From NCBI RefSeq assembly GCF_000014945.1, contig NC_008553.1:1-64000 (forward strand): a stretch of DNA of 64,000 nt, written 5' to 3'. Of this stretch, positions 1-64,000 are shown piece by piece. The notes under the pieces were generated by a model. That model had not been told where the DNA came from, ran no database searches, and was given only the letters and a program-made list of their open reading frames with translations. Numbering within the stretch: the first letter of the stretch is position 1; each line of letters begins with the position of its first letter. The translations under genes were made by a program, and so were the position numbers. Origin of the DNA: Methanothrix thermoacetophila PT. Its GTDB lineage: Archaea > Halobacteriota > Methanosarcinia > Methanotrichales > Methanotrichaceae.

Positions 1-99
1 CTGAACGACCGATCCTTAAAGCCAGAAGATCCTGGTTGTGTGCTCGGGCATCGAATAGCTGCAGGAGCCGATGCTCTGCGGATGCTAACTCATGAGTTC

Positions 100-993
100 T
101 CAGACTGCAAGCATCCTCTCTATTGCCCGTCTGGCCCTGACCGCTGTGGTCTGCGGGACCTCTACCCGTGGGGATAGCGTCTCAAGCGCCCGCAGGACCT
201 TCTTCAGCGAGATCTTCTTCATATCCTCACATACAGCACCGCTGCTTAGCGGATAGAACATCTTCTCGGGATTCTCAGCGCAGAGCCTGTGGAGGATCCC
301 GACCTCAGTTCCTATTATGAACTCATTCGCACCGCTGGCTCTGGCATGCTTCAGCATCCCCGATGTGCTGTACACTCCATCCGCCATATCTATTACCTCT
401 GGCCTGCACTCAGGATGGACCAGAAGCTCAGCATCAGGATGCTTTTTCCTGGCCTCCGAGACATCAGATGCGGTATACCTGTCGTGGACGTAGCAGTATC
501 CGTCCCAAGGGATTATCCTCTTATCGGTATGCCGGGCGACGTAAGCTGCGAGGTTCCTGTCCGGTATGAACAAAATCTCGTCAGCATCCAGTGCATTCAC
601 GACCTGCACACCATTTGCGGATGTGCAGCAAATATCACTCTCCGCCTTGACATCAGCTGAGGAATTGACATAACAGACCACTGCAGCATCAGGGTGCTTC
701 TCCCTCAGCGATCTGACATCATGTGGTGAGATCATCTGCGCCATCGGGCAGCAGGCACTTGTGTCCGGATGTATCACGATCTTCTCTGGAGAGAGTATTG
801 CTGCGGTCTCCGCCATGAAGTCCACGCCGCAGAAGACGAGTACCTTGCAGTCGATTGTGGCAGCGGCCCTGCTCAGCTCCAGGGAGTCGCCGGTCAGATC
901 CGCGATGTCCTGCACGTCACCCGGCTGGTAGTTGTGCGCGAGTATGATGGCATTCCTTTCAGATTTCAGCCGCAAGATCTCCTTCTCAAACAT
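100..993 (-). CDS. nadA: Quinolinate synthase NadA
   Basis: Condenses iminoaspartate with dihydroxyacetone phosphate to quinolinate in NAD synthesis, using a [4Fe-4S] cluster. The protein shows the family motifs AHNYQPGDVQDIAD, GVDFMAET, YVNSSADVKAESD and TSANG, and three separated cysteine contexts (ACCPMAQ, HPEC, GAVCEDMK) that fit the three cluster ligands. An ATG at 1020 would add nine residues. I prefer the ATG at 993, because MFEKEILRLKSERN lines up with the N-terminus remembered for Pyrococcus NadA and because a TATA-like TTTTTAAA (1023-1030) predicts transcription starting near 1000. No nadB or nadC partner is visible; the left neighbour lies outside the window. Confidence 0.93.
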   Translation of the reverse strand: MFEKEILRLKSERNAIILAHNYQPGDVQDIADLTGDSLELSRAAATIDCKVLVFCGVDFMAETAAILSPEKIVIHPDTSACCPMAQMISPHDVRSLREKHPDAAVVCYVNSSADVKAESDICCTSANGVQVVNALDADEILFIPDRNLAAYVARHTDKRIIPWDGYCYVHDRYTASDVSEARKKHPDAELLVHPECRPEVIDMADGVYSTSGMLKHARASGANEFIIGTEVGILHRLCAENPEKMFYPLSSGAVCEDMKKISLKKVLRALETLSPRVEVPQTTAVRARRAIERMLAV

Positions 994-1022
994 AATAGTC
1001 CGGATCTGGTGATAGGTCATTG

Positions 1023-1030
1023 TTTAAAAA
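1023..1030 (-). promoter_or_regulatory. TATA-like box of nadA
   Basis: TTTTTAAA on the minus strand, centred about 33 bases before the ATG at 993. With the usual archaeal spacing of 26-27 bases, transcription would start near 1000 and leave only a few bases of leader. This argues for the shorter NadA start. It is an inference from spacing only. Confidence 0.4.
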
Positions 1031-1112
1031 TCTGCTGTCAACCCCTACATGCAGCGTCCTGGTACTTCATGTATAAAATGCCGAGTGGTGCTCTGCAGTC
1101 TCCGATCAGACA

Positions 1113-1190
1113 TGTCCGAATAAGAGCTTAAGCCAGAAGCCGGGCCTTACTGCTTTTGGATGTTCTGAGACACTAATCCTTATTCGGACA
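1113..1190 (-). repeat. MITE-like inverted-repeat element, copy 1
   Basis: A 78-bp element bounded by TGTCCGAATAAG and its exact reverse complement CTTATTCGGACA. The interior (on the minus strand GGATTAGTGTC...GTAAGGCCCGG..TTCTGG) matches the copies at 7467, 9872, 46928 and the array at 61 kb. No reading frame is inside. Its right end lies 56 bases before the first base of tRNA-Val, just upstream of the tRNA's TATA-like ACTAATAATT (1215-1224). Confidence 0.85.
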
Positions 1191-1245
1191 GGTCCCTCCG
1201 ATCAAGGGCAAGGTACTAATAATTGGTCGTACCTCTCTGCATTGA

Positions 1246-1319
1246 GGGCCCGTGGTCTAGGTGGTTATGACATCGCCTTCACACGGCGGGGATCACGCGT
1301 TCGAATCGCGTCGGGCCCA
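1246..1319 (+). tRNA. tRNA-Val (CAC)
   Basis: Cloverleaf read by eye: acceptor GGGCCCG (1246-1252) pairs with CGGGCCC (1312-1318), discriminator A at 1319. The anticodon stem CGCC/GGCG encloses loop TTCACAC with anticodon CAC at 1280-1282. The T arm contains GTTCGAATC. No intron and no encoded CCA. A TATA-like ACTAATAATT lies 26 bases upstream. Confidence 0.95.
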
Positions 1320-1380
1320 CTGCCCACAAAGCTCTTCTCGAAATACATCAGAAATGCACTTTCATAGTGCTGGGGTGCAA

Positions 1381-1660
1381 GGGGTAGCTGATACCCCGTT
1401 CTTCGGGACGGGGAGGAGCGTACTCCACACGGTAGACGAAATCTTTACGCTGAATATTATCTCCTGAAATCTTCTCCGACCTAACAAGACACTCTTTACG
1501 GAGAAACGGTTTCGAGCAGGAATGACGAGAGGCATCTCAGAGCACTCTGAATCCGCAGCAATGCGGAAGCTGAAACCTGCATTTGAGGCTAGGAGTGTCT
1601 CTCCGGGTCGCTGCTCTTCGGAGCTCTATTTGTAAAGCCGTCGAATCCTATCGACGGAGC
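1381..1660 (+). ncRNA. Candidate structured non-coding RNA (unassigned)
   Basis: The 646 bases between tRNA-Val and the next gene have no convincing reading frame but hold several strong hairpins. An 8-bp stem 1394-1401/1406-1413 is capped by a cUUCGg tetraloop. GGGGTA/TACCCC (1381-1386/1392-1397) shares bases with it, so the two exclude each other. CCGCA-GCAA-TGCGG (1553-1566) has a GNRA loop. GCTC-TTCG-GAGC (1613-1624) has a UUCG loop. CCGTCGA/TCGACGG (1638-1644/1651-1657) is a 7-bp stem. A long-range helix AGACACTC/GAGTGTCT joins 1487-1494 and 1593-1600. I could not find the conserved core motifs of RNase P or SRP RNA, so the class is unknown. The strand is assumed from the tRNA; hairpins read almost equally well on the other strand. 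Confidence 0.4.
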
Positions 1661-1965
1661 CGAGGCCCAGTAGAAGAATCATGTTTGAGTATCCACATGG
1701 CGCCAGCTCTCCTCCGCACGCTGGATTATGAGTGCGCCAGAGGTAGAAGATTCCGCATGGCGCCAGGGACAAGCTCCGATCTTCAGGCAGGAGTAGTTGA
1801 CTGAAGGCTCATCCGTGTGATTCGGCGGGCTGATGAGCTTGAATAAAGAGGCGAAGACGTTTGATGTTAGGGTAATCCGAGATCGATACTCAAACGATTC
1901 AACCACATGAGCCCCTGTGGTTGGGATGTACGCAGGAGAGAGACTTGAAGTGGTGGCGCTTCCGC

Positions 1966-2574
1966 CTACTTCAGACCTCTCCGCATCGCCTCGAGCTTTT
2001 TTATACTGGAGTAGTAGCCAGCTGCCAGGAATATCCCAGCAGCCAGGAGGAGGACAAAGAAGTAGCCGAGTATCTGTGGAGCGTCATTTCTGTAGAATCC
2101 CACCTCGACGATGGATTCCCTCTCGAGCCTCCAGACAACAACTGTGCGGTTCTCATGGAAGATCTCATACGGCTCAGGTCTTGGAATGCCAAGAGCCCTG
2201 GCGCCAGTTGTGTAACCCTCCGGAATCGCGACAACGACAGTTCCGTTGAGAACGATTGGAGATATAAACTGCTGTCCCCTCAATGGCGCCTCGTATCTCA
2301 AAATGCCTGATACCGGGGAGTCAGCAGTGATCCTGTACCTGTAAACACCCCTCCAGAAGCTCTCCTCCACGCTGCATCTTGCAGTATGCGAATTGTGGAT
2401 CACAGATATGTTCTCAATTCTGGCTATCGCCGTGATGTTGAAGATCTTTCCGGATACAGGCTGCTCTATCACAGCTTTTCCTTCAGCCAGATCGATGACC
2501 GTAGCATTGTTCAGCTCAATGGACCGTGAGCCGGAGGTGAGGATGAGAAGAGACAGGGCAAGCGCGAAAAGCAC
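1966..2574 (-). CDS. Membrane-anchored protein, DUF5803-like
   Basis: Predicted exported protein with a hydrophobic N-terminal signal or anchor (VLFALALSLLILTSG), an extracytoplasmic beta-rich domain, and a C-terminal membrane helix (ILGYFFVLLLAAGIFLAAGY) followed by a basic tail (SSIKKLEAMRRGLK). The motif around YTTGARALGIPRPEP and the R-T-V-V-V-W segment recall the archaeal DUF5803 family; this assignment is from memory and uncertain. An ATG at 2661 would overlap rtcA by 44 bases and put 29 polar residues before the signal, so the GTG at 2574 is preferred. It is the last gene of the minus-strand operon that starts at 7410. Function unknown. Confidence 0.6.
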   Translation of the reverse strand: MLFALALSLLILTSGSRSIELNNATVIDLAEGKAVIEQPVSGKIFNITAIARIENISVIHNSHTARCSVEESFWRGVYRYRITADSPVSGILRYEAPLRGQQFISPIVLNGTVVVAIPEGYTTGARALGIPRPEPYEIFHENRTVVVWRLERESIVEVGFYRNDAPQILGYFFVLLLAAGIFLAAGYYSSIKKLEAMRRGLK

Positions 2575-2617
2575 TGTGCGATCGAGGCGGGATGATGAAC
2601 ATCGTGACCTGGTATGA

Positions 2618-3631
2618 TCACCCTGATCCAGTGCTGTGTATCCTGAAGACCTCACCCTCATCGATATCTATCCTGCATCTGAGGATCCTCTGGGCCGTCC
2701 AGATGTTTGTTCTGGTGTGGCTTGAGATCTCACGTGTCGTGTACTCACCGCCAGCGAGCGCGATGTACGGTATGAGCTGATCCGCGAGATGAACATCAAC
2801 CGATGCTTTGGATTTTAACTCATCAATAAGAGCTTTCGCAGCCTCCCTTCCGACATCCTCTGCACGCACGCCTCTCTCGCCGAGCGCGCTCGATCCCCTG
2901 AACCCGGACCAGAGCGTTATCCCGCTGCCAGGAGACGACGAGCTCATGGTCTGGATATCTATTCTTGCATCGTACCCTTTTTCCTTTAGCAGCTCGAGTG
3001 CAGCATCAGCCTGACGCCTTGCCACATGCTCCGGGAGGGAGCCACAGTGTGATATCCCACAGATACCCTCTTCGATTAGTTCCAGCCTGGCGGGCCTGAG
3101 CCTGGACGGCCTGGTGCTCAGCACCACCACCCCTCCCCCTCTCGGATAGTATCCGCGCCGCTCGCACCTGAATGTGGCAGTGACTCCAAAAAGATGCATC
3201 GCTGGAAGTGCCACATGCTCCAGGTAGTCAACAGTCGGGCTCCATCTGACGTCTGTGCCGCCCCTGACCGTTACTGTCACAGGTCCCTCAGCTGCAGTGA
3301 GCGCCGGAAGCAGGCACTGTATCAGGAGTGTGACGCTTCCCGCAGTGCCTATATCCACATCATAGCTTCCTGCAGATATCCTGCCCGGGATGAACTCTAT
3401 CTCCTCAGATCCGAGATGCACTCCTCGCGTCTCAGCCCTAGATATCTGCGCCAGGGCCTCGATTGCCCTGACATGCTGCGCTGCAAGCCCGGGCCTTGGC
3501 CTGTTACGGCGGATGTTCTTTATTCTGACGGGAATGCCGGTGAGGGTGGAGAGAGCCACAGATGTCCTCACGATCTGGCCGCCGCCCTCACCATACGAGC
3601 CATCGATCTCTATCATCTGCGGCTTATTCAT
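2618..3631 (-). CDS. rtcA: RNA 3'-terminal phosphate cyclase
   Basis: Converts an RNA 3'-phosphate to a 2',3'-cyclic phosphate using ATP through an enzyme-AMP intermediate. At 337 residues it has the usual length. The signature [14 protein letters not shown] is near the N-terminus, RGGTDV is in the middle, and the catalytic histidine lies in [16 protein letters not shown] near the C-terminus. The start overlaps the stop of rpoL by four bases (ATGA), so the two are probably translated in tandem. Its placement with rpoL, csl4, a METTL5-type methylase and ABCE1 is the kind of RNA-processing grouping common in archaea. Confidence 0.95.
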
Positions 3632-3921
3632 CTCACTGCTTCTTCATACTCTCGCAGAAACTCGTCGCAGAGATCCGCAATCCGGGCGGATGCATCTCTG
3701 ATAACATCAAGAGGATCCACGCCCCTCGTCTTTAGCCTGAAGACTGGGTTGTCCATTATCGGAAACTTCGCGTCGTAGGTGGCTATCACAACCCTCTCAT
3801 CCTCAAGTAGCTCGCTTCTCAGGAGGTTGAGCAGCGTGTGCCGCTCCCCTTCAAACTCTATCCTGAGCTCATCCTCAGTCTTCTTCAGAACCTTCAGATT
3901 CAATGCATGCCCCCTAAACAA
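3628..3921 (-). CDS. rpoL: DNA-directed RNA polymerase subunit L
   Basis: Small assembly subunit of archaeal RNA polymerase, homologous to eukaryotic Rpb11/AC19 and pairing with subunit D. The 97-residue product has the family core [36 protein letters not shown] and a C-terminal helix. It overlaps csl4 upstream by eight bases and rtcA downstream by four. It lies away from the main rpo operon at 23.5-31 kb, as is usual in archaea. Confidence 0.95.
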
Positions 3922-4507
3922 GACCTGTGCCGTAGTAGGTGCTCAGCTTTCTCATCTCAGTGCGCTTGCATTCAGGACATTCCAAACGGCTGTCTTTTTT
4001 TACAAGAGGTGTCGTGCAGCTGCTGCAGTAAGCCTTTATCACTCCCATATCATCTGGCTCGGTCGAGAGCCGCATCTGTCTCGCATCTATCACTTTCGCC
4101 CTGACGATATCCCTCAGGCCGAACATCTGCTTCAGGTCCTTGACATATGAGCTCTTCACGTTTGATATGTGTATGGTTGCGTCCAGCTCCGGAAGCGGCC
4201 TGGATTCGTAGCCCTTCTTGAATGCGAGCGCCAGTATCACGAGATTCTCTTTTATATCAACAACCTCTCCGACGACGATATCCCCGTTCTCCACTCTGGG
4301 CAGGGCGTTGCTTCTCGGTATCACACTCACAAGGCGGCTCTCGGGGTCGATATCGACCACACCGGTGGTTGAGGCATATATGTTGCCCCCGAATACATAT
4401 GTATCGTGCCCAGGGACGAACTCCTCAGCCGAGCCTATCCTGTCGCCTGGAAGGACCAGGGCACCATCCATCTGCTTATACTTGAGTTCCTCGGTTGTGC
4501 CTGACAT
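3914..4507 (-). CDS. csl4: Exosome complex RNA-binding protein Csl4
   Basis: Cap subunit of the archaeal exosome, helping to recruit RNA to the Rrp41-Rrp42 ring. An N-terminal domain ([20 protein letters not shown]) is followed by an S1 domain ([12 protein letters not shown]... [10 protein letters not shown]) and a C-terminal zinc ribbon with two CxxC pairs (CSSC and CPEC). The ATG at 4507 gives [10 protein letters not shown]; an ATG at 4543 would add twelve residues and increase the overlap with the upstream methylase. The reading frame runs directly into rpoL. Confidence 0.93.
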
Positions 4508-5105
4508 CTGACCACTGCTTGCACGCAATCCTATATAACTCAACCTCTATCCATTCCACGTCTTTCCTGTGAAACTCGAATGTTCTTTTAATTGGAATTC
4601 TTGCTTTGTAGACCTCCTCGACCCTGCAGGGAGAGACGAAGCTGCGAACGAAGTTCAGGCTTCCTGCATTGTGGATCGTGTATATAACATCCGCGATCTC
4701 CACCGCCTTCTTGAGAAACGCGCGATCGCCCCGGCTGGCGCGCTGTGCGCCGAAAGGCGGGTTCATGATGACGGTTTTCACCCTGCGAAACGCGATACGC
4801 TCGATATCCCCCAGGATGAAGTCCACGTGGACGCCAAGCATCTCAGCATTCTCACGCGCGATCCTCAGCGCCTGGCGATCGATATCCACTCCATATGCCA
4901 TAGCTCCCAGAAGCGCGGCCCCTATCGCCAGGATGCCTGTGCCACAGCCGAGATCGATGACCTGCGAGAGCTCTCCCCTCATGTAAGCAATGTAGAGCAG
5001 ATCTGATGCGAGCGATGGTGGAGTCATGTACTGCTCCATCGCTGCTGAAGGGCTCGGGAACCCTCTTACATGCTGGAGCAGGATCTCAAGCTGTTTCTTT
5101 CTCAT
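4476..5105 (-). CDS. METTL5-type RNA N6-adenine methyltransferase
   Basis: Class I SAM-dependent methyltransferase. The SAM site is [20 protein letters not shown] followed by GVDID, and the adenine-N6 signature is NPPFG (within [10 protein letters not shown]). The N-terminal segment with LEQY-like [15 protein letters not shown] is typical of archaeal/eukaryotic METTL5-like enzymes, which modify rRNA; the exact target here is inferred. The ATG at 5105 forms a TGATG overlap with the small ORF upstream; a GTG at 5108 would add one residue. Confidence 0.88.
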
Positions 5106-5227
5106 CACAACAGGTGTTCTATAGCGTCATATTTAGCTGAGAGCCCCGGGTTACTCACCGGCCTGCAGATCTTCATCCGGTAGGACCTCATATGACGGGA
5201 CCTTCGCAGCCCATCGCCCTCCCACAT
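5105..5227 (-). CDS. Small ORF (40 aa) coupled to ABCE1 and the methylase
   Basis: An open frame of 40 codons exactly bridges ABCE1 and the METTL5-type gene. Its ATG (5227-5225) overlaps the ABCE1 stop as TGATG, and its TGA (5107-5105) overlaps the methylase ATG as TGATG. The product begins [19 protein letters not shown] and ends [10 protein letters not shown], so it is basic at the N-terminus. Overlaps at both ends are the pattern of translationally coupled genes, but 40 open codons could be chance. No family recognised. Confidence 0.45.
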
Positions 5228-6981
5228 CAGCTCAGCGCGTAGTAATATTCCCCCATCTCCCGCTGAGCCCTGTCTAGCTTTGATCCCGGCTTGTTCACCC
5301 TCGGCCTCTTTGTATCCTCATCACGCCTGAATGTTATACCGATCGCTGAGAGGAACTTGTTCATCCCCTCACGCATATCGCATGGAGGGTTTGCGATTCC
5401 CCTCACACCTGGTTTGCCCTCAAAGACTATCAGCCTCTCGGAGAGCATATCTATCAGATAAATATCATGATCCACGACCACGACAGAGCGCTCGGTTGAC
5501 TCCGCAAACCGTCTCATGACCCTCGCGGCCATCATCCTCTGCTCGACGTCAAGATGTGCAGACGGTTCGTCCAGCAGATAAAGATCTGCGTCCATGCTCA
5601 GGCATGCTATTATTGCGACCCTCTGGAGCTCACCGCCGCTCAGCTCTGTCATGCTCTGATCAAGGAGCCGATCGAGCGCCAGCGGCTTTACGAACTCAGA
5701 CTGATAGTAGCTGCTGTCGAAGTCGGGAGTTATGCTTCTGAGCAGAGCCTCCACTGTGACATCGGATTCGGCCTTCAGGTACTGAGGCTTGTAGGAGATC
5801 TTGAGCTTTGCATCTATCCTGCCATTCGTGGGCTTCTCTATGCCACCCAGGATCTTTATGTATGTCGATTTCCCTATGCCGTTCGGACCCAGGATCCCCA
5901 CGACCTCGCTTCTCCTTATAACACCAGGCATCGCTGATAGCTCAAATCCATTGTAGCTCTTGGAGAACTCCCCGTACTCCACAAGAACCGGCACGTCCTT
6001 CTCATCTCTTGGAGCGTGGACCTCGAACTCTATGCTCTCCGAGCGTATACGGACGTTCTCCTCTGGCAGGAATCCTCTCAGATACTGGTTTATTCCGACC
6101 CTGATTCCTTTCGGCCTGGTTATGACGCCGTAGGCTCCCGGAGTTCCGTAGGCGAGATGAACACTTTCCGCAAGCAGATCCAGAAGCGCGAGGTCGTGCT
6201 CGACGACCATCACAGCTTTATTAGAGGCGAGATCCTGGAGCATCCTCGCGGCCAGGATCCTCTGGTTGATATCAAGATATGGACTGATCTCATCGAAGAA
6301 GTAGAAATCCGCATCACGCGCGGCTGTTGCTGCGATGGCCACCCTCTGCAGCTCGCCGCCGCTGAGGCTGTCTATCTCGCGGTCCAGCAGATGACTCAAG
6401 CCGAGACGATCTACGAGTGCGTCGAGCTCCCCCCTCTCATTCGTCCTCTTCAGAAGCTCCCTGACTGATCCTCTGTAGCTTTTTGGTATCCTGTCGATAT
6501 ACTGCGGCTTGTATGCAGTCCTCACGCCCTTCTCAGCGACCTTCTTGAGGTAATCGCCAATCGCTGAGCCTGCGAACCTCTCGAGAACTTCATCCCACGT
6601 GGCATCTTTTCCGAGATTCGGTCTCAGAAGTCCCGAGAGTATCGCAACCGCTGTCGACTTTCCTATGCCGTTCGGCCCCAGAATGCCTGTGACCTTTCCC
6701 TCGACCGGTATTGGCAGGCCGTAGAGCGCGAAGCCGTTGCTGCCGTAGCGGTGCACAGGTGCACCAATCTCCTCAGGCAGGTTTGTTATCGTTATCGCGC
6801 CGAACGGGCATTTCCTCACGCATATCCCACAGCCCACGCAGAGATTCTCTGTAATAACAGGCTTGTCATCAACGAATACTATCGTCTCATCTCCTGTGCG
6901 CACGGGCGGGCAGAAGTACTCGCACTCCCTGGCGCACTTCCTCGGCTGGCACCTGTCTCTGTTGACAACAGCTATCCTCAT
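5227..6981 (-). CDS. ABCE1/Rli1 ribosome recycling ATPase
   Basis: Twin-ATPase iron-sulfur protein that splits ribosomes after termination with aRF1 or aPelota. The 584-residue product has an N-terminal domain with two [4Fe-4S] clusters (CQPRKCARECEYFCPP and CVGCGICVRKCPFGAI). Two nucleotide-binding domains follow, each with Walker A GPNGIGKST, signature LSGGELQRVAI and a Walker B (FYFFDEISPYLD, LYLLDEPSAHLD). A C-terminal tail follows. It is universal and essential in archaea. It starts nine bases after the EMC6-like gene and is joined by TGATG to the small ORF downstream. Confidence 0.97.
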   Translation of the reverse strand: MRIAVVNRDRCQPRKCARECEYFCPPVRTGDETIVFVDDKPVITENLCVGCGICVRKCPFGAITITNLPEEIGAPVHRYGSNGFALYGLPIPVEGKVTGILGPNGIGKSTAVAILSGLLRPNLGKDATWDEVLERFAGSAIGDYLKKVAEKGVRTAYKPQYIDRIPKSYRGSVRELLKRTNERGELDALVDRLGLSHLLDREIDSLSGGELQRVAIAATAARDADFYFFDEISPYLDINQRILAARMLQDLASNKAVMVVEHDLALLDLLAESVHLAYGTPGAYGVITRPKGIRVGINQYLRGFLPEENVRIRSESIEFEVHAPRDEKDVPVLVEYGEFSKSYNGFELSAMPGVIRRSEVVGILGPNGIGKSTYIKILGGIEKPTNGRIDAKLKISYKPQYLKAESDVTVEALLRSITPDFDSSYYQSEFVKPLALDRLLDQSMTELSGGELQRVAIIACLSMDADLYLLDEPSAHLDVEQRMMAARVMRRFAESTERSVVVVDHDIYLIDMLSERLIVFEGKPGVRGIANPPCDMREGMNKFLSAIGITFRRDEDTKRPRVNKPGSKLDRAQREMGEYYYALS

Positions 6982-6990
6982 GAAGACACC

Positions 6991-7410
6991 TCAGTTCAGA
7001 AGTATGGTCCAGGTCACGGCCCAGAGATCTACCACAATAAACTCGACGTAAAACCAGTCCTTTCCCTTGAACGCGAGGACGTCTATCCCTATAAGCGGGT
7101 AGATGAATCTCTGCACTATCGTTGTGATGAGTATCAGGTTCAAAAGGATAAAATGCCACTCCACCCTGACCCCACCAAGCATCATATCGGTTCCTGTACC
7201 GAGAATATAGTAGCACAGAATTCCGGAGATTATCCCGAGGATCGAAGGGACAAGCGTCTTCTTTATACCCTCTATCTGCGCCTTCCTTCGCTCCTCAGGC
7301 GTCTTCTTTTTCAAGACCTTCTTGACCTCTTTCTGGGTCTCAGGAGGTTTTTGGGGGGGCTCCTTCCGGCCGGTCTCCCTGCTCTTCGCCTTTTTCTTTT
7401 GCTTGGCCAT
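6991..7410 (-). CDS. EMC6-like archaeal membrane protein
   Basis: A lysine-rich N-terminus of about 50 residues (MAKQKKKAKSRETGRKEPPQ) is followed by three hydrophobic segments: VPSILGIISGILCYYILG, FILLNLILITTIVQRF and FIVVDLWAVTWTILL. This layout fits the archaeal relatives of EMC6/Rab5-interacting protein, which are thought to help membrane protein insertion. It is the first gene of the operon. A TATA-like GCTATTATCG (7427-7436, minus strand) predicts transcription starting at or near the ATG. The family assignment is from sequence character and memory. Confidence 0.65.
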   Translation of the reverse strand: MAKQKKKAKSRETGRKEPPQKPPETQKEVKKVLKKKTPEERRKAQIEGIKKTLVPSILGIISGILCYYILGTGTDMMLGGVRVEWHFILLNLILITTIVQRFIYPLIGIDVLAFKGKDWFYVEFIVVDLWAVTWTILLN

Positions 7411-7426
7411 CGGAGACTCAGAGCTG

Positions 7427-7436
7427 CCCTCATACG
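7427..7436 (-). promoter_or_regulatory. TATA-like box of the EMC6-ABCE1-rpoL-rtcA operon
   Basis: GCTATTATCG on the minus strand, centred 22 bases before the ATG at 7410, which suggests a leaderless or nearly leaderless transcript. The MITE-like element at 7467-7541 begins about 57 bases upstream of this start. Confidence 0.4.
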
Positions 7437-7466
7437 ATAATAGCGTTTTGGTCAGGTGGATGTTCC

Positions 7467-7541
7467 TGTCCGAATAAGGATTGTCTCAGCCATCCAAAGC
7501 AGTAAGGCCCGGATTTCTGGATTAAGCCCACTATTCGGACA
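7467..7541 (+). repeat. MITE-like inverted-repeat element, copy 2
   Basis: A 75-bp element starting TGTCCGAATAAGGATT and ending CTATTCGGACA, with the interior CATCCAAAGCAGTAAGGC and CGGATTTCTGG shared with copy 1 in the opposite orientation. One base of the right inverted repeat differs from the left. It lies directly upstream of the EMC6-like gene. Confidence 0.85.
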
Positions 7542-7778
7542 CGTCAAAGTGGATGGATGTCACGCTTACAGATAAAAAGCCAGAGCACATTTAAATGGTA
7601 GCGGGGCGCAAACTCCTTCAGAGCAAGCCCGTACGAAGAGATAAATGTGAGAGGGGTTATGAGGTACTGATGAGAGGAAATTGCTTGCAGCTCCAGTCGT
7701 GACCCGGCGAAGGATCCGATCAAACTGTTGGGGTATGCGCTGGACGCCCTGCAGGCATCTTTACAACAAAATTGTGGC
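7542..7778. other. Intergenic stretch without recognised gene
   Basis: Between the inverted-repeat element and the CRISPR-like unit I see only short frames with no family character. Nothing further can be supported. Confidence 0.5.
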
Positions 7779-7889
7779 TTTAAAGAATGCGAGCATGGGA
7801 ATGATGCCATTACACCTCCCAACGCCGGCGAGACTCATCTGCCTGGAACAGGTTTAAAGAATGCGAGCATGGGAATAATGCCATTACAC
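7779..7889. CRISPR. Two-repeat CRISPR-like unit (orphan, one spacer)
   Basis: Two 37-bp direct repeats, TTTAAAGAATGCGAGCATGG continuing to CCATTACAC, lie at 7779-7815 and 7853-7889. They differ at one position (GAATGATG versus GAATAATG). They are separated by exactly 37 bp of unrelated sequence (7816-7852, CTCCCAACGCCGG...). Repeat and spacer lengths fit archaeal CRISPR arrays, and a single changed base in an end repeat is common. No cas gene or leader is visible, and two repeats cannot exclude an ordinary duplication. Confidence 0.5.
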
Positions 7890-8007
7890 TCTGATGCAGG
7901 AGAGCGCGGCTTTCTGCAACTTTGAGCACCCGAGAGGTTATGTGCATCGAGAGAGTCGGTGTAAGTCGAAGTGCAGAAAGCCCCGCTATTCAAAGGGAAA
8001 GGTCACT

Positions 8008-8286
8008 ATGAGGATAAAGATCAGGGCATTTGCAAGCTTCAGGGAGATTCTGGGGAAAGAGATGATGGTCGAGATCGAGAGCGGATCTAATGTATCGGAT
8101 CTCATAAACCACCTCTGTGAGATCAAGCCAGACCTCAGAAGGGCTCTCTACTCAGACACAGGGGAGCTCAGGGACTACTTCATAATCATGCTCAACAGGA
8201 GAAGGCTGAATATGCCTGAAGATCTCGGGGCGGCACTCTCTGACAACGATGAGGTGGCTATATTCCCACCTGTGGCAGGTGGTTGA
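8008..8286 (+). CDS. moaD: MoaD/ThiS-family sulfur carrier protein
   Basis: Beta-grasp protein of 92 residues ending in the diglycine PPVAGG, whose C-terminus is thiocarboxylated to deliver sulfur to molybdopterin synthase. It has the typical RIKIRAFASFREILG start and FPPVAGG end. The ATG at 8008 is used; the open frame runs further upstream without family similarity. Its TGA is followed immediately by the TTG start of moaE, so carrier and catalytic subunit are made together. Confidence 0.9.
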   Translation: MRIKIRAFASFREILGKEMMVEIESGSNVSDLINHLCEIKPDLRRALYSDTGELRDYFIIMLNRRRLNMPEDLGAALSDNDEVAIFPPVAGG

Positions 8287-8682
8287 TTGATATCAGATAG
8301 CGAGATCGATCTGGAAGAGATTCTCGGCAGATCAATAAACCCCGATTACGGCGCAGTGGTCGCATTTATCGGCGTTGTCAGAGCTGATCCGGGTGTCCTA
8401 GGCATGGAGGTGGAGGCGTATGATGAGGCTGCTCTGGAGGAGCTCAAAAGGATAAAGGAGGAGGCGATCGCCCGCTTCGGCCTATCCTTTGTGGATGTTG
8501 TGCACAGGAAGGGCCGCCTATTGCTTGGTGAAGTTATCGTTGCGGTGGTATGCGCATCATCTCATCGAAAAGAGGCATTCCAGGCATGCGAGTATGTTAT
8601 CGATGAGCTGAAGAGAAGGGTTCCGATGTGGAAGAAGGAGCTGACTGAGGAGGGAGGTAGATGGGTGAAAGGAGATGCATGA
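8287..8682 (+). CDS. moaE: Molybdopterin synthase catalytic subunit MoaE
   Basis: Uses thiocarboxylated MoaD to convert precursor Z to molybdopterin, the pterin of tungsten and molybdenum enzymes such as formylmethanofuran dehydrogenase. The 131-residue product has GAVVAFIGVVRADP, the histidine-containing VHRKGRLLLGE, VVCASSHRKEAFQACEYVID and the C-terminal catalytic lysine context VPMWKKE. It starts with TTG right after the moaD stop and overlaps cutA by 22 bases. Confidence 0.94.
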   Translation: MISDSEIDLEEILGRSINPDYGAVVAFIGVVRADPGVLGMEVEAYDEAALEELKRIKEEAIARFGLSFVDVVHRKGRLLLGEVIVAVVCASSHRKEAFQACEYVIDELKRRVPMWKKELTEEGGRWVKGDA

Positions 8683-8978
8683 TGGTAATAACCACAGCTC
8701 CTCCCGGAGATGCGGATAGAATAGCTTATACCCTTGTGGAGGAGCGTCTGGCCGCGTGTGTCAACGTGATCCCTGTCAGGTCGCATTTCATCTGGGAGGG
8801 GAAGATCTCCAGAGAGAAAGAGGAGATGCTGTTCGTGAAAACAACACCTGATGCGGCAGAAAGAGTCCGCAGACGGATCCTGGAGCTTCACAGTTACCAG
8901 CTGCCTGAGATCATAGCTCTGGAGATCGCAGACGGTCATGAGCCCTATATGAGATGGATCCACGAGTCCGTGCAGTGA
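8661..8978 (+). CDS. cutA: CutA divalent-ion tolerance protein
   Basis: CutA1 family trimer, 105 residues. Family landmarks are the VITTAPPGDADRIAYTLVEERLAACVN segment, the conserved W in FIWEGKI, the LFVKTT strand, and LPEIIALEIADGHEPYMRWI. Metal tolerance is the historical assignment; the molecular role is unclear. The start overlaps moaE by 22 bases, placing it in the same transcript. Confidence 0.92.
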   Translation: MGERRCMMVITTAPPGDADRIAYTLVEERLAACVNVIPVRSHFIWEGKISREKEEMLFVKTTPDAAERVRRRILELHSYQLPEIIALEIADGHEPYMRWIHESVQ

Positions 8979-9282
8979 GCATGGTGATAGGGGATAGCAA
9001 TGTGCAAACTCAGGTCTTCAGGCCGGAGAGGATAGTCAGGACTGATGTTCTTAGGAGAACAGTATCCAGATTCAATCATAACGCGCAGGGGATGGAGTTA
9101 TCGTCCTCTGAGTCTCCAGGCGTTCGAGCAGCCGGCCCTCTGCGCACCGTTCGCATCATGGGAACCCCAAGCGCGAGAGTATCAAACCTCTCTTTAGAAG
9201 GAAAAAACACCCATGACCCAAGGTCACCCATGTGGATGAAAATGGACCTTTGCGAAAACCATTTTCATACCAATTGACGGGG

Positions 9283-9699
9283 ATGGTGCATATCACAAAG
9301 CAGAACCCGGAACCGTGGTATCGCGAAGGTCTGAGATTCGAGTGCATTCGGTGTGGCAGGTGCTGCAGGAGCCAGGGCATAGTCTGGGTCTCCCCTGAAG
9401 AGTGCAGCGCAATCGCGGATTTTCTTGGCGTTTCTCAGGATGTGCTCATCCGAGATTACCTTCTGGAGTGCGAGCATGGTTTCGTCTTGAGAGACCATCT
9501 GGATATGAGCTGCGTGATGCTTCAGGGGGATCGCTGCATCATATATCCAGCACGGCCTCACCAGTGCAGGAGCTATCCCTTCTGGGCAGAGATACTGGAG
9601 AGCAGGGATGCTTGGCTCTCAGAGGCATCCAGATGCCCGGGCATCAATCGAGGCCGCCTCTGGAGCTTCAGGGATATAAGAGAGAGAATGCTGAAGTAG
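9283..9699 (+). CDS. YkgJ-type cysteine-cluster protein
   Basis: Putative iron/zinc-chelating protein of the UPF0153/YkgJ family. It has the leading cluster FECIRCGRCCRSQG, a central CEHG..MSCVMLQGDRCIIY and the closing YPARPHQCRSYPFW; these cysteines are the metal ligands expected for the family. An upstream ATG at 9232 would add 17 residues; the ATG at 9283 is preferred because the family core begins just after it. It stands alone, 300 bases after cutA. Confidence 0.85.
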   Translation: MVHITKQNPEPWYREGLRFECIRCGRCCRSQGIVWVSPEECSAIADFLGVSQDVLIRDYLLECEHGFVLRDHLDMSCVMLQGDRCIIYPARPHQCRSYPFWAEILESRDAWLSEASRCPGINRGRLWSFRDIRERMLK

Positions 9700-9871
9700 A
9701 TCCCTGGCGCATGCGAATTCACCTCGGGTTGTTCTCCTGTAGTTGAGCTCACAAGCATGCGATGTTTTGATACTATGAGAGTGCATGCTGCATCCCTACA
9801 GCCTGCTGTTATTCTGGACACACGAGATGCCCAAGCACAACCCATGCACCACTGCTGTCTGTCACCATTAC

Positions 9872-9959
9872 GGACCTGTCCAAATAGATCTGGTGTTTCC
9901 GACCTGTGGAAGGCGATAAAGTCCAGATTTCTGGCCTCAGCTCTTATCCGGACAGGTCC
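9872..9959 (+). repeat. MITE-like inverted-repeat element, copy 3
   Basis: Bounded by GGACCTGTCC and GGACAGGTCC, so the inverted repeat here extends five bases beyond the core on each side. The interior (GGTGTTTCCGACCTGTGGAA, then CCAGATTTCTGGCCTCAGCT) closely matches copy 4 and the 61-kb array. It lies in the 403-base gap before the acyl-CoA ligase; a TATA-like CTATATTA follows directly at 9961. Confidence 0.85.
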
Positions 9960-10102
9960 ACTATATTACAACCGCAACTGTTAAATCAGATTCTCCGCAT
10001 CCGCAGCCTTGATTGCACAAAGTTGTACATGGTTGTCAAAAACCTAGAAGATCTACCGATCTTCAGACAACAGATCGGAGACGGTTAGCAGAAGTGATGT
10101 GA

Positions 10103-11386
10103 ATGAGGTTCGGTTACCATAATGAGAAGCTCGAGACCGCTTCCAGAGAGAAGTTGCGGGATATCCAGACGAAGGGGCTCCGCAGAACCGTGCGTCACGT
10201 TTACGAATCGAATCCTGTATACAGGAGACTCTTCGATGCTCACGGCGTCTCGCCTGAGGAGATAAAAACTCTGGATGACCTCCAGAGGCTCCCGATGACT
10301 AACAAGGAGCTGCTCAGAGAGAACTACCCTCTCGGGCTGAGCTGTGTCCCTAGGGATTCGATCGTGGAGATGCACATGTCGAGCGGCTCCACAGGGACCC
10401 CTGTGATAATGCCCTACACCGAGGGAGACCTCGCGCAGTGGGCGGAGTGCATGGCTAGGTGTTACATGATGTCTGGAGCCAGAAGGGGTGACGCTGTGCA
10501 GATCACGCCGCTCTTCGGCCTGTTCAACGGCGGCTTCGGGATGTATCATGGCGCAAGGGCCGCAGGCCTCTTTGTCATACCTGCAGGCCCCGGAAACACT
10601 GTAAGACAGATCAAGCTCGCTAAAGATCTCAAGACAAGAATCATCACCGGGGTTGTGAGCTACGGTGTGCGCCTGATAGAGGTGATGAACGAGCTCAATG
10701 AGGAGCTGCCGGATCTCGAGATAGGGATATTCGGGGCGGAGACGTTCTCGGATGCTATGAAGAGGCGGATCTCCACAGGTCTCGGCGTGGAAGTCTTCGA
10801 TATCTATGGAATGACTGAGACGGGAGGCGTTGGAACCCTCGGGATGGATTGTGCTGCACACGATGGCATACACGTCTGGGAGGACCATTACATCGTGGAG
10901 ATTGTGGATCCAAAGACAGGAGAGCCTGTGGAGGATGGTGAGACCGGGGAGCTTGTCGTGACCTCGATCACAAGAGAGGCGCTTCCCGTGATACGTTTTC
11001 GCACAGCTGACCTCACCAGAATCATCTCGAGGGAGCGTTGCGACTGCGGCAGAACGCACATCAGGATAGCGCCCATTACAGGCAGGATTGACGACATGCT
11101 CATCGTGAAGGGCGTGAACTTCTTCCCGAAGCAGGTCGAGCAGGCGCTGATGCAGATCCCTGGTATCGGAGCGAACTACCAGATCATCGTCGAGGATATT
11201 GATGGCGTCAAGGAGATCAGGATCAATGTCGAGGCTGAGCCAGGGGTGACTGGATACATTGTTGAGAAGGCTCTTAAGGAGGCTCTCGGCTTCAGCCCGA
11301 AGGGCGACGTCTTCCCCATCGGATCCCTCCCGAGAACAGAGGGCAAGGCCCAGAGGGTCATACACAGGAAGCGTCAGACTGGATAA
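10103..11386 (+). CDS. paaK: Phenylacetate-CoA ligase family acyl-AMP enzyme
   Basis: ANL-superfamily enzyme that activates an aryl or other acid to its CoA thioester through an acyl-adenylate. Motifs in order are MSSGSTGTPV (phosphate loop), FGAETFSD, IYGMTETGG, GETGELV, RFRTADLT and the hinge plus C-terminal domain GRIDDMLIVKGVNFFPKQVE. At 427 residues it matches the short PaaK form common in methanogens, where aryl acids can be taken up for amino acid synthesis. The true substrate cannot be read from sequence. It is followed by purE 32 bases on. Confidence 0.88.
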   Translation: MRFGYHNEKLETASREKLRDIQTKGLRRTVRHVYESNPVYRRLFDAHGVSPEEIKTLDDLQRLPMTNKELLRENYPLGLSCVPRDSIVEMHMSSGSTGTPVIMPYTEGDLAQWAECMARCYMMSGARRGDAVQITPLFGLFNGGFGMYHGARAAGLFVIPAGPGNTVRQIKLAKDLKTRIITGVVSYGVRLIEVMNELNEELPDLEIGIFGAETFSDAMKRRISTGLGVEVFDIYGMTETGGVGTLGMDCAAHDGIHVWEDHYIVEIVDPKTGEPVEDGETGELVVTSITREALPVIRFRTADLTRIISRERCDCGRTHIRIAPITGRIDDMLIVKGVNFFPKQVEQALMQIPGIGANYQIIVEDIDGVKEIRINVEAEPGVTGYIVEKALKEALGFSPKGDVFPIGSLPRTEGKAQRVIHRKRQTG

Positions 11387-11418
11387 AATTCATCTTCACA
11401 GCAGAGCTCTGAGAGTGC

Positions 11419-11802
11419 ATGCCAGATGTATCGATAATCTCAGGATCAAGGTCAGATCAGCATATCGTGGACAGAATTCTGAGAGTGCTGGATGAGCATG
11501 GGGCGAGCTACGAGCACAGGGTGATCTCTGCGCACAGGAACCCGAAGGAGCTCGATCAGTATATAGAGAGCTCGAATGCGAGGGTCTTCATAGCTGTTGC
11601 CGGAATGTCAGCTGCACTTCCTGGAGCTGTGGCCGCCAGGACCGAGAGGCCTGTTATAGGCGTGCCGGTGAGCGGGAAGCTTCTCGGAATAGACGCGCTT
11701 CTCTCCATAGTCCAGATGCCTCCCGGAGTGCCTGTGGCCTGTGTCGGAATAGATGCAGGAGAGAATGCCGCATTACTGGCCCTGCGGATGCTAAAATCCT
11801 GA
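11419..11802 (+). CDS. purE: N5-CAIR mutase / AIR carboxylase PurE
   Basis: Purine biosynthesis enzyme making CAIR from AIR-derived substrate. The 127-residue product carries ISGSRSD, the SAHRNPKEL active-site loop, the AGMSAALPG segment and [14 protein letters not shown]. It is shorter than bacterial PurE (about 160). Whether it acts as mutase or carboxylase cannot be decided without knowing if purK is present elsewhere; no purK is in this window. Confidence 0.92.
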
Positions 11803-11855
11803 AGATAGCTATTTATACCAAGTCGTTGATAGAGACCACAAAAGGTGGGATTAGG

Positions 11856-12287
11856 ATGTACAAGCGTATTTTGATCGCCACAGATGGCTCCGACAAGTCC
11901 AGACTGGCTGCGGAAGAGGGGCTTGAGCTTGCGAAGGCTCTGGGTGCGGAGGTCCTGGCGCTTTACGTGGTCAACGAGGTCGTCATAGCGAGCGCTGTAA
12001 GGCAGCTGGGTGCCGACAAGAAGGAGGTCGAGGCCAAGCTGCAGAGGCAGGGCGAGAAGGCCCTGGATGACATAAAGGAGATGGGCGAGAAGCTAGGCGT
12101 CAAGGTCGAGACTGTCATAAGGATTGGTGCGCCCGCAAATGTCATCATAGATGTGGCCAGAACCGAGAACATCGACTGCATCGTGATGGGAAGCCACGGC
12201 GAGAGCGGCGTGTCGAAGCTTCTCATAGGCAGCGTGGTCCAGAAAGTCTTATATTGGGCAACAACTCCTGTCCTGGTAGTGAGATAG
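11856..12287 (+). CDS. Universal stress protein, UspA family
   Basis: ATP-binding UspA-like protein of 143 residues. It has the N-terminal strand ILIATDGSDKS and the nucleotide loop IVMGSHGESGVSKLLIGSV, the G-2x-G-9x-G-S pattern of ATP-binding members. The ATG at 11856 is preceded by GGTGG and is preferred to one at 11826. The stop is followed at once by a short membrane-peptide gene, suggesting co-expression. Confidence 0.92.
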   Translation: MYKRILIATDGSDKSRLAAEEGLELAKALGAEVLALYVVNEVVIASAVRQLGADKKEVEAKLQRQGEKALDDIKEMGEKLGVKVETVIRIGAPANVIIDVARTENIDCIVMGSHGESGVSKLLIGSVVQKVLYWATTPVLVVR

Positions 12288-12404
12288 ATGACTGGCGGAG
12301 AGTTCGTCATAGCCGATTCGATGGTGTTTGGCGCATTTGCAGTTGTGTTTGTCGTTGGTACGCTCCTAGCCTATCTGGTTATAAGTCTGATAGGCGGGAG
12401 CTGA
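12288..12404 (+). CDS. 38-aa single-span membrane peptide
   Basis: An ATG directly abuts the uspA TAG. It opens a 38-codon frame: a short N-terminus (MTGGEFVIADS), then about 25 hydrophobic residues (FGAFAVVFVVGTLLAYLVIS), then IGGS and a TGA. Placement without a gap and a clean membrane-spanning composition make it a believable gene. It may anchor or be sensed by the UspA protein; that is inference. No named family recognised. Confidence 0.6.
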   Translation: MTGGEFVIADSMVFGAFAVVFVVGTLLAYLVISLIGGS

Positions 12405-12438
12405 GGAGAGGCGCGCGTCTGAAGACAGCCGCCTCATG

Positions 12439-12456
12439 TCACTGTTTTTGATCAAT
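12439..12456 (+). terminator. T-rich terminator after uspA unit
   Basis: TGTTTTTGATCAATTTTTAT lies 35 bases after the small membrane ORF. Runs of T without a hairpin are the usual archaeal termination signal. Confidence 0.35.
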
Positions 12457-12656
12457 TTTTATTGGAGGGCTGATCCGGACTGAATGCCAATTTGTTCTCT
12501 CCACGTCCCTCATCTGCGGAGCAGCTGGCGATCTGGCGCGCGGAAGAGGCTGCTGCCGGGATGAAAGCGGCGACGAAAGTTACAGAAGGAGATCGTTCAG
12601 TTACAGTTATTCACCTTCGCACGGCAATCCACTCATAAAATGCATATGATGATAGT

Positions 12657-13691
12657 ATGCCTGAGAAATGGGTTCACGACGCTACAGGATCGTTTCACAA
12701 CTACCTCCCTCCAGGATGTGAGATATGCAGGCAGGGTGCATCCCTGGTCCTGTTCGTGACGGGTGTATGTACCAGAGGGTGCTTCTACTGCCCGCTCTCT
12801 GTGGAGCGAAGGGGCAGGGAGATTATCTTCGCGAATGAGCGGATCGTCTCATCTCCGAAGGATATCCTGGAGGAGGCACGGGCGATCGATGCCCTCGGCA
12901 CAGGCATAACCGGCGGAGAGCCTCTGTTCAAGCTGGATCTGGTTCTGGACACAATTCGCATGCTGAAAAGGAATCTGGGAAGCGAGCATCACATCCACCT
13001 CTACACGGGAATCGTGCCTGGGGAGAGCGTGCTTTCAAAGCTTCGCAAGGCAGGTCTGGACGAGCTGAGGATTCACCCCGATCCCGAGCAGGAGGACGTC
13101 CGCCTTGTAGGAGTACTCAAATCCGCGAGGAACCTCGGGATAGAGGCTGGCGTGGAGATCCCGGCGATCGCACCTGCACCGTGGATCGCAGAGGCTGTGC
13201 AGAGCGCCGGTGCTTTTCTCAACATAAATGAACTCGAGTTCTCCGAGACGAATGCGGATATGCTCAGAGCCAGAGGATTCAGGGTGAATCCGAACTCGTG
13301 CGCCGCGATCGGGAGCGAGTCGATCGCCAGGTCGTTCATGCATTACGGGATAAAGCTCCACTACTGTTCCTCCGTCTTCAAGGATTCCGTCCAGCTCAGG
13401 GAGAGGCTGAAGCGGCGCGCTGAGAGGATCAGGAGGGCGTTTGATATCGTGAGCGATGATGGCACTTTATTGACAGGCATCATCCTCGCTTCGGATCTCC
13501 AGGCTGCGATCAGAGTCCTTGAGAATCTGGGTGTCCCGGAGAGCATGTACGAGCTCGCGGATAATGGGATAGAGATCGCGGCCTGGATACTCGAGGAGAT
13601 CGCAGATGAGGTGAGGCAGATCGGATCTCCTCAGATAGTTGAGAGGTATCCAACAGAGGATGGGCTGGTCGTGGAGAGAATACCTTTATAA
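12657..13691 (+). CDS. Radical SAM protein, PflA-related (COG2108-like)
   Basis: Archaeal radical SAM enzyme of 344 residues. The [4Fe-4S] motif is CTRGCFYC, preceded by CEICRQG, and the SAM-binding GITGGEPLFKL follows. A later Cys-containing region (NPNSCAAIGSES, KLHYCSSVF) may bind metal. It resembles the uncharacterised archaeal proteins related to pyruvate formate-lyase activating enzyme. Substrate unknown. The ATG at 12657 follows a TATA-like CATAAAATG by about 20 bases, so the mRNA is probably leaderless. Confidence 0.8.
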   Translation: MPEKWVHDATGSFHNYLPPGCEICRQGASLVLFVTGVCTRGCFYCPLSVERRGREIIFANERIVSSPKDILEEARAIDALGTGITGGEPLFKLDLVLDTIRMLKRNLGSEHHIHLYTGIVPGESVLSKLRKAGLDELRIHPDPEQEDVRLVGVLKSARNLGIEAGVEIPAIAPAPWIAEAVQSAGAFLNINELEFSETNADMLRARGFRVNPNSCAAIGSESIARSFMHYGIKLHYCSSVFKDSVQLRERLKRRAERIRRAFDIVSDDGTLLTGIILASDLQAAIRVLENLGVPESMYELADNGIEIAAWILEEIADEVRQIGSPQIVERYPTEDGLVVERIPL

Positions 13692-13729
13692 GCCATCGCA
13701 TCCTTCTTTATGGCCGGTGAGCTTGCTGG

Positions 13730-14032
13730 ATGGAGAGCGCTGAGGAGAGAATTCAGGAGCGGCTGAGGAATTATCTGAAGCGGGATGGTATAGGGATCAG
13801 AAAAGCAGTGCTGAAGTTGTTCTTGAGCGACTCGTCCTTTACGACTGAGGACATCTTCACGCACCTCGAGAAGGAGGGCTTCAATGTAAGCTATCGCGGT
13901 GTTTCTGCCATGGTCGGGCTAATGAACACGCGCCTGGGAATTCTCAGCATAGATGTATCCGGAGACCACAACGTGTACTCGTTGAAGAACGACCACAAGA
14001 TGATAGTGAAATCGGTGCTGGAGAACTACTAG
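13730..14032 (+). CDS. DUF2551-like protein
   Basis: A 100-residue soluble protein that looks like a winged-helix fold: helices in RIQERLRNYLKRDG and GIRKAVLKLFL, a recognition-like stretch in YRGVSAMVGLMNTRLGILS, and a C-terminal strand. It resembles the DUF2551 proteins of Methanosarcinales, whose function is unknown. A DNA-binding role is an inference from the fold. It starts 38 bases after the radical SAM gene. Confidence 0.7.
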   Translation: MESAEERIQERLRNYLKRDGIGIRKAVLKLFLSDSSFTTEDIFTHLEKEGFNVSYRGVSAMVGLMNTRLGILSIDVSGDHNVYSLKNDHKMIVKSVLENY

Positions 14033-14068
14033 CTTCAGGCCATCCTCAGTCTGGATCGAAAATTTCTT

Positions 14069-15562
14069 TCAGTTTGGCGGTTCCCCCCTTTTCATTCTTC
14101 TCATGTATTTCTGGAGAATTATATCCGCTGCTATGTTGATCATACGCAGGCCGACATGCACCATTGGATTCGGCGTCATGCGCTCTTTGTATAAATTGTG
14201 AAGCTTCTTGAGATGTCTCAGGTTGTATTCCATGCATGTCCCGACCAGCTCCCAGTGCTCGGGAAGGGCGTTATCCTTTCCGAGTCCTTTGTAGCTGCCA
14301 AGCGATGTGCCAGCCATTGGTGTGAAGAAGAGCGGCAGCATCAGCCCTGTGTAATCCTTGAGCGACTCCACGAGCTCAGTGGTCCTGACAACATCATCAG
14401 CGGTCTCACCTGGCAACCCCAGAACCAGGCTGGCGACCGGCACCCAGTGCTCCTCGTGGAAGAGCGCGTAGCACTCCCTCACGATATCAGGCCACCGCTC
14501 CGGAGATTCTGGCAGCGCCTTCCTGGGCATGTGCATCTCCAGCATCCGACAGCTTCCGGTCTCGATCCCTATCCATGCTGACATGTATCTCTGATCGGTG
14601 CCTACACCCACAATCTCGGAGATCTCGCGGAGGAGGTCCATGGACTGATGTACAGTCGCCAGGCTGAGATGAGAGACGTCTATTGTGTGCGGGGAGAGCT
14701 CCTTGACGCTCCTGAAGAGCTCCAGCACCTTATCAGGCTCAGGGCGCATTCCCCTGGAGCCGTATGTGAAAACGTCCTCTGAGTGAAGGAGCACGTCCCT
14801 CATCCCCTCCCTCATATTCACCCTGACGTCCTCCAGGATGCTGGATACCGGCCGGTGTCTGAGCGATCGCATCGTCGGAGAGCAGAAGGCACAGCCCCGC
14901 CAGCAACCTCTTCCGATCTCGACTATGCCTGCTATCGTTGCACCCCTGTTCACCGGAATTCTGTCTCCGGCCACAGGTGTTCCCTCTATGATCCTAGGGG
15001 GGTTCTTTCCAGAGAGAATCGCCATGCACACCTCCGGGAACTTGCTCTCGCCCTCACCCAGGTAGATGTGATCGACGCCCACATCCTCATCAGCTAGCTC
15101 CCATGCGCCATTGCCCCCAACCACGATTACGGGATCATGTTTTTTTATCAGAGGGTGATTTATAAGCCTGAGAAAGCTGTGCCTGTTGTGGGGCGGGCCT
15201 TTGTTAATGATATCCTCGATCTCGCGGACGGCTATCTTCCCCATCGGATCGTCGTGTGTTATGCCCACGATCTCTGTATCGCTACCAATCGCCTTGTCGA
15301 GGTGATCTGGATGCGCGACCATGACCTCGTCCCTGGAGAAACCAGCTTCTAGCAGCGCAGCCTCCACCTTTCTCATGCCGCATGGCGCATAAACAGCCCT
15401 GCCATCCGGGTATGCCTTCACAGGAGGACAGAATAAAGATCTCAGGAGCCAGTCGGGCATGACTGCCCTGGGCATTATCGCGGCAAACCCGAGCAGGACA
15501 CCCCCATGATATGAGGACATCATTGTACGGTCGCTTGTCAGGACGATCCTCTTTCCAGACAT
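14069..15562 (-). CDS. B12-binding-type radical SAM protein
   Basis: A 497-residue protein with a cobalamin-binding-like N-terminal domain (IVLTSDRTMMSSYHGG... VIVVGGNGAWEL... DHIYLGEGE), then a radical SAM core with GRGCWRGCAFC as CxxxCxxC, and a C-terminal domain. Such enzymes usually methylate or rearrange unactivated carbons. This one resembles an archaeal family with no proven substrate. The core contains VLGLPGETADDVV, typical of Elp3/MiaB-like barrels. Convergent with DUF2551, 36 bases away. Confidence 0.82.
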   Translation of the reverse strand: MSGKRIVLTSDRTMMSSYHGGVLLGFAAIMPRAVMPDWLLRSLFCPPVKAYPDGRAVYAPCGMRKVEAALLEAGFSRDEVMVAHPDHLDKAIGSDTEIVGITHDDPMGKIAVREIEDIINKGPPHNRHSFLRLINHPLIKKHDPVIVVGGNGAWELADEDVGVDHIYLGEGESKFPEVCMAILSGKNPPRIIEGTPVAGDRIPVNRGATIAGIVEIGRGCWRGCAFCSPTMRSLRHRPVSSILEDVRVNMREGMRDVLLHSEDVFTYGSRGMRPEPDKVLELFRSVKELSPHTIDVSHLSLATVHQSMDLLREISEIVGVGTDQRYMSAWIGIETGSCRMLEMHMPRKALPESPERWPDIVRECYALFHEEHWVPVASLVLGLPGETADDVVRTTELVESLKDYTGLMLPLFFTPMAGTSLGSYKGLGKDNALPEHWELVGTCMEYNLRHLKKLHNLYKERMTPNPMVHVGLRMINIAADIILQKYMRRMKRGEPPN

Positions 15563-15948
15563 CTATAGAGACATCTCCGGATGTGGAATATAACCCTGTT
15601 CGTGCAGGAAACGTCTAGCACCAAAAAAAAAGCATTGGGCCGTGAATCGGATCATCTAACCAGCATGTGTCACCGCAGAATTGCGATCTGCTGTGCAGTG
15701 AATGCCGATTCCTGAAAATCCATTGAGTCCACTACTTCAGATCAATTGTCATGACGACCGCACAGATCTTTCATAATTTCACTGCGCTATTGTGTGTTCA
15801 GCAACTTAGAGGACATGTAGTACGGTTGCTGGATGCACTCATTCATTCTCCAAGAACGCATGCCGGGGCCATTGTCTTTCCAGGAAAGTCATTATATGGA
15901 GAGCGTTTCACTGGTGCCAGCCGATGAGATATCTTTTTATCGGAAAAG
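15563..15948. other. Intergenic region between divergent genes
   Basis: 386 bases holding the two divergent promoters. AT-rich patches occur (for example ACCAAAAAAAAAG near 15622 and ATATCTTTTTATCGG near 15930), but I see no gene or repeat. Confidence 0.5.
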
Positions 15949-17475
15949 GTGCAAGCCCCAGCCGTGGAAGCAAAAAAATCGCTATCCGAGATCAACGAGC
16001 GGATACGTGACGGAAGCGTCAGGGTTGTGACCGCGGAGGAGATGCCCTCCATCGTCGAGGAGCTGGGGCCGGATGGCGCTGTGCGCGAGGTTGATGTCGT
16101 GACCACCGGCACCTTCGGGGCGATGTGCTCCTCTGGAGTCTTCCTGAACCTCGGTCACAGCGATCCGCCGATAAAGATCTCAAGGGCCTGGCTTAACCAG
16201 GTTGAGGCATACGGTGGAGTTGCTGCAGTCGATCTATTTCTCGGAGCGACCCAGCCATCTGAGGACAGGGGCATAGAGTATGGTGGGGCTCATGTCATAG
16301 AGGATCTCGTCTCCGGAAGAGCTGTGGACGTGATGGGCGAGGGCGTGGGCACAGACTGTTATCCCAGGATGGAGATCGAGACGACCCTGCATCTGGAGGA
16401 CCTAAACCAGGCGCTCATGGTCAATCCAAGAAATGCTTATCAGAGGTACAACGCTGCCACAAACTCCTCCGACAGGACCCTTCACACGTATATGGGAACG
16501 CTTCTTCCACACTTCGGGAATGTCCATTACAGCGGCGCTGGCGTTCTCAACCCGATCTCCAACGATCCGGGATTCGAGTACATAGGGACTGGGGTCAGGA
16601 TATTCCTCGGCGGCGCGCAGGGTTACATCGTTGGTCCAGGCACGCAGCACAGCCCCGGGACAGGCTTCGCCACGCTGATGGTCTCGGGAGATCTCAAGAG
16701 GATGAGCAGCGAGTTCCTGAGGGCGGCCACGTTCACAAAATATGGTCCGACGCTTTACGTTGGCGTTGGCGTCCCGATACCGATACTGAACGAGAGGCTC
16801 GCGCTGAGCACTGCTGTCAGGGACAGCGACATCACCGTTCCTGTTGTCGATTATGGTGTGCAGCGAAGGGACAGGCCTGTGCTGAAGAGCACGAGCTATG
16901 CGGAACTGAGGTCAGGTTTCGTGGAGATTAATGGAAAAGAGGTTCCAACCGCATCGCTATCAAGCTTCCACATGGCAAGAATGGTCGCGGGAACCCTGAA
17001 GAAGTGGATCGAAAGGGGGGAGTTCCTGCTGACGGAGCAGGCAGAGCCTCTCTCAAAGAGTGGCGTCAGCAGGCCGATGAAGCAGACGAAGGAGCTTCCC
17101 TACGTCGGGGATGTCATGAACAGGGATGTTGTTACAGTGGGCGAGAACATCAGCGTGCCTGAGGCAGCGCGCGTCATTGTCGGAAGTCGGTTCGATCATC
17201 TCCCCGTCGTCTCTGATGATGGAAAGCTCATGGGAATAATAACGACATGGGACATATCCAAGGCTGTTGCAAATGGCAACATCTCAAGAGTCTCGGAGAT
17301 AATGACCAGGCGGGTGTATACGGCGACGCCGGATGAGCCGATAGAGCTGGCTGCGAGGACGATGGATATCCACAGCATCTCCGCGCTGCCGGTTGTGGAT
17401 AAGGATAACCGCGTCATAGGGATGATAACAAGCAACGACTTGAGCAGGCTGTTTGCCGGGAGACGGTCGATATGA
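15949..17475 (+). CDS. L-aspartate semialdehyde sulfurtransferase (DUF39 + CBS pair)
   Basis: Homologue of Methanosarcina acetivorans MA1821, which with a NIL/ferredoxin partner incorporates sulfide into aspartate semialdehyde to make homocysteine. Residues 1-370 form the DUF39/HcyS domain (TTGTFGAMCSSGVFLN, with the active-site cysteine context, and VGPGTQHSPGTG). The C-terminus holds two CBS motifs (VMNRDVVTVGENISVPEAA, IMTRRVYTATPDEPIELAA). The GTG at 15949 follows GGAAAAG closely; a GTG at 15964 is an alternative start. It overlaps its partner gene by four bases. Confidence 0.9.
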   Translation: MQAPAVEAKKSLSEINERIRDGSVRVVTAEEMPSIVEELGPDGAVREVDVVTTGTFGAMCSSGVFLNLGHSDPPIKISRAWLNQVEAYGGVAAVDLFLGATQPSEDRGIEYGGAHVIEDLVSGRAVDVMGEGVGTDCYPRMEIETTLHLEDLNQALMVNPRNAYQRYNAATNSSDRTLHTYMGTLLPHFGNVHYSGAGVLNPISNDPGFEYIGTGVRIFLGGAQGYIVGPGTQHSPGTGFATLMVSGDLKRMSSEFLRAATFTKYGPTLYVGVGVPIPILNERLALSTAVRDSDITVPVVDYGVQRRDRPVLKSTSYAELRSGFVEINGKEVPTASLSSFHMARMVAGTLKKWIERGEFLLTEQAEPLSKSGVSRPMKQTKELPYVGDVMNRDVVTVGENISVPEAARVIVGSRFDHLPVVSDDGKLMGIITTWDISKAVANGNISRVSEIMTRRVYTATPDEPIELAARTMDIHSISALPVVDKDNRVIGMITSNDLSRLFAGRRSI

Positions 17476-17858
17476 AGCTCATGCTCAGGGTCGCGCCAGG
17501 CATAGTCAGAAAGCCTCTGATCGCGTCCGTAATCTTGGAGACAGGAGCGCTCATAAACATCGAGAGGGCAAGCATAGATGCTGTCAGCGGCGAGATCGTC
17601 CTCGATGTCTCGGATGATAAATGCAAACAGGTGAAAGACGCATTCGAGCGCAGGGGTGTGGATGTTGTACTTCTAGAGATCCCTGTGATGAGAAACGAGG
17701 AGGAGTGCGTCCACTGCGGCGCATGCATCGCGATATGCCCCACCGGCACATTCAGATTCGACGACTGGAAGGTTGTAACTGATCCAGGAAAATGCATCCA
17801 GTGCGGTGCGTGCGTGACGGCCTGCCCCCATCGCGCACTGCAGCTCGTCCTGCGGTGA
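17472..17858 (+). CDS. NIL-domain ferredoxin, partner in homocysteine synthesis
   Basis: Homologue of MA1822: an N-terminal NIL domain (residues 1-75) and two [4Fe-4S] ferredoxin motifs (CVHCGACIAICPTG and CIQCGACVTACPH) at the C-terminus. It supplies electrons for reductive homocysteine formation with the upstream sulfurtransferase. The four-base ATGA overlap with that gene supports a fixed 1:1 partnership. Confidence 0.92.
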   Translation: MKLMLRVAPGIVRKPLIASVILETGALINIERASIDAVSGEIVLDVSDDKCKQVKDAFERRGVDVVLLEIPVMRNEEECVHCGACIAICPTGTFRFDDWKVVTDPGKCIQCGACVTACPHRALQLVLR

Positions 17859-17966
17859 CTGAAGGTATCATGATGCAGACGCTAGAAGGATCTGCCACCA
17901 GCAGATATGCTTGGACTTGATGCAGCTTCTCATGATATCGTCTCATGATTACAGTAGCGTGTTAAG

Positions 17967-18992
17967 ATGTCTGAGCTCACGCCTGGATTGAAGGTGCCGC
18001 GCTCGATGGGCGAGCGGATACGGAGGGCCCTCATCGAGATGGGCGCTCTCGACAAGGGAAAGCGCATCCGCTCAGACGATTCTCACGTGTACATTCCAGT
18101 TCTTGATTCAATCAGTCCGGATGCGCTGAAGGGGCTTGCGGATGTCGAGATCGTCCACATGGAATTCGATGAGGATCGTAGGAGGATTACCGTTGAGGAG
18201 ATCCTTGGCAGAAGACCGAGCTTCGAGACCATCGGGGATATAGCAGTGGTTGAGGATGAGGAGCCTGAGAGATCTGCGGAAGCGATCATGGCAGTGCACC
18301 GGGGAATTCGCACTGTTCTCACCCCAATTTCAGATGTCGAGGGTGAGTTCAGGCTCCGCAGGTACAGACACGTAGCAGGCGAGATGAAGACGCTCACGAT
18401 TCACAGAGAGCACGGCATCCGCTACAAGGTCGATCTCGAGCGCGCGTACTTCTCCCCGAGGCTCAGCACCGAGAGGCTCAGAGTCGCAGAGCAGGTGCGC
18501 CCCGGAGATCTTGTGGTGGATATGTTCGCAGGCGTGGGCCCCTTCTCGCTCCTCATGGCGAAACGTGGCGCCAGGGTGATCGCGATCGACAAGAATCCCT
18601 GCGCGGCAAAGCTCCTGAAGGAGAACGCGAGGATGAACCGCCTGGATGTGGAGATACGCGAGGGCGATGCTTCATCTCTCACAGAAGACCTCGCAGATAA
18701 AGCGGATCACGTCGTGATGAACCTGCCGCATTCTGCCTCTCTCTTCCTGACAGAGGCGATACGCACCGCGAAGAATGGGGGCGTGGTTCACTACTACACA
18801 TTCGCCCCTGAGGACGATCTCTACAGGGATGTCAGGATCATAGAGGAGAAAGCCCGGGAGCTCGGGTGCAAGGCTGCTGTTACGTACAGGAGCGTAGTCA
18901 GAAGCTATGCGCCCAGGAAATACAACGTGGTCATCGACTTCATGGTGAAGAAAGATGCCCAACGAGGGCGATCCACCTCGATGGAGACATGA
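17967..18992 (+). CDS. trm5: tRNA (guanine37-N1)-methyltransferase Trm5
   Basis: Forms m1G37 next to the anticodon, preventing frameshifting. At 341 residues it has the N-terminal D1-like domain (TPGLKVPRSMGERIRRAL...), the middle domain with IGDIAVVE and HREHGIRYKVDLERAYFSPRLSTER, and the SAM site DMFAGVGPFS, VIAIDKNP and the NLPHSA motif diagnostic of Trm5. Start ATG at 17967 sits about 110 bases after the ferredoxin gene. Confidence 0.94.
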   Translation: MSELTPGLKVPRSMGERIRRALIEMGALDKGKRIRSDDSHVYIPVLDSISPDALKGLADVEIVHMEFDEDRRRITVEEILGRRPSFETIGDIAVVEDEEPERSAEAIMAVHRGIRTVLTPISDVEGEFRLRRYRHVAGEMKTLTIHREHGIRYKVDLERAYFSPRLSTERLRVAEQVRPGDLVVDMFAGVGPFSLLMAKRGARVIAIDKNPCAAKLLKENARMNRLDVEIREGDASSLTEDLADKADHVVMNLPHSASLFLTEAIRTAKNGGVVHYYTFAPEDDLYRDVRIIEEKARELGCKAAVTYRSVVRSYAPRKYNVVIDFMVKKDAQRGRSTSMET

Positions 18993-18997
18993 CTTCA

Positions 18998-19031
18998 ATG
19001 CCATCAGATGCCTGATGCCATCAGATGCCTG
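18998..19031. repeat. 17-bp perfect tandem duplication
   Basis: ATGCCATCAGATGCCTG occurs twice in direct succession (18998-19014 and 19015-19031), just after trm5 and before the convergent end of gatE. It is probably a small slippage duplication. Confidence 0.8.
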
Positions 19032-19072
19032 CATCACCGTCAGATCGCCTGAATGAGTTCATGAGTTGCGGA

Positions 19073-20974
19073 TCAGACCGCCTTCCCGAGGATCGCATTT
19101 ATCTCCTTCTTTATAAGAGCACTCACAGCCGCACCGTCTGCTTTGCCCCTCAGCTGCTCCATCGCGAGCCCCATGAGGGGCCCGATCGCGCGCTCACCTC
19201 TCTCCCTGACGAGATCAACCTTTGCGGAAACAATCTCATGGATGATTCTCTCGACCTCTGACGCGCCCAGGCTCATCAGACCTGCTGCCTCCGCCGCGCT
19301 CTCCGGATCTGCATCGGGGTTCTCAGCCATGGCCTTGAGGAGCGCGGGTATGCCTTCCTTTGCGATTCTCTTCTGAGAGAGGAGGTCGAAGCAGCCCATG
19401 AAATGCCTCTCGCTGAGCCTGTAAACCGGCACGCCATCCCTCGCAAGCTCGACAGGTGTGGACTCCAGTGAGCGCACGACGAGTGAGGGCTGTACTCTGT
19501 ACACCCGCACGATCTCCTCGAAGAGCTGGTAATTGGATGAGGCTGCCATTATCCTGGCCTGCTCTGGGCTGAGCCCGTACTCCCTCTGGTACCTCTCAGC
19601 CCTCTCCACGACGAGCTCTGGAAGCCTGAGCCGCTCGACCATCTCTTTATTTACAACGACAGGCGGTACATCCGTCTCAGGGTACATCCTGGCGGATCCA
19701 GGAAGCGGACGCATGTACTCTGATGTGCCATCGGGAAGCGCTCTCCTGGTCTCCTCCGGCACGCCCGCAATGGCCTCGCGCGCGCGCTCAATAACAGCTT
19801 CTATCGCCTTTCTCGCCCTCTCGGGAGGCGCTGCCACCATCACCACAGCATCGCTCTCCTCGCAGCTCAGCAGGCTCCTGAGTGATGATACCTCCTCTTC
19901 TGTTATTCCATATGCTGGCAGCTCGTCGGTGTGGAATATGCCGCCGACACCCGCACGCTTCGCCCTGTCAGATAGCTCTGTGCCGAGGCGCCTCCCTGGC
20001 TGCACCTCTTTTCCAATAATCCCTTTGAAACCAGCAAGCTTCGTGGCAAGAACCGCGCCGCCGCTCTTGAGGGCCTTTGCGACGACCTTGGAGCGCGTGT
20101 TCGAGAACAGCCCGGTCGCATCGACGACATCTCCGCACACACGGGCGTTTCTTCTCCGGAGCTCATCTCTGATCTCGAGCAGCCTTACCTGGCGAATGAC
20201 CTCAAGCTCGACGATCCTCTCTATCAGGTTCAGCTCCTGAACACCCTTGATCTCGACCCTAGCGCCTCCGGCGATCGATACGTTCACGTCCTGGCGTATC
20301 GTGCCGAGGCCGCGCTTGACCCGGCCTGTCGATCTGAGTATCATGCCGATGTGCTGAGCCACCTCTCTGGCATGCTGCGGAGAAACTATGTCAGGAGCGG
20401 TCCCGATCTCGACAAGGGGAATGCCGAGCCTGTCGAGAGAATACACCACCTCATCCCCGCGATCCTCGACTATCCTGGCGGCCTCCTCCTCCAGGCAGAG
20501 TATTCCTATGCCGACAGGCCCGCATGATGTATCTATGGATCCGCTGGACGCGATGAATGCGGTGCGCTGAAATCCAGATGTGTTCGAGCCATCTATCACG
20601 GTCTTGCGCATAGTGTGGATCTCATCGACGATGCGCATCTTTAGAAGACGTGCGATCACGAGGGCGATCTCAAGAGCCTCCCGGTTGAGCTCCCTTGGAG
20701 GCTCCTCATCTGCCTCCACAAGACATGTTGTGTTGTAGGATTTGTATACGAACCTCCTCGATACAAGTGTCTCCTCAAGAGCAGCCCTGTCGATCTCCCC
20801 GAGCTCGCTTCTCGCAGGCCTGAGGTACCTGAAGAACTCGAAGTTCGAGTCCTCCACCTCCCTGTGCACAGTCGGGCAGCTGCAGAAGAGCTTGCATCTG
20901 GTATCAAGCTGCTGATGGATCTCTATTCCGCAGACAAGACCAAGCGCACGATAGTCCATATCGGGATAGTCCAT
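19073..20974 (-). CDS. gatE: Glu-tRNA(Gln) amidotransferase subunit E
   Basis: With GatD converts mischarged Glu-tRNA(Gln) to Gln-tRNA(Gln) in archaea lacking GlnRS. The 633-residue length and order are typical: GLVCGIEIHQQLDT at the N-terminus, the catalytic cradle (VDEIHTMRKTVIDGSNTSGFQRT, GIPLVEIGTAPDI, RQDVNVSI), an AspRS-like inserted domain (residues about 290-400) and a YqeY-like C-terminal tail that binds tRNA. GatD is not in this window. The first codons are duplicated at DNA level (TAGTCCATATCGG twice near 20955-20980), so translation could begin at MDYPDMDYR or at the second M. Confidence 0.95.
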   Translation of the reverse strand: MDYPDMDYRALGLVCGIEIHQQLDTRCKLFCSCPTVHREVEDSNFEFFRYLRPARSELGEIDRAALEETLVSRRFVYKSYNTTCLVEADEEPPRELNREALEIALVIARLLKMRIVDEIHTMRKTVIDGSNTSGFQRTAFIASSGSIDTSCGPVGIGILCLEEEAARIVEDRGDEVVYSLDRLGIPLVEIGTAPDIVSPQHAREVAQHIGMILRSTGRVKRGLGTIRQDVNVSIAGGARVEIKGVQELNLIERIVELEVIRQVRLLEIRDELRRRNARVCGDVVDATGLFSNTRSKVVAKALKSGGAVLATKLAGFKGIIGKEVQPGRRLGTELSDRAKRAGVGGIFHTDELPAYGITEEEVSSLRSLLSCEESDAVVMVAAPPERARKAIEAVIERAREAIAGVPEETRRALPDGTSEYMRPLPGSARMYPETDVPPVVVNKEMVERLRLPELVVERAERYQREYGLSPEQARIMAASSNYQLFEEIVRVYRVQPSLVVRSLESTPVELARDGVPVYRLSERHFMGCFDLLSQKRIAKEGIPALLKAMAENPDADPESAAEAAGLMSLGASEVERIIHEIVSAKVDLVRERGERAIGPLMGLAMEQLRGKADGAAVSALIKKEINAILGKAV

Positions 20975-20999
20975 ATCGGTGTTCTCTCCAATCGGGGTT

Positions 21000-21227
21000 T
21001 CATTCTCCCGGCTTGAGCGGTCTCACTCGCTTTGCAGCCTCTTTTATATCCTCTGCCCTCACAGTCTTTCGCTTCGCATGGTTTGCCCAGTCTATCGCCT
21101 CTTTTGCTATCTCGATGCCATAGTTCTCCAAAATCGATGCAAGCTCGATGCTTGCGTCCTCGCTCACCCTCTTGGCTCCGGCCATTCTTATCAGCCTGGC
21201 AACCGGGGCGACTGGAAGTACCGCCAT
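21000..21227 (-). CDS. Archaeal histone
   Basis: A 75-residue histone-fold protein: helix 1 PVARLIRMAG, helix 2 VSEDASIELASILENYGIEIAKEAIDWANHA and helix 3 RAEDIKEAAKRV, with no tail beyond the fold. It wraps DNA as dimers and multimers. It lies 26 bases upstream of gatE on the same strand; both may share a transcript. A TATA box is visible at 21312-21320. Confidence 0.95.
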   Translation of the reverse strand: MAVLPVAPVARLIRMAGAKRVSEDASIELASILENYGIEIAKEAIDWANHAKRKTVRAEDIKEAAKRVRPLKPGE

Positions 21228-21311
21228 TCTGCTCCCTCCTCGAGACCCTCGGCGCAGCTATTTCAACGCAGCCGAAAAGATCCCCTATTCGCATTCCGAG
21301 CTCTCTTCGAT

Positions 21312-21320
21312 GCATATATA
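21312..21320 (-). promoter_or_regulatory. TATA box of the histone gene
   Basis: The minus strand reads AAAAGGTATATATGC, a good BRE-TATA arrangement. Transcription would start near 21290, giving a leader of about 60 bases. Confidence 0.5.
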
Positions 21321-21749
21321 CCTTTTCATCGGAATTTAAAAGCGATTTTCAAAAAGAGAGTTGTTTTCATCCGTCCTCTGCGGCATGTCATTTGTATGGA
21401 TTGCCAATCTGAGGCGACCAGGGTCGCGGGCACGAATCGCCGAATTGAGATCCCAAGAATCAGCGTTCTCCGGCATGCACATGAATCGCACGAGGCGTGA
21501 TGCGTCTGAACTCAATGATGCGGAGACCCGTGGGCCTGAATGAGTGCCATCGACAGCCCATGACAAGATGTTTCATAAATCCGAACGTTACGCATCTCGA
21601 TGGTCTGGGCACACAACTGGATCGCAAAGCTGAATCAGGGGATGCGCACGGACCGTCGAGTCCGGGCAGTGGCTCTCGGTGCATGCGCCAAACTCGCCGG
21701 CCTCCATCAGTTTAATATACCGCTTTGTTATTGGTAGATAGTCCACCTG
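21321..21749. other. Divergent intergenic region, histone / leuD
   Basis: About 430 bases without a convincing gene. A TATA-like TTTAATATAC (21711-21720) precedes leuD and predicts a leader of some 10-15 bases. Nothing else is recognised. Confidence 0.5.
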
Positions 21750-22250
21750 TTGGAGATGGGTATTTTGGCACGAGCCTGGAAGTTCGGAAACGATATCGAC
21801 ACGGATGTGATCATCCCTGGGCGCTATCTTGTGATAAATGATCCAGAGGAGCTGGCCAAGCACCTCTTTGAGGGGATCAGGCCGGAGTTCGCGGAGAGCG
21901 TTCGACATGGAGATATCATAGTCGCTGGAACCAACTTCGGGTGTGGTTCATCCAGAGAGCATGCTCCTCTTGCCATCAAGGCAGCCGGGGTGGAGGCGGT
22001 CATTGCAAGGTCCTTTGCACGGATTTTCTTCAGGAATTCAATAAATATAGGGTTGCCTCTGCTCATCTGCGCGGATGCGGAGAAAATAGACGATGGCGAC
22101 TCTGTGGTGGTGGATATCTCCAGGGGCATCGTTCAGAACATCTCCAAGAAGGAGTCTTATCCGACAACACCGCTGCCCCCGTTCCTCCAGGAGATAGTGA
22201 GGTCGGGAGGTCTTTTAAATTATACAAAGAAACAGGTGGTGAGAGCATGA
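21750..22250 (+). CDS. leuD: 3-isopropylmalate dehydratase small subunit
   Basis: Small swivelling subunit of an aconitase-type hydrolyase. Signatures are [28 protein letters not shown] and [16 protein letters not shown]. The substrate loop reads YLVI. From memory, methanogen homoaconitases carry YLRT and isopropylmalate isomerases YLV-type loops, so leucine synthesis rather than coenzyme B synthesis is favoured. Start is TTG 21750 or ATG 21756. Its TGA overlaps the leuB ATG (ATGA). The large subunit is not in this window. Confidence 0.88.
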
Positions 22251-23371
22251 TTTATAAAGTACCTGTCATACCGGGCGACGGCATAGGGCCAGAGATCATA
22301 GCAGAGGGCAGGAAGGTACTTGAGACTGCTGCGGACAAGCACGGCTTCGATATCGAGTGGATCGAGTACCCGCTGGGTGCAGATCACTACCTCAGAACGG
22401 GCGAGCTCGTGAGCGAGGAGACGCTGAAGGAGCTCGGGCGTTACAGGGCGATATACCTCGGGGCCATAGGAGATCCCAGAGTAAAGCCGGGGGTTCTTGA
22501 GAAGGGCATTCTCCTGGCGATGAGGTTCTATTTCGACCAGTACATAAACCTCAGGCCCGTCAAGCTCCTGGAGGGAGTATGGACACCTCTCAAGGACAAG
22601 GGTCCGAAGGACATAGACTTTGTTGTTGTCAGGGAGAACACAGAGGACTTCTACATAGGCCAGGGCGGTAGAGCCAGGTCTGGAAGGAGCCATGCAGATC
22701 TCGAGGTGAAGAGATCTCTCTACAACGTGAAGTTCGGCCTTGATATTGACTCAGATAGCGACGAGATCGCATACCAGATAGGCATGGTCTCGAGGGAAGG
22801 ATGCACCAGGGTGATAAAGTACGCATTCGATCTTGCGATGGAGAGAAGAAAGCATGTCTCAAGCGTCGACAAGGCGAACGTTCTGAGCGACATCTACGGG
22901 TTCTGGCGCGAGATCTTCGAGGATGTCGGGAAGAGCTATCCTGAGGTCACCACAGACTTCAACTTCGTCGATGCCATAACGATGTGGTTCGTCAAGAATC
23001 CGGAATGGTTCGATGTCGTTGTCGCTCCCAACATGTTTGGGGATATCATCACAGACCTCGGAGCCATGATACAGGGCGGCCTCGGGCTTGCGCCTGGAGC
23101 AAACCTGAACCCAGAGGGGACAAGCATGTTCGAGCCGATACACGGAAGCGCACCGAAGTATAAGGGTATGAACAAGATCAACCCGATCGCAACGATATGG
23201 GCAGGCGCGATGCTCCTGGAGCACCTGGGTGAGAAGGAGGCTGCTCAAGACGTAGTAAGGGCTATAGAGCTCAGCCTGCGTGAGGGAAGGGTGAGAACAT
23301 ACGACCTCGGCGGCAGCTCCACCACATCTGAGGTGGGTGATGAGATAGCCAGGCTTGTGAGGAACTTATAA
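22247..23371 (+). CDS. leuB: 3-isopropylmalate dehydrogenase
   Basis: NAD-dependent beta-decarboxylating dehydrogenase of 374 residues. It has the [11 protein letters not shown] start, the substrate-binding [12 protein letters not shown] region, the metal site [21 protein letters not shown] and the NAD site [12 protein letters not shown]. The coupled isopropylmalate isomerase subunit upstream supports leucine biosynthesis. A role as homoisocitrate dehydrogenase remains possible because the families are close. The start is the ATG inside the ATGA overlap. Confidence 0.88.
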
Positions 23372-23456
23372 AAGGGAAAAAGCTTTATGCATGTTTCTTT
23401 AAAGAGGGGAGCAGTGCAGCTCAACGTTCACAGTTCGTGGGCTCGTATGCTCATGG

Positions 23457-23544
23457 GGGCTCGTAGCTCAGTTAGGCAGAGCGCCTGGCTTTTAAATTTT
23501 ATGAAGACACCAGGTGGCCGAGGGTTCAAATCCCCCCGAGCCCG
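23457..23544 (+). tRNA. tRNA-Lys (TTT) with 14-nt intron
   Basis: Acceptor GGGCTCG (23457-23463) pairs with CGAGCCC (23537-23543), discriminator G at 23544. The anticodon stem CCTGG/CCAGG encloses TTT at 23491-23493. A 14-base insert AATTTTATGAAGAC (23495-23508) lies between positions 37 and 38, the canonical archaeal intron site. The T stem appears to have one A-C mismatch. The gene ends 27 bases before rpoH. Confidence 0.92.
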
Positions 23545-23571
23545 TATGTAGCTTTTCTGGGAGGAGATCGG

Positions 23572-23808
23572 ATGAAGAGGTTTGCCGTACAGGATCACGA
23601 GCTGGTACCGGAACACATCCTCCTCACTCCAGAGGAGGCCCAGCAGGTCCTGATGCAGTACGGTGTAGAGGCGCGCCATCTGCCGAAGATCCACGTCACG
23701 GATCCAGTTGCTAAGGAGATTGGCGCCAAGGTAGGGGATATAATAAAGATAAAGCGCAAGAGCCCCACGGCAAAGGAGTCGATATTTTACAGGCTCGTTA
23801 TCGATTGA
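23572..23808 (+). CDS. rpoH: DNA-directed RNA polymerase subunit H
   Basis: Archaeal homologue of the C-terminal domain of Rpb5, sitting in the lower jaw. The 78-residue product has DHELVPEHILLTPEEAQ, LPKIHVTDPVAKEIGAKVGDI and the closing RKSPTAKESIFYRLVI. It is the first protein gene of the rpo operon and directly follows an intron-containing tRNA-Lys. Its stop overlaps the TTG start of rpoB''. Confidence 0.97.
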   Translation: MKRFAVQDHELVPEHILLTPEEAQQVLMQYGVEARHLPKIHVTDPVAKEIGAKVGDIIKIKRKSPTAKESIFYRLVID

Positions 23809-25316
23809 AGAGGGTGATTCAAGATTTGCTGGACAGAAGCGTTCTTTACAGGGCCTATTTTACCAAGGACAAGTTGGTGCACCACCACATAAATTCATTC
23901 AACGAATTCATAGACAGAGGTCTGCAGAAGGTTATCGATGAGGTCAGGATAATAGAGACGAACATCGAGAACACCTACGTCAAGCTCGGCAAGATCAGGG
24001 TGGAGAAGCCTGTGGTCATGGAGGCTGACGGATCTGTCGAGAGGCTCTATCCGAACGATGCCCGTCTCAGGAACCTGACCTATGCGTCGCCAATAAAGCT
24101 CGAGATGTCCATAGTCGACAGGGGCGAGGAGAAGGAGCCGGTCGAGGCGATGATCGGCATGCTCCCGATCATGGTGATGTCGAAGGTCTGCAACCTCTAC
24201 GGCATGAGCGAGGAGGAGATGGTCTCCTACGGAGAGGATCCCCTCGATCCTGGAGGATACTTTATAGTGAACGGATCCGAGCGCGTCATAATGACGCTCG
24301 AGGATCTGGCGCCGAACAAGATACTCGTGGAGTACAATCAGAGGTACGATGAGTTCATAGAGGTTGCGAAGGTCTTCAGCCAGAGGCAGGGCTACAGGTC
24401 TCTCGTCATAGTGGAGCGCGGCAAGCGATCGATACTAGAGGTCTCATTCCCGTCTGTCGCTGGCAGGATAAACTTCGTGACTCTTGTAAGAGCCCTCGGA
24501 CTCGAGACTGATATGGACATAGTGAAGGCCGTATCAGATAACCCCGAGATCATGAAGTTCATGCTCGAGAACCTCGAGGAGGCTGAAGTCTCGACGACAG
24601 AAGAGGCCCTGGAGAAGATAGGCAACAGGGTCGCGGCCGGCCAGGCGAAGGAGTACCAGAAGAAGCGTGCCGCTTATGTCCTGGACAGATACCTGCTTCC
24701 GCATATAGGAGTGGAGGAGAAGGACAGGTACGCTAAGGCTCTCTTCCTCTCAAGAATGGCTGAGGCGTGCTTCGAGCTGGCGCTTGGTAAAAGAGGAGAG
24801 GACGACAAGGACCACTATGCGAATAAGAGGCTGAAGCTCTCCGGAGACCTGATGGAAGATCTCTTCAGGGTCGCATTCAACAGGCTCACCAGGGATATCA
24901 AGTACCAGCTCGAGCGCGCCAGCATGCGCAACAGGGAGCTGAATGTCATCACCACAGTGAGAGCGGATGTTCTGACGGAGAGGATGATACATCCTCTCGC
25001 AACAGGCAACTGGGTTGGTGGCAGGACCGGCGTATCGCAGCTTCTGGATAGAACGGATTACATGGCGAGCCTGAGCCATCTCAGGAGGGTCATATCGCCG
25101 CTATCGAGATCGCAGCCGCACTTTGAGACCAGGGATCTCCATGCGACACAGTGGGGAAGGATATGCCCGAGCGAGACTCCCGAGGGGCCGAACTGCGGGC
25201 TGGTCAAGAACTTCGCTCAGGGAGTTGAGCTCTCAAAGGGCGTTGAGGATTACGAAGAGGTCAAGACCATGCTGATCAATCTCGGTGTGAGGCCGGTAGG
25301 TGGTTATGGTGGCTGA
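23805..25316 (+). CDS. rpoB2: RNA polymerase subunit B'' (N-terminal half of beta)
   Basis: N-terminal half of the beta/Rpb2 subunit, split from B' as in most methanogens. Landmarks are the lobe segments ([43 protein letters not shown]) and the fork-loop region near the end ([41 protein letters not shown]). It starts with TTG overlapping rpoH and ends overlapping the start of rpoB'. Confidence 0.97.
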
Positions 25317-27123
25317 TGCCAGGGTTTTCATAAATGGAGAGATAGTCGGGCATCATCCGGAGCCCGAGAAGCTCGTGGCCGAGATCAGGCGTTTGAGAAG
25401 AGCCGGCGTGATAAGCAATCAGATCAATGTCGCATACTACGACAGAACAAACGAGATTGTGATAAACACAGACTCTGGAAGGGCGAGAAGGCCTCTTATC
25501 ATCGTGGAGAACGGACAGCCCCTTGTCACAGAGGAGGATATTCGGAGACTGGAGCGGGGAGAGGCGACCTTTGATGATCTTGTTCGAGAGGGAAAGATTG
25601 AGTATCTCGATGCCGAGGAGGAGGAGAATGCCTACATAGCGATCTGGGAGAATGATCTCACAGAGGAGCATACGCATCTCGAGGTCGATCCGTCTCTAAT
25701 CCTGGGGATATGCACAGCACTGGTCCCGTACCCGGAGCACAACGCGAGCCCGAGGAATACCATGGGCGCCGGCATGATCAAGCAGTGTCTTGGCTTCCCG
25801 ATGGCGAACATCCGCCTGAGACCTGACACACGGGGCCACTATCTCCATTACCCACAGCAGCCCATTGTCAGTACAAGAACCGCCAAGGCAATCGGTTTCG
25901 ATAAAAGGCCAGCGGGCCAGAACTTCGTCGTGGCGGTTCTCGCATACGAGGGGTACAACATCGAGGACGCCCTGGTGATGAACAAGAGCGCCGTCGAGCG
26001 CGGGCTTGCCAGATCTCATTTCTTCAGAGTATCAGAGGCAGAGGAGAGGAAATACCCTGGGGGTCAGGAGGACAAGTTTGAAATTCCCGATCTCGAGGTC
26101 AGGGGCGCGAGGGGCTCTGAGACCTACGGCCAGCTCGATGCCGACGGTCTTGTAAATCCGAACGCTGATGTCGGTCCCAACGATGTGCTTATAGGCAAGA
26201 CGAGCCCGCCGAGGTTCCTTGAGGAGCCGACAGAGTTCGGAATCAGCCCGCAGCAGAGGCGCGAGACTTCTGTCACGATGAGGTCCAACGAGAAGGGCGT
26301 CGTCGATCTGGTCATCCTCACAGAATCGCAGAACGGCAACCGGCTCGCCAAGGTAAAAACCCGTGACCAGAGGATCCCCGAGCTAGGAGACAAGTTCGCA
26401 TCACGCCACGGTCAGAAGGGTGTTGTGGGTCTTCTTCTCCCCCAGGAGGATATGCCGTTCAGCGAGAGCGGCATGGTCCCGGATCTTCTTCTCAACCCGC
26501 ACGCAATCCCATCGAGAATGACAGTCGGGCACGTCCTCGAGATGATCGGCGGGAAGGTGGGTTCGCTTGAGGGAAGGTTCATAGATGCGACCGCGTTTCT
26601 CGGAGAGAAGGAGTGGGATCTCAGGAGCGCTCTGACAAGGCTAGGATTCGCCCATACAGGAAAAGAGGTTCTGTACGATGGAGCGACCGGCGAGAGGATA
26701 CAGGCCGACATATTTGTCGGGGTGATCCTGTACCAGAAGCTGTACCACATGGTCACCGGAAAGATGCATGCGAGATCACGCGGCCCTGTGCAGGTGCTCA
26801 CCAGGCAGCCGACAGAGGGCAGGGCTAGAGAGGGCGGACTGAGGTTCGGAGAGATGGAACGCGATGTGCTCATAGCCCATGGCGCTGCTCTTGCGCTGAA
26901 GGAGAGGCTCGTCGAGGAGTCAGATAAAGTAACGGAACTCGTGTGCAGCAAATGCGGAGTCATAGCGATTCACGATCGGAGAAGAAATATGGACCTCTGC
27001 CCAGTCTGCGGCACGGACACCGACATATACCCCGTGGAGATGAGCTATGCGTTCAAGCTTCTGCTTGACGAGATAAAATCGCTGGGCGTGGCACCGCGCC
27101 TCATGCTGGAGGATGCAGTTTAG
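25306..27123 (+). CDS. rpoB1: RNA polymerase subunit B' (C-terminal half of beta)
   Basis: C-terminal half of beta. It has the hybrid-binding domain ([18 protein letters not shown]), [18 protein letters not shown], the [21 protein letters not shown] motif, and the C-terminal zinc site ([16 protein letters not shown]). GTG at 25300 and ATG at 25306 are both possible starts; both overlap rpoB''. The product is about 605 residues. Confidence 0.97.
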
Positions 27124-27131
27124 GTGATGGA

Positions 27132-31213
<4,082 letters not shown>

Positions 31214-31221
<8 letters not shown>

Positions 31222-31645
31222 GTTCAAGCTCACAACAGAGGGAATAAGATACATAGCGCTCTTTGAGAGCCTCACGGGCGGCATGGCAAGGGACTGCATA
31301 GTCGACGAGGAGAACGACAGGATAATCTTCGTCATACAGAAGGGAGACATGGGGGCCGCGATCGGAAGGAAGGGGAGCAACATAAACCGCGTCAAGAAGT
31401 CCATTGGAAAACAGATAGAGATAGTCGAGTACAGCGACGATGTCAAGGAGTTCCTGCAGAACCTCTTCCAGCCGGCTGATGTCAAGAACATCATGGTGGT
31501 CAACAAGAATAACAAGCGATTGGCTTATGTAGAGGTAGCCAACAAGGACAAGGGTATTGCCATTGGGCGTGACGGCCGAAACATACTTAAAGCCAAGATG
31601 CTGGCACAGAGGCATCATGGCGTTGATGATATAATCATACAGTGA
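31214..31645 (+). CDS. nusA: Transcription elongation factor NusA-like
   Basis: Archaeal NusA consists only of KH domains. The product (143 residues from ATG 31214) has two: DKGDMGAAIGRKGSNINRV-type (here QKGDMGAAIGRKGSNINR) and VANKDKGIAIGRDGRNI, each with the GxxG loop. It lacks the bacterial S1 and acidic domains, as expected. It overlaps L30e by eight bases; 55 bases separate it from rpsL. Confidence 0.94.
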
Positions 31646-31700
31646 GCGGCACAACGCCCTAAAAGAGCGCTATCATGAATTCACGATCAACGGTGATTGA

Positions 31701-32129
31701 ATGGGAATGGGAATCAATGCGGCCAGGAAGATGGAAGATGACTGGAAGAAGCTGAGGTGGAGCGATCCTCATTACTGCAGGCGGGCTCTCGGCCTCAAGG
31801 TCAAGGCTGATCCTCTGGGCGGGGCCCCCAGAGCCAGGGGTATCGTTCTGGAGAAGGTGGGCGTCGAGGCGAAACAGCCGAACTCAGCCATACGCAAGTG
31901 TGTGAGGATACAGCTGATAAAGAACGGAAGACAGGTCACGGCATTCTGTCCCGGTGATGGTGCCATAGGGTTCATAGACGAGCACGATGAGGTCGTGGTC
32001 GAGAGGATCGGCGGAAGGATGGGACGATCGATGGGCGACATACCCGGCGTGAGGTTCAAGGTCGTAGCGGTGAACAATGTCTCCCTCGAGGAGATGGTCT
32101 CGGGCCGCAAGGAGAAGCCGGTAAGGTGA
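31701..32129 (+). CDS. rps12: Ribosomal protein S12
   Basis: Decoding-site protein of 142 residues. The universally conserved [19 protein letters not shown] and [15 protein letters not shown] regions are present, along with [11 protein letters not shown]. The ATG at 31701 is preceded by GGTGATTGA. It is separated from S7 by four bases. Confidence 0.97.
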
Positions 32130-32133
32130 TTTT

Positions 32134-32691
32134 GTGAAGGTATTTGGAAAGTGGGATGCATCAGAGGTGGAGATCCCGGATCTGAGCGTAAAGGGCTACA
32201 TCAACCTGAAGCCGAGGATTGTGCTGCACACCGGCGGCAGGCATGCGAAGCAGCAGTTCAAGAAGTCCGAGCTTCACGTGGTCGAGCGTCTGATCAACAA
32301 GATGATGAGGAAGGAGAAGAACACAGGGCAGAAGCAGATCGCATACAGGATAGTGGAGGAGGCCTTCGACATAATCCATTCGCGGACGAAGGAGAACCCT
32401 CTGTCCGTCCTGGTCAGGGCCATCTCAAACGCAGGACCGCGTGAGGAGGTTGTCAGGCTCAAATACGGTGGTATCACTGTTCCAAAGGCTGTGGATACCG
32501 CACCTCAGAGACGCGTCGATACCGCGCTGATGCTCATAGCAAAGGGCGCATGGCAGGCATCTTTCAAGAGCAGGCGCTCCATCCAGAACTGCCTGGCAGA
32601 TGAGATCATAGCTGCTGCAAATTACGACGTGAAGAGCTTCGCTGTCAGCAGGAAGGACAGCATTGAGCGTGTGGCAAAGGCCGCCAGGTAG
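32134..32691 (+). CDS. rps7: Ribosomal protein S7
   Basis: Head assembly protein of the small subunit, 185 residues. It has the archaeal N-terminal extension, then the S7 core with [31 protein letters not shown], and [24 protein letters not shown]. Starts with GTG. In many methanogens EF-2, EF-1A and S10 follow; here the operon stops at S7 and the next gene faces the other way. Confidence 0.97.
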
Positions 32692-32798
32692 ATCTGGCTG
32701 CCACCCTCACGCCATCGTCCGCGCGCTCTTGGTTATCCACAGCGTATCTTCCATCGCTCGGTTGGAGCGTAGCATCCGTGGAGATCCTCTGGGTATTT

Positions 32799-33530
32799 TC
32801 ACTTCGCTGTGCTGGTGGGCGACAGATCCGCTAGCCTCTCCGGATGCGTGTAGATGTTCATCCTCTCCTCCCGAACAAATCCCATCAGCGTGATCCCCAC
32901 AGCATCTGCGATCTCGAGAGCGAGACTGGTCGGCGCGCCCCTTGATGCTAGAATTGAGATCCCTGCGCGCGAGCACTTCAGAGTGAGACCTGAGGAGATG
33001 CGGCTCGTCATCACGACGAAGACTCTCGATAGATCGATGCGCTCGAGCAGGCAGTGGCCTATGGCCTTGTCCATCGCATTGTGCCTTCCTATATCCTCGG
33101 CCATCCATGCCGTACCATCCTCGCAGAAGACGCCCGCGCGGTGGAAACCCCCTGTGATCCTGTGGGCATCTGAGTCGAGAAGCATGCGCATCGCGCGGAA
33201 TACGGTATCAGTTCGCACCGCAAGCCCCTCCGTCTTTTCAGAGTGCACCGTATGTTTTTCTGTACGTTTCTGATCGCATGCCGGGCGAAGGGTCACGTCT
33301 GCGAGATGCCCCTCAATGTGAATCGCAGCTATATCCTCCAGCGCTCCCATGTATCCTTCTGAGAGGAGATGGCCGACGACAAACTCTCTGATGTGGCAGG
33401 GGCTCAGTGTTACTCTGCGAAGCAGATCTCCATTGATGCGCAGCTCGAGCTGTCTCTCCTCTGCGACTGAATCCCATACCACTGAGCGATTCTCGCCATC
33501 AACTCTTATGCACATGCGTTTCTCTATCAT
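32799..33530 (-). CDS. fdhD: FdhD-family protein lacking the CxxC sulfurtransferase motif
   Basis: FdhD hands sulfur to the molybdenum/tungsten cofactor of formate dehydrogenases. The 243-residue product keeps the family landmarks ITGGFHRAG, EDIGRHNAMDKAIG, TSRISSGLTLKCSRAGI and NIYTHPERL. The CxxC that carries sulfur in the E. coli protein (GCGVCG there) is missing: the corresponding stretch RPACDQKRTEKHTVHSEKT has a single cysteine. The ATG at 33530 follows GGAGGAAG. No formate dehydrogenase gene is adjacent. It may be a cofactor-binding protein without transferase activity. Confidence 0.85.
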   Translation of the reverse strand: MIEKRMCIRVDGENRSVVWDSVAEERQLELRINGDLLRRVTLSPCHIREFVVGHLLSEGYMGALEDIAAIHIEGHLADVTLRPACDQKRTEKHTVHSEKTEGLAVRTDTVFRAMRMLLDSDAHRITGGFHRAGVFCEDGTAWMAEDIGRHNAMDKAIGHCLLERIDLSRVFVVMTSRISSGLTLKCSRAGISILASRGAPTSLALEIADAVGITLMGFVREERMNIYTHPERLADLSPTSTAK

Positions 33531-33756
33531 CTTCCTCCATCTGCGCCGAAGTCTCTGATATAGAATAACCCCAGTGTCGACATTGCATGCCTGGGGGTGT
33601 GCAGAAATTGCTGTGAATCGACCTCCTGCTGGGCGACACGTACAGATCAGTTTTGAATTTGCAGCAAATATGATGCACTGCCCTCTCTGAATCCACTGGA
33701 GCCCCTGGCTGAGGCACATCTTCTTAAGGCATGCTGCGTACTGGTTGAGGGAGGTG

Positions 33757-33834
33757 ATGATGGCGCAGCCTTGGAGGCTGCGCCCGTTCCATGGAGCATG
33801 CCATAGAGACGAGAGGGCTTGTAAAGAGATTTGA
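33757..33834 (+). CDS. Possible 25-codon leader peptide (uORF)
   Basis: A strong ribosome site GGGAGGTG is followed by ATGATGGCGCAG, opening a 25-codon frame that runs out of frame past the start of the ABC ATPase and stops at 33832-33834. The ATPase ATG at 33791 has no ribosome site of its own. Within the uORF lies a perfect 9-bp hairpin (33762-33784). It may be a regulatory leader peptide, or the ribosome site may simply serve the ATPase. Confidence 0.35.
   Translation: MMAQPWRLRPFHGACHRDERACKEI
33762..33784 (+). promoter_or_regulatory. Perfect hairpin upstream of the ABC exporter
   Basis: GGCGCAGCC (33762-33770), loop TTGGA, GGCTGCGCC (33776-33784), ending six bases before the ATPase ATG. 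The GC-rich 9-bp stem would hinder a ribosome at that start unless opened, which is the arrangement of translational attenuation in some drug-export genes. Regulatory role inferred. Confidence 0.5.
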
Positions 33835-34768
33835 TGGCCTGGTAGCTGTCGATGACGTGAATCTCTCTGTGAAACGAGGGGAGATCTTCGGCCTGCTGGG
33901 ACCAAACGGCGCGGGAAAGAGCACAATAATCAAGATGCTGACCACGATGCTCAGGCCCACCGGAGGAGAGGCGTATGTCTGGGGTCACCACATCGTGCGC
34001 GAGAGGGATGCTGTGAGAAGCTGCATTGGCGTGGTATTCCAGGATCCGAGCGTCGATGGGAAGCTCACGGCGAGGGAGAACCTGGATTTCCACGGCAGGA
34101 TGTATGGAATGCCGGGAGATGAGAGGAAACGGAGGATCGCGGAGGTTCTGGAGCTTGTGGAGCTCTCAGACAAGGCGGATGTGCTTCTGGAGGAGTTCTC
34201 GGGCGGCATGCGCAGGAGGCTCGAGATAGCCAGGGGGCTGATGCACAGGCCGCACGTTCTCTTCCTGGATGAGCCGACGCTCGGCCTGGATACACAGACC
34301 CGGCGATACATCTGGGATTACATCAGGGACCTGAACAAAGAGGATGTCACTGTAGTGATAACAACACACTACATGGAGGAGGCAGACAACCTCTGCAATC
34401 GAGTCGCAATAATCGATCACGGCAGGATAGTGGCCCTCGATACCCCGATGTCTCTTAAGAGCATGATCGGCACCGATACCCTGACCCTCGAAGTCAGTGA
34501 TGGTCTTGAAAGGCTCCGAGATCTCCTGCTGGAATTCAGCTGGGTGCAATCATTCGATGCAAGCAACGGATACGTGAGGCTCAGCGTGGACTCGGCGCAG
34601 TCTAGGATCCCGGAGGTCGTGCTGGCCGCATGCCGTGCTGGCGTGCAGATAAAATCCGTGAGCGTCCATGAGCCGACACTGGAGGATGTATTCCTCAAAT
34701 ACACGGGCAGGAGCATGCGGGATGAGACAGGGAAGGGCGATCTGGTCAGGGCCTTGATGAGGAGGTAG
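33791..34768 (+). CDS. ABC exporter ATP-binding protein (DrrA-like)
   Basis: ATPase of an ABC-2 type exporter, 325 residues. Walker A is GPNGAGKST, the Q-loop is VVFQDP, the signature is EFSGGMRRRLEIA, Walker B is VLFLDEPTLGLD, and the switch histidine is in VITTHYMEEAD. The C-terminal domain (EPTLEDVFLKYTGRSMRDE) is typical of the DrrA/NodI group, which exports drugs or lipid-like compounds. One base separates it from the permease gene. Confidence 0.93.
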   Translation: MEHAIETRGLVKRFDGLVAVDDVNLSVKRGEIFGLLGPNGAGKSTIIKMLTTMLRPTGGEAYVWGHHIVRERDAVRSCIGVVFQDPSVDGKLTARENLDFHGRMYGMPGDERKRRIAEVLELVELSDKADVLLEEFSGGMRRRLEIARGLMHRPHVLFLDEPTLGLDTQTRRYIWDYIRDLNKEDVTVVITTHYMEEADNLCNRVAIIDHGRIVALDTPMSLKSMIGTDTLTLEVSDGLERLRDLLLEFSWVQSFDASNGYVRLSVDSAQSRIPEVVLAACRAGVQIKSVSVHEPTLEDVFLKYTGRSMRDETGKGDLVRALMRR

Positions 34769-34769
34769 C

Positions 34770-35537
34770 ATGAGAGCATTTGACCCGTACGCGATATACA
34801 GCCTCTGGCTGAGGGAGATGATACGGTTCTTCAGGCTTAAATCAAGGGTTGTGGGATCGATAGCCCCGCCGTTCTTCTTCCTGGCATTCCTTGGCACGGG
34901 CTTCAGCGGCATGGCATCCAGGGTTCCCGCAGGTGTGGACTACATCAACTATCTCGCTCCTGGGATAATAGGCATGACGCTGCTCTTCAGCTCGACGTTC
35001 GCGGGGATGTCGGTCCTTTGGGACAGGGAATTCGGCTTTCTTAGAGAGATTATGGTCGCGCCCGTAACAAGGCTCTCAATAGTGCTGGGGAGAACTGCGG
35101 GAGGCGTGACCCAGGCCGTGCTGCAGGGCATCATAATACTGATACCCGGGATAGCAATGGGTGTGAAAATAAAGGGGCTGACAGGACTGCTTCTATCGCT
35201 GGCGCTCATGGTCATCATATCCGCCACATTCATAGGAGTTGGCCTCGCATTTGCATCCAGGATGAAGGACATGTCCGGATTTGGCCTGATAATGAACTTC
35301 ATGATCTTCCCAGTCTTCCTGCTGTCGGGAGCGCTCTTCCCTGTGCAGAACCTGCCGGGGCCGGTCAGGATCCTCTCCTACATCGATCCCCTCACGTATG
35401 GTGTAGATGCGCTGAGAGGCTGTCTCGTTGGCGCAAACTCGTTTCCTGTAATCCTGGATGCACTGCTGCTCACAGGATGCTGCGCAGCGACCATGGCGAT
35501 AGGGGCGTACCTGTTCGAGACAAGCGATATCGATTAG
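34770..35537 (+). CDS. ABC-2 type exporter permease
   Basis: A 255-residue integral membrane protein with six predicted spans, including PPFFFLAFLGTGF, IIGMTLLFSSTFAGMSVL, LLSLALMVIISATFIGVGLAF, IMNFMIFPVFLLSGALFP and LLLTGCCAATMAIGAYLF. The IDPLTYGVDALRG motif near the end is characteristic of the ABC-2/DrrB family. It works with the ATPase just upstream; substrate unknown. Confidence 0.9.
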   Translation: MRAFDPYAIYSLWLREMIRFFRLKSRVVGSIAPPFFFLAFLGTGFSGMASRVPAGVDYINYLAPGIIGMTLLFSSTFAGMSVLWDREFGFLREIMVAPVTRLSIVLGRTAGGVTQAVLQGIIILIPGIAMGVKIKGLTGLLLSLALMVIISATFIGVGLAFASRMKDMSGFGLIMNFMIFPVFLLSGALFPVQNLPGPVRILSYIDPLTYGVDALRGCLVGANSFPVILDALLLTGCCAATMAIGAYLFETSDID

Positions 35538-35950
35538 CTTATTCTTTTCATGGAGCCGATCACGTTTATGCCGTAGTCTGCAATCGACGGGTATATCCCT
35601 GGCCCGAACTCTGCCTCATAAGGACTCTGAAAGTTCGGCTCTCTGTAAAGACGCCATACTCCGCTCAGGACAACCATCGACCTGGGTGTCGCATTGAATG
35701 CGATATCCGCTCCTACATCAGCGTCAGACTCGAATATGTGCTTGTGGACCCCTCTCTGATTCGCGTCTGCGAAGAGCACAGCCTCCGACGGACCGCTTGT
35801 GCTGGCTGAGCCAGCGCCCGCCACCACGCCCTGAAAGTCTGATACACCTGGCCCAAAGCCGCCAGGCATCATTATGTTCCGCTGCGCGCTGACGCACAAA
35901 AGGCCAATCAGGACTGCCACAAAGAAAATAAGCAATATTTTGTTTTTCAT
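35534..35950 (-). CDS. Secreted beta/gamma-crystallin-like protein
   Basis: 138 residues with a signal peptide (MKNKILLIFFVAVLIGLLCVSA). The mature part ends in two Greek-key-like motifs. Motif one is AVLFADANQRGVHKHIF... FNATPRSMVVL; motif two is GVWRLYREPNFQSPYEAEFG followed by PGIYPSIADYG and GSMKRI. The second matches the crystallin pattern of an aromatic-rich W-x-LY-x-x-PN-F/Y start, G-x-Y-P and S-(I/M/V) end. A two-motif calcium-binding crystallin is known from Methanosarcina (M-crystallin). It converges with the exporter permease by four bases. Function unknown; the fold call is by eye. Confidence 0.72.
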   Translation of the reverse strand: MKNKILLIFFVAVLIGLLCVSAQRNIMMPGGFGPGVSDFQGVVAGAGSASTSGPSEAVLFADANQRGVHKHIFESDADVGADIAFNATPRSMVVLSGVWRLYREPNFQSPYEAEFGPGIYPSIADYGINVIGSMKRIS

Positions 35951-36645
35951 ATTATTATCACCAACCTTTCAAAGAATATCTTTTTTATTCGGTCATACAT
36001 TTTCTGAAGAGATATCGTGATCGAGGATATATTAATATCGTTTGAGTGTTTTGCGGTGGTTTCATGGGATTACCAGATTTAATGACGAACCCGCTCAGAG
36101 TCGGCCACTCTGCATGTGGATCATCGAACCCAATGGAAGGATGACTCTTGCAGTCGATTGGTGATCCAGCTTTGGAACGGCTTCAACCACGTGTCGTGTA
36201 CTTGATTCATTGAAATCTGGAGCGCTTGAGCCATCTAGATTCATGGGATATCCCGCCCATGGCTCTCGATCGTAGCTAATTATTCAGTGATACGGGTCCA
36301 CGACCCAACCACGAATTGGGAGAAGAAATCGTCAGGAACGCCAGGTCCATGCATATTGTCAGCTCTCAGGACCTTCACCTGAAAGCAGAGTTCTTTCCGC
36401 TTCGATATTCGACTGGACTTTCCCATGTAGTCAGGAACATTTGATGAACTCCAGAGGGTTCTATGGCATCACAGACCATTTGCGCGATCTGCTGCACCCA
36501 AATCCATATCAACTGGATGCGAGTTATACCCCTCTTAAGATCTATACTCACTTATTATTGGCAGGACAAAAATACACGCGATATATGCAGATTCAGTTTC
36601 TACTTATAGAATATCAGTTTCTTGACTACTACAATTACCATTATC
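35951..36645. other. Long intergenic region
   Basis: About 700 bases between divergent genes, AT-rich at both ends. A minus-strand frame of some 55 codons (around 36095-36285) is open but has no recognisable family or ribosome site. I see no repeat or RNA gene that I can support. Confidence 0.5.
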
Positions 36646-36653
36646 TATATATA
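36646..36653 (+). promoter_or_regulatory. TATA box of the DUF1699 gene
   Basis: TATATATA centred 27 bases before the ATG at 36677, with no ribosome site in between. The transcript is predicted to start at the A of the start codon. Confidence 0.55.
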
Positions 36654-36676
36654 TTTTAACATCATTGTTTCTATCT

Positions 36677-37084
36677 ATGAGATTAAGGGTTGTGAGCTCA
36701 AAGAAAGAGATATCCGACCTGAACCGGAACGAACAGGTTGTACATCTCGCATTCAGGGCCTCCAACATGGACGTCATGAACCTGGTCAGGACGTGCCCGC
36801 GGCTCAAGGCGGTTCAGATTCCTCCATCTTACTATCAGACGATGTCGAAGGCAGCGCAGCAGTTCCTGGAGCTTCAGGGGATAGAGATCATCAAGGGAGA
36901 CGTCTGGGGTCATCGCAAGGACATAGACGAGTACTACTCCGTGAGCGAGAAGGTCATAGACCGAATAGCCTCGCTCATGGCTGAGGGCTACAGCATCGAT
37001 GAGACCGTGAAAAAGGTGCATCGCGAGACGAAGCTCTCAGAGGATCTCATACGCTACCTTCTGAAGGAGCAGGTGATGGCCTGA
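36677..37084 (+). CDS. DUF1699 family protein
   Basis: A 135-residue soluble protein beginning MRLRVVSSKKEISDLN. It has CPRLKAVQIPPSYYQTMSKA and an N-terminal Rossmann-like alternation, then a C-terminal helical part (IDRIASLMAEGYSIDETVKKV) that looks like a helix-turn-helix. This matches the DUF1699 proteins of Methanosarcinales; no function is established. An ATG at 36665 would add four residues but lies upstream of the predicted transcription start. Confidence 0.8.
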   Translation: MRLRVVSSKKEISDLNRNEQVVHLAFRASNMDVMNLVRTCPRLKAVQIPPSYYQTMSKAAQQFLELQGIEIIKGDVWGHRKDIDEYYSVSEKVIDRIASLMAEGYSIDETVKKVHRETKLSEDLIRYLLKEQVMA

Positions 37085-37126
37085 GCCACCACCATAGTTT
37101 TATTTCTTGAAGTGAAATCCCCGCTC

Positions 37127-37600
37127 ATGGAGCTGGAGCGCCTGATCAGGGACTTTCTGGTGCGATCCCGGCGCGACCTCAGAGCACAGCTCGAGGCCAA
37201 GTATGGCCTGGATCCTGATGAGATTGATGAGATACTTGATCGTATGATTCACAGGATATATGGACCTGCGCTCGGTCTGGCAGAGAGCCTCAAGCACGGC
37301 CGTGTCGCGCTCTTCATAGAGCGAGAGGGCTGCCCGGTATGCAGGGATGCTGCGCCAGAGCTGGAGCGTTTCCTGAAAGACCACCCGGATTTCAGCTGCA
37401 TCAGGCTTGAGTACTCCAAACCAGAGGGTCTCATCTACCATATTCTCCATCAGGAGGAGAGTGGCAGGCTTCCGCTTGTCGCTCTGATATCAGATGGCAC
37501 AGTAATGATGCTCGAGACAGGCGGCGCCAGAGCGTTCGCGGAGTACGAGGGCTCAGCGAAATGCGAAGGCCTCTGCGAGGTCAGAACGCCTGGCAAATGA
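37127..37600 (+). CDS. Thioredoxin-like protein with CPVC motif
   Basis: 157 residues. An N-terminal helical region (LERLIRDFLVRSRRDLRAQL) precedes a thioredoxin-fold domain with VALFIEREGCPVCRDAAPEL as active site, a conserved-type RLPLVALISDG (cis-proline loop) and a C-terminal helix. It probably reduces or isomerises disulfides, or binds metal; no partner is evident. ATG 37127 is preferred over GTG 37112 because a TATA-like AGTTTTATTT lies about 28 bases before it. Confidence 0.72.
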   Translation: MELERLIRDFLVRSRRDLRAQLEAKYGLDPDEIDEILDRMIHRIYGPALGLAESLKHGRVALFIEREGCPVCRDAAPELERFLKDHPDFSCIRLEYSKPEGLIYHILHQEESGRLPLVALISDGTVMMLETGGARAFAEYEGSAKCEGLCEVRTPGK

Positions 37601-37623
37601 GGTGGTCACAGAGTTTAGGTGGG

Positions 37624-38292
37624 ATGGCTTTGACGCTGATAGTTCTCAACTTCAAAACCTACAGGGAAGCGACAGGAGATTCGGCTGTCGCCCTATCAAA
37701 GATATGCGAGAGCATAGCCTCTGAGTATGGCGTCGATATCGCGGTTGCGCCACAGGCCGCTGATATAAGAGCGGTCGCATCCGCCGTGAGCATACCGGTT
37801 TATGCGCAGCACGTCGATGGCGTCGGCTTCGGCAGCTTCACAGGGCACATCACAGCTGCGTCTGTGAAGGCTGCAGGGGCATCCGGTTCTCTCATAAATC
37901 ACTCAGAGCGCCGGCTCAGGCTTGCTGACATCGAGGCGTCTCTCAGGGCGTGCAGGTCAGAGGGGCTCACGTCGATAATATGCACGAACAACGTCGCAAC
38001 AACAAGAGCGGCTGCAGCCTTGCGGCCTGATTATGTCGCTGTGGAGCCGCCAGAGCTCATAGGCTCTGGGATTCCTGTCTCCAAGGCAGATCCTGAGGTC
38101 GTCAGGGGCTCGGTCGAGGCTGTAAGAGCGATAGAGAAGGATGTCGGCGTGCTCTGCGGCGCAGGAATCACCCACGGAGACGATCTCAGAGCCGCTATCG
38201 AGCTCGGCGCTGTGGGCGTTCTTCTTGCCTCAGGGATCGTGAAGGCGAAGGACCAGCGTAAGGCGCTCGAGGATCTGGTGACAGGGGTTTGA
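37624..38292 (+). CDS. tpiA: Triosephosphate isomerase (archaeal type)
   Basis: Interconverts DHAP and glyceraldehyde 3-phosphate. The short archaeal form (222 residues) has the lysine in VLNFKTY, the histidine in INHSERRL, the catalytic glutamate in YVAVEPPELIGSG and the phosphate loop GAVGVLLASG. The ATG at 37624 follows GGTGGG. It sits four bases before the acylphosphatase gene. Confidence 0.96.
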   Translation: MALTLIVLNFKTYREATGDSAVALSKICESIASEYGVDIAVAPQAADIRAVASAVSIPVYAQHVDGVGFGSFTGHITAASVKAAGASGSLINHSERRLRLADIEASLRACRSEGLTSIICTNNVATTRAAAALRPDYVAVEPPELIGSGIPVSKADPEVVRGSVEAVRAIEKDVGVLCGAGITHGDDLRAAIELGAVGVLLASGIVKAKDQRKALEDLVTGV

Positions 38293-38296
38293 GATC

Positions 38297-38569
38297 ATGA
38301 CCATATGCGTCCGCGTCAGGGTCTCGGGAAGGGTTCAGGGAGTCGGATACAGGTATTACACCACAACCCACGCCAAAGCGCTCGGAGTCAAGGGATGGAT
38401 AAGGAACCTCCCTGGAGGGGGTGTTGAAGCGGTGCTTGAGGGAGAGAGGAAGAGCGTCGGCGAGCTCCTCGGCCTGATGAAATCAGGACCATCTGGCGCG
38501 ATGGTCTCTGGAATGGAGATCGCGGAGGTCGAGTGCAAGGGCCACGATGATTTCAAGATAATCTATTGA
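38297..38569 (+). CDS. acyP: Acylphosphatase
   Basis: 90-residue enzyme hydrolysing carboxyl-phosphate bonds. The active-site loop is SGRVQGVGYRYY, with the catalytic arginine, and the family's GWIRNLPGGGVEAVLEG carries the catalytic asparagine. Follows tpiA directly. Confidence 0.95.
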   Translation: MTICVRVRVSGRVQGVGYRYYTTTHAKALGVKGWIRNLPGGGVEAVLEGERKSVGELLGLMKSGPSGAMVSGMEIAEVECKGHDDFKIIY

Positions 38570-38587
38570 CGCAGGGGTGAAGTTCGA

Positions 38588-38767
38588 TTGATTACCATCA
38601 ACAGATACGTCTGCGGGTACTGCGGTGCATGTGTCGGCGTCTGCCCTGTCTGCGCCCTGGAGCTTGTTGAGACCTGGCTCGAGGTCTCCGATGGATGTAT
38701 AGAGTGCGGCAGGTGCGTCAAGCTATGCCCAACCGGGGCGCTCAGTCTCGAGGAGGCTCAGGGATGA
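38588..38767 (+). CDS. 2[4Fe-4S] ferredoxin-like protein, 59 aa
   Basis: A TTG start at 38588 opens a 59-codon frame with two perfect cluster motifs: CGYCGACVGVCP and CIECGRCVKLCP. The stop overlaps the reductase ATG (ATGA at 38764-38767), so it is translationally coupled to geranylgeranyl reductase. It likely donates electrons to that enzyme, as ferredoxins do in Methanosarcina. Confidence 0.88.
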   Translation: MITINRYVCGYCGACVGVCPVCALELVETWLEVSDGCIECGRCVKLCPTGALSLEEAQG

Positions 38768-39939
38768 GGTGTGATGTTGTTGTGGTTGGTGCCGGCCCGG
38801 GCGGATCGATGGCTGCGAAAACCGCTGCAGAAAAGGGATTGAAGGTTGTTCTCGTAGAGAAGCGGCAGGAGATCGGGGATCCAGTGAGGTGCGCTGAGGG
38901 GGTCAGCAAGGCGCGCCTGAGCAGCATGATCAAACCTGATCCGAAATGGATAGCATCAGAAGTGAAGGGCGCGCGCCTTTACGCCCCCGACGGCTCGAAT
39001 GTGGTCATGTCCGAGGACAAGTCCGGGGATGAGGTCGGCTATGTCCTGGAACGCAAGATATTCGACCGCGCGCTGGCGATGGATGCGGCCCGTGCGGGCG
39101 CGAGGGTGATGGTCAAGACCAGGGCCCTGGATCTGCTCAGGGCAAATGGATCTGTGAAGGGCATCAGGGCCATGCGTTACGGGGAGATCATTGATATAGA
39201 GGCTGATGTGGTCATAGGCGCTGACGGGGTCGAGTCGAAGGTGGGTAGGTGGGCCGGAATAGATACTGCGCTCAAACCCGGAGATATAGAGGTCTGCGCG
39301 CAGTTCCTGCTCTACGATAAGGGCATAGACGACGAGTACTGCGAGTTCTTCCTGGGAAACGAGCTGGCGCCTGGCGGATACGTCTGGTCGTTTCCGAAGG
39401 GCGAGCACCTGGCGAACGTGGGCCTTGGAGTGATCGGCTCGAGGTCAGAGCCCGGAGCGCCGGTGAAGCTCCTGAGGAGGTTTGTTGAGAGAAGAATGCC
39501 TGAGGCGAGGATCGTGGAGATGGTCGTCGGCGGCGTCCCGGTCTCGGGACCGATCGAGAGGACCATCGCGGATGGTGTAATGCTGGTCGGAGACGCTGCG
39601 CGCCAGTCGGACCCGATAACAGGTGGGGGCATACTCAACGCGATGCAGGCCGGGATGATTGCGGGAGAGGTCGTCGCTGATGCTGTGTCCAGCGGCGATA
39701 CCGGCGTTGAGGGGCTCATGGCCTATGAGAAGCGCTGGAGGGAGAGCATCGGGAAGCAGATAGCAAGACATCTTGATCTCAAGGAGTTCTTCATCAGGCT
39801 TAGCGATGATGACCTGAACAAGCTCATGCACTCGATCCAGTCTGAGGACGTCTCCAAGATGGATCTGAGGGGAATGCTCAGAGTCCTCATCCGCCTGAAC
39901 CCGAAGATGCTCTGGGAGCTGAGGCATCTTGTGATGTAG
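38764..39939 (+). CDS. Digeranylgeranylglycerophospholipid reductase
   Basis: FAD-dependent reductase that saturates the isoprenoid chains of archaeal lipids. From the ATG at 38764 the product has 391 residues, with the dinucleotide site VVVVGAGPGGSMAAKTAAEKG, PVRCAEGVSKARL near the N-terminus, GADGVESKVGRWAG and the second FAD motif VMLVGDAARQSDPITGGGI. The coupled ferredoxin upstream fits the known need for a reduced ferredoxin. Confidence 0.92.
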   Translation: MRCDVVVVGAGPGGSMAAKTAAEKGLKVVLVEKRQEIGDPVRCAEGVSKARLSSMIKPDPKWIASEVKGARLYAPDGSNVVMSEDKSGDEVGYVLERKIFDRALAMDAARAGARVMVKTRALDLLRANGSVKGIRAMRYGEIIDIEADVVIGADGVESKVGRWAGIDTALKPGDIEVCAQFLLYDKGIDDEYCEFFLGNELAPGGYVWSFPKGEHLANVGLGVIGSRSEPGAPVKLLRRFVERRMPEARIVEMVVGGVPVSGPIERTIADGVMLVGDAARQSDPITGGGILNAMQAGMIAGEVVADAVSSGDTGVEGLMAYEKRWRESIGKQIARHLDLKEFFIRLSDDDLNKLMHSIQSEDVSKMDLRGMLRVLIRLNPKMLWELRHLVM

Positions 39940-40176
39940 GCTGTCATTGAGATGTGGTCGCATGCGTCAGGGGGTTAACTCCAGCCATCCTGCCGGAGAT
40001 GCTCACCGAATGCGATCTCTCCGTTCGCTCTTATCCATTTGATGACTTGCCCGAAAGAGCGGTGGTCATGCTATGCGTTCGTGTCGAATGAATGAGTGCT
40101 ATCACCAACCACATCGCATGCCCTACAAGTTGCCACGCACATATGAGCGTCTCCGTTAATTGACGCGGGGATCTCC
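39940..40176. other. Intergenic, no feature seen
   Basis: Convergent gap of 237 bases between the reductase and the cyclophilin. No gene or repeat is apparent. Confidence 0.5.
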
Positions 40177-40641
40177 TCAGCCCAGCACCCTTGCGGATAC
40201 AATTACCACGTCCTCAATGGGCCTGTCCTCGGCATCGGTCCTCACGTCTCCTATTTTATCGACCACATCCATACCCTCGACGACCCTCCCGAAGACGGGA
40301 TGCATTCTGTCGAGGTAATTGTTGTTCACGAGGTTTATGAAGAACTGGCTGCCGCCAGTGTTCGGCCCTGCATTCGCCATGGCCACAGTCCCACGGTCGT
40401 TCCTGTTGTGCCTGGAGAACTCATCTGGGATGGTGTATCCAGGGCCGCCGTAGCCAGTGCCTGTCGGGTCTCCCGTCTGGATCATGAAACCGGCGATCAC
40501 CCTGTGGAATATCACACCATCGTAGAAGCCGCTTTCAACAAGCTTCAGAAAGTTTCCCGCAGTTATGGGCATATCATCGTAAAGCTCAATTACCACATCC
40601 CCCAGGGATGTCTTTAAAAGCACCCTCCGATTATCGGCCAT
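40177..40641 (-). CDS. Peptidyl-prolyl cis-trans isomerase (cyclophilin)
   Basis: Cyclophilin of 154 residues from the ATG at 40641. It has TSLGDVVIELYDD, FHRVIAGFMIQTGDPTGTG (catalytic arginine context), GTVAMANAGPNTGGSQFFI and the HPVFGRVVEGMDVVDKI region. No signal peptide, so cytoplasmic. The frame extends upstream to 40698 without family similarity. Confidence 0.95.
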   Translation of the reverse strand: MADNRRVLLKTSLGDVVIELYDDMPITAGNFLKLVESGFYDGVIFHRVIAGFMIQTGDPTGTGYGGPGYTIPDEFSRHNRNDRGTVAMANAGPNTGGSQFFINLVNNNYLDRMHPVFGRVVEGMDVVDKIGDVRTDAEDRPIEDVVIVSARVLG

Positions 40642-40699
40642 GGGTTTTGTTATGAGACGATGAAATATAAAAGTGATGCGTGGATTGCAGCAAAACAAA

Positions 40700-40771
40700 T
40701 GCGGCTGCCGGGATTCGAACCCGGGTTACGAGCTTGGGAAGCTCATGTCATAACCCCTGGACCACAGCCGC
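40700..40771 (-). tRNA. tRNA-Gly (CCC)
   Basis: On the minus strand the acceptor GCGGCTG pairs with CAGCCGC, discriminator A at 40700. The anticodon stem TGAGC/GCTCG encloses loop TTCCCAA, anticodon CCC. T arm CCGGGTTCGAATCCCGG. No intron; 58 bases upstream of the cyclophilin gene on the same strand. Confidence 0.95.
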
Positions 40772-41208
40772 ACGATTAAGTGAAATGCACACTGAGCTAT
40801 TAAATCTTGTGCCTCGCATTCATGTGAATGTCGTGGGCGATGCACAGATGTTCTCAAACATGCGCCATCACCGAGATCCTGGTCGGGCACTTTGAAGAGA
40901 TCCGGCCGAACCGAGCATCTGATTGATTCCTTCGTGAGAACAGCATAATCAAATGTCAGCTCGGGTTGAGCTCGTCCAGCTGCGGCAGGAACTGACGGTA
41001 TCCTCCGTGAGAAAAGCGGTATCGAATAATAATGTTCAGCAGACCTCATGAATTGGCAAGGAGGTTGCGGGCCTCAGGGTGGAGGACATCCCCGGCCCGC
41101 GCCATTAAAACTGGTCGCCTCCATAAGGAGGTTTTCGTAATATTATTTAAAGATTTCGTAACAAATTTGCAGGAGCCGAATAGAAATCTGTTGATATGCC
41201 CCGGAGAA
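40772..41208. other. Intergenic region before the beta-helix protein
   Basis: About 440 bases without a gene. A small hairpin CCTCC-ATAA-GGAGG followed by TTTT (41118-41135) could terminate transcription. Nothing else is supported. Confidence 0.45.
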
Positions 41209-41216
41209 AGTATATC
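41209..41216 (+). promoter_or_regulatory. TATA box of the beta-helix protein gene
   Basis: AGTATATC about 27 bases before a predicted start near 41239, leaving a short leader that contains GGAGGAG ahead of the GTG at 41252. Confidence 0.45.
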
Positions 41217-41251
41217 ATCCAGCAGGTTTACACTTATCTGGAGGAGTTCAT

Positions 41252-43309
41252 GTGGGCCTGTGGCGGGCTGTGCTGATAATGTCTCTGGTGGTCATGATAG
41301 TATCCGCATCCAGCGCGAGGATTCTGGTTGTGGATCAGGAGGCGACGGGCGCGATCAGAAGCGTGAATGCAGCGCTCGCAAACGCGCAGAACGGTGACGA
41401 GATACTTGTAATGGCGGGGTATTATAGGGAGAGCGTGGATGTCAATAAGTTGGTCTCCATAAAAGGATATGGTGCGATCATCGACGGCATGGGCCGTACG
41501 ACCTTCCAGATGAGATCATACGGGAGCAGCATATCCAACCTCACGATCCTCGGGAGCGGCAGGGATCCGGCAGTCGTGGTAGAGGGATATGCATCTGTGA
41601 CCGGCTGCAACATCAAAAACTCCTCCATTGGAATCGCGGCATACAAGGGAGTGGTATCGAACAACACTATTTCAGCTACCGCATATGGGATCAGGCTGAA
41701 CGGCTCCGCGATTGTAGAGAACAACACGATATCAGGACCGCTGGGGGCCGGCATAGAGGTGAGGTGCAACAGCTCCAGGATCCTCAGTAACATTGTGACC
41801 TCTGCAGGAAATGCGATAGATGTGGTCGGAAACAACAACACCGTTCTTTTCAACCACCTCTCCTCATCGAACATAGGCATACGGCTGAAGTCATCTTCTG
41901 ATAACATAATGATGAATAACACCTGCGAGAAGAACAGGATCGCTGGAGTTTATCTGGAGGATTCCAGGAACAACAGCGTATCCTCGAACAGGTTTCTCCG
42001 CAACGGCAACGGTATCCTCCTGAAATCCTCTTCGGGTAATAAGATAATCGGAAATATCGTAGAGCTGAACGAGTACGGGATATCGATGAAGGGCTCTGGT
42101 GGTAACCTGCTCAGAGAGAACGTGCTGATATCAAATATATACAGCTTGAGGATAGAGGCAGGCAACCTAGGAGATCTCAGGCTCATATCAGATCCCAGGG
42201 CCAGGATGGACGACAACTCATTCAACCAGAGCATCGATGAGTCGAACACGATAGATGGCAGGCCGGTTCTGTATCTGGTAGGTGCTCGCAACGTTTCGAT
42301 AGATAAGAGCTACGGATTTGTGGGGCTCATAGACTGCGAGAACATCACGATGAGAAACCAGAGCATATCGAACAGCAGCGCGGCCATCATGCTTGTGGGA
42401 GCAATCGACTCCAGGATCTCGGACTGCAGGCTCTCCAGAAGCGAGATAGGGTTATCGATCCTCGACTCGAAAGGCTGTGTGGTGGAGAACACAACCGCAG
42501 AGTCCTGCGGGATCGGCTTCTGGTTCGGTCGGTCGCAGGATATCTTCGTGAGAAAGAGCGCGGCGCTGAACTGCACAGAGAGCGGATTCAGGCTCGAGGG
42601 TGACAGGAGATCGAGGATAACGGACTCCCGGGCAGAGAACTGCACTGCCGGGATGCACCTCCTTGACGCCCTCTCCTCAGAGATCGTGCGTTCCAGGATA
42701 TCCTCAAGCAGTGAGGATGGCATACGGCTGGTCAGGTCGCACAGATCAACGGTGAAGGAGAATGAAGTGACAGGAAACGACAACGGCATAGCGATCTCCG
42801 GCTCAAATCAGTGCGTTCTTGCGATGAACAACGCGAGCGCCAATGGGATAGGGATAAGGATCGAGCAGCTCTCCGGAGGATCTGCTGCTGATAACATCGC
42901 TTTCCGGAACAGGGAGGGGATCTTCGTGAACGGGGTGAAGGAATTCCAGTTCATCGGCAACAACATCAGCATGAACGAAAGATTCGGAATGCGAATGGGA
43001 AGCAGCTCAGGCTGCAATATAAGCGATAATAGATTCGTAGGCAACGGCATGCTCGGCCTGAGCCTGACAGACTGCAGCGACAACAGAATCTACCACAACA
43101 GTTTCATCGAGAATGGTTCAATGTTTGGACAGAACGCCGTGGATAACGGAAGCAACCTCTGGGATATGGGGCCGGTGATCGGAGGAAACTACTGGTCGGA
43201 TCATCAGGTTAGTGGAAATCCCGGAGATACTCCAAAGAATGTGCCATCAAAGGGCGTGGACAGATATCCATTCGAGAGGGATAATGGATGGAGGTCACCC
43301 GCTCTGTGA
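41252..43309 (+). CDS. Secreted NosD-like right-handed beta-helix protein
   Basis: 685 residues with a signal peptide (VLIMSLVVMIVSASSA). An N-terminal cap (IRSVNAALANAQNGDEILVM) is followed by more than twenty short parallel beta-helix repeats rich in N and S (for example ENNTISG, NNSVSSNRFLRNGNGILL). The end is the copper/nitrous-oxide-type NosD closing motif (NYWSDHQVSG). It is probably a cell-surface or carbohydrate-binding protein; Methanothrix encodes many such proteins. No C-terminal anchor is visible. Starts with GTG behind GGAGGAG. Confidence 0.87.
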   Translation: MGLWRAVLIMSLVVMIVSASSARILVVDQEATGAIRSVNAALANAQNGDEILVMAGYYRESVDVNKLVSIKGYGAIIDGMGRTTFQMRSYGSSISNLTILGSGRDPAVVVEGYASVTGCNIKNSSIGIAAYKGVVSNNTISATAYGIRLNGSAIVENNTISGPLGAGIEVRCNSSRILSNIVTSAGNAIDVVGNNNTVLFNHLSSSNIGIRLKSSSDNIMMNNTCEKNRIAGVYLEDSRNNSVSSNRFLRNGNGILLKSSSGNKIIGNIVELNEYGISMKGSGGNLLRENVLISNIYSLRIEAGNLGDLRLISDPRARMDDNSFNQSIDESNTIDGRPVLYLVGARNVSIDKSYGFVGLIDCENITMRNQSISNSSAAIMLVGAIDSRISDCRLSRSEIGLSILDSKGCVVENTTAESCGIGFWFGRSQDIFVRKSAALNCTESGFRLEGDRRSRITDSRAENCTAGMHLLDALSSEIVRSRISSSSEDGIRLVRSHRSTVKENEVTGNDNGIAISGSNQCVLAMNNASANGIGIRIEQLSGGSAADNIAFRNREGIFVNGVKEFQFIGNNISMNERFGMRMGSSSGCNISDNRFVGNGMLGLSLTDCSDNRIYHNSFIENGSMFGQNAVDNGSNLWDMGPVIGGNYWSDHQVSGNPGDTPKNVPSKGVDRYPFERDNGWRSPAL

Positions 43310-43334
43310 TAGAATGCAGGAGGATGCAAGCCGC

Positions 43335-43802
43335 ATGAGCCAGGAGATGGATCAGACGGATCTCACGCTGCTCAGAGCACTGCAGGATGGAATACCGATA
43401 GTGCCCCATCCATTCAAGGAGATCGGAGATAGGCTCGGGCTTGATGAAAATACTGTGATATCAAGGCTCAGAGCTCTCCGCGAATCAGGGGTTGTGAGAA
43501 GGTTCGCGGCCACCATAGGGCACAGGGCTCTGGGAATAATCGCGAACGCGATGATCGTCTGGAAGGTCGAAGACGACATCGAAAGGATTGGATGCATAAT
43601 GGCCTCCTTCGAGGAAGTCACCCACTGCTACCAGAGGGCGACATGTGATGGGTGGCCTTACAATCTTTACACAGTCGTACATTCGAGGAGCAGAGAGGAG
43701 TGTGAGGAGATCGCATCAAGGATATCAGAGGCCACAGGCGTGAAGGAGTACAGGATACTCTTCAGCGAGAAGGAGTACAAGAAGACGAGCGCGAGGATAT
43801 GA
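43335..43802 (+). CDS. Siroheme decarboxylase subunit (AhbA/AhbB family)
   Basis: Lrp/AsnC-like protein of 155 residues: an N-terminal helix-turn-helix (FKEIGDRLGLDENTVISRLRAL) and a C-terminal RAM-like domain with VTHCYQRATCDGWPYNLYTVVH, the region that carries active-site residues in siroheme decarboxylases. The enzyme removes two carboxyl groups from siroheme on the way to heme. Its position before precorrin-2 dehydrogenase, hemA and hemB supports this over a transcription factor role. AhbA and AhbB usually act as a pair; the partner is not here. Several in-frame ATGs exist (43284, 43314, 43335, 43347). Confidence 0.85.
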   Translation: MSQEMDQTDLTLLRALQDGIPIVPHPFKEIGDRLGLDENTVISRLRALRESGVVRRFAATIGHRALGIIANAMIVWKVEDDIERIGCIMASFEEVTHCYQRATCDGWPYNLYTVVHSRSREECEEIASRISEATGVKEYRILFSEKEYKKTSARI

Positions 43803-44533
43803 GCGGAAACCATGTTCCTCTTCTGATAGATCTGAAGGGCAGGCGCGTTGTGATATTCGGCGGTGGGGATGTGGCAGAGCGCAAGGCCAGGCTTTTTTCC
43901 CAAGGCGACCTCGTGGTTGTGAGCAGGGAATTCTCAGAGGGCATTCTCAGAATGTCATCTGATGGAATTCTGAAGATAATGAAAGCGGATCTCATGAGCG
44001 AGGACGGGCTGAAGATCGCGGAGATGGCGCTGGAGGGCGCGTTCATCGCGATACCTGCCACAAGCGACAAGAGGCTGAATTCAGAGCTTGAAGAGATGGC
44101 ACGAGGGAAGGGGGCGCTTGTGAATAGCGTTGACAGAGAGGGGGAGGTCGTGGTGCCGTCGATCGTAAAAAAGAGATCTGTGGTCCTCGCGATATCAACA
44201 AGGATACCGGCCCTCTCGAGGTATATTCGAATGAGGCTGGAGCGTGAGGTGGAGCTGTACGCTCTGATGGCAGAGCTGCTGAGCGGGATAAGGAATAAGT
44301 TAAAAGAGAATGTGGAGCCGCAGAGCAGGAGGCGTGATCTGCTCTGGTCGGTGCTCTCCGACAGCTCTGTGTGGTCGTGCCTGGAGAATGGCGATATCGC
44401 AGGAGCCCATGAAAAGGCCTATATGAGAGTCAGGGAGAATCTCACGCCAGATGAGCAGGATAACCTCGATGCTGGTGACTCACAAGAAGGCCTCGATAAG
44501 CGAGATCGAGAACGCATGGCATGGCGACGTTGA
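43799..44533 (+). CDS. Precorrin-2 dehydrogenase / sirohydrochlorin ferrochelatase
   Basis: Met8p/CysG-N type enzyme (244 residues). The NAD site is LKGRRVVIFGGGDVAERKARL, followed by FIAIPATSDKRLN with the catalytic-type aspartate, VNSVDREGEVVVPSIV, and ISTRIPALSRYIR. Oxidises precorrin-2 to sirohydrochlorin, the branch point for siroheme, heme, cobamides and F430. It overlaps the upstream gene by four bases and hemA by 83 bases; the last 27 residues have no family similarity. Confidence 0.92.
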   Translation: MSGNHVPLLIDLKGRRVVIFGGGDVAERKARLFSQGDLVVVSREFSEGILRMSSDGILKIMKADLMSEDGLKIAEMALEGAFIAIPATSDKRLNSELEEMARGKGALVNSVDREGEVVVPSIVKKRSVVLAISTRIPALSRYIRMRLEREVELYALMAELLSGIRNKLKENVEPQSRRRDLLWSVLSDSSVWSCLENGDIAGAHEKAYMRVRENLTPDEQDNLDAGDSQEGLDKRDRERMAWRR

Positions 44534-45704
44534 GGCTCTCTTGAAGTGGGTCTCCTCGCATGACACCGTTGAGGAGTGCGCGGTCCTAAAGACGTGCAAC
44601 CGTGTCGAGATATATGTAGTATCTCCCCGCGGTGAGAAGGTCCTCTTCGAGATCGCAAAGAAGGCCCGTGTCTCCTCCAGGATCATAGACATCCACGACC
44701 ACGATGAGTCGCTCCTGCACCTACTCAGGCTTGCCTCAGGCCTCGAATCCATGATAATAGGAGAGGACCAGATCCTCGGACAGATGAAGGAGCTCTACAG
44801 AACCGCGAAGAGTCTTGGATATACAGGCTGGGTTCTGGATACCGCATTCAAGAAGGCAATCCAGGTGGGGAAGCGGGTGCGGAAGGAGACTGCCATTAAC
44901 GAGCGCTCTGTCTCAGTAGGATCTGCAGCTGTCGATCTGGCCGAGCAGATCCTCGGGGGCCTGGAGGGTAAATCTGTACTGGTAATAGGCGCGGGCGAGA
45001 CTGGAGAGCTGATATCAAAGGCGCTCGTCTCAAAGAACATAGGCTCCCTCTATGTGACGAACCGCACCTTCGGAACAGCGCTCTCCCTTGCTGCATCTCT
45101 CGGCGGCACGGCTGTGCCTTATGAGGAGATGAAGCGAAAGATAAGGGAGGCGGATGTCGTGATAAGCGCGACCTCAGCTCCCCATTACATACTTCTCAAG
45201 GATGATATCGAGCGCGCGATGGAGGGCCGGAAGAACAAGCTTCTGATCATAGACATAGCAAATCCGCGGGATGTGGATGAGGCTGTGCGCGAGATAGAAG
45301 GGGTGGAGCTTCACAACATAGACAGCCTGAAGCAGATAAGCGATGAGAACATGCGGTTGAGGATGAGAGAGATCGAGAGGGTCGAGGCGATAATAGAGGA
45401 GGAGCTCGAGCTTCTCAGAGCCAAGTACAAGAGAAGGGAGGCCGAGGAGCTTCTCGCGAGGATCTACTCTGAGGCCGAGAAGATAAAAGAGCAAGAGGTC
45501 AGAAGGGCGATGAACAAGCTCAGCGCCTATCACACTCTTGGGGAGATAGAGCAGAAGGTGCTGATGGACATGAGCCATTCGATTGTAAACAAAATATTCG
45601 CAGAGCCGACAAAGGCTCTGAAATCAGCTGCTGAGAGAGGCAACACCGAGATGCTCAGGTACGCCATGGAACTCTTCAGGCTGAATCAGGAGGAATCCGA
45701 TTGA
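44451..45704 (+). CDS. hemA: Glutamyl-tRNA reductase
   Basis: First committed enzyme of C5-pathway tetrapyrrole synthesis, 417 residues. It has the catalytic cysteine in [24 protein letters not shown], the NADPH site [17 protein letters not shown] and the C-terminal dimerisation helices. The ATG at 44451 overlaps the preceding gene by 83 bases. The stop overlaps hemB (four bases). Confidence 0.96.
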
Positions 45705-46654
45705 GACGCATGAGGCGTTTGAGAAGGCCTGGCATCAGGGAGATGGTCGCAGAGACCAGGATCTCAGTCAGGGACCTGATAATGCCGGTATTTGTGGATG
45801 AGCGCATCGATCAGCCCGTCCCGATAAGCTCGATGCCGGGACAGATGCGGCAGAGCCTGAACAGTGTGGCTGAGGAGGCCGGACGGATCGAGGATCTGGG
45901 GATCCCAGCGGTGATACTCTTCGGAATACCATCCAGAAAGGATGATCTCGGATCCGGGGCTTACGATCATGACGGCGTGATACAGAAGGCTGTCAGGCGC
46001 ATCAAGGAGTCCACAGATCTTGTTGTCATAACAGACCTCTGCCTCTGCGAGTACACCAGTCATGGGCACTGCGGCGTGATTCGCGGGCAGGAGATAGTGA
46101 ACGATGAGACTCTCCCCCTCCTCGGAAGAACTGCAGTGAGCCAGGCTGAGAGCGGAGCTGATATCGTCGCTCCGAGCGGGATGATGGATCACATGGTGAG
46201 AGCGATAAGATCTGCTCTTGACGATAATGGATACACCGATGTTGCGATTCTCTCGTACGCTGCAAAATACGCCTCATACTTCTACGGCCCATTTAGAGAG
46301 GCAGCCGAATCCGGATTTGCGTTTGGAGATCGGAGGAGCTACCAGATGGACCCAGCGAATGCGAACGAGGCGCTCTGGGAGGTCCAGCTGGATATAGAAG
46401 AGGGCGCGGATATGGTCATGGTCAAGCCCGCGCTGCCATATCTGGACATACTCCGGATGGTCAAGGAGAGGTTTAGTATGCCGACTGCCGCTTACCAGGT
46501 CAGCGGTGAGTACAGCATGATCATGGCAGCTGCAGAGAGAAACTGGATCGATGGAGACGGGGTGATGCTGGAGACCCTGACGTCAATAAAGAGAGCGGGC
46601 GCGGATATGATAATCACATACTACGCCAAGGATTTTGCAGCCCGGTTCGCGTAG
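45701..46654 (+). CDS. hemB: Delta-aminolevulinate dehydratase (porphobilinogen synthase)
   Basis: Condenses two ALA to porphobilinogen. The 317-residue product has the zinc-type cysteine cluster [16 protein letters not shown], the Schiff-base lysines in [18 protein letters not shown] and [12 protein letters not shown]. Last gene of the run siroheme decarboxylase - precorrin-2 dehydrogenase - hemA - hemB, which provides tetrapyrroles for F430, cobamides and heme. Confidence 0.97.
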
Positions 46655-46927
46655 GGAATCGGAGATGTTCGGGGAATGATTCATAAGCCTGTCCGAGAAT
46701 GTGTGCGAGGATATCTTTTGTAACAGTAGGCGGTCTACCCTCATACATTTAGGCTCATGTGGTCGAGTCACCGAGTGGCGAGCTCTACGACCTCAACCAG
46801 CGACAATCGGCTTCGCCTGTCTCTTCAAGCTTACTGCTCCATCGAATCATAGGGTGAGCCCGGGTCCGAATAAGAGGTTGGATCTAGAAATGCAGGGCCT
46901 TTTTGCCCTTGTTTGTCATAAGGAACA
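46655..46927. other. Intergenic with a partial inverted-repeat end
   Basis: Downstream of hemB no gene is seen. GGGTCCGAATAAGAGG at 46862-46877 is an isolated end of the MITE-like family, perhaps a decayed copy. Confidence 0.5.
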
Positions 46928-47008
46928 TGTCCGAAATAAGGATTAGGTGTTTCCGATCTGCGTAAGGCGGTAAGTTCCGGATTTCTGGCCTCTGCTCTTA
47001 TTCGGACA
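46928..47008 (+). repeat. MITE-like inverted-repeat element, copy 4
   Basis: An 81-bp copy from TGTCCGAAATAAGGATTAGG to CTCTTATTCGGACA; the left end has one extra A. The interior CGGATTTCTGGCCTCTGCTC is shared with the other copies. It is flanked on the left by AGGAACA, which resembles the spacer of the 61-kb array. Confidence 0.85.
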
Positions 47009-47212
47009 GATCCGTCATAAGCACCCGATAGGGGTGGAGAAAAAACAGCATCGGTCGTATTGTAATCCTGCCGATCCTGCGAGGTCGCATGCCTTTGAGC
47101 TGAGTGATCTGCGTACACACAGATCCTGCACCCTTCCGCATTCAACAGTCGTATTCAGAGTTCTGCTGCTGGCTCACAAAGATCTATATTTGTTAAAGCC
47201 TCAGTAACTGGC

Positions 47213-47662
47213 ATGAGAGTTCTGCTCGTATTTCTCTTCCTGATCATCATGGTGACAGCATCTGCATCGGATGTTGTGAGGATAGGTCTGTCTCCAAAGG
47301 AGATCGCGATCATCGGATTGCCTGTGAAGAACACGACCCACATATCCTGGGCCAGATACGGGGGGCTGGACGAGGAGAGGTCGATCCATGCTGAGTGGCT
47401 GCCACCGTTATCGGATTACAGCCACACGCCGGAGCTCTACGAGTTCCTGCTTCCCACATGGACTTCTCCGGGTTTCGGCGTTGATACACATATAAAGCCG
47501 ATATATGAGTTCATCCAGGAGGGCTGGCAGCCGCCCAATATCAACTACACGGAGCACACGCCGGAAATTGCGGAGTTCATGAGCGAGAGCTGGCAGCCAT
47601 CTCCTCCGAGCGAAGCGGCGTACACAGGCGAGGGCACAGGGCTGGCAGCGTTTCTGAGATGA
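47213..47662 (+). CDS. Secreted protein with short HTPE-x-EF-W repeats
   Basis: 149 residues: a signal peptide (MRVLLVFLFLIIMVTASA), a 60-residue N-terminal part, then three degenerate repeats of about 32 residues built on a THTPE-x-x-EF-x-x-x-W-x-PP theme (SHTPELYEFLLPTWTSPG, THIKPIYEFIQEGWQPPN, EHTPEIAEFMSESWQPSP). I know no family with this repeat. It is preceded by a TATA-like TCTATATTTG and stands alone. Confidence 0.65.
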   Translation: MRVLLVFLFLIIMVTASASDVVRIGLSPKEIAIIGLPVKNTTHISWARYGGLDEERSIHAEWLPPLSDYSHTPELYEFLLPTWTSPGFGVDTHIKPIYEFIQEGWQPPNINYTEHTPEIAEFMSESWQPSPPSEAAYTGEGTGLAAFLR

Positions 47663-47741
47663 GGTGGGAAAGGTCTGAAAGACGTAATCCTGTGAGCTGA
47701 GAGTGCAGCAAGGCGCGAACTCCGGGAGTGGAGGTCACCTT

Positions 47742-48332
47742 ATGAGGAAGCTGATAGTTGCAAGGATAGTTCACTCGCCCGAGGACATGGGCTCGATGAG
47801 GGAGGGGCTTGAGAGGATGGGCGTCTCCAGGCTTGGAAGGGAGAAGTGGGAGGAGAACCGCATACGGATCGAGCGCTTCTGGGATGAGCTTGAGAGAGAG
47901 ATCGATCGCTTGGAGCTGGATCCGACTCGATTGCGCATATATCAGGATGGGTTGCCTGCTGGTGGGGAGATCGGAGAGCGGATAATCAGGGAGACTGCCT
48001 CAAAGGGGAGCAGGAACTATCAGATCATCGAGAAGCTCATGGAGAGGGGCGCGAGGATCGAGGCAACAGAGAGCCCTGAGCTGCTGCTGCGGGAGTATCA
48101 GCACATAAAGGCGATGGTATCAACCACTGGCGAGGAGCAGAGAAGGGCGCTGGAGGCATACAACAAAGAGAAAGATCGCCTTTTGGATGAACGGGACGCC
48201 TACATCGCAAGAAGAATAGCGGAGACGCTGCAGGATGACGAGACAGGCCTGCTCTTCATAGGCGCCCATCACAACGTTGTTCCCAGGCTGCCAGCGGACG
48301 TGGAGGTATCGTATCTGGGAGATCCCGGATGA
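47742..48332 (+). CDS. Conserved-looking hypothetical protein
   Basis: 196 residues from an ATG preceded by a near-perfect ribosome site (GGAGGTCACCTT). The protein is charged and largely helical (IEKLMERGARIEATESPELLLREY, EEQRRALEAYNKEKDRLLDERD). It ends in TGLLFIGAHHNVVPRLPADVEVSYLGDPG, which suggests a small alpha/beta end domain. I do not recognise the family. It adjoins the gas-vesicle locus (gvpH converges with it) but need not belong to it. Confidence 0.7.
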   Translation: MRKLIVARIVHSPEDMGSMREGLERMGVSRLGREKWEENRIRIERFWDELEREIDRLELDPTRLRIYQDGLPAGGEIGERIIRETASKGSRNYQIIEKLMERGARIEATESPELLLREYQHIKAMVSTTGEEQRRALEAYNKEKDRLLDERDAYIARRIAETLQDDETGLLFIGAHHNVVPRLPADVEVSYLGDPG

Positions 48333-48430
48333 CACAAACGACACAAACTGGGACTGTGTGCTTTCGTGATGGATGATGCCCTCTATATGGTCGTGGATCC
48401 GCTGGATCTCTTTTTCAAACAACACTAGAT

Positions 48431-49054
48431 TCAGCTCCTCACGCGATCGATCCTGAGCTGGAGTATGCCGTTCTTGAAGCTCCTGCTGATAATGTCTCCG
48501 GCATCTGGCGGGAGCTTCACTTCCTTTAGGAACTCCCCCGCCCTGATCTCCAGAACTCCTTCCCTGACCGTAACAGAGAGCTCATCCTCCTCCACCCCGG
48601 GAAGCTCAGCGACAACTGTTATGCTCTTCCCTTCATCCATCACATCGACTATCGGATCCTTTCTGGGAGTTCCAGGTATCCTGACCTCGGGCAGTCTTGC
48701 CGACGGCCTTCGCGCCCCCGGTTTGCTCAGAGGCCTCACCGAGATGTTGTAATCGACGACAGGCCTGCTGCTCCATCCAACCTCTATCCTGTGCCGAACC
48801 TCTGCATCAGTCTCCGCTATCCGTCTCTTGAACTCCGGCGAGGAGGCCTCAAGCGCCTTTATTATCCCTCCGAGGCCGGGGATGAACTGGCTCACAATAC
48901 CGCTGACTATCGAGGGCTCCTCCACTGCCTTCTCCTCTGGACCCCCCTTGACAGCGCCCTCACTGGTGAGGGATTTGAGCACCTTCTCGATCTCATCCAG
49001 CCTGCGCTCTATTTTCTCCAGGCGATCTTCATAGCCATTTGACATGCTGCTCAC
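48431..49054 (-). CDS. gvpH: Gas vesicle protein GvpH (Hsp20-like)
   Basis: 207 residues. An N-terminal coiled coil (RLEKIERRLDEIEKVLKSL) and a linker lead to a C-terminal alpha-crystallin domain (IVDVMDEGKSITVVAELPGV, VTVREGVLEIRA, SFKNGILQLRID). The order of domains and the gas-vesicle context match GvpH, a small-heat-shock-like accessory protein. It ends the minus arm of the locus. Confidence 0.85.
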   Translation of the reverse strand: MSSMSNGYEDRLEKIERRLDEIEKVLKSLTSEGAVKGGPEEKAVEEPSIVSGIVSQFIPGLGGIIKALEASSPEFKRRIAETDAEVRHRIEVGWSSRPVVDYNISVRPLSKPGARRPSARLPEVRIPGTPRKDPIVDVMDEGKSITVVAELPGVEEDELSVTVREGVLEIRAGEFLKEVKLPPDAGDIISRSFKNGILQLRIDRVRS

Positions 49055-49203
49055 TCCAAACCTAACATTTCAATACGTAATGATGGATTTTCTGCGCATG
49101 TTATCGCTCAATGACAATCCGGCACCATCTGAGAGCTGAAATCTCTCACTGGCCATCTCAATCCAAGCGAGGCATCGAGAGATATCTGCACCACGCGTAA
49201 AGA

Positions 49204-49476
49204 TCACCTGGATCGTATCTCTGCAAGTCGCTTTTTGTGAAGGGCAACTTTGGACATGTGCTTCCTCCTGACCTCGAGCATGTGCCTCGTGGACTTTGCC
49301 AGGCTGTCCCTCCAGGCTCTCTTTATCCTGAGCCTGTGGGATGCAGCTTTACACGCCATCTCCTCCCGCCTCGACCTTAGGTATGGCAGTATCTCATCCC
49401 TTAGCCGCATGCGGTGTTCAGTCACCTTTGCGTGCTGTATCATTCTGTTCTCCATGATTCTGGACCTTCTCGTCAT
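49204..49476 (-). CDS. Strongly basic small protein of the gas-vesicle arm
   Basis: 90 residues, very rich in arginine, lysine and histidine (MTRRSRIMENRMIQHAKVTE, RRKHMSKVALHKKRLAEIRS), predicted as one long helix. GvpI of haloarchaea is also small and basic and lies beside gvpH, so this could be its counterpart. Sequence similarity is not demonstrable by eye. It might bind nucleic acid or the acidic vesicle surface. Confidence 0.5.
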   Translation of the reverse strand: MTRRSRIMENRMIQHAKVTEHRMRLRDEILPYLRSRREEMACKAASHRLRIKRAWRDSLAKSTRHMLEVRRKHMSKVALHKKRLAEIRSR

Positions 49477-49688
49477 GTCTCACTCCCATATGGCAAAGCT
49501 GGCAGGAGGTATCATCTGAAACAAGCATCCAGCGAACGTATCGATATCCTGTATCTCAGGACGGAGAAGCAGGGGCCGCTCATACTTCCTTTTATAGAGC
49601 CGGATGCGAGTTTTCTTGAGTCCATCTCTCTGATCAGATTTAAGAGGTCTCTGCAAAGATCACCTTCAATCAATTTATCCTTCTTCAT

Positions 49689-50351
49689 TCAAGTTATCCT
49701 TGCCTGTCTGAATCCCTTTCTGCCCTTCCCCAGGATGTGTATGTCGACGAAGTTGTAAGGCGGCCACGGCCCGGAATAGCTTGTCCTCAGATCGCTGTGC
49801 TCCTCGATAACTGCACTTACCCGCTTCGAGAACTCATCGATCCTGGAACGCTCCACGAGAAATGCGGTGTTGAGAAGCAACCGATCGCTGAAGAGGTCGA
49901 GGTTCTTGAAGTCCACCGAGGACGCGCTGAGGCATTCCACGATCTCTCTTTTGAGTTCATCGTATTGTCCATTCGCATTCTTCGGCCTGATCACCTTGAC
50001 TCCAAGCTCGACCTTGCCCTCCACAACAGGCCACGCCTTCTTCATCGCAGCATATCCGGCGCTCATGGCCACAGCGAGATTCTTTCTGCCCTTGAACACC
50101 ATACCATATGCGACCGGAAGAACATCATGCTCCTCCATCACCCTCCTGACGACTCTCCTGTGGATCTCCACATCCCTCTCATCGACATCGTACTCCCTGA
50201 GTACTGCTTCGCTCACAACAGGATACAGGTCCCTGTATTCGATGGTGTGAACTTCACTGTTGCCGAAGCCAATGGGTCCGAAATCTGCATCCTCTGACCG
50301 GATCACGCAGTATACGTAAAGCCCTTTTTGGGCACTTCTCTTTGCCGGCAG
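49689..50351 (-). CDS. gvpF: Gas vesicle protein GvpF/GvpL family, probable CTG start
   Basis: GvpF-type assembly protein with VVRRVMEEHDVLPVAYGMVF and the family end YSGPWPPYNFVDIHI. A GTG at 50306 would cut off the first strand of the domain. The frame continues upstream as KGLYVYCVIRSEDADFG, matching the GLYLYCIV of the other GvpF/L protein here, yet no ATG, GTG or TTG occurs before the preceding stop. A CTG at 50351 lies 8 bases after GGAGG, so translation from CTG is likely (220 residues). GvpF contacts GvpA and starts vesicle assembly. Confidence 0.85.
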   Translation of the reverse strand: MPAKRSAQKGLYVYCVIRSEDADFGPIGFGNSEVHTIEYRDLYPVVSEAVLREYDVDERDVEIHRRVVRRVMEEHDVLPVAYGMVFKGRKNLAVAMSAGYAAMKKAWPVVEGKVELGVKVIRPKNANGQYDELKREIVECLSASSVDFKNLDLFSDRLLLNTAFLVERSRIDEFSKRVSAVIEEHSDLRTSYSGPWPPYNFVDIHILGKGRKGFRQARIT

Positions 50352-50354
50352 GGC

Positions 50355-50627
50355 TCACTCCTCCTCTATCCTCTCCAGGCCCCCTCGATGCCGGAGCTCC
50401 ATTCTACGATATCCGGTGATATCTCCATTCTCATCGAAGCTCATCTCATATCTGCCGATGATGTCCTGCGTATCCGGTATGGCCCTGCGCTCCAGCACCT
50501 CCACGTTCACGATCCATCCGTCCTCTGTTCTGGATATGCTGCTTATCGACTCGAACCGCTTCCCCAATAGCTCCTCGGCAGAGGTTCTGGCGATCCTGAG
50601 CATATCCTTGAGATTCGGCTTTTCCAT
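50355..50627 (-). CDS. gvpO: Gas vesicle protein GvpO
   Basis: 90-residue GvpO with the family features: an N-terminal helix (LRIARTSAEELLGKRFESI) and strands DGWIVNVEVLERRAIPDTQD and GRYEMSFDENGDITGYRRM. GvpO is essential for vesicle formation in haloarchaea. Its terminal GAGGAGGAGTGA doubles as the ribosome site of gvpF. Confidence 0.9.
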   Translation of the reverse strand: MEKPNLKDMLRIARTSAEELLGKRFESISSISRTEDGWIVNVEVLERRAIPDTQDIIGRYEMSFDENGDITGYRRMELRHRGGLERIEEE

Positions 50628-50639
50628 GTACTCAGACTC

Positions 50640-51002
50640 CTAGGGAACGAATATCAGATCGCAATCCCTCATGGCCTCAACATGCCTTCCGCACCAGCCC
50701 TTAACGGCCTCTCTGAGATTGCATCGTCTCTCTCTGTTCATGAGACCGTAGTACTTGAGGAACGAAGCCAGCCTCCTGCGCCTCGTTCTGCTTCTCCCCG
50801 ATGCTATAGTATCGAGGTCCGTTGTGCCGTCCGGCCTCAGGCAGAGGTAGAACGTCCTGGTCGCGATCCTACCGTCGTCGGTTCTGGCTCTGACTATCAG
50901 CGCCTCTGTCTCGTTGATCCTGAGCCCTTTTGGTCTCCTCGAGAAGATCTCGCCGACCCTGGCGATCCTAACATCCTGGATTGTGGCGCCGATCCTATCC
51001 AC
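50640..51002 (-). CDS. Unassigned protein between gvpN and gvpO
   Basis: 120 residues, overlapping the gvpN stop by eight bases and ending 12 bases before gvpO, so clearly in the gas-vesicle transcript. The N-terminal half looks beta-rich (IVRARTDDGRIATRTFYLCL). The basic second half (ASGRSRTRRRRLASFLKYYG) ends in WCGRHVEAMRDCDLIFVP. I know no gas-vesicle family with these features. It may be a lineage-specific accessory factor. Confidence 0.75.
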   Translation of the reverse strand: MDRIGATIQDVRIARVGEIFSRRPKGLRINETEALIVRARTDDGRIATRTFYLCLRPDGTTDLDTIASGRSRTRRRRLASFLKYYGLMNRERRCNLREAVKGWCGRHVEAMRDCDLIFVP

Positions 51003-52050
51003 CTGAACCCTCCTGGACAGCTGCTATCGCCTCACACACCAGCTCCCTCTTCTCCTCCATCTCCTTCTTGGAGCTGGTCTTGTTGGCGATCACATCTATG
51101 CAGATCTGGTCCAGTCCGATGCCGGAGCTTCTGTTCAGCATCTTCAACCCCTTGCCGATCATTATGCATGCTCTCGTTCCGGGCTTCTGCGCATCCGGAA
51201 GACGATCCCGCAGGTACCTCACGATCTCTACTACCCTGCGCGCAACATCCTCTTCAAGCCCGGTGTGCTCCATGACGATCCTCAGCTCTGTTTCGTATCC
51301 GTAGTAGTCCGTGTATATCCCGACCATTCTATCCAGAAGCGCATCCTGAGGTCTGTGGATTCCAGCATACTCTATCGAGTTTGATGTGAGGATGGCCCTG
51401 AACTCCGGGTGGACTCTTATATACCTGTCCTCGCCGAACTTCGTGGGCAGCTCCAGCACGCCCTCCTCAAAGACCGAGAGGAAGACGTTGTTCGCAGCGG
51501 GCTTGGTCCTGGAGAACTCGTTGTATATCAGCGTGTAGCCGTACTTGCAGGCAAGCGATAACGGATTATCGACCCACTCCACCTTCATGACATCCTTGCT
51601 CTTGAAGACATTGTGGATGTATTTGTCCCGGACGCTCTCGTTCTCGATCTGCGAGTAGCCACCTATGAGATCTGCCGTCGTTATCGACTCGTCCCCGTTT
51701 ATCCAAACCACAGGCCTTCCGAACTGGCGGGCGACATGCATCGCAAGGCTGGTCTTTCCGCATCCCGTGGGGCCTATGAGATGTACAGGGTACCCTGCAT
51801 CCAGCCAGAGCTTCATCCTAGCCTCGGTCTCCCTGACCTCGGGAGTCTCCACGAAGTGCTCGACCTCAGGCATCAGAAATGCTTCCTCGATCTCCTTCCT
51901 CAAGGTCTCGGGATCGCGGGCTGCTGTCTGTGATTGCACCTTTACTTGTATCTCCTCACGCTCTTTTGATAGCAGCAGCTTCTTCTCCCAGGAGGTCTGA
52001 TGGACGGACTCGCCTCTCACACGCCTCGGATGGGTGACAACATATCTCAT
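50995..52050 (-). CDS. gvpN: Gas vesicle protein GvpN (MoxR-type AAA ATPase)
   Basis: 351 residues. AAA+ domain with Walker A HLIGPTGCGKTSLA, GDESITTADLIGG, a Walker B-like TLIYNEFSR, sensor-1 ILTSN and an arginine in LLDRMVGIY. GvpN enlarges or matures vesicles. The first 50 residues (VTHPRRVRGESVHQTSWEKK...) are extra to the ATPase core. It lies after the GvpC-like gene in the minus arm. Confidence 0.95.
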   Translation of the reverse strand: MRYVVTHPRRVRGESVHQTSWEKKLLLSKEREEIQVKVQSQTAARDPETLRKEIEEAFLMPEVEHFVETPEVRETEARMKLWLDAGYPVHLIGPTGCGKTSLAMHVARQFGRPVVWINGDESITTADLIGGYSQIENESVRDKYIHNVFKSKDVMKVEWVDNPLSLACKYGYTLIYNEFSRTKPAANNVFLSVFEEGVLELPTKFGEDRYIRVHPEFRAILTSNSIEYAGIHRPQDALLDRMVGIYTDYYGYETELRIVMEHTGLEEDVARRVVEIVRYLRDRLPDAQKPGTRACIMIGKGLKMLNRSSGIGLDQICIDVIANKTSSKKEMEEKRELVCEAIAAVQEGSGG

Positions 52051-52090
52051 TTAGAACCCTCTGGCGATCATAAAAAATATCTACCGGTGG

Positions 52091-52996
52091 TTAACCGTAG
52101 TAGAAATCTCTTATATATTTATTAACATCCTGATCGACGTATCTCTGCATCTCATCTCTGAGAGCAAGAGCTCTGGAGTGCAGCTCTTTGGCGGCTATGT
52201 TCATCCTCGATATGGCATCACGGTTCTCTCTGACCTGGCTGTCCAGATCCGCTCTGAATCTCCTGAGTCCTTCATTGAGCTCTCTCGCCCCTTCCTCCCT
52301 GATGTGGTCACCGGATTTTCTAAAGTCGACTGACATCTTATCCATGGCGGATCTGATCTCCGCTGCACCAGAGCCCATCCTCGATACAGCATCGCGGTTC
52401 TTTCTGATCTGGCTGTCCAGATCCGCTCTGAATCTCCTGAGTCCTTCATTGAGCTCTCTCGCCCCTTCCTCCCTGATGCGCTCACCGGATTTCCTCAGTT
52501 CATCTGAGGTCTTGTTGATCGATAGCTTCATCTGGCGTACACCGGTGCGGATCTTTGCTATGCCCTTCTTGTTCTCTGTTACCTGCCCCTCTATCGATTT
52601 TTTAAGGGCGTTAACGCTCTTGGCCATTCTGCTCACACCCTCCTCCCGGATGGCGACTCCGGCGCTCCTCAGCTCCGAGGACTTTCTCCGCATAGCTTCC
52701 TGCCTTGCCCTAACACCCTTCCCTGGAACCACCGGAGGGACTTCTGGAGATACCTGTGGCTTGACTTCTGCGGCCTTTTCTGGCACCCCCTTTTGCTCCT
52801 CTGGTTTCACCTGAACCTCTGCTGTCCCGGACTCGGCGATCTGGGGCTGAGCCCGTCTCCTGGCCTCAACTATGCTCTCGGCCAGCTGGGCCTTTGTACC
52901 CCCAAGGCTCTGGATCCCAAGTTTAACTGCCATCTCCTCCAGCTCTCGCCGGGTGTGTTTCGTCACCAGCTCTTCTACAGTCTCTTCCATAGGCAT
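52091..52996 (-). CDS. gvpC: GvpC-like repeat protein with SAP-like N-terminus
   Basis: 301 residues between gvpA and gvpN, the classic place of gvpC. Residues 8-45 (TRRELEEMAVKLGIQSLGGT, then KAQLAESIVEA) look like a SAP helix-turn-helix. A proline-rich linker follows. Three consecutive 58-residue coiled-coil repeats (110-167, 168-225, 226-283) then follow: R-K-S-G-x-x-I-R-E-E-G-A-R-E-L-N-E-G-L, then RRFRADLDSQ...NRDA. Repeats two and three are nearly identical also at DNA level (174-bp period). GvpC stiffens the GvpA shell; the assignment rests on position and repeat design, not on direct similarity. Confidence 0.75.
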   Translation of the reverse strand: MPMEETVEELVTKHTRRELEEMAVKLGIQSLGGTKAQLAESIVEARRRAQPQIAESGTAEVQVKPEEQKGVPEKAAEVKPQVSPEVPPVVPGKGVRARQEAMRRKSSELRSAGVAIREEGVSRMAKSVNALKKSIEGQVTENKKGIAKIRTGVRQMKLSINKTSDELRKSGERIREEGARELNEGLRRFRADLDSQIRKNRDAVSRMGSGAAEIRSAMDKMSVDFRKSGDHIREEGARELNEGLRRFRADLDSQVRENRDAISRMNIAAKELHSRALALRDEMQRYVDQDVNKYIRDFYYG

Positions 52997-53014
52997 CCCG
53001 AAATATCACAAAAT

Positions 53015-53044
53015 CAGGAGTTCCTGATCAGGCAGGAACTCCTG
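53015..53044 (-). terminator. Hairpin at the end of the last gvpA
   Basis: CAGGAGTTCCTG (53015-53026) and its exact complement CAGGAACTCCTG (53033-53044) form a 12-bp stem with a six-base loop. The hairpin covers the last codons and stop of the fourth gvpA and is followed on the minus strand by GATTTTGTGATATTT. It probably ends or stabilises most gvpA mRNA, giving more GvpA than the downstream proteins. Confidence 0.6.
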
Positions 53045-53258
53045 GTGCTGCGGCTATGGCAGCCTGCTCGATCTTCGCCATCTCCTCAGAGTAGTGGAGG
53101 AACGTATCGACGGATGCGACCACCACTCTCGCCTCGACCGTCAGTATCTCGATGCCAACCAGGGATACCCTGGCCCAGACATCGACCACTATTCCCTTGT
53201 CCAGGATCCTGTCGAGAACCTCGGCAAGGCTGGACGAATCAGGTGTTGATGTCACCAT
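53028..53258 (-). CDS. gvpA: Gas vesicle structural protein GvpA, copy 4
   Basis: 76 residues. Identical to the other three copies until the last residues (APGVPA instead of APSA), where the coding sequence merges with a strong hairpin. It is the last of the series in the direction of transcription. GvpA forms the ribbed protein shell; the helix-strand-strand-helix core is [57 protein letters not shown]. Confidence 0.96.
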
Positions 53259-53269
53259 TTCCTTTCACC

Positions 53270-53494
53270 TCACGCAGAAGGTGCTGCGGCTATGGCAGCC
53301 TGCTCGATCTTCGCCATCTCCTCAGAGTAGTGGAGGAACGTATCGACGGATGCGACCACCACTCTCGCCTCGACCGTCAGTATCTCGATGCCAACCAGGG
53401 ATACCCTGGCCCAGACATCGACCACTATTCCCTTGTCCAGGATCCTGTCGAGAACCTCGGCAAGGCTGGACGAATCAGGTGTTGATGTCACCAT
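53270..53494 (-). CDS. gvpA: Gas vesicle structural protein GvpA, copy 3
   Basis: 74 residues, the same protein as copies 1 and 2. The 236-bp repeat unit (gene plus the 11-base spacer GGTGAAAGGAA) appears identical base for base, including silent positions. The spacer supplies the ribosome site GGTGA for the next copy. Confidence 0.97.
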
Positions 53495-53505
53495 TTCCTT
53501 TCACC

Positions 53506-53730
53506 TCACGCAGAAGGTGCTGCGGCTATGGCAGCCTGCTCGATCTTCGCCATCTCCTCAGAGTAGTGGAGGAACGTATCGACGGATGCGACCACCACTC
53601 TCGCCTCGACCGTCAGTATCTCGATGCCAACCAGGGATACCCTGGCCCAGACATCGACCACTATTCCCTTGTCCAGGATCCTGTCGAGAACCTCGGCAAG
53701 GCTGGACGAATCAGGTGTTGATGTCACCAT
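53506..53730 (-). CDS. gvpA: Gas vesicle structural protein GvpA, copy 2
   Basis: 74 residues, identical to copies 1 and 3. It lies in the middle of the tandem array, 11 bases from each neighbour. Multiple copies raise the dose of the major shell protein. Confidence 0.97.
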
Positions 53731-53741
53731 TTCCTTTCACC

Positions 53742-53966
53742 TCACGCAGAAGGTGCTGCGGCTATGGCAGCCTGCTCGATCTTCGCCATCTCCTCAGAGT
53801 AGTGGAGGAACGTATCGACGGATGCGACCACCACTCTCGCCTCGACCGTCAGTATCTCGATGCCAACCAGGGATACCCTGGCCCAGACATCGACCACTAT
53901 TCCCTTGTCCAGGATCCTGTCGAGAACCTCGGCAAGGCTGGACGAATCAGGTGTTGATGTCACCAT
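53742..53966 (-). CDS. gvpA: Gas vesicle structural protein GvpA, copy 1
   Basis: 74 residues, first in the direction of transcription. Here the ribosome site is stronger (TTGGAGGTGAAAGGAA before the ATG) than in the internal copies, because the leader contributes GGAG. A divergent regulatory region of about 400 bases separates it from the response-regulator gene. Confidence 0.97.
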
Positions 53967-54363
53967 TTCCTTTCACCTCCAACGATTCTTTTCTCCAGAG
54001 ATATCTATTGGAGCGTGATATGTGAGAGCCCTCGTTTGTTGTACCGTGGAGCTTGTCAGTATAAAGGGGATGATCGAGCTGGGCCCGATCCATCCCCGCA
54101 GGAGGCTCTGGCCGTGTCCGACACCCGAGGGCGAAGACGGTATCATTATTAATTGAAACCATCCATGCAGATGTACACAGTGATGATTAAAATAGGTTAT
54201 CATCTGTCTAAAATAGTTTAAAATTTTGTCTCGCCTTATGTTTCCAGACGTTTGTCGGGAAGATTATCAACCGATGAAAATTGGTAAAATATAGAAGATG
54301 AGCGCGACCAGACTATATATCGAATCTTTATCAGATTCACGATAACAGCCGGGATGGTGCAGA
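53967..54363. promoter_or_regulatory. Divergent control region, gvpA / response regulator
   Basis: 397 bases with outward promoters. Toward gvpA the minus strand has a possible TATA CCCCTTTATACTG (54056-54068), which would give a leader of about 68 bases. Toward the response regulator there is ACTATATAT at 54312-54320, giving a start near 54343. The middle (54180-54300) is AT-rich with short A/T runs. No clear operator repeat was found. Confidence 0.5.
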
Positions 54364-54723
54364 ATGAAGGTACTGGTGGTCGATGATGCTCCCTTCATTT
54401 TGAGGGCACTGAGGGATTCCCTAGAGGCGCGGGGCTTTGAGATACACGAGGCGCAGAGCGGTGAGGAGGCGCTCTCTGCTTACAGGGATATCAGGCCGGA
54501 TGTTGTTCTGATGGATATTCTCATGCCTGGCATGAATGGGATATCAGTCACACGTGAGATCATGAATATCGACCCATCTGCCAATATCATCGTGATAACC
54601 GCGATAGGTAAGCCAGGGCTGGAGAAGGAGTGTATGGATGCCGGAGCGAAGGGTTTCATCCTGAAGCCATTCCGGATGCGGGATCTCCTGGATCTCATTG
54701 ATTCTCTCGGAAAGGGGCGATGA
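54364..54723 (+). CDS. CheY-like response regulator
   Basis: Stand-alone receiver domain of 119 residues: acid pair VVDDAP (D7, D8), phospho-acceptor D51 in VLMDILMPGMNG, threonine in VITAIG and lysine in LKPF. There is no output domain, so it must act through a partner. It is followed three bases later by a histidine kinase, and both point away from gvpA. Confidence 0.95.
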   Translation: MKVLVVDDAPFILRALRDSLEARGFEIHEAQSGEEALSAYRDIRPDVVLMDILMPGMNGISVTREIMNIDPSANIIVITAIGKPGLEKECMDAGAKGFILKPFRMRDLLDLIDSLGKGR

Positions 54724-54726
54724 GCG

Positions 54727-55860
54727 TTGAGAGGGATTGAGATAGTTCGCGGCTATCAGGAGGATATAATCGAAACGATACCCAGCACGATTATAATCGT
54801 CGACAGGAGACTGGAGGTGCTGTATGCTAACAGAAACTTCTATCTTAAGTCCTTCCGGACTGAGAAGAATGCAATAGGCATGCACCTCTCGAAGATATTC
54901 TCTCCTGTTTTCATGCAGAGGCTGAATAGTAGAATAGAAAAGGTTTTCTCCGCCGGAGAGCCGTTTGATGGGGAGCAGATCAGGTATCCGGGAGGCAGGT
55001 TCTACTTTTACAGAATACATCCCCTGAAGGAAGCTGGTGGTTACGTCAGCAAGGCAGTGATCTTCATAGAGGATATCACAGAGATGACCAGGCTCGAAGA
55101 GGAGCTGCGCGATTCATACATAAAGCTTGAGAATGCCTATGCTGAGCTCAAAGAGCTCGACAGCATCAAGTCAGAGTTCGTGTCCATGGTCTCACACGAG
55201 CTTAGAACACCTCTTACCGTAATTAACAGCTATATCGAGATGTTCGAGGATGGTATGCTCGGTGATCTCACAGATGTGCAGAAGGAGAAGCTCCAGCTGA
55301 TCAGATCGCAAACAGACACAATGATCCAGCTTGTAAATGACATGCTAGATATCCTGAGAATCGGATCAAGGCGGCTCAGGCTTAAGAAGGAGCTGTCGAG
55401 CATGGAGGAGCTGATCCGCTCTGTGATCGCAAGCTTATCGAGGCTTGCAGCTCTTAAAGAGCATACGATAACATTCAGATGCGAGAGGGCCAATACTCTG
55501 ATAGAGTGTGATCCCAAGAAGATAATGCAGGTTTTGAGCAATCTGCTCACGAATGCAATTAAGTACACCCCAGATAGAGGACAGATTGAGGTGGTTCTCG
55601 GGGGGGATGCAGAAAACGTTCTGGTGTCGATCAGAGACAACGGTATAGGGATCCGAGAGGAGGACAAGGATCGGATTTTTGAGAAGTTCTTCGTTATGAG
55701 CAATGAGAAGAGTGCGGATATTGGCATGGGTCTTGGCCTCTCCATAACAAAGGATATTGTGGAGGCGCATGGCGGACGGATATGGTTCGAGAGCAGGTTC
55801 GGAGAGGGGAGCACATTCTACTTCACTCTCCCCTGTGGTAAGGATACTGAGCGTTCTTAA
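54727..55860 (+). CDS. PAS-domain sensor histidine kinase
   Basis: 377 residues and no membrane segment. A PAS domain (about 13-120), a coiled coil, the HisKA box with the phospho-accepting H157 in FVSMVSHELRTPLTV, and the ATPase domain (N box NLLTNAIKYT, G1 DNGIGI, F box FEKFF, G2 GMGLGLS). A cytoplasmic sensor, perhaps of redox or a small ligand. Starts with TTG three bases after the response regulator. Confidence 0.93.
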   Translation: MRGIEIVRGYQEDIIETIPSTIIIVDRRLEVLYANRNFYLKSFRTEKNAIGMHLSKIFSPVFMQRLNSRIEKVFSAGEPFDGEQIRYPGGRFYFYRIHPLKEAGGYVSKAVIFIEDITEMTRLEEELRDSYIKLENAYAELKELDSIKSEFVSMVSHELRTPLTVINSYIEMFEDGMLGDLTDVQKEKLQLIRSQTDTMIQLVNDMLDILRIGSRRLRLKKELSSMEELIRSVIASLSRLAALKEHTITFRCERANTLIECDPKKIMQVLSNLLTNAIKYTPDRGQIEVVLGGDAENVLVSIRDNGIGIREEDKDRIFEKFFVMSNEKSADIGMGLGLSITKDIVEAHGGRIWFESRFGEGSTFYFTLPCGKDTERS

Positions 55861-56485
55861 TATCTTCAGAAGGAAACCGAGGGTTGTGCCGCTCACCGAG
55901 CCTGTGAGCACCCGCATATCGGAAGAGCTCTCCCGCGGCTCAGCGTATCTGGTCAGGGAGAAGAAGCCAGAGCTCAGCTTTCAGATATTCTCGTCGCTGG
56001 TGAGAGGACAGTGCGCGAGCTGCGAGCATCCTGATGCATTCAACTGCGAGAGCATAGGTTGTGAGAAGTGTACTCTCAAATGCCCGTGCAAGAGCTGCAG
56101 CCAGAAGAGGGCGCAGGGGCTCTGCTTCACCACCCAGCATCCCGAGCAGATCAGAAACAGGTATGTGCTTCAGACCACGCCGATCTTCTGGATCAGCAGA
56201 CGCGGCGAGAGTCAGACGACCGTAAGTAACCTGGAGATCATGGCTGATATAACTGCCAGGTTCCTGGAGAAGAGCCACAACCCTGTGGTTCTCCTGGATG
56301 GGCTGGAGCTTCTTGTAGTCACAAATGGTTTTGTCCAGGCCATCAGGTTCCTGCGCGACATCATGGAGATGGTATTCATAAGCAGAGGGATACTGATCGT
56401 GCCCGTGAACCCATCCGCCCTCTCTGAGAGGGAGATGGCATTGATCGAGAGGGACATGCAGGAGATACCCGCGAGATGGAGCTGA
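55835..56485 (+). CDS. DUF835 protein with a cysteine-rich insert
   Basis: About 216 residues from a GTG that overlaps the kinase gene by 26 bases. It follows the DUF835 pattern: GSAYLVREKKPELSFQIF, GLCFTTQHPEQIRNRY, TPIFWISRRG, VVLLDGLELLVVTNGF and IVPVNPSALSEREMALIERD. Between the first two comes a cluster of nine cysteines (CASCEHPDAFNCESIGCEKC, then TLKCPCKSC) that could bind zinc or an iron-sulfur cluster. DUF835 proteins often accompany archaeal signalling genes. Role unknown; probably part of the kinase/regulator unit. Confidence 0.85.
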   Translation: MVRILSVLNIFRRKPRVVPLTEPVSTRISEELSRGSAYLVREKKPELSFQIFSSLVRGQCASCEHPDAFNCESIGCEKCTLKCPCKSCSQKRAQGLCFTTQHPEQIRNRYVLQTTPIFWISRRGESQTTVSNLEIMADITARFLEKSHNPVVLLDGLELLVVTNGFVQAIRFLRDIMEMVFISRGILIVPVNPSALSEREMALIERDMQEIPARWS

Positions 56486-56656
56486 AGGTTCTTTCGCGCA
56501 TTTGTATCATTGAGATCGACAGCATCTGAATATTTTGAGACTTGTTCAGGATGTTAATGGCTGTGAATACGAATCAAATGCGAATAAAATCTTTGTGGTA
56601 TGAAGATCTGCTGAATCAAATCAAAAATGTTTCAAATCCTGAAATATCGAACAGAT
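56486..56656. other. Intergenic, upstream of padR
   Basis: AT-rich 170 bases between the DUF835 gene and the PadR promoter. No gene is seen. Confidence 0.5.
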
Positions 56657-56659
56657 CAT

Positions 56660-56682
56660 AAATACGTAATAATTATAAGTAT
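56660..56682 (+). promoter_or_regulatory. Promoter and possible operator of padR
   Basis: AATACGTAATAATTATAAGTATT contains the inverted repeat AATAC-13-GTATT and overlaps the TATA-like region (CATAAATAC) just before the ATG at 56694. PadR regulators commonly repress their own promoter, so this is a candidate binding site. Confidence 0.35.
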
Positions 56683-56693
56683 TTGGGGTCACT

Positions 56694-57083
56694 ATGTCTC
56701 TAGCATCTGTGGGAGGGGCTCTGATCGGAGAAATAAATCTCGAGCAGGATGATCGGGAGGAGGTCCTGAGCAGGTTCGTGAAGCCGAACAAGGACATACT
56801 CATACTCTCCATACTCGGAGAGCGTCCGATGTGCGGCTACGATCTCATCAAGGAGATATACAGGAGATACAATGTCCTCCTGAGCCAGGGCGCCGTTTAC
56901 CCCATCCTATACTCGATGGTGGATGATGGCATCCTGAGGTCTGAGTACAGCAGGGGAAATATGAGAACCAAGATCTACACCCTGACGCCTAAGGGACAAG
57001 AGGTGATGAGAAGAAAGATCGGAAAGATGGTATATGCTCTGGAGTACATGCTCTCGTTTCTGAAGGGATCATGCTCAGAATGA
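56694..57083 (+). CDS. PadR-family transcriptional regulator
   Basis: 129 residues: a winged-helix domain (DILILSILGERPMCGYDLIKE, SQGAVYPILYSMVDDGILRS, YTLTPKGQEVMRRK) and a short C-terminal dimerisation helix. It is joined to the KaiC/GvpD-like gene by an ATGA overlap. In haloarchaea gas-vesicle genes are controlled by GvpE and GvpD; this PadR may take the GvpE place here. That is inferred from position. Confidence 0.92.
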   Translation: MSLASVGGALIGEINLEQDDREEVLSRFVKPNKDILILSILGERPMCGYDLIKEIYRRYNVLLSQGAVYPILYSMVDDGILRSEYSRGNMRTKIYTLTPKGQEVMRRKIGKMVYALEYMLSFLKGSCSE

Positions 57084-57760
57084 GTATTGACGGCCTGGAT
57101 CGCATCCTCGAGGCTGACCCACCTGCCGGCTCTGTTCTGCTGGTCACCGGAGGGGAGGGCACACTGAAGTCCAGCCTGGTGCTGGCGATGATGTCCCGGT
57201 ACCTTGAGGGCAGCGCGGAGCATGGCCTATACGCGAGCCTGGAGCAGACTAAGGACAGCCATCTTAGAAACATGGATAGCATTGGGATAAGATGGCATGA
57301 GAACCTCCACATATTCGATTATAGAGATATGCGGATCGAATGGAAGGATCACAGACTCGACATGTTCAGCATGACAAAGGACGTCCTGGATATGTACATT
57401 GACAGGTACCGCGATCTCACGATCTTTGCCATGGACTCCCTTAACGCACTCTACGCTCTTTCTTCGAAGACAAACCTCCGCAGAAATGTTTACGACTTCC
57501 TCACCATGCTCAGGGATAGATGCCTCACATCCATTCTGATACTCGAGACAGGTGACGACTCCGGAAAGGGCGGCGAGAGGTTCCTCTCGGATGGCATCAT
57601 AGAGCTGGGCGTGATCGAGAGCTACAATGGGGTTAAAAGATACCTCCAGATCAGAAAGATGCGCGGTGTGAGGCATCTGATGGAGAAGCATCATCTTGTC
57701 GTGAAGCCAGGCGGGCTTGAGGTCGTGGGGCCGATATACGGACAACCCAGCACTTCCTGA
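57080..57760 (+). CDS. gvpD: KaiC/RAD55-type ATPase, GvpD-like
   Basis: 226 residues from the ATG at 57080. RecA-like fold with a P-loop TGGEGTLKSSLVL, where leucine replaces the glycine usual before the lysine, and a Walker B-like LTIFAMDSLNAL. GvpD, the gas-vesicle repressor of haloarchaea, is a KaiC-related P-loop protein that controls an activator. Coupling to padR by ATGA suggests the same partnership. Confidence 0.8.
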   Translation: MSIDGLDRILEADPPAGSVLLVTGGEGTLKSSLVLAMMSRYLEGSAEHGLYASLEQTKDSHLRNMDSIGIRWHENLHIFDYRDMRIEWKDHRLDMFSMTKDVLDMYIDRYRDLTIFAMDSLNALYALSSKTNLRRNVYDFLTMLRDRCLTSILILETGDDSGKGGERFLSDGIIELGVIESYNGVKRYLQIRKMRGVRHLMEKHHLVVKPGGLEVVGPIYGQPSTS

Positions 57761-58023
57761 ATCAGCATGCCGTATCGATGGGGAGATGCGAGCATGTTAA
57801 AGTGGAAGCATCTATCATGAGGGATAGCAGGGTGCGAACTCCAGGAGGCCACTCGATCAGCACCATTTTCATCCGCACAGGTAATCCTGCGTCACAGGCG
57901 TTTTTCTCAGAATCTGAGAATCATCTCGACAAGATTCGTGAAACATGGTATGAAAATAATTCAGACAGATGGCAAGGTATATTTTCCGTTCAATTTAAAG
58001 ATACCCTCAGGAGGTCCTGATGA
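57761..58023. other. Gap between gvpD-like and gvpG
   Basis: 263 bases. A short open frame (57778-58020) shows no family character. A TATA-like CAATTTAAAGA near 57991-58001 and AGGAGG at 58009-58014 sit just before gvpG, so a second promoter may start the assembly-gene arm here. Confidence 0.45.
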
Positions 58024-58272
58024 TTGTTCGTAATAGATGATCTTCTTCTGAGAAGCATCGGCATCTCAGTTCCTGGCCTGGATCTGATCTGGACGCTGGA
58101 GCAGATCAGGGGATATGCCCAGCGTGAGCTGTACAACCCTGAGAGAATAAGGAACCAGATAAAGGAGACCAGGCTCCTGTACGAGTTCGGAGAGATGAGT
58201 CACGAGGACTACTTGGAGAGAACAGAGCAGCTGATGCAGAGGCTCAGGATAGCGGAACAGCTGCAGAGGTGA
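58024..58272 (+). CDS. gvpG: Gas vesicle protein GvpG
   Basis: 82 residues, mostly helical, with the family shape: a hydrophobic N-terminus (VIDDLLLRSIGISVPG), then LIWTLEQIRGYAQRELYNPE and a C-terminal coiled coil (FGEMSHEDYLERTEQLMQRL). Starts with TTG behind AGGAGG. GvpG is an accessory assembly protein. Confidence 0.9.
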   Translation: MFVIDDLLLRSIGISVPGLDLIWTLEQIRGYAQRELYNPERIRNQIKETRLLYEFGEMSHEDYLERTEQLMQRLRIAEQLQR

Positions 58273-58333
58273 TCATGAGGGATGCTGACCAACGGCTCTG
58301 AGTGCAAATCAGAGCCTTCTGGAGGAGAGCTGA

Positions 58334-58714
58334 ATGGTACTTCCTGAGAAGGATTCGGACCGCGGGCTGGCCGGCGCGATCGATCGTATACTCGACAAGG
58401 GGCTGGTCATCAACGCGGATATCACAGTCTCGGTGGCTGGAGTCGAGCTGCTGGGAATAAAGGTGAGAGCTGCGCTTGCATCATTCGAGACCGCTGCAAA
58501 GTACGGCCTGGAGTTCCCATCGGGGATAAGCTGTGAGACCGGAGCATGGCGGGATGCGATGCTTGAAAGAGAGGAGTGCCCGCAGTGCGGGAAGAAGGTG
58601 CTGCGCGAGGAGCTCATGCACGAGTGCTGCCCGTGGTGTGGATGGACGAGCGCGCTCGCCAGGGATCGAATGCTGAAGATGCCCTTTGTTTTGAAGGACG
58701 ATTATGGAACCTGA
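58334..58714 (+). CDS. gvpJ: GvpA-family protein (GvpJ type) with C-terminal zinc ribbon
   Basis: 126 residues. Residues 9-57 are a GvpA/J/M core (GLAGAIDRILDKGLVINADI, VSVAGVELLGIKVRAALAS). The C-terminal part has cysteines 82, 85, 98, 99 and 102 in ECPQCGKK and HECCPWCGW, a zinc ribbon. GvpJ and GvpM are minor GvpA relatives needed for vesicle nucleation; I do not recall a zinc ribbon in them. Ribosome site GGAGGAGAG. It overlaps the next gene by 11 bases. Confidence 0.85.
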   Translation: MVLPEKDSDRGLAGAIDRILDKGLVINADITVSVAGVELLGIKVRAALASFETAAKYGLEFPSGISCETGAWRDAMLEREECPQCGKKVLREELMHECCPWCGWTSALARDRMLKMPFVLKDDYGT

Positions 58715-59396
58715 GAGGTGTACAAACGCAGGTCTGGTCGATCTCCTGGACAGGGTGCTCACAAAGGGGGTCGTTCTGAACGCGGATGTCATAATATCAG
58801 TTGCAGGTGTGCCTCTGCTCGGACTCAGCCTGAGGGCTGTGCTTGCTGGAATGGAGACCATGATCAAGTATGGCATGTGGAGGGACTGGGATACAGCCCA
58901 GAGGGCCTGGGTGGCAGAGCAGCAGAGGCTGAAATCGTTCACCACGAATTTTATGCTCAAGGGAGAGGAGGTGCGTATGAGGGCGTTCGGCACGTACTGG
59001 TACTCTCGGGGAATATACCAGGCATGGAGGCCTGGAGATGTGTGTGTTACGAACAGACGCATAGCTGTGTTCAGAAAGGATCCCCCTGAGATCATTTTCG
59101 AGGCATACTATGAAGATATAGAGGGTTTTGCCCTGGAAAAGGGGGAGATCGTGGCGAAGAGGGACACAGATATCCTTCACATCCATCTGAGGAATGGCGC
59201 GGTGGCAAAGATCCATTCAGCCGAGATCCAAGCTCTGAAAGATGTTGCAGAGCGGGAGATGAGATCTCTGAGATCACATCTGAATGGCAGGCCTGATGGG
59301 GATGCAGAGCGCCGTGCACCCACAAACATCCTCTCGAACGTGAGCACGACCAACGGATATGCGGAGAGGCAAATGGAATGCAAGATGCCGAGATGA
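58704..59396 (+). CDS. gvpM: GvpA-family protein (GvpM type) fused to a PH-like domain
   Basis: 230 residues. Residues 9-57 are a GvpA/J/M core (LVDLLDRVLTKGVVLNADVI, VAGVPLLGLSLRAVLAG). From about residue 80 a beta-rich domain resembles bacterial PH/GRAM-like domains: MLKGEEVRMRAFGTYW, RPGDVCVTNRRIAVF, IFEAYYEDIEGFALEKG, ILHIHLRNGAVAKI and a closing helix. The tail is disordered. The extra domain could dock the growing vesicle to another protein or membrane. The fold call is by eye. Confidence 0.82.
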   Translation: MEPERCTNAGLVDLLDRVLTKGVVLNADVIISVAGVPLLGLSLRAVLAGMETMIKYGMWRDWDTAQRAWVAEQQRLKSFTTNFMLKGEEVRMRAFGTYWYSRGIYQAWRPGDVCVTNRRIAVFRKDPPEIIFEAYYEDIEGFALEKGEIVAKRDTDILHIHLRNGAVAKIHSAEIQALKDVAEREMRSLRSHLNGRPDGDAERRAPTNILSNVSTTNGYAERQMECKMPR

Positions 59397-59419
59397 AATC
59401 AGTATCGGGAGACTAATGA

Positions 59420-59734
59420 ATGACCCTCAATATCGATGAGAGCAACCTGAAGCACGGCATTCTTGGGTTGGTCATAGCGCTTGTCGAGGTGATAAGGGAT
59501 GCTCTCAGGATTCAGGCATTGAGGCGCATGGAGTCGGGAACTCTGACCGAGGAGGAGGTGAACCGGCTTGGAGAGGCGCTGATGGAGCTCGACATCGCCC
59601 TAGACGAGATCAAAAGAGAGCAAGGTATAACAGAATCCGTAAAGGCTGTCCGCGACGGTCTGGATGAGATCGTCGATGATGTTCTCGATCGAATGCTGAA
59701 CCCTGAGAGGTGGGATGAGCATGAGGGAGAGTGA
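59420..59734 (+). CDS. gvpK: Gas vesicle protein GvpK
   Basis: 104 residues, helical, with the family core GILGLVIALVEVIRDALRIQ, RRMESGTLTEEEVNRLGEAL and MELDIALDEIKRE. GvpK is an accessory protein needed for vesicle formation. It overlaps gvpL by 20 bases. Confidence 0.95.
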   Translation: MTLNIDESNLKHGILGLVIALVEVIRDALRIQALRRMESGTLTEEEVNRLGEALMELDIALDEIKREQGITESVKAVRDGLDEIVDDVLDRMLNPERWDEHEGE

Positions 59735-60755
59735 TCTGAGAGATGCGATCGCAGAGATGGTCAGAGCTGAGGTCAAAGCGATCGGCGATGAGCTGGCTCC
59801 TGTGATTTCAGAAGTGGTGCGGGCGGAGCTCATGCCGGCGCTCAGGGCTGCGATAAGAGAGGCGATACTCAGAGAGCTGAGCACATACAGTGGAGATGCT
59901 GATTTCCGTGAAGTCAGCCAGGGAAGTGTCTTTTCCGAACCGGAGAAGATCAAGAATGTGACAGCAGAAGCGGTTGCACCAGAGACCGTCCCCTCAAATG
60001 AGAATGGCCTTTATCTTTACTGCATTGTGGATGCGAGTGTGTCCACGAGCCTTGGACACATGGGGATCGACGGATGTGAGGTATACACAATCCCACACGA
60101 AGGGGTATCAGCGGTGGTTCACAGCTGCCCCCTGGAGCCGTACAGGAGTGACGATGAGGAGACTGTGAAGAGATGGGTCAAATCACACCAGGAGGTGGTT
60201 GAGCTAGCAGCTGAGAGGTTCGGGACTGTGATGCCGTTCGGCTTCGATACGATCATAATGCCGAAGGAATTCTGCACGGCAGAAGAGGTTCTCAAGAAGT
60301 GGATCTCAGATGAGCTCGATGAGATACGGGCGAAGATGGAGAGGATCCAGGGCAAGAAGGAGTACGGGATCCAGATCTTCTACGATCCCCTGGTTTTCAC
60401 CAAGCGGGTCGAAGATGAGAGCGATGATGTGAGGATAATCAAGGAGGAGATGGCATCAAAGCCTCCCGGCATCGCATACATGTACAGGCAGAGGCTCGAA
60501 GCTGCTGTGAGGAGAAGGATGGATGAGCTCATCGGTGCGTATTTCAAAGATTTTTATGAGAGGATTCAGAGCAATGCGGATGATATAAAGGTGGAGAAGG
60601 TCAGGAAATCCGATGGAGACATGGTTATGATGATGAACCTCTCTGTGCTCGCCAGCGACGAAAAAGCTCTCGGCCAGGCTCTGGACGGAATCGCGGCAGA
60701 GCCCGGGATCTCTGTCCAGTTCACGGGACCTTGGCAGCCTTATTCGTTTGTATGA
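59715..60755 (+). CDS. gvpL: Gas vesicle protein GvpL (GvpF/L family) with N-terminal extension
   Basis: 346 residues. Residues 97-346 are the GvpF/L fold: ENGLYLYCIVD, VSAVVHSCPLEPYRSDDEE, ERFGTVMPFGFDTIIM, KKEYGIQIFYD and the end FTGPWQPYSFV. The first 95 residues are an added helical and linker region (MVRAEVKAIGDELAPVISEV, ALRAAIREAILREL). GvpL gathers other Gvp proteins during assembly. Last gene of the plus arm. Confidence 0.93.
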   Translation: MSMRESDLRDAIAEMVRAEVKAIGDELAPVISEVVRAELMPALRAAIREAILRELSTYSGDADFREVSQGSVFSEPEKIKNVTAEAVAPETVPSNENGLYLYCIVDASVSTSLGHMGIDGCEVYTIPHEGVSAVVHSCPLEPYRSDDEETVKRWVKSHQEVVELAAERFGTVMPFGFDTIIMPKEFCTAEEVLKKWISDELDEIRAKMERIQGKKEYGIQIFYDPLVFTKRVEDESDDVRIIKEEMASKPPGIAYMYRQRLEAAVRRRMDELIGAYFKDFYERIQSNADDIKVEKVRKSDGDMVMMMNLSVLASDEKALGQALDGIAAEPGISVQFTGPWQPYSFV

Positions 60756-60979
60756 ACCTGTCTCAAAACCCCATATGCAATCGGATCAGCAGCGGAATAT
60801 ATTCAGGACCCATAACCATCTTAAGAGACGCGCCCGAATAGAGATCAGGCTCATGAGATCGGATCGTAGGGGTAGTGAGCGTACAACTAAGCATCAATCG
60901 CCTTTATCCCGTATGAAATATGGCTGATCCACCGAGTCAAAGTGACGAGCCAAAGATTAAATCGTCTCAGACCTCTAAA
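60756..60979. other. Intergenic, downstream of gvpL
   Basis: 224 bases with no recognisable gene, leading into the repeat array. Confidence 0.5.
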
Positions 60980-61423
60980 GGACCTGTCCAATAAGAGATG
61001 ATTTCAGAAATCTGTAGCTTGCTCCTTTTGGATTGGGAAGATGCACAATCCCTATTCGGACGCCTCCCCTCAGCAATAAGGCCCAAATCTCTAGCCTCAG
61101 CTCTTATTCGGACAGATCTCTCTTGAGGAACGTGTCCGAATAAGGATTAGGTGTTTATGATGTGCAGAAGAGAGGGAATATCCAGATTTCTGGCCTCAGC
61201 TTTTATTCGGACAGATCTCTCTTGAGGAACGTGTCCGAATAAGGATTAGGTGTTTATGATGTGCAGAAGAGAGGGAATATCCAGATTTCTGGCCACAGCT
61301 CTTATTCAGACAGATCCCTCTTGAGGAACCTGTCCGAATAAGGAGGGAGTCTATGATGAGCAATATCTTCAAGGCTCACGATTCAAATACACTGCTTTTA
61401 TTCAGACAAGTCCCTCTTGAGGA
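60980..61423 (+). repeat. Tandem array of MITE-like elements (99-bp period)
   Basis: Full units run 60985-61062, 61133-61213, 61232-61312 and 61331-61408, with a right-half unit near 61075-61114. The last three start exactly 99 bases apart. Each unit is bounded by TGTCCGAATAAG/CTTATTCGGACA or close variants. Units are separated by an 18-base spacer GATCTCTCTTGAGGAACG. Units two and three are almost identical. The array ends 56 bases before tRNA-Ala. No reading frame is apparent. Confidence 0.88.
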
Positions 61424-61428
61424 CCGAT

Positions 61429-61437
61429 ACTTTTATC
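61429..61437 (+). promoter_or_regulatory. TATA-like box of tRNA-Ala
   Basis: ACTTTTATC centred about 30 bases before the first base of tRNA-Ala, directly after the end of the repeat array. Confidence 0.4.
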
Positions 61438-61463
61438 TGGCCCTTCTGTTCTCTACCCATTGA

Positions 61464-61536
61464 GGGCAGGTAGATCAGCTGGAAGATCGCTACCTTGGCA
61501 TGGTAGAGGCCTCGGGTTCAAATCCCGACCTGTCCA
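61464..61536 (+). tRNA. tRNA-Ala (GGC)
   Basis: Acceptor GGGCAGG (61464-61470) pairs with CCTGTCC (61529-61535) with one G-U pair, discriminator A. The anticodon stem CTACC/GGTAG encloses TTGGCAT, anticodon GGC. T arm TCGGGTTCAAATCCCGA. No intron. Confidence 0.95.
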
Positions 61537-61852
61537 TCACATAGGGTTCTCCATAGAGTTACAATGTCAGGTTGTATGCTTGTATCACTGAATTCAAAGC
61601 ATGCGGCCTCATGGGGTTTATACAGCATTATGCTGGTGCACGCTCGTCCCTGCGAGCATGTTCAGCTATTCAGGTACACTACCCAAAACCAAAGCAGCAG
61701 ATCTCCATCCACAGTGCATGGGCCGCGCCTCGATCGGAAAAGTCCTCAAAACCAGTCCGCCACTGATATGCAGTCCTGCATCCATTACCATGCGACTATC
61801 GATATGGTCTGGCTGTTTGACAAAACTTTGATAGGATGCTTTCCATGCGCCC
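61537..61852. other. Intergenic after tRNA-Ala
   Basis: 316 bases. Three overlapping short plus-strand frames exist but show no family character. Nothing supported. Confidence 0.45.
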
Positions 61853-62692
61853 TCAGCTCCGAACCTCGTTAAGAAGCGTGAAGTACCTCCTGATTATCTC
61901 CCTGTGCTTTGGTGGCAGGCTCTCGATATAGACCTCAGATGGTACTGCGACCCCTTGGCCCGGAGGTCCTTCTCTGAAAAGCCGCTCCGACGTTTCTGTG
62001 GGCTTTGCCCTTGATCCCACACCCGATCCCGGGTAGAGCTCCAGCTCCAGCCTGGTCTCAGAGAGCACAGCAAGAGACGGCTTGCCATATATGCTCACGT
62101 TATCCCTGATCTCCGAGACCGGTTGCTTTGGGCTGAGAAGATCCTCCGCGAGGTCCTTTATCTCACCGACAACACCAAGGTTCGCGGGCGTGATCTCCTC
62201 AGATATGCTAGTTGATACCACAACTGCAAGCGCCAGCATGACAAATACCAACAGCACCCTCTTGTAAAGCCTGCTGGTGTCAATTATGTCTCTCCCTGAG
62301 ATCCCAGAAAGGATGTGCCCGAGATCCTGCGCGAGGCTCCTCATGACTATGCTGTCGTGAAATCTATTATCGTAAGCCGCTTTCAGCTTCTCTGAGAGCT
62401 CTTCCTCAAAGAGGTCGAAGACGCTGGTCCTGCGCCTTCTTCTTATGATGTGCGATAAGATAACGCCAAAAATGAATGATACCACAACGGGTGCGTGCTC
62501 GAGCAGCGTTCCGCTCCAGTAGAACCGGAAGTACGCGACGAGACCGAGCGGTATGAATATGATGTAAATAGCGATGGCGATTGCCAGCGCCTCCAGGGCT
62601 GATACCCTGGTCTCAAATCCCCTGTAGGCATCGGTGAGCCTCTTCAGATCAAGCAGAAAATCGTAGGTGACGCCCTCGGATCTCTTTGTCAT
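61853..62692 (-). CDS. Membrane protein of unknown function, 279 aa
   Basis: Three hydrophobic segments: LAIAIAIYIIFIPLGLVAYF, VVVSFIFGVILSHII and VLLVFVMLALAVVVSTSI. A charged cytoplasmic loop (RRRRRTSVFDLFEEELSEKL) lies between the second and third. The C-terminal 110 residues are soluble and end in LPPKHREIIRRYFTLLNEVR. The tail resembles membrane partners of MoxR/DUF58 clusters, but that is only an impression. It begins 10 bases after the secreted protein gene upstream and is probably co-transcribed. Confidence 0.75.
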   Translation of the reverse strand: MTKRSEGVTYDFLLDLKRLTDAYRGFETRVSALEALAIAIAIYIIFIPLGLVAYFRFYWSGTLLEHAPVVVSFIFGVILSHIIRRRRRTSVFDLFEEELSEKLKAAYDNRFHDSIVMRSLAQDLGHILSGISGRDIIDTSRLYKRVLLVFVMLALAVVVSTSISEEITPANLGVVGEIKDLAEDLLSPKQPVSEIRDNVSIYGKPSLAVLSETRLELELYPGSGVGSRAKPTETSERLFREGPPGQGVAVPSEVYIESLPPKHREIIRRYFTLLNEVRS

Positions 62693-62702
62693 TGCCCAAT
62701 CC

Positions 62703-63122
62703 TCAGATGCATGGCATCCAGTCGACGCTGATCTCTCCCGCCGTGCTGTTGTTCCAGAGCTGGATGAACTTCTCTATGGAGAACACCCCTGTAAGATCCT
62801 CGATGCTACGGCCGTAAACCCCTCGGGAATCGGCCGAGAGCCATCCGATGTGCGCGCTACCGATCACATTCGATCTGATGTTCGCCTCGAGCATGCTCTG
62901 TTGTGGCGATGGGGTGCCGCTGTAGGAGGTCCTCACCTCCGTGAACCTCTCCAGCCTCTCCACGCTCGTGTAGCTCTCAGAGAGCGCAGAGCCACCGCTC
63001 ACTATGAACAGGCTCTCCGAGAACCTCGGATCCTGGCCTGCGGCATAATTCACCGGAACCGGGAAGGAGGACGAGAGACCGACGAACAAGATGCACAGAG
63101 CAATCAGAGCCGATGCTTTCAT
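62703..63122 (-). CDS. Small secreted protein of unknown function
   Basis: 139 residues with a signal peptide (MKASALIALCILFVGLSSS). The mature part is polar with SYTSVERLERFTEVRTSYSG and closes with IEKFIQLWNNSTAGEISVDW. No family recognised. Located between the PRC-barrel gene and the membrane protein gene on the same strand. Confidence 0.7.
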   Translation of the reverse strand: MKASALIALCILFVGLSSSFPVPVNYAAGQDPRFSESLFIVSGGSALSESYTSVERLERFTEVRTSYSGTPSPQQSMLEANIRSNVIGSAHIGWLSADSRGVYGRSIEDLTGVFSIEKFIQLWNNSTAGEISVDWMPCI

Positions 63123-63153
63123 GCTTAGAGTGTAGACATTAGTCGATTATATA

Positions 63154-63426
63154 CTAATCGCGCCCCTGCCCACGGGAGAGAATCGACTTTCCCTCGTCGA
63201 CCACTATGTAATCCTTTATCGCACACACCGCGCTGAAAGGGATTCGAACGAATTTGCCATCCGCTCTGTACCTCACGCGGCTCAGGTTGCGATCCGGTTT
63301 GACGACAAGATCAACTAGCTCGCCTGTATCCGCATTGAAGGTTATGTTCTCCAGCTCTCCCAGGACGATGCCGTCAACTGTGACTATCTCCTTGCCGGCG
63401 AGATCCGAGGCGAAGACCTTCTTCAT
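63154..63426 (-). CDS. PRC-barrel domain protein
   Basis: 90 residues: MKKVFASDLAGKEIVTVDGI, LGELENITFNADTGELVDLV, FVRIPFSAVCAIKDYIVVDE. This is the compact archaeal PRC-barrel, which often binds RNA or partner proteins and is associated with RNA metabolism or cell division in archaea. The ATG at 63426 follows GGAGGTTTT; a start at 63483 would run into the AAA ATPase stop. Confidence 0.9.
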   Translation of the reverse strand: MKKVFASDLAGKEIVTVDGIVLGELENITFNADTGELVDLVVKPDRNLSRVRYRADGKFVRIPFSAVCAIKDYIVVDEGKSILSRGQGRD

Positions 63427-63479
63427 AAAACCTCCTGAGTGCAGGGATGGCAGTGGCTCTCCAAAAGCATATGAATCCA

Positions 63480-64000
63480 TCACCTGTAGCCTATGAGAGA
63501 GCTCGACTCGACCCTGCCGCCACCCCTGAAACGCTCGCTTATCCTCTCGTAGTAGCTTATCATGCTCTCCTCCACGCTCGGCCTGACCCTCTTCAGAGCC
63601 TCAAGGTAGTGCTTCATCTCGACTATCTCTGCATTCTCGTTCTCCCTGAGCGCGAGGAGCACAGCCTCTCTGCATAAAGCGCCTAGATCTGCACCGACAT
63701 ATCCGTCTGTTAGCTCTGCAAGCTCCTCAAGGTTGACGTCCTCAGAGTTTGGAATCCTGGATGCATGAATCCTGAGGATCTCCAACCTTCCATCGCGATC
63801 AGGCGGACCTATCATTATCAGCCTGTCGAACCTTCCAGAGCGGAGGAGCGCAGGGTCAATCATATCAGGCCGGTTGGTCGCTCCGATCACTATTACGTTC
63901 TTCAGATCCTCTAGGCCATCCATCTCTGCAAGCAGCTGATTGACGACACGTTCAGTGACACGTGCGCCCTCGTCCATGCCTCTCATTGGCGCTATCGCAT
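63480..64000 (-). CDS. Cdc48/VAT-type AAA ATPase (3' part only)
   Basis: The gene enters from the right edge; only the C-terminal about 170 residues are present. They contain the second-region-of-homology segment [54 protein letters not shown] and the C-terminal [20 protein letters not shown]. This is the D2 module of the Cdc48/p97/VAT unfoldase, which passes proteins to the proteasome. The end lacks a long acidic tail. Confidence 0.9.

Follow-up and report, generated by a model that had tools for sequence, protein, structure and literature searches.

The haloarchaeal gas-vesicle regulator GvpE is bound by its own ATPase partner. Archaeal gas-vesicle regulation is understood for GvpE/GvpD only, a pair described as relevant in only a few haloarchaea and as often not the carrier of environmental signals (PMC4390858). 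GvpE is an activator, and its UAS consists of two 8-nt boxes with 4 nt between them, adjoining the BRE (PMC4390858). Archaeal KaiC-like proteins have been described as signal-transduction hubs that include inactivated KaiC domains, DUF835 and MEDS among them (PMC5847659).

The window analysed here, a stretch of 64,000 nucleotides from Methanothrix thermoacetophila PT, contains a gas-vesicle locus with five regulator genes flanked by a minus-strand gvpA tandem, from which they diverge, and by gvpG-J-M-K-L. A sequence-only reading had placed the five genes in a row at 54364-57760, between gvpA and the assembly genes; Pfam searches confirmed their coordinates and families. The placement is correct on the gvpG-J-M-K-L side and needs refinement on the gvpA side, where gvpN, gvpO, gvpF/L and a gvpH-like gene are located. 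The features are as follows.

48431..52996, minus strand: gvpC-like coiled coil, gvpN, unknown ORF, gvpO, gvpF/L, unknown ORF and gvpH-like gene, 3′ of gvpA (Pfam; order kept in relatives)
53028..53966, minus strand: tandem of four gvpA genes (starts 53258, 53494, 53730, 53966), PF00741 on each
54189..54244, minus strand: gvpA operator/promoter, four repeats at 12-bp spacing (GAAAC, GAGAC, TAAAC, GACAG), then TATA-like TATTTT
54313..54320, plus strand: putative TATA box CTATATAT of the RR-HK-DUF835 unit, kept in five Methanothrix genomes
54364..54723, plus strand: receiver-only response regulator, RR (PF00072, E 2e-30)
54727..55860, plus strand: cytoplasmic PAS histidine kinase, HK (PF08448, PF00512, PF02518; TTG start)
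55835..56485, plus strand: DUF835 protein, predicted inactivated KaiC fold, nine invariant cysteines (PF05763, alignment, model and fold search)
56660..56684, plus strand: imperfect dyad AAATACGTAATAATTATAAGTATTT directly 5′ of padR, kept in five genomes
56694..57083, plus strand: padR, GvpE counterpart (PF03551)
57071..57760, plus strand: KaiC-family ATPase, modified P-loop GxEGTLKS (PF06745, alignment), overlapping padR
57928..57985, plus strand: gvpG operator/promoter, four repeats at 12-bp spacing (GACAA, GAAAC, GAAAA, GACAG), then TATA-like TATATTTT
58024..60755, plus strand: operon gvpG, gvpJ, gvpM, gvpK, gvpL/F (Pfam/NCBIfam)

The five genes, Mthe_0064 to Mthe_0068 with padR as Mthe_0067, form two tight blocks. 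In RR-HK-DUF835 the first two genes are 3 nt apart and the kinase and DUF835 genes overlap by 26 nt; in PadR-KaiC the overlap is 13 nt. The 208-bp gap between the blocks holds conserved sequence directly 5′ of padR, and the dyad there is possibly an autoregulatory site or a promoter. The gvpG operon has a conserved promoter of its own. We rejected an ORF at 57778-58020 as a gene because it is poorly conserved and overlaps the conserved gvpG operator. An Rfam scan gave a tRNA as its sole match.

As in haloarchaeal GvpE/GvpD loci, a PadR-type gene adjoins a KaiC-family ATPase gene beside divergent gvpA; the order is padR-kaiC in Methanothrix but gvpD-gvpE in haloarchaea, and RR, kinase and DUF835 are additional. 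As in the KaiC-like hubs, a KaiC-type ATPase is encoded with DUF835 and two-component proteins; here, however, receiver, kinase and DUF835 each have a gene of their own, an insert with nine cysteines is present in DUF835, and the whole set is linked to gvp genes and to a PadR. Methanosarcina also has a padR divergent from or flanking its gvp cluster, but no RR, kinase, DUF835, KaiC-type gene or GAAAC operator was found there. The reading we lean towards is a gas-vesicle module on the GvpE/GvpD plan, in which PadR is the activator, the KaiC-like protein its partner and RR-HK-DUF835 an optional input.

The sequence-only reading had judged the circuit to be unlike the GvpE/GvpD pair, a view the data do not bear out. 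GvpE belongs to the PadR family and GvpD to the KaiC family, the haloarchaeal proteins scoring above the respective Pfam cut-offs. A search of the whole Methanothrix genome with the GvpE profile returned the gvp PadR as its only match, and the gvp PadR ranked top in the six other Methanotrichaceae searched. Profile alignment of PadR with GvpE (hhalign) gave E 2.5e-8, and a PadR-type ORF occupies the gvpE position in each of the eight haloarchaeal gvpDE loci examined. The reverse search with the methanogen PadR profile placed GvpE top in just four of the eight genomes from haloarchaea, so we make no claim of strict orthology. The two proteins have the PadR-type winged helix in common. GvpE (184-202 aa) has a region of about 85 residues before it which is missing from the methanogen PadR (129 aa, about 35 residues ahead of the domain).

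The ATPase scores 94.9 bits against PF06745 (gathering cut-off 26.6) and matches KaiC structures by profile (E 4e-36). With 229 aa it is a KaiC domain alone, lacking the C-terminal basic region PF20440. Its Walker A motif is noncanonical: the invariant GxEGTLKS has L in place of the second G of GxxxxGK[ST], whereas the P-loop of GvpD is GAPGTGKT. The protein has no PF07088 match at E<=0.1; the one match in the genome is another protein, 469 aa long and encoded at 473 kb. Since PF07088 is missing and hhalign to the GvpD domain gave 7% probability, membership of the GvpD family was rejected. On sequence, the earlier label "GvpD-like" holds at the level of the KaiC superfamily only.

The promoters also resemble those of the haloarchaeal system. 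A 24-bp element occurs at the gvpA and gvpG promoters only in the whole 1.88-Mb genome (up to three mismatches), a uniqueness that led us to reject a general promoter element. It belongs to an array of GAAAC repeats with a 12-bp period (z = 12.6) abutting the TATA box, and this operator is kept in Methanotrichaceae and Methanoperedens. Operator-like repeats were not seen 5′ of padR or RR. In one haloarchaeal gvpDE locus four perfect TGAAAC repeats with a 12-bp period lie 5′ of the TATA box, matching the Methanothrix promoters in core and period; the 12-bp period is present in the haloarchaeal loci L166 and L177, and clear GAAAC repeats were found in just three of eight haloarchaeal gvpDE promoters. 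The geometry of a GvpE-type site, a 12-bp period abutting BRE/TATA, is thus found at gvpA and also at gvpG; the haloarchaeal element serves gvpA and gvpD.

Studied bacterial PadR proteins are mostly repressors. PadR could accordingly keep both promoters, gvpA and gvpG, shut and come off only when released by the KaiC-type ATPase or by a ligand. PF03551 and the nearest solved relatives, PadR-type regulators with repressors among them, are consistent with this, as is the conserved dyad immediately 5′ of padR. We regard it as rather unlikely: like the GvpE UAS, the repeats are situated 5′ of the TATA box and cover neither it nor the start site; the operator consists of direct repeats and not of a single palindrome; and GvpE, a related protein, activates transcription (PMC4390858).

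The five-gene set divergent from gvpA recurs in two archaeal families, in gas-vesicle Methanotrichaceae and in Methanoperedens, which supports the view of the genes as part of the gvp locus. No locus with enough flank holds an intact set of the five genes without gvp, an arrangement which the sequence-only reading had named as evidence against itself. Among Methanotrichaceae, PadR is present in 18 of 21 gvp-positive and one of 29 gvp-negative genomes (P = 1e-9) and the KaiC-type gene in 16 of 21 and one of 29 (P = 6e-8), the P values being nominal as the genomes are related to one another; from these counts the association with gvp is not due to chance. PadR is the regulator nearest to universal at the gvp locus among relatives, and the only DNA-binding protein conserved there. 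Two relatives (G008, G015) keep PadR and the operator, the other four genes being gone.

It is also conceivable, though improbable, that a regulator encoded elsewhere binds the operator and that the five genes control a step other than transcription, for example vesicle assembly via protein contacts. In its favour are the Methanosarcina clusters, in which PadR is present and the PadR-gvpA intergenic regions have no GAAAC array, and the gvp-less Methanosarcinaceae, where DUF835-KaiC neighbours occur with REC-PAS-DUF835 fusions; binding of PadR to the operator is, moreover, something we infer from sequence. RNA-seq bears on both readings: both element-bearing gvp operons change together, falling in electron-transfer growth and with magnetite, a point for the main reading, and in the part of that report considered here the five regulator genes are absent from the list of co-varying gvp genes (PMC10470525). 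Together with their own upstream regions, this absence gives some substance to independent expression, which the sequence-only reading had also counted against itself, yet co-variation with the target is not to be expected of every regulator. Against an outside regulator stand the position of PadR as sole conserved DNA-binding protein, its persistence beside the operator in relatives that lack the other four genes, and its similarity to GvpE coupled with a common repeat geometry. The available evidence supports PadR and the KaiC-type ATPase as the best candidates for control of the gvp promoters.

All five regulator proteins are predicted to be cytoplasmic. The RR is a receiver domain without an output domain (Pfam), with invariant phosphoacceptor D51 and K101 in the alignment. 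The kinase (PAS-HisKA-HATPase) has a peak 19-residue hydropathy of 1.04 and therefore no membrane segment; H157 and N276 are invariant wherever it is present. The two-component hallmarks (H-box histidine, N/G boxes, receiver aspartate and lysine) are thus all in place. The DUF835 ORF opens at 55757, with a conserved GTG start at 55835 and its end at 56485. The protein scores 91.6 bits against PF05763, and its model (pLDDT 74) matches FlaH (4yds, E 9e-5) and RecA/KaiC structures in a fold search; judged by this model, it is a dead KaiC with the RecA/KaiC fold. Alignment of KaiC and DUF835 profiles with hhalign gave no significant match. Nine cysteines (60, 63, 71, 76, 79, 83, 85, 88, 97) are invariant in 22 homologues; residues 67-81 of the cysteine loop are modelled at pLDDT <50.

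RR-HK-DUF835 may instead be a general signalling unit, at the locus by chance and not acting on PadR-KaiC. The blocks are separated or inverted in two relatives (G042, L083), the kinase is deleted in two Methanothrix relatives (G043, G046) with no other visible damage, and G029 has a second PadR-KaiC pair (L064) on a contig without gvp. We nevertheless think independence of the blocks unlikely: where present, the sensory block adjoins gvpA in two families, the cysteine-type DUF835 is missing from gvp-negative Methanotrichaceae genomes, and every homologue with adequate flank adjoins gvp. The description of a complete sensory module stands as to the presence of the five genes; its completeness does not, the blocks being separable and the sensory block absent in two relatives.

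On the GvpE/GvpD plan, PadR would bind the GAAAC-type repeats that, at 12-bp spacing, adjoin the TATA boxes of gvpA (54189-54244) and gvpG (57928-57985), most likely activating both operons. The KaiC-type ATPase, translationally coupled to padR, would bind PadR and set its activity or amount. The kinase would sense a cytoplasmic signal and phosphorylate the RR, and RR and/or DUF835 would change the state of the ATPase. This reading also draws on fusions of PadR to MEDS, a further inactivated KaiC domain (PMC5847659), in Methanoperedens and related gvp clusters, and on the DUF835-KaiC neighbours and REC-PAS-DUF835 fusions of gvp-less Methanosarcinaceae. The earlier proposal that a cytoplasmic signal acts on buoyancy via PadR and the GvpD-like protein agrees with this as to the location of the proteins and the choice of candidates; the signal and the binding we infer.

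Weighing against the main reading are the operator-free Methanosarcina, the haloarchaeal repeat and reverse-search counts, the ATPase without GvpD-specific domains or P-loop glycine, the PadR without the GvpE N-terminal region, and the loss of the kinase in two Methanothrix genomes.

More tentatively, GvpE/GvpD-type control may be older and wider than a few haloarchaea, with a PadR-KaiC version using the same 12-bp operator in methanogens and ANME-2d, wired to a histidine kinase and to a dead-KaiC adaptor whose many cysteines would sense redox state or metals; buoyancy would then follow a redox or metabolic signal from the cytoplasm. Should the homology and the shared operator be borne out, haloarchaea, Methanothrix and Methanoperedens would have one regulatory core in common, and its methanogen form would be a candidate source of the signal input that has been missing. 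Such a module could explain how both gvp operons come to fall in electron-transfer growth and with magnetite, as published (PMC10470525). The locus is also a specific test case for the view of archaeal KaiC-like proteins as signalling hubs, and it supplies exact DNA sites and residues.

The genome is a single contig of 1,879,471 bp, and its first 64000 bases form the window. Gene and domain calls confirmed that the response regulator, PAS kinase, DUF835 protein, PadR and KaiC-type ATPase genes proposed by the sequence-only reading are genuine. They are present in the order and at the coordinates it described; the single row is better treated as two units with a 208-bp gap between them. This gap holds a block before padR that is kept in an alignment of five Methanothrix genomes. 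In the same alignment, gvpG, with a conserved promoter of its own, opens the next unit. The units and the promoter repeats discussed below are as follows.

54364-56485, response regulator-kinase-DUF835 unit
56694-57760, PadR-KaiC unit; padR and the ATPase gene overlap by 13 nt
54189-54244, minus strand, repeat array at the gvpA promoter
57928-57985, plus strand, repeat array at the gvpG promoter

The five-genome alignment revealed a block common to the gvpA and gvpG promoters. When a 24-bp pattern was searched with three mismatches allowed, these two promoters were its only occurrences in the genome; a reversed control pattern had none. The pattern is the end of a 12-bp direct-repeat array with the core GAAAC, which runs into a TATA-like box. 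The autocorrelation is highest at a lag of 12 bp (z = 12.6; other lags tested ≤ 3.1), a value that is only indicative because the sequences are related. Across the window's 16-kb gvp region, arrays scoring at least 12/15 are found only at these two promoters. A recognisable array also precedes gvpA in most other Methanotrichaceae and in the majority of the Methanoperedens loci examined; it was not found in Methanosarcina promoters. Window positions 53967-54165 (minus strand) are probably a leader of about 190 nt on the gvpA transcript. This leader has an unusually strong fold (z = −3.8) and no Rfam match, and it is highly conserved among five Methanothrix genomes; its GGGGAUG...CAUCCCC stem is kept in the Methanotrichaceae genome G042 despite a shortened loop.

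Gene order in the window agrees with the locus tags Mthe_0055-0073 of a published expression study (PMC10470525), and by order the five genes correspond to Mthe_0064-0068. For the two operons bearing the element, Mthe_0055-0063 and 0069-0073, that study's table lists levels in acetate-grown cells about 2- to 3-fold above those of DIET-grown cells, and levels in the absence of magnetite about 2- to 11-fold above those in its presence (PMC10470525). Mthe_0064-0068 are absent from the table (PMC10470525), which is weak evidence because it covers annotated gas-vesicle genes. The tabulated pattern is consistent with a common operator and a regulator outside its control.

In the published haloarchaeal pair, GvpE is an activator and GvpD an ATPase that binds GvpE and lowers its amount; the GvpE site is a 20-nt UAS adjoining the BRE and made up of two 8-nt boxes with 4 nt between them (PMC4390858). 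GvpE has been likened in the literature to leucine-zipper proteins and is already labelled a PadR regulator in one transcriptome paper (PMC11218638). Scored against Pfam models, GvpE from two genomes passes for PadR with 30.7 and 32.3 (cut-off 27), and the two GvpD proteins pass for KaiC with 52 and 55 (cut-off 26.6). A PadR-type ORF occupies the gvpE position in each of the eight haloarchaeal gvpDE loci examined. A profile built from these eight ORFs gave one match at E ≤ 1 in the Methanothrix genome, namely this locus's PadR (E 2.9e-6), and it also ranked the gvp PadR first in six other Methanotrichaceae genomes. The reverse search placed GvpE first in just four of the eight haloarchaeal genomes, so that on the sequence comparison the family relationship is secure and orthology no more than suggested. 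The gvpA promoter of one gvpDE haloarchaeon, TGAAACGGTTGATGAAACGGCTGATGAAACGGCTACTGAAACTATA, carries perfect repeats whose core, period and position are as in the Methanothrix array; two further loci have three and two repeats respectively, and clear repeats were not found in five of the eight. One haloarchaeon has transposase-like ORFs separating gvpD from gvpE (L159:10794-11836). Another has a PadR gene beside a two-domain KaiC gene, at a distance of several kb from its gvp cluster (L166:1266-3188), possibly a paralogue of the GvpE/GvpD arrangement.

The ATPase belongs to the KaiC family and has the P-loop GxEGTLKS in all 13 aligned homologues. The same G-to-L change occurs in both of the related proteins inspected from gvp-less Methanosarcinaceae, where the KaiC-type gene adjoins, or lies a few genes from, REC-PAS-DUF835 proteins. 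Membership of the GvpD family proper (PF07088) was ruled out; the genome's only PF07088 (GvpD P-loop) match, at 473245-473757, marks a different protein of 469 aa, far from the gvp locus. The DUF835 protein, which probably starts at GTG 55835, was modelled with a RecA/KaiC fold (best match FlaH, E 9e-5; mean pLDDT 74, part of the cysteine loop unresolved). The predicted fold agrees with the description of DUF835 as an inactivated KaiC domain (PMC5847659), and the cysteine cluster suggests a putative metal or redox input. The response regulator consists of a receiver domain only, with D51 and K101 invariant in the alignment. The kinase is PAS_4-HisKA-HATPase without a hydrophobic segment; H157 and N276 are invariant.

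The most economical model has PadR as a GvpE-like activator that would act on both operators, the translationally coupled KaiC-type ATPase as its putative GvpD-like partner, and the response regulator-kinase-DUF835 unit as a removable input whose signal might pass through KaiC-fold contacts. PadR-KaiC contact is supported by PadR-MEDS fusions in gvp clusters belonging to Methanoperedens and to another family (L077:3065-3904, L083:3778-4638, L111:12531-13439), since MEDS, here matched just below the Pfam cut-off, is another inactivated KaiC domain.

Among 50 Methanotrichaceae genomes 21 have gvpA. PadR is present in 18 of these and the KaiC-type gene in 16 (one partial), against one each of the 29 gvp-negative genomes; the single exception, G028, carries the PadR-KaiC pair at the edge of a contig. 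The order, with gvpA divergent from a row of response regulator, kinase, DUF835, PadR and KaiC genes, recurs across Methanotrichaceae and in Candidatus Methanoperedens (L077, L081, L088, L091). Outside Methanothrix proper the assembly genes are all on the gvpA side and the module therefore lies at the locus edge; placement between gvpA and gvpG is peculiar to the genus. G042 and Methanoperedens L083 have the two blocks separated or inverted. Two Methanothrix genomes, G043 (L036:7350-7519) and G046 (L038:7583-7716), share an identical internal deletion of about 950 bp that removes the kinase and leaves the other four genes intact. Of the five genes, PadR alone persists in G008 and G015, where it is divergent from gvpA, and Methanosarcina gvp clusters likewise have PadR only. 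No gvp-less locus with a cysteine-type DUF835 was found among loci with enough flanking DNA; L076, L078, L082 and L093 end at a contig edge and were left out of this judgement. G029 carries, besides a full module elsewhere, a second PadR-KaiC pair on a contig with no gvp genes (L064:7719-8803).

Four gvpA copies stand in tandem with a repeat unit of 236 bp (53028-53966) and encode identical proteins save for the last residues of one; copy number differs between relatives. C-terminal extensions occur in a GvpJ-type protein (58334-58714), where the extension is CPxCG zinc-ribbon-like, and in a GvpM-type protein (58704-59396), where it is long. A weakly TraB-like ORF (47739-48332) flanks the gvp cluster, both in the window and in many relatives.
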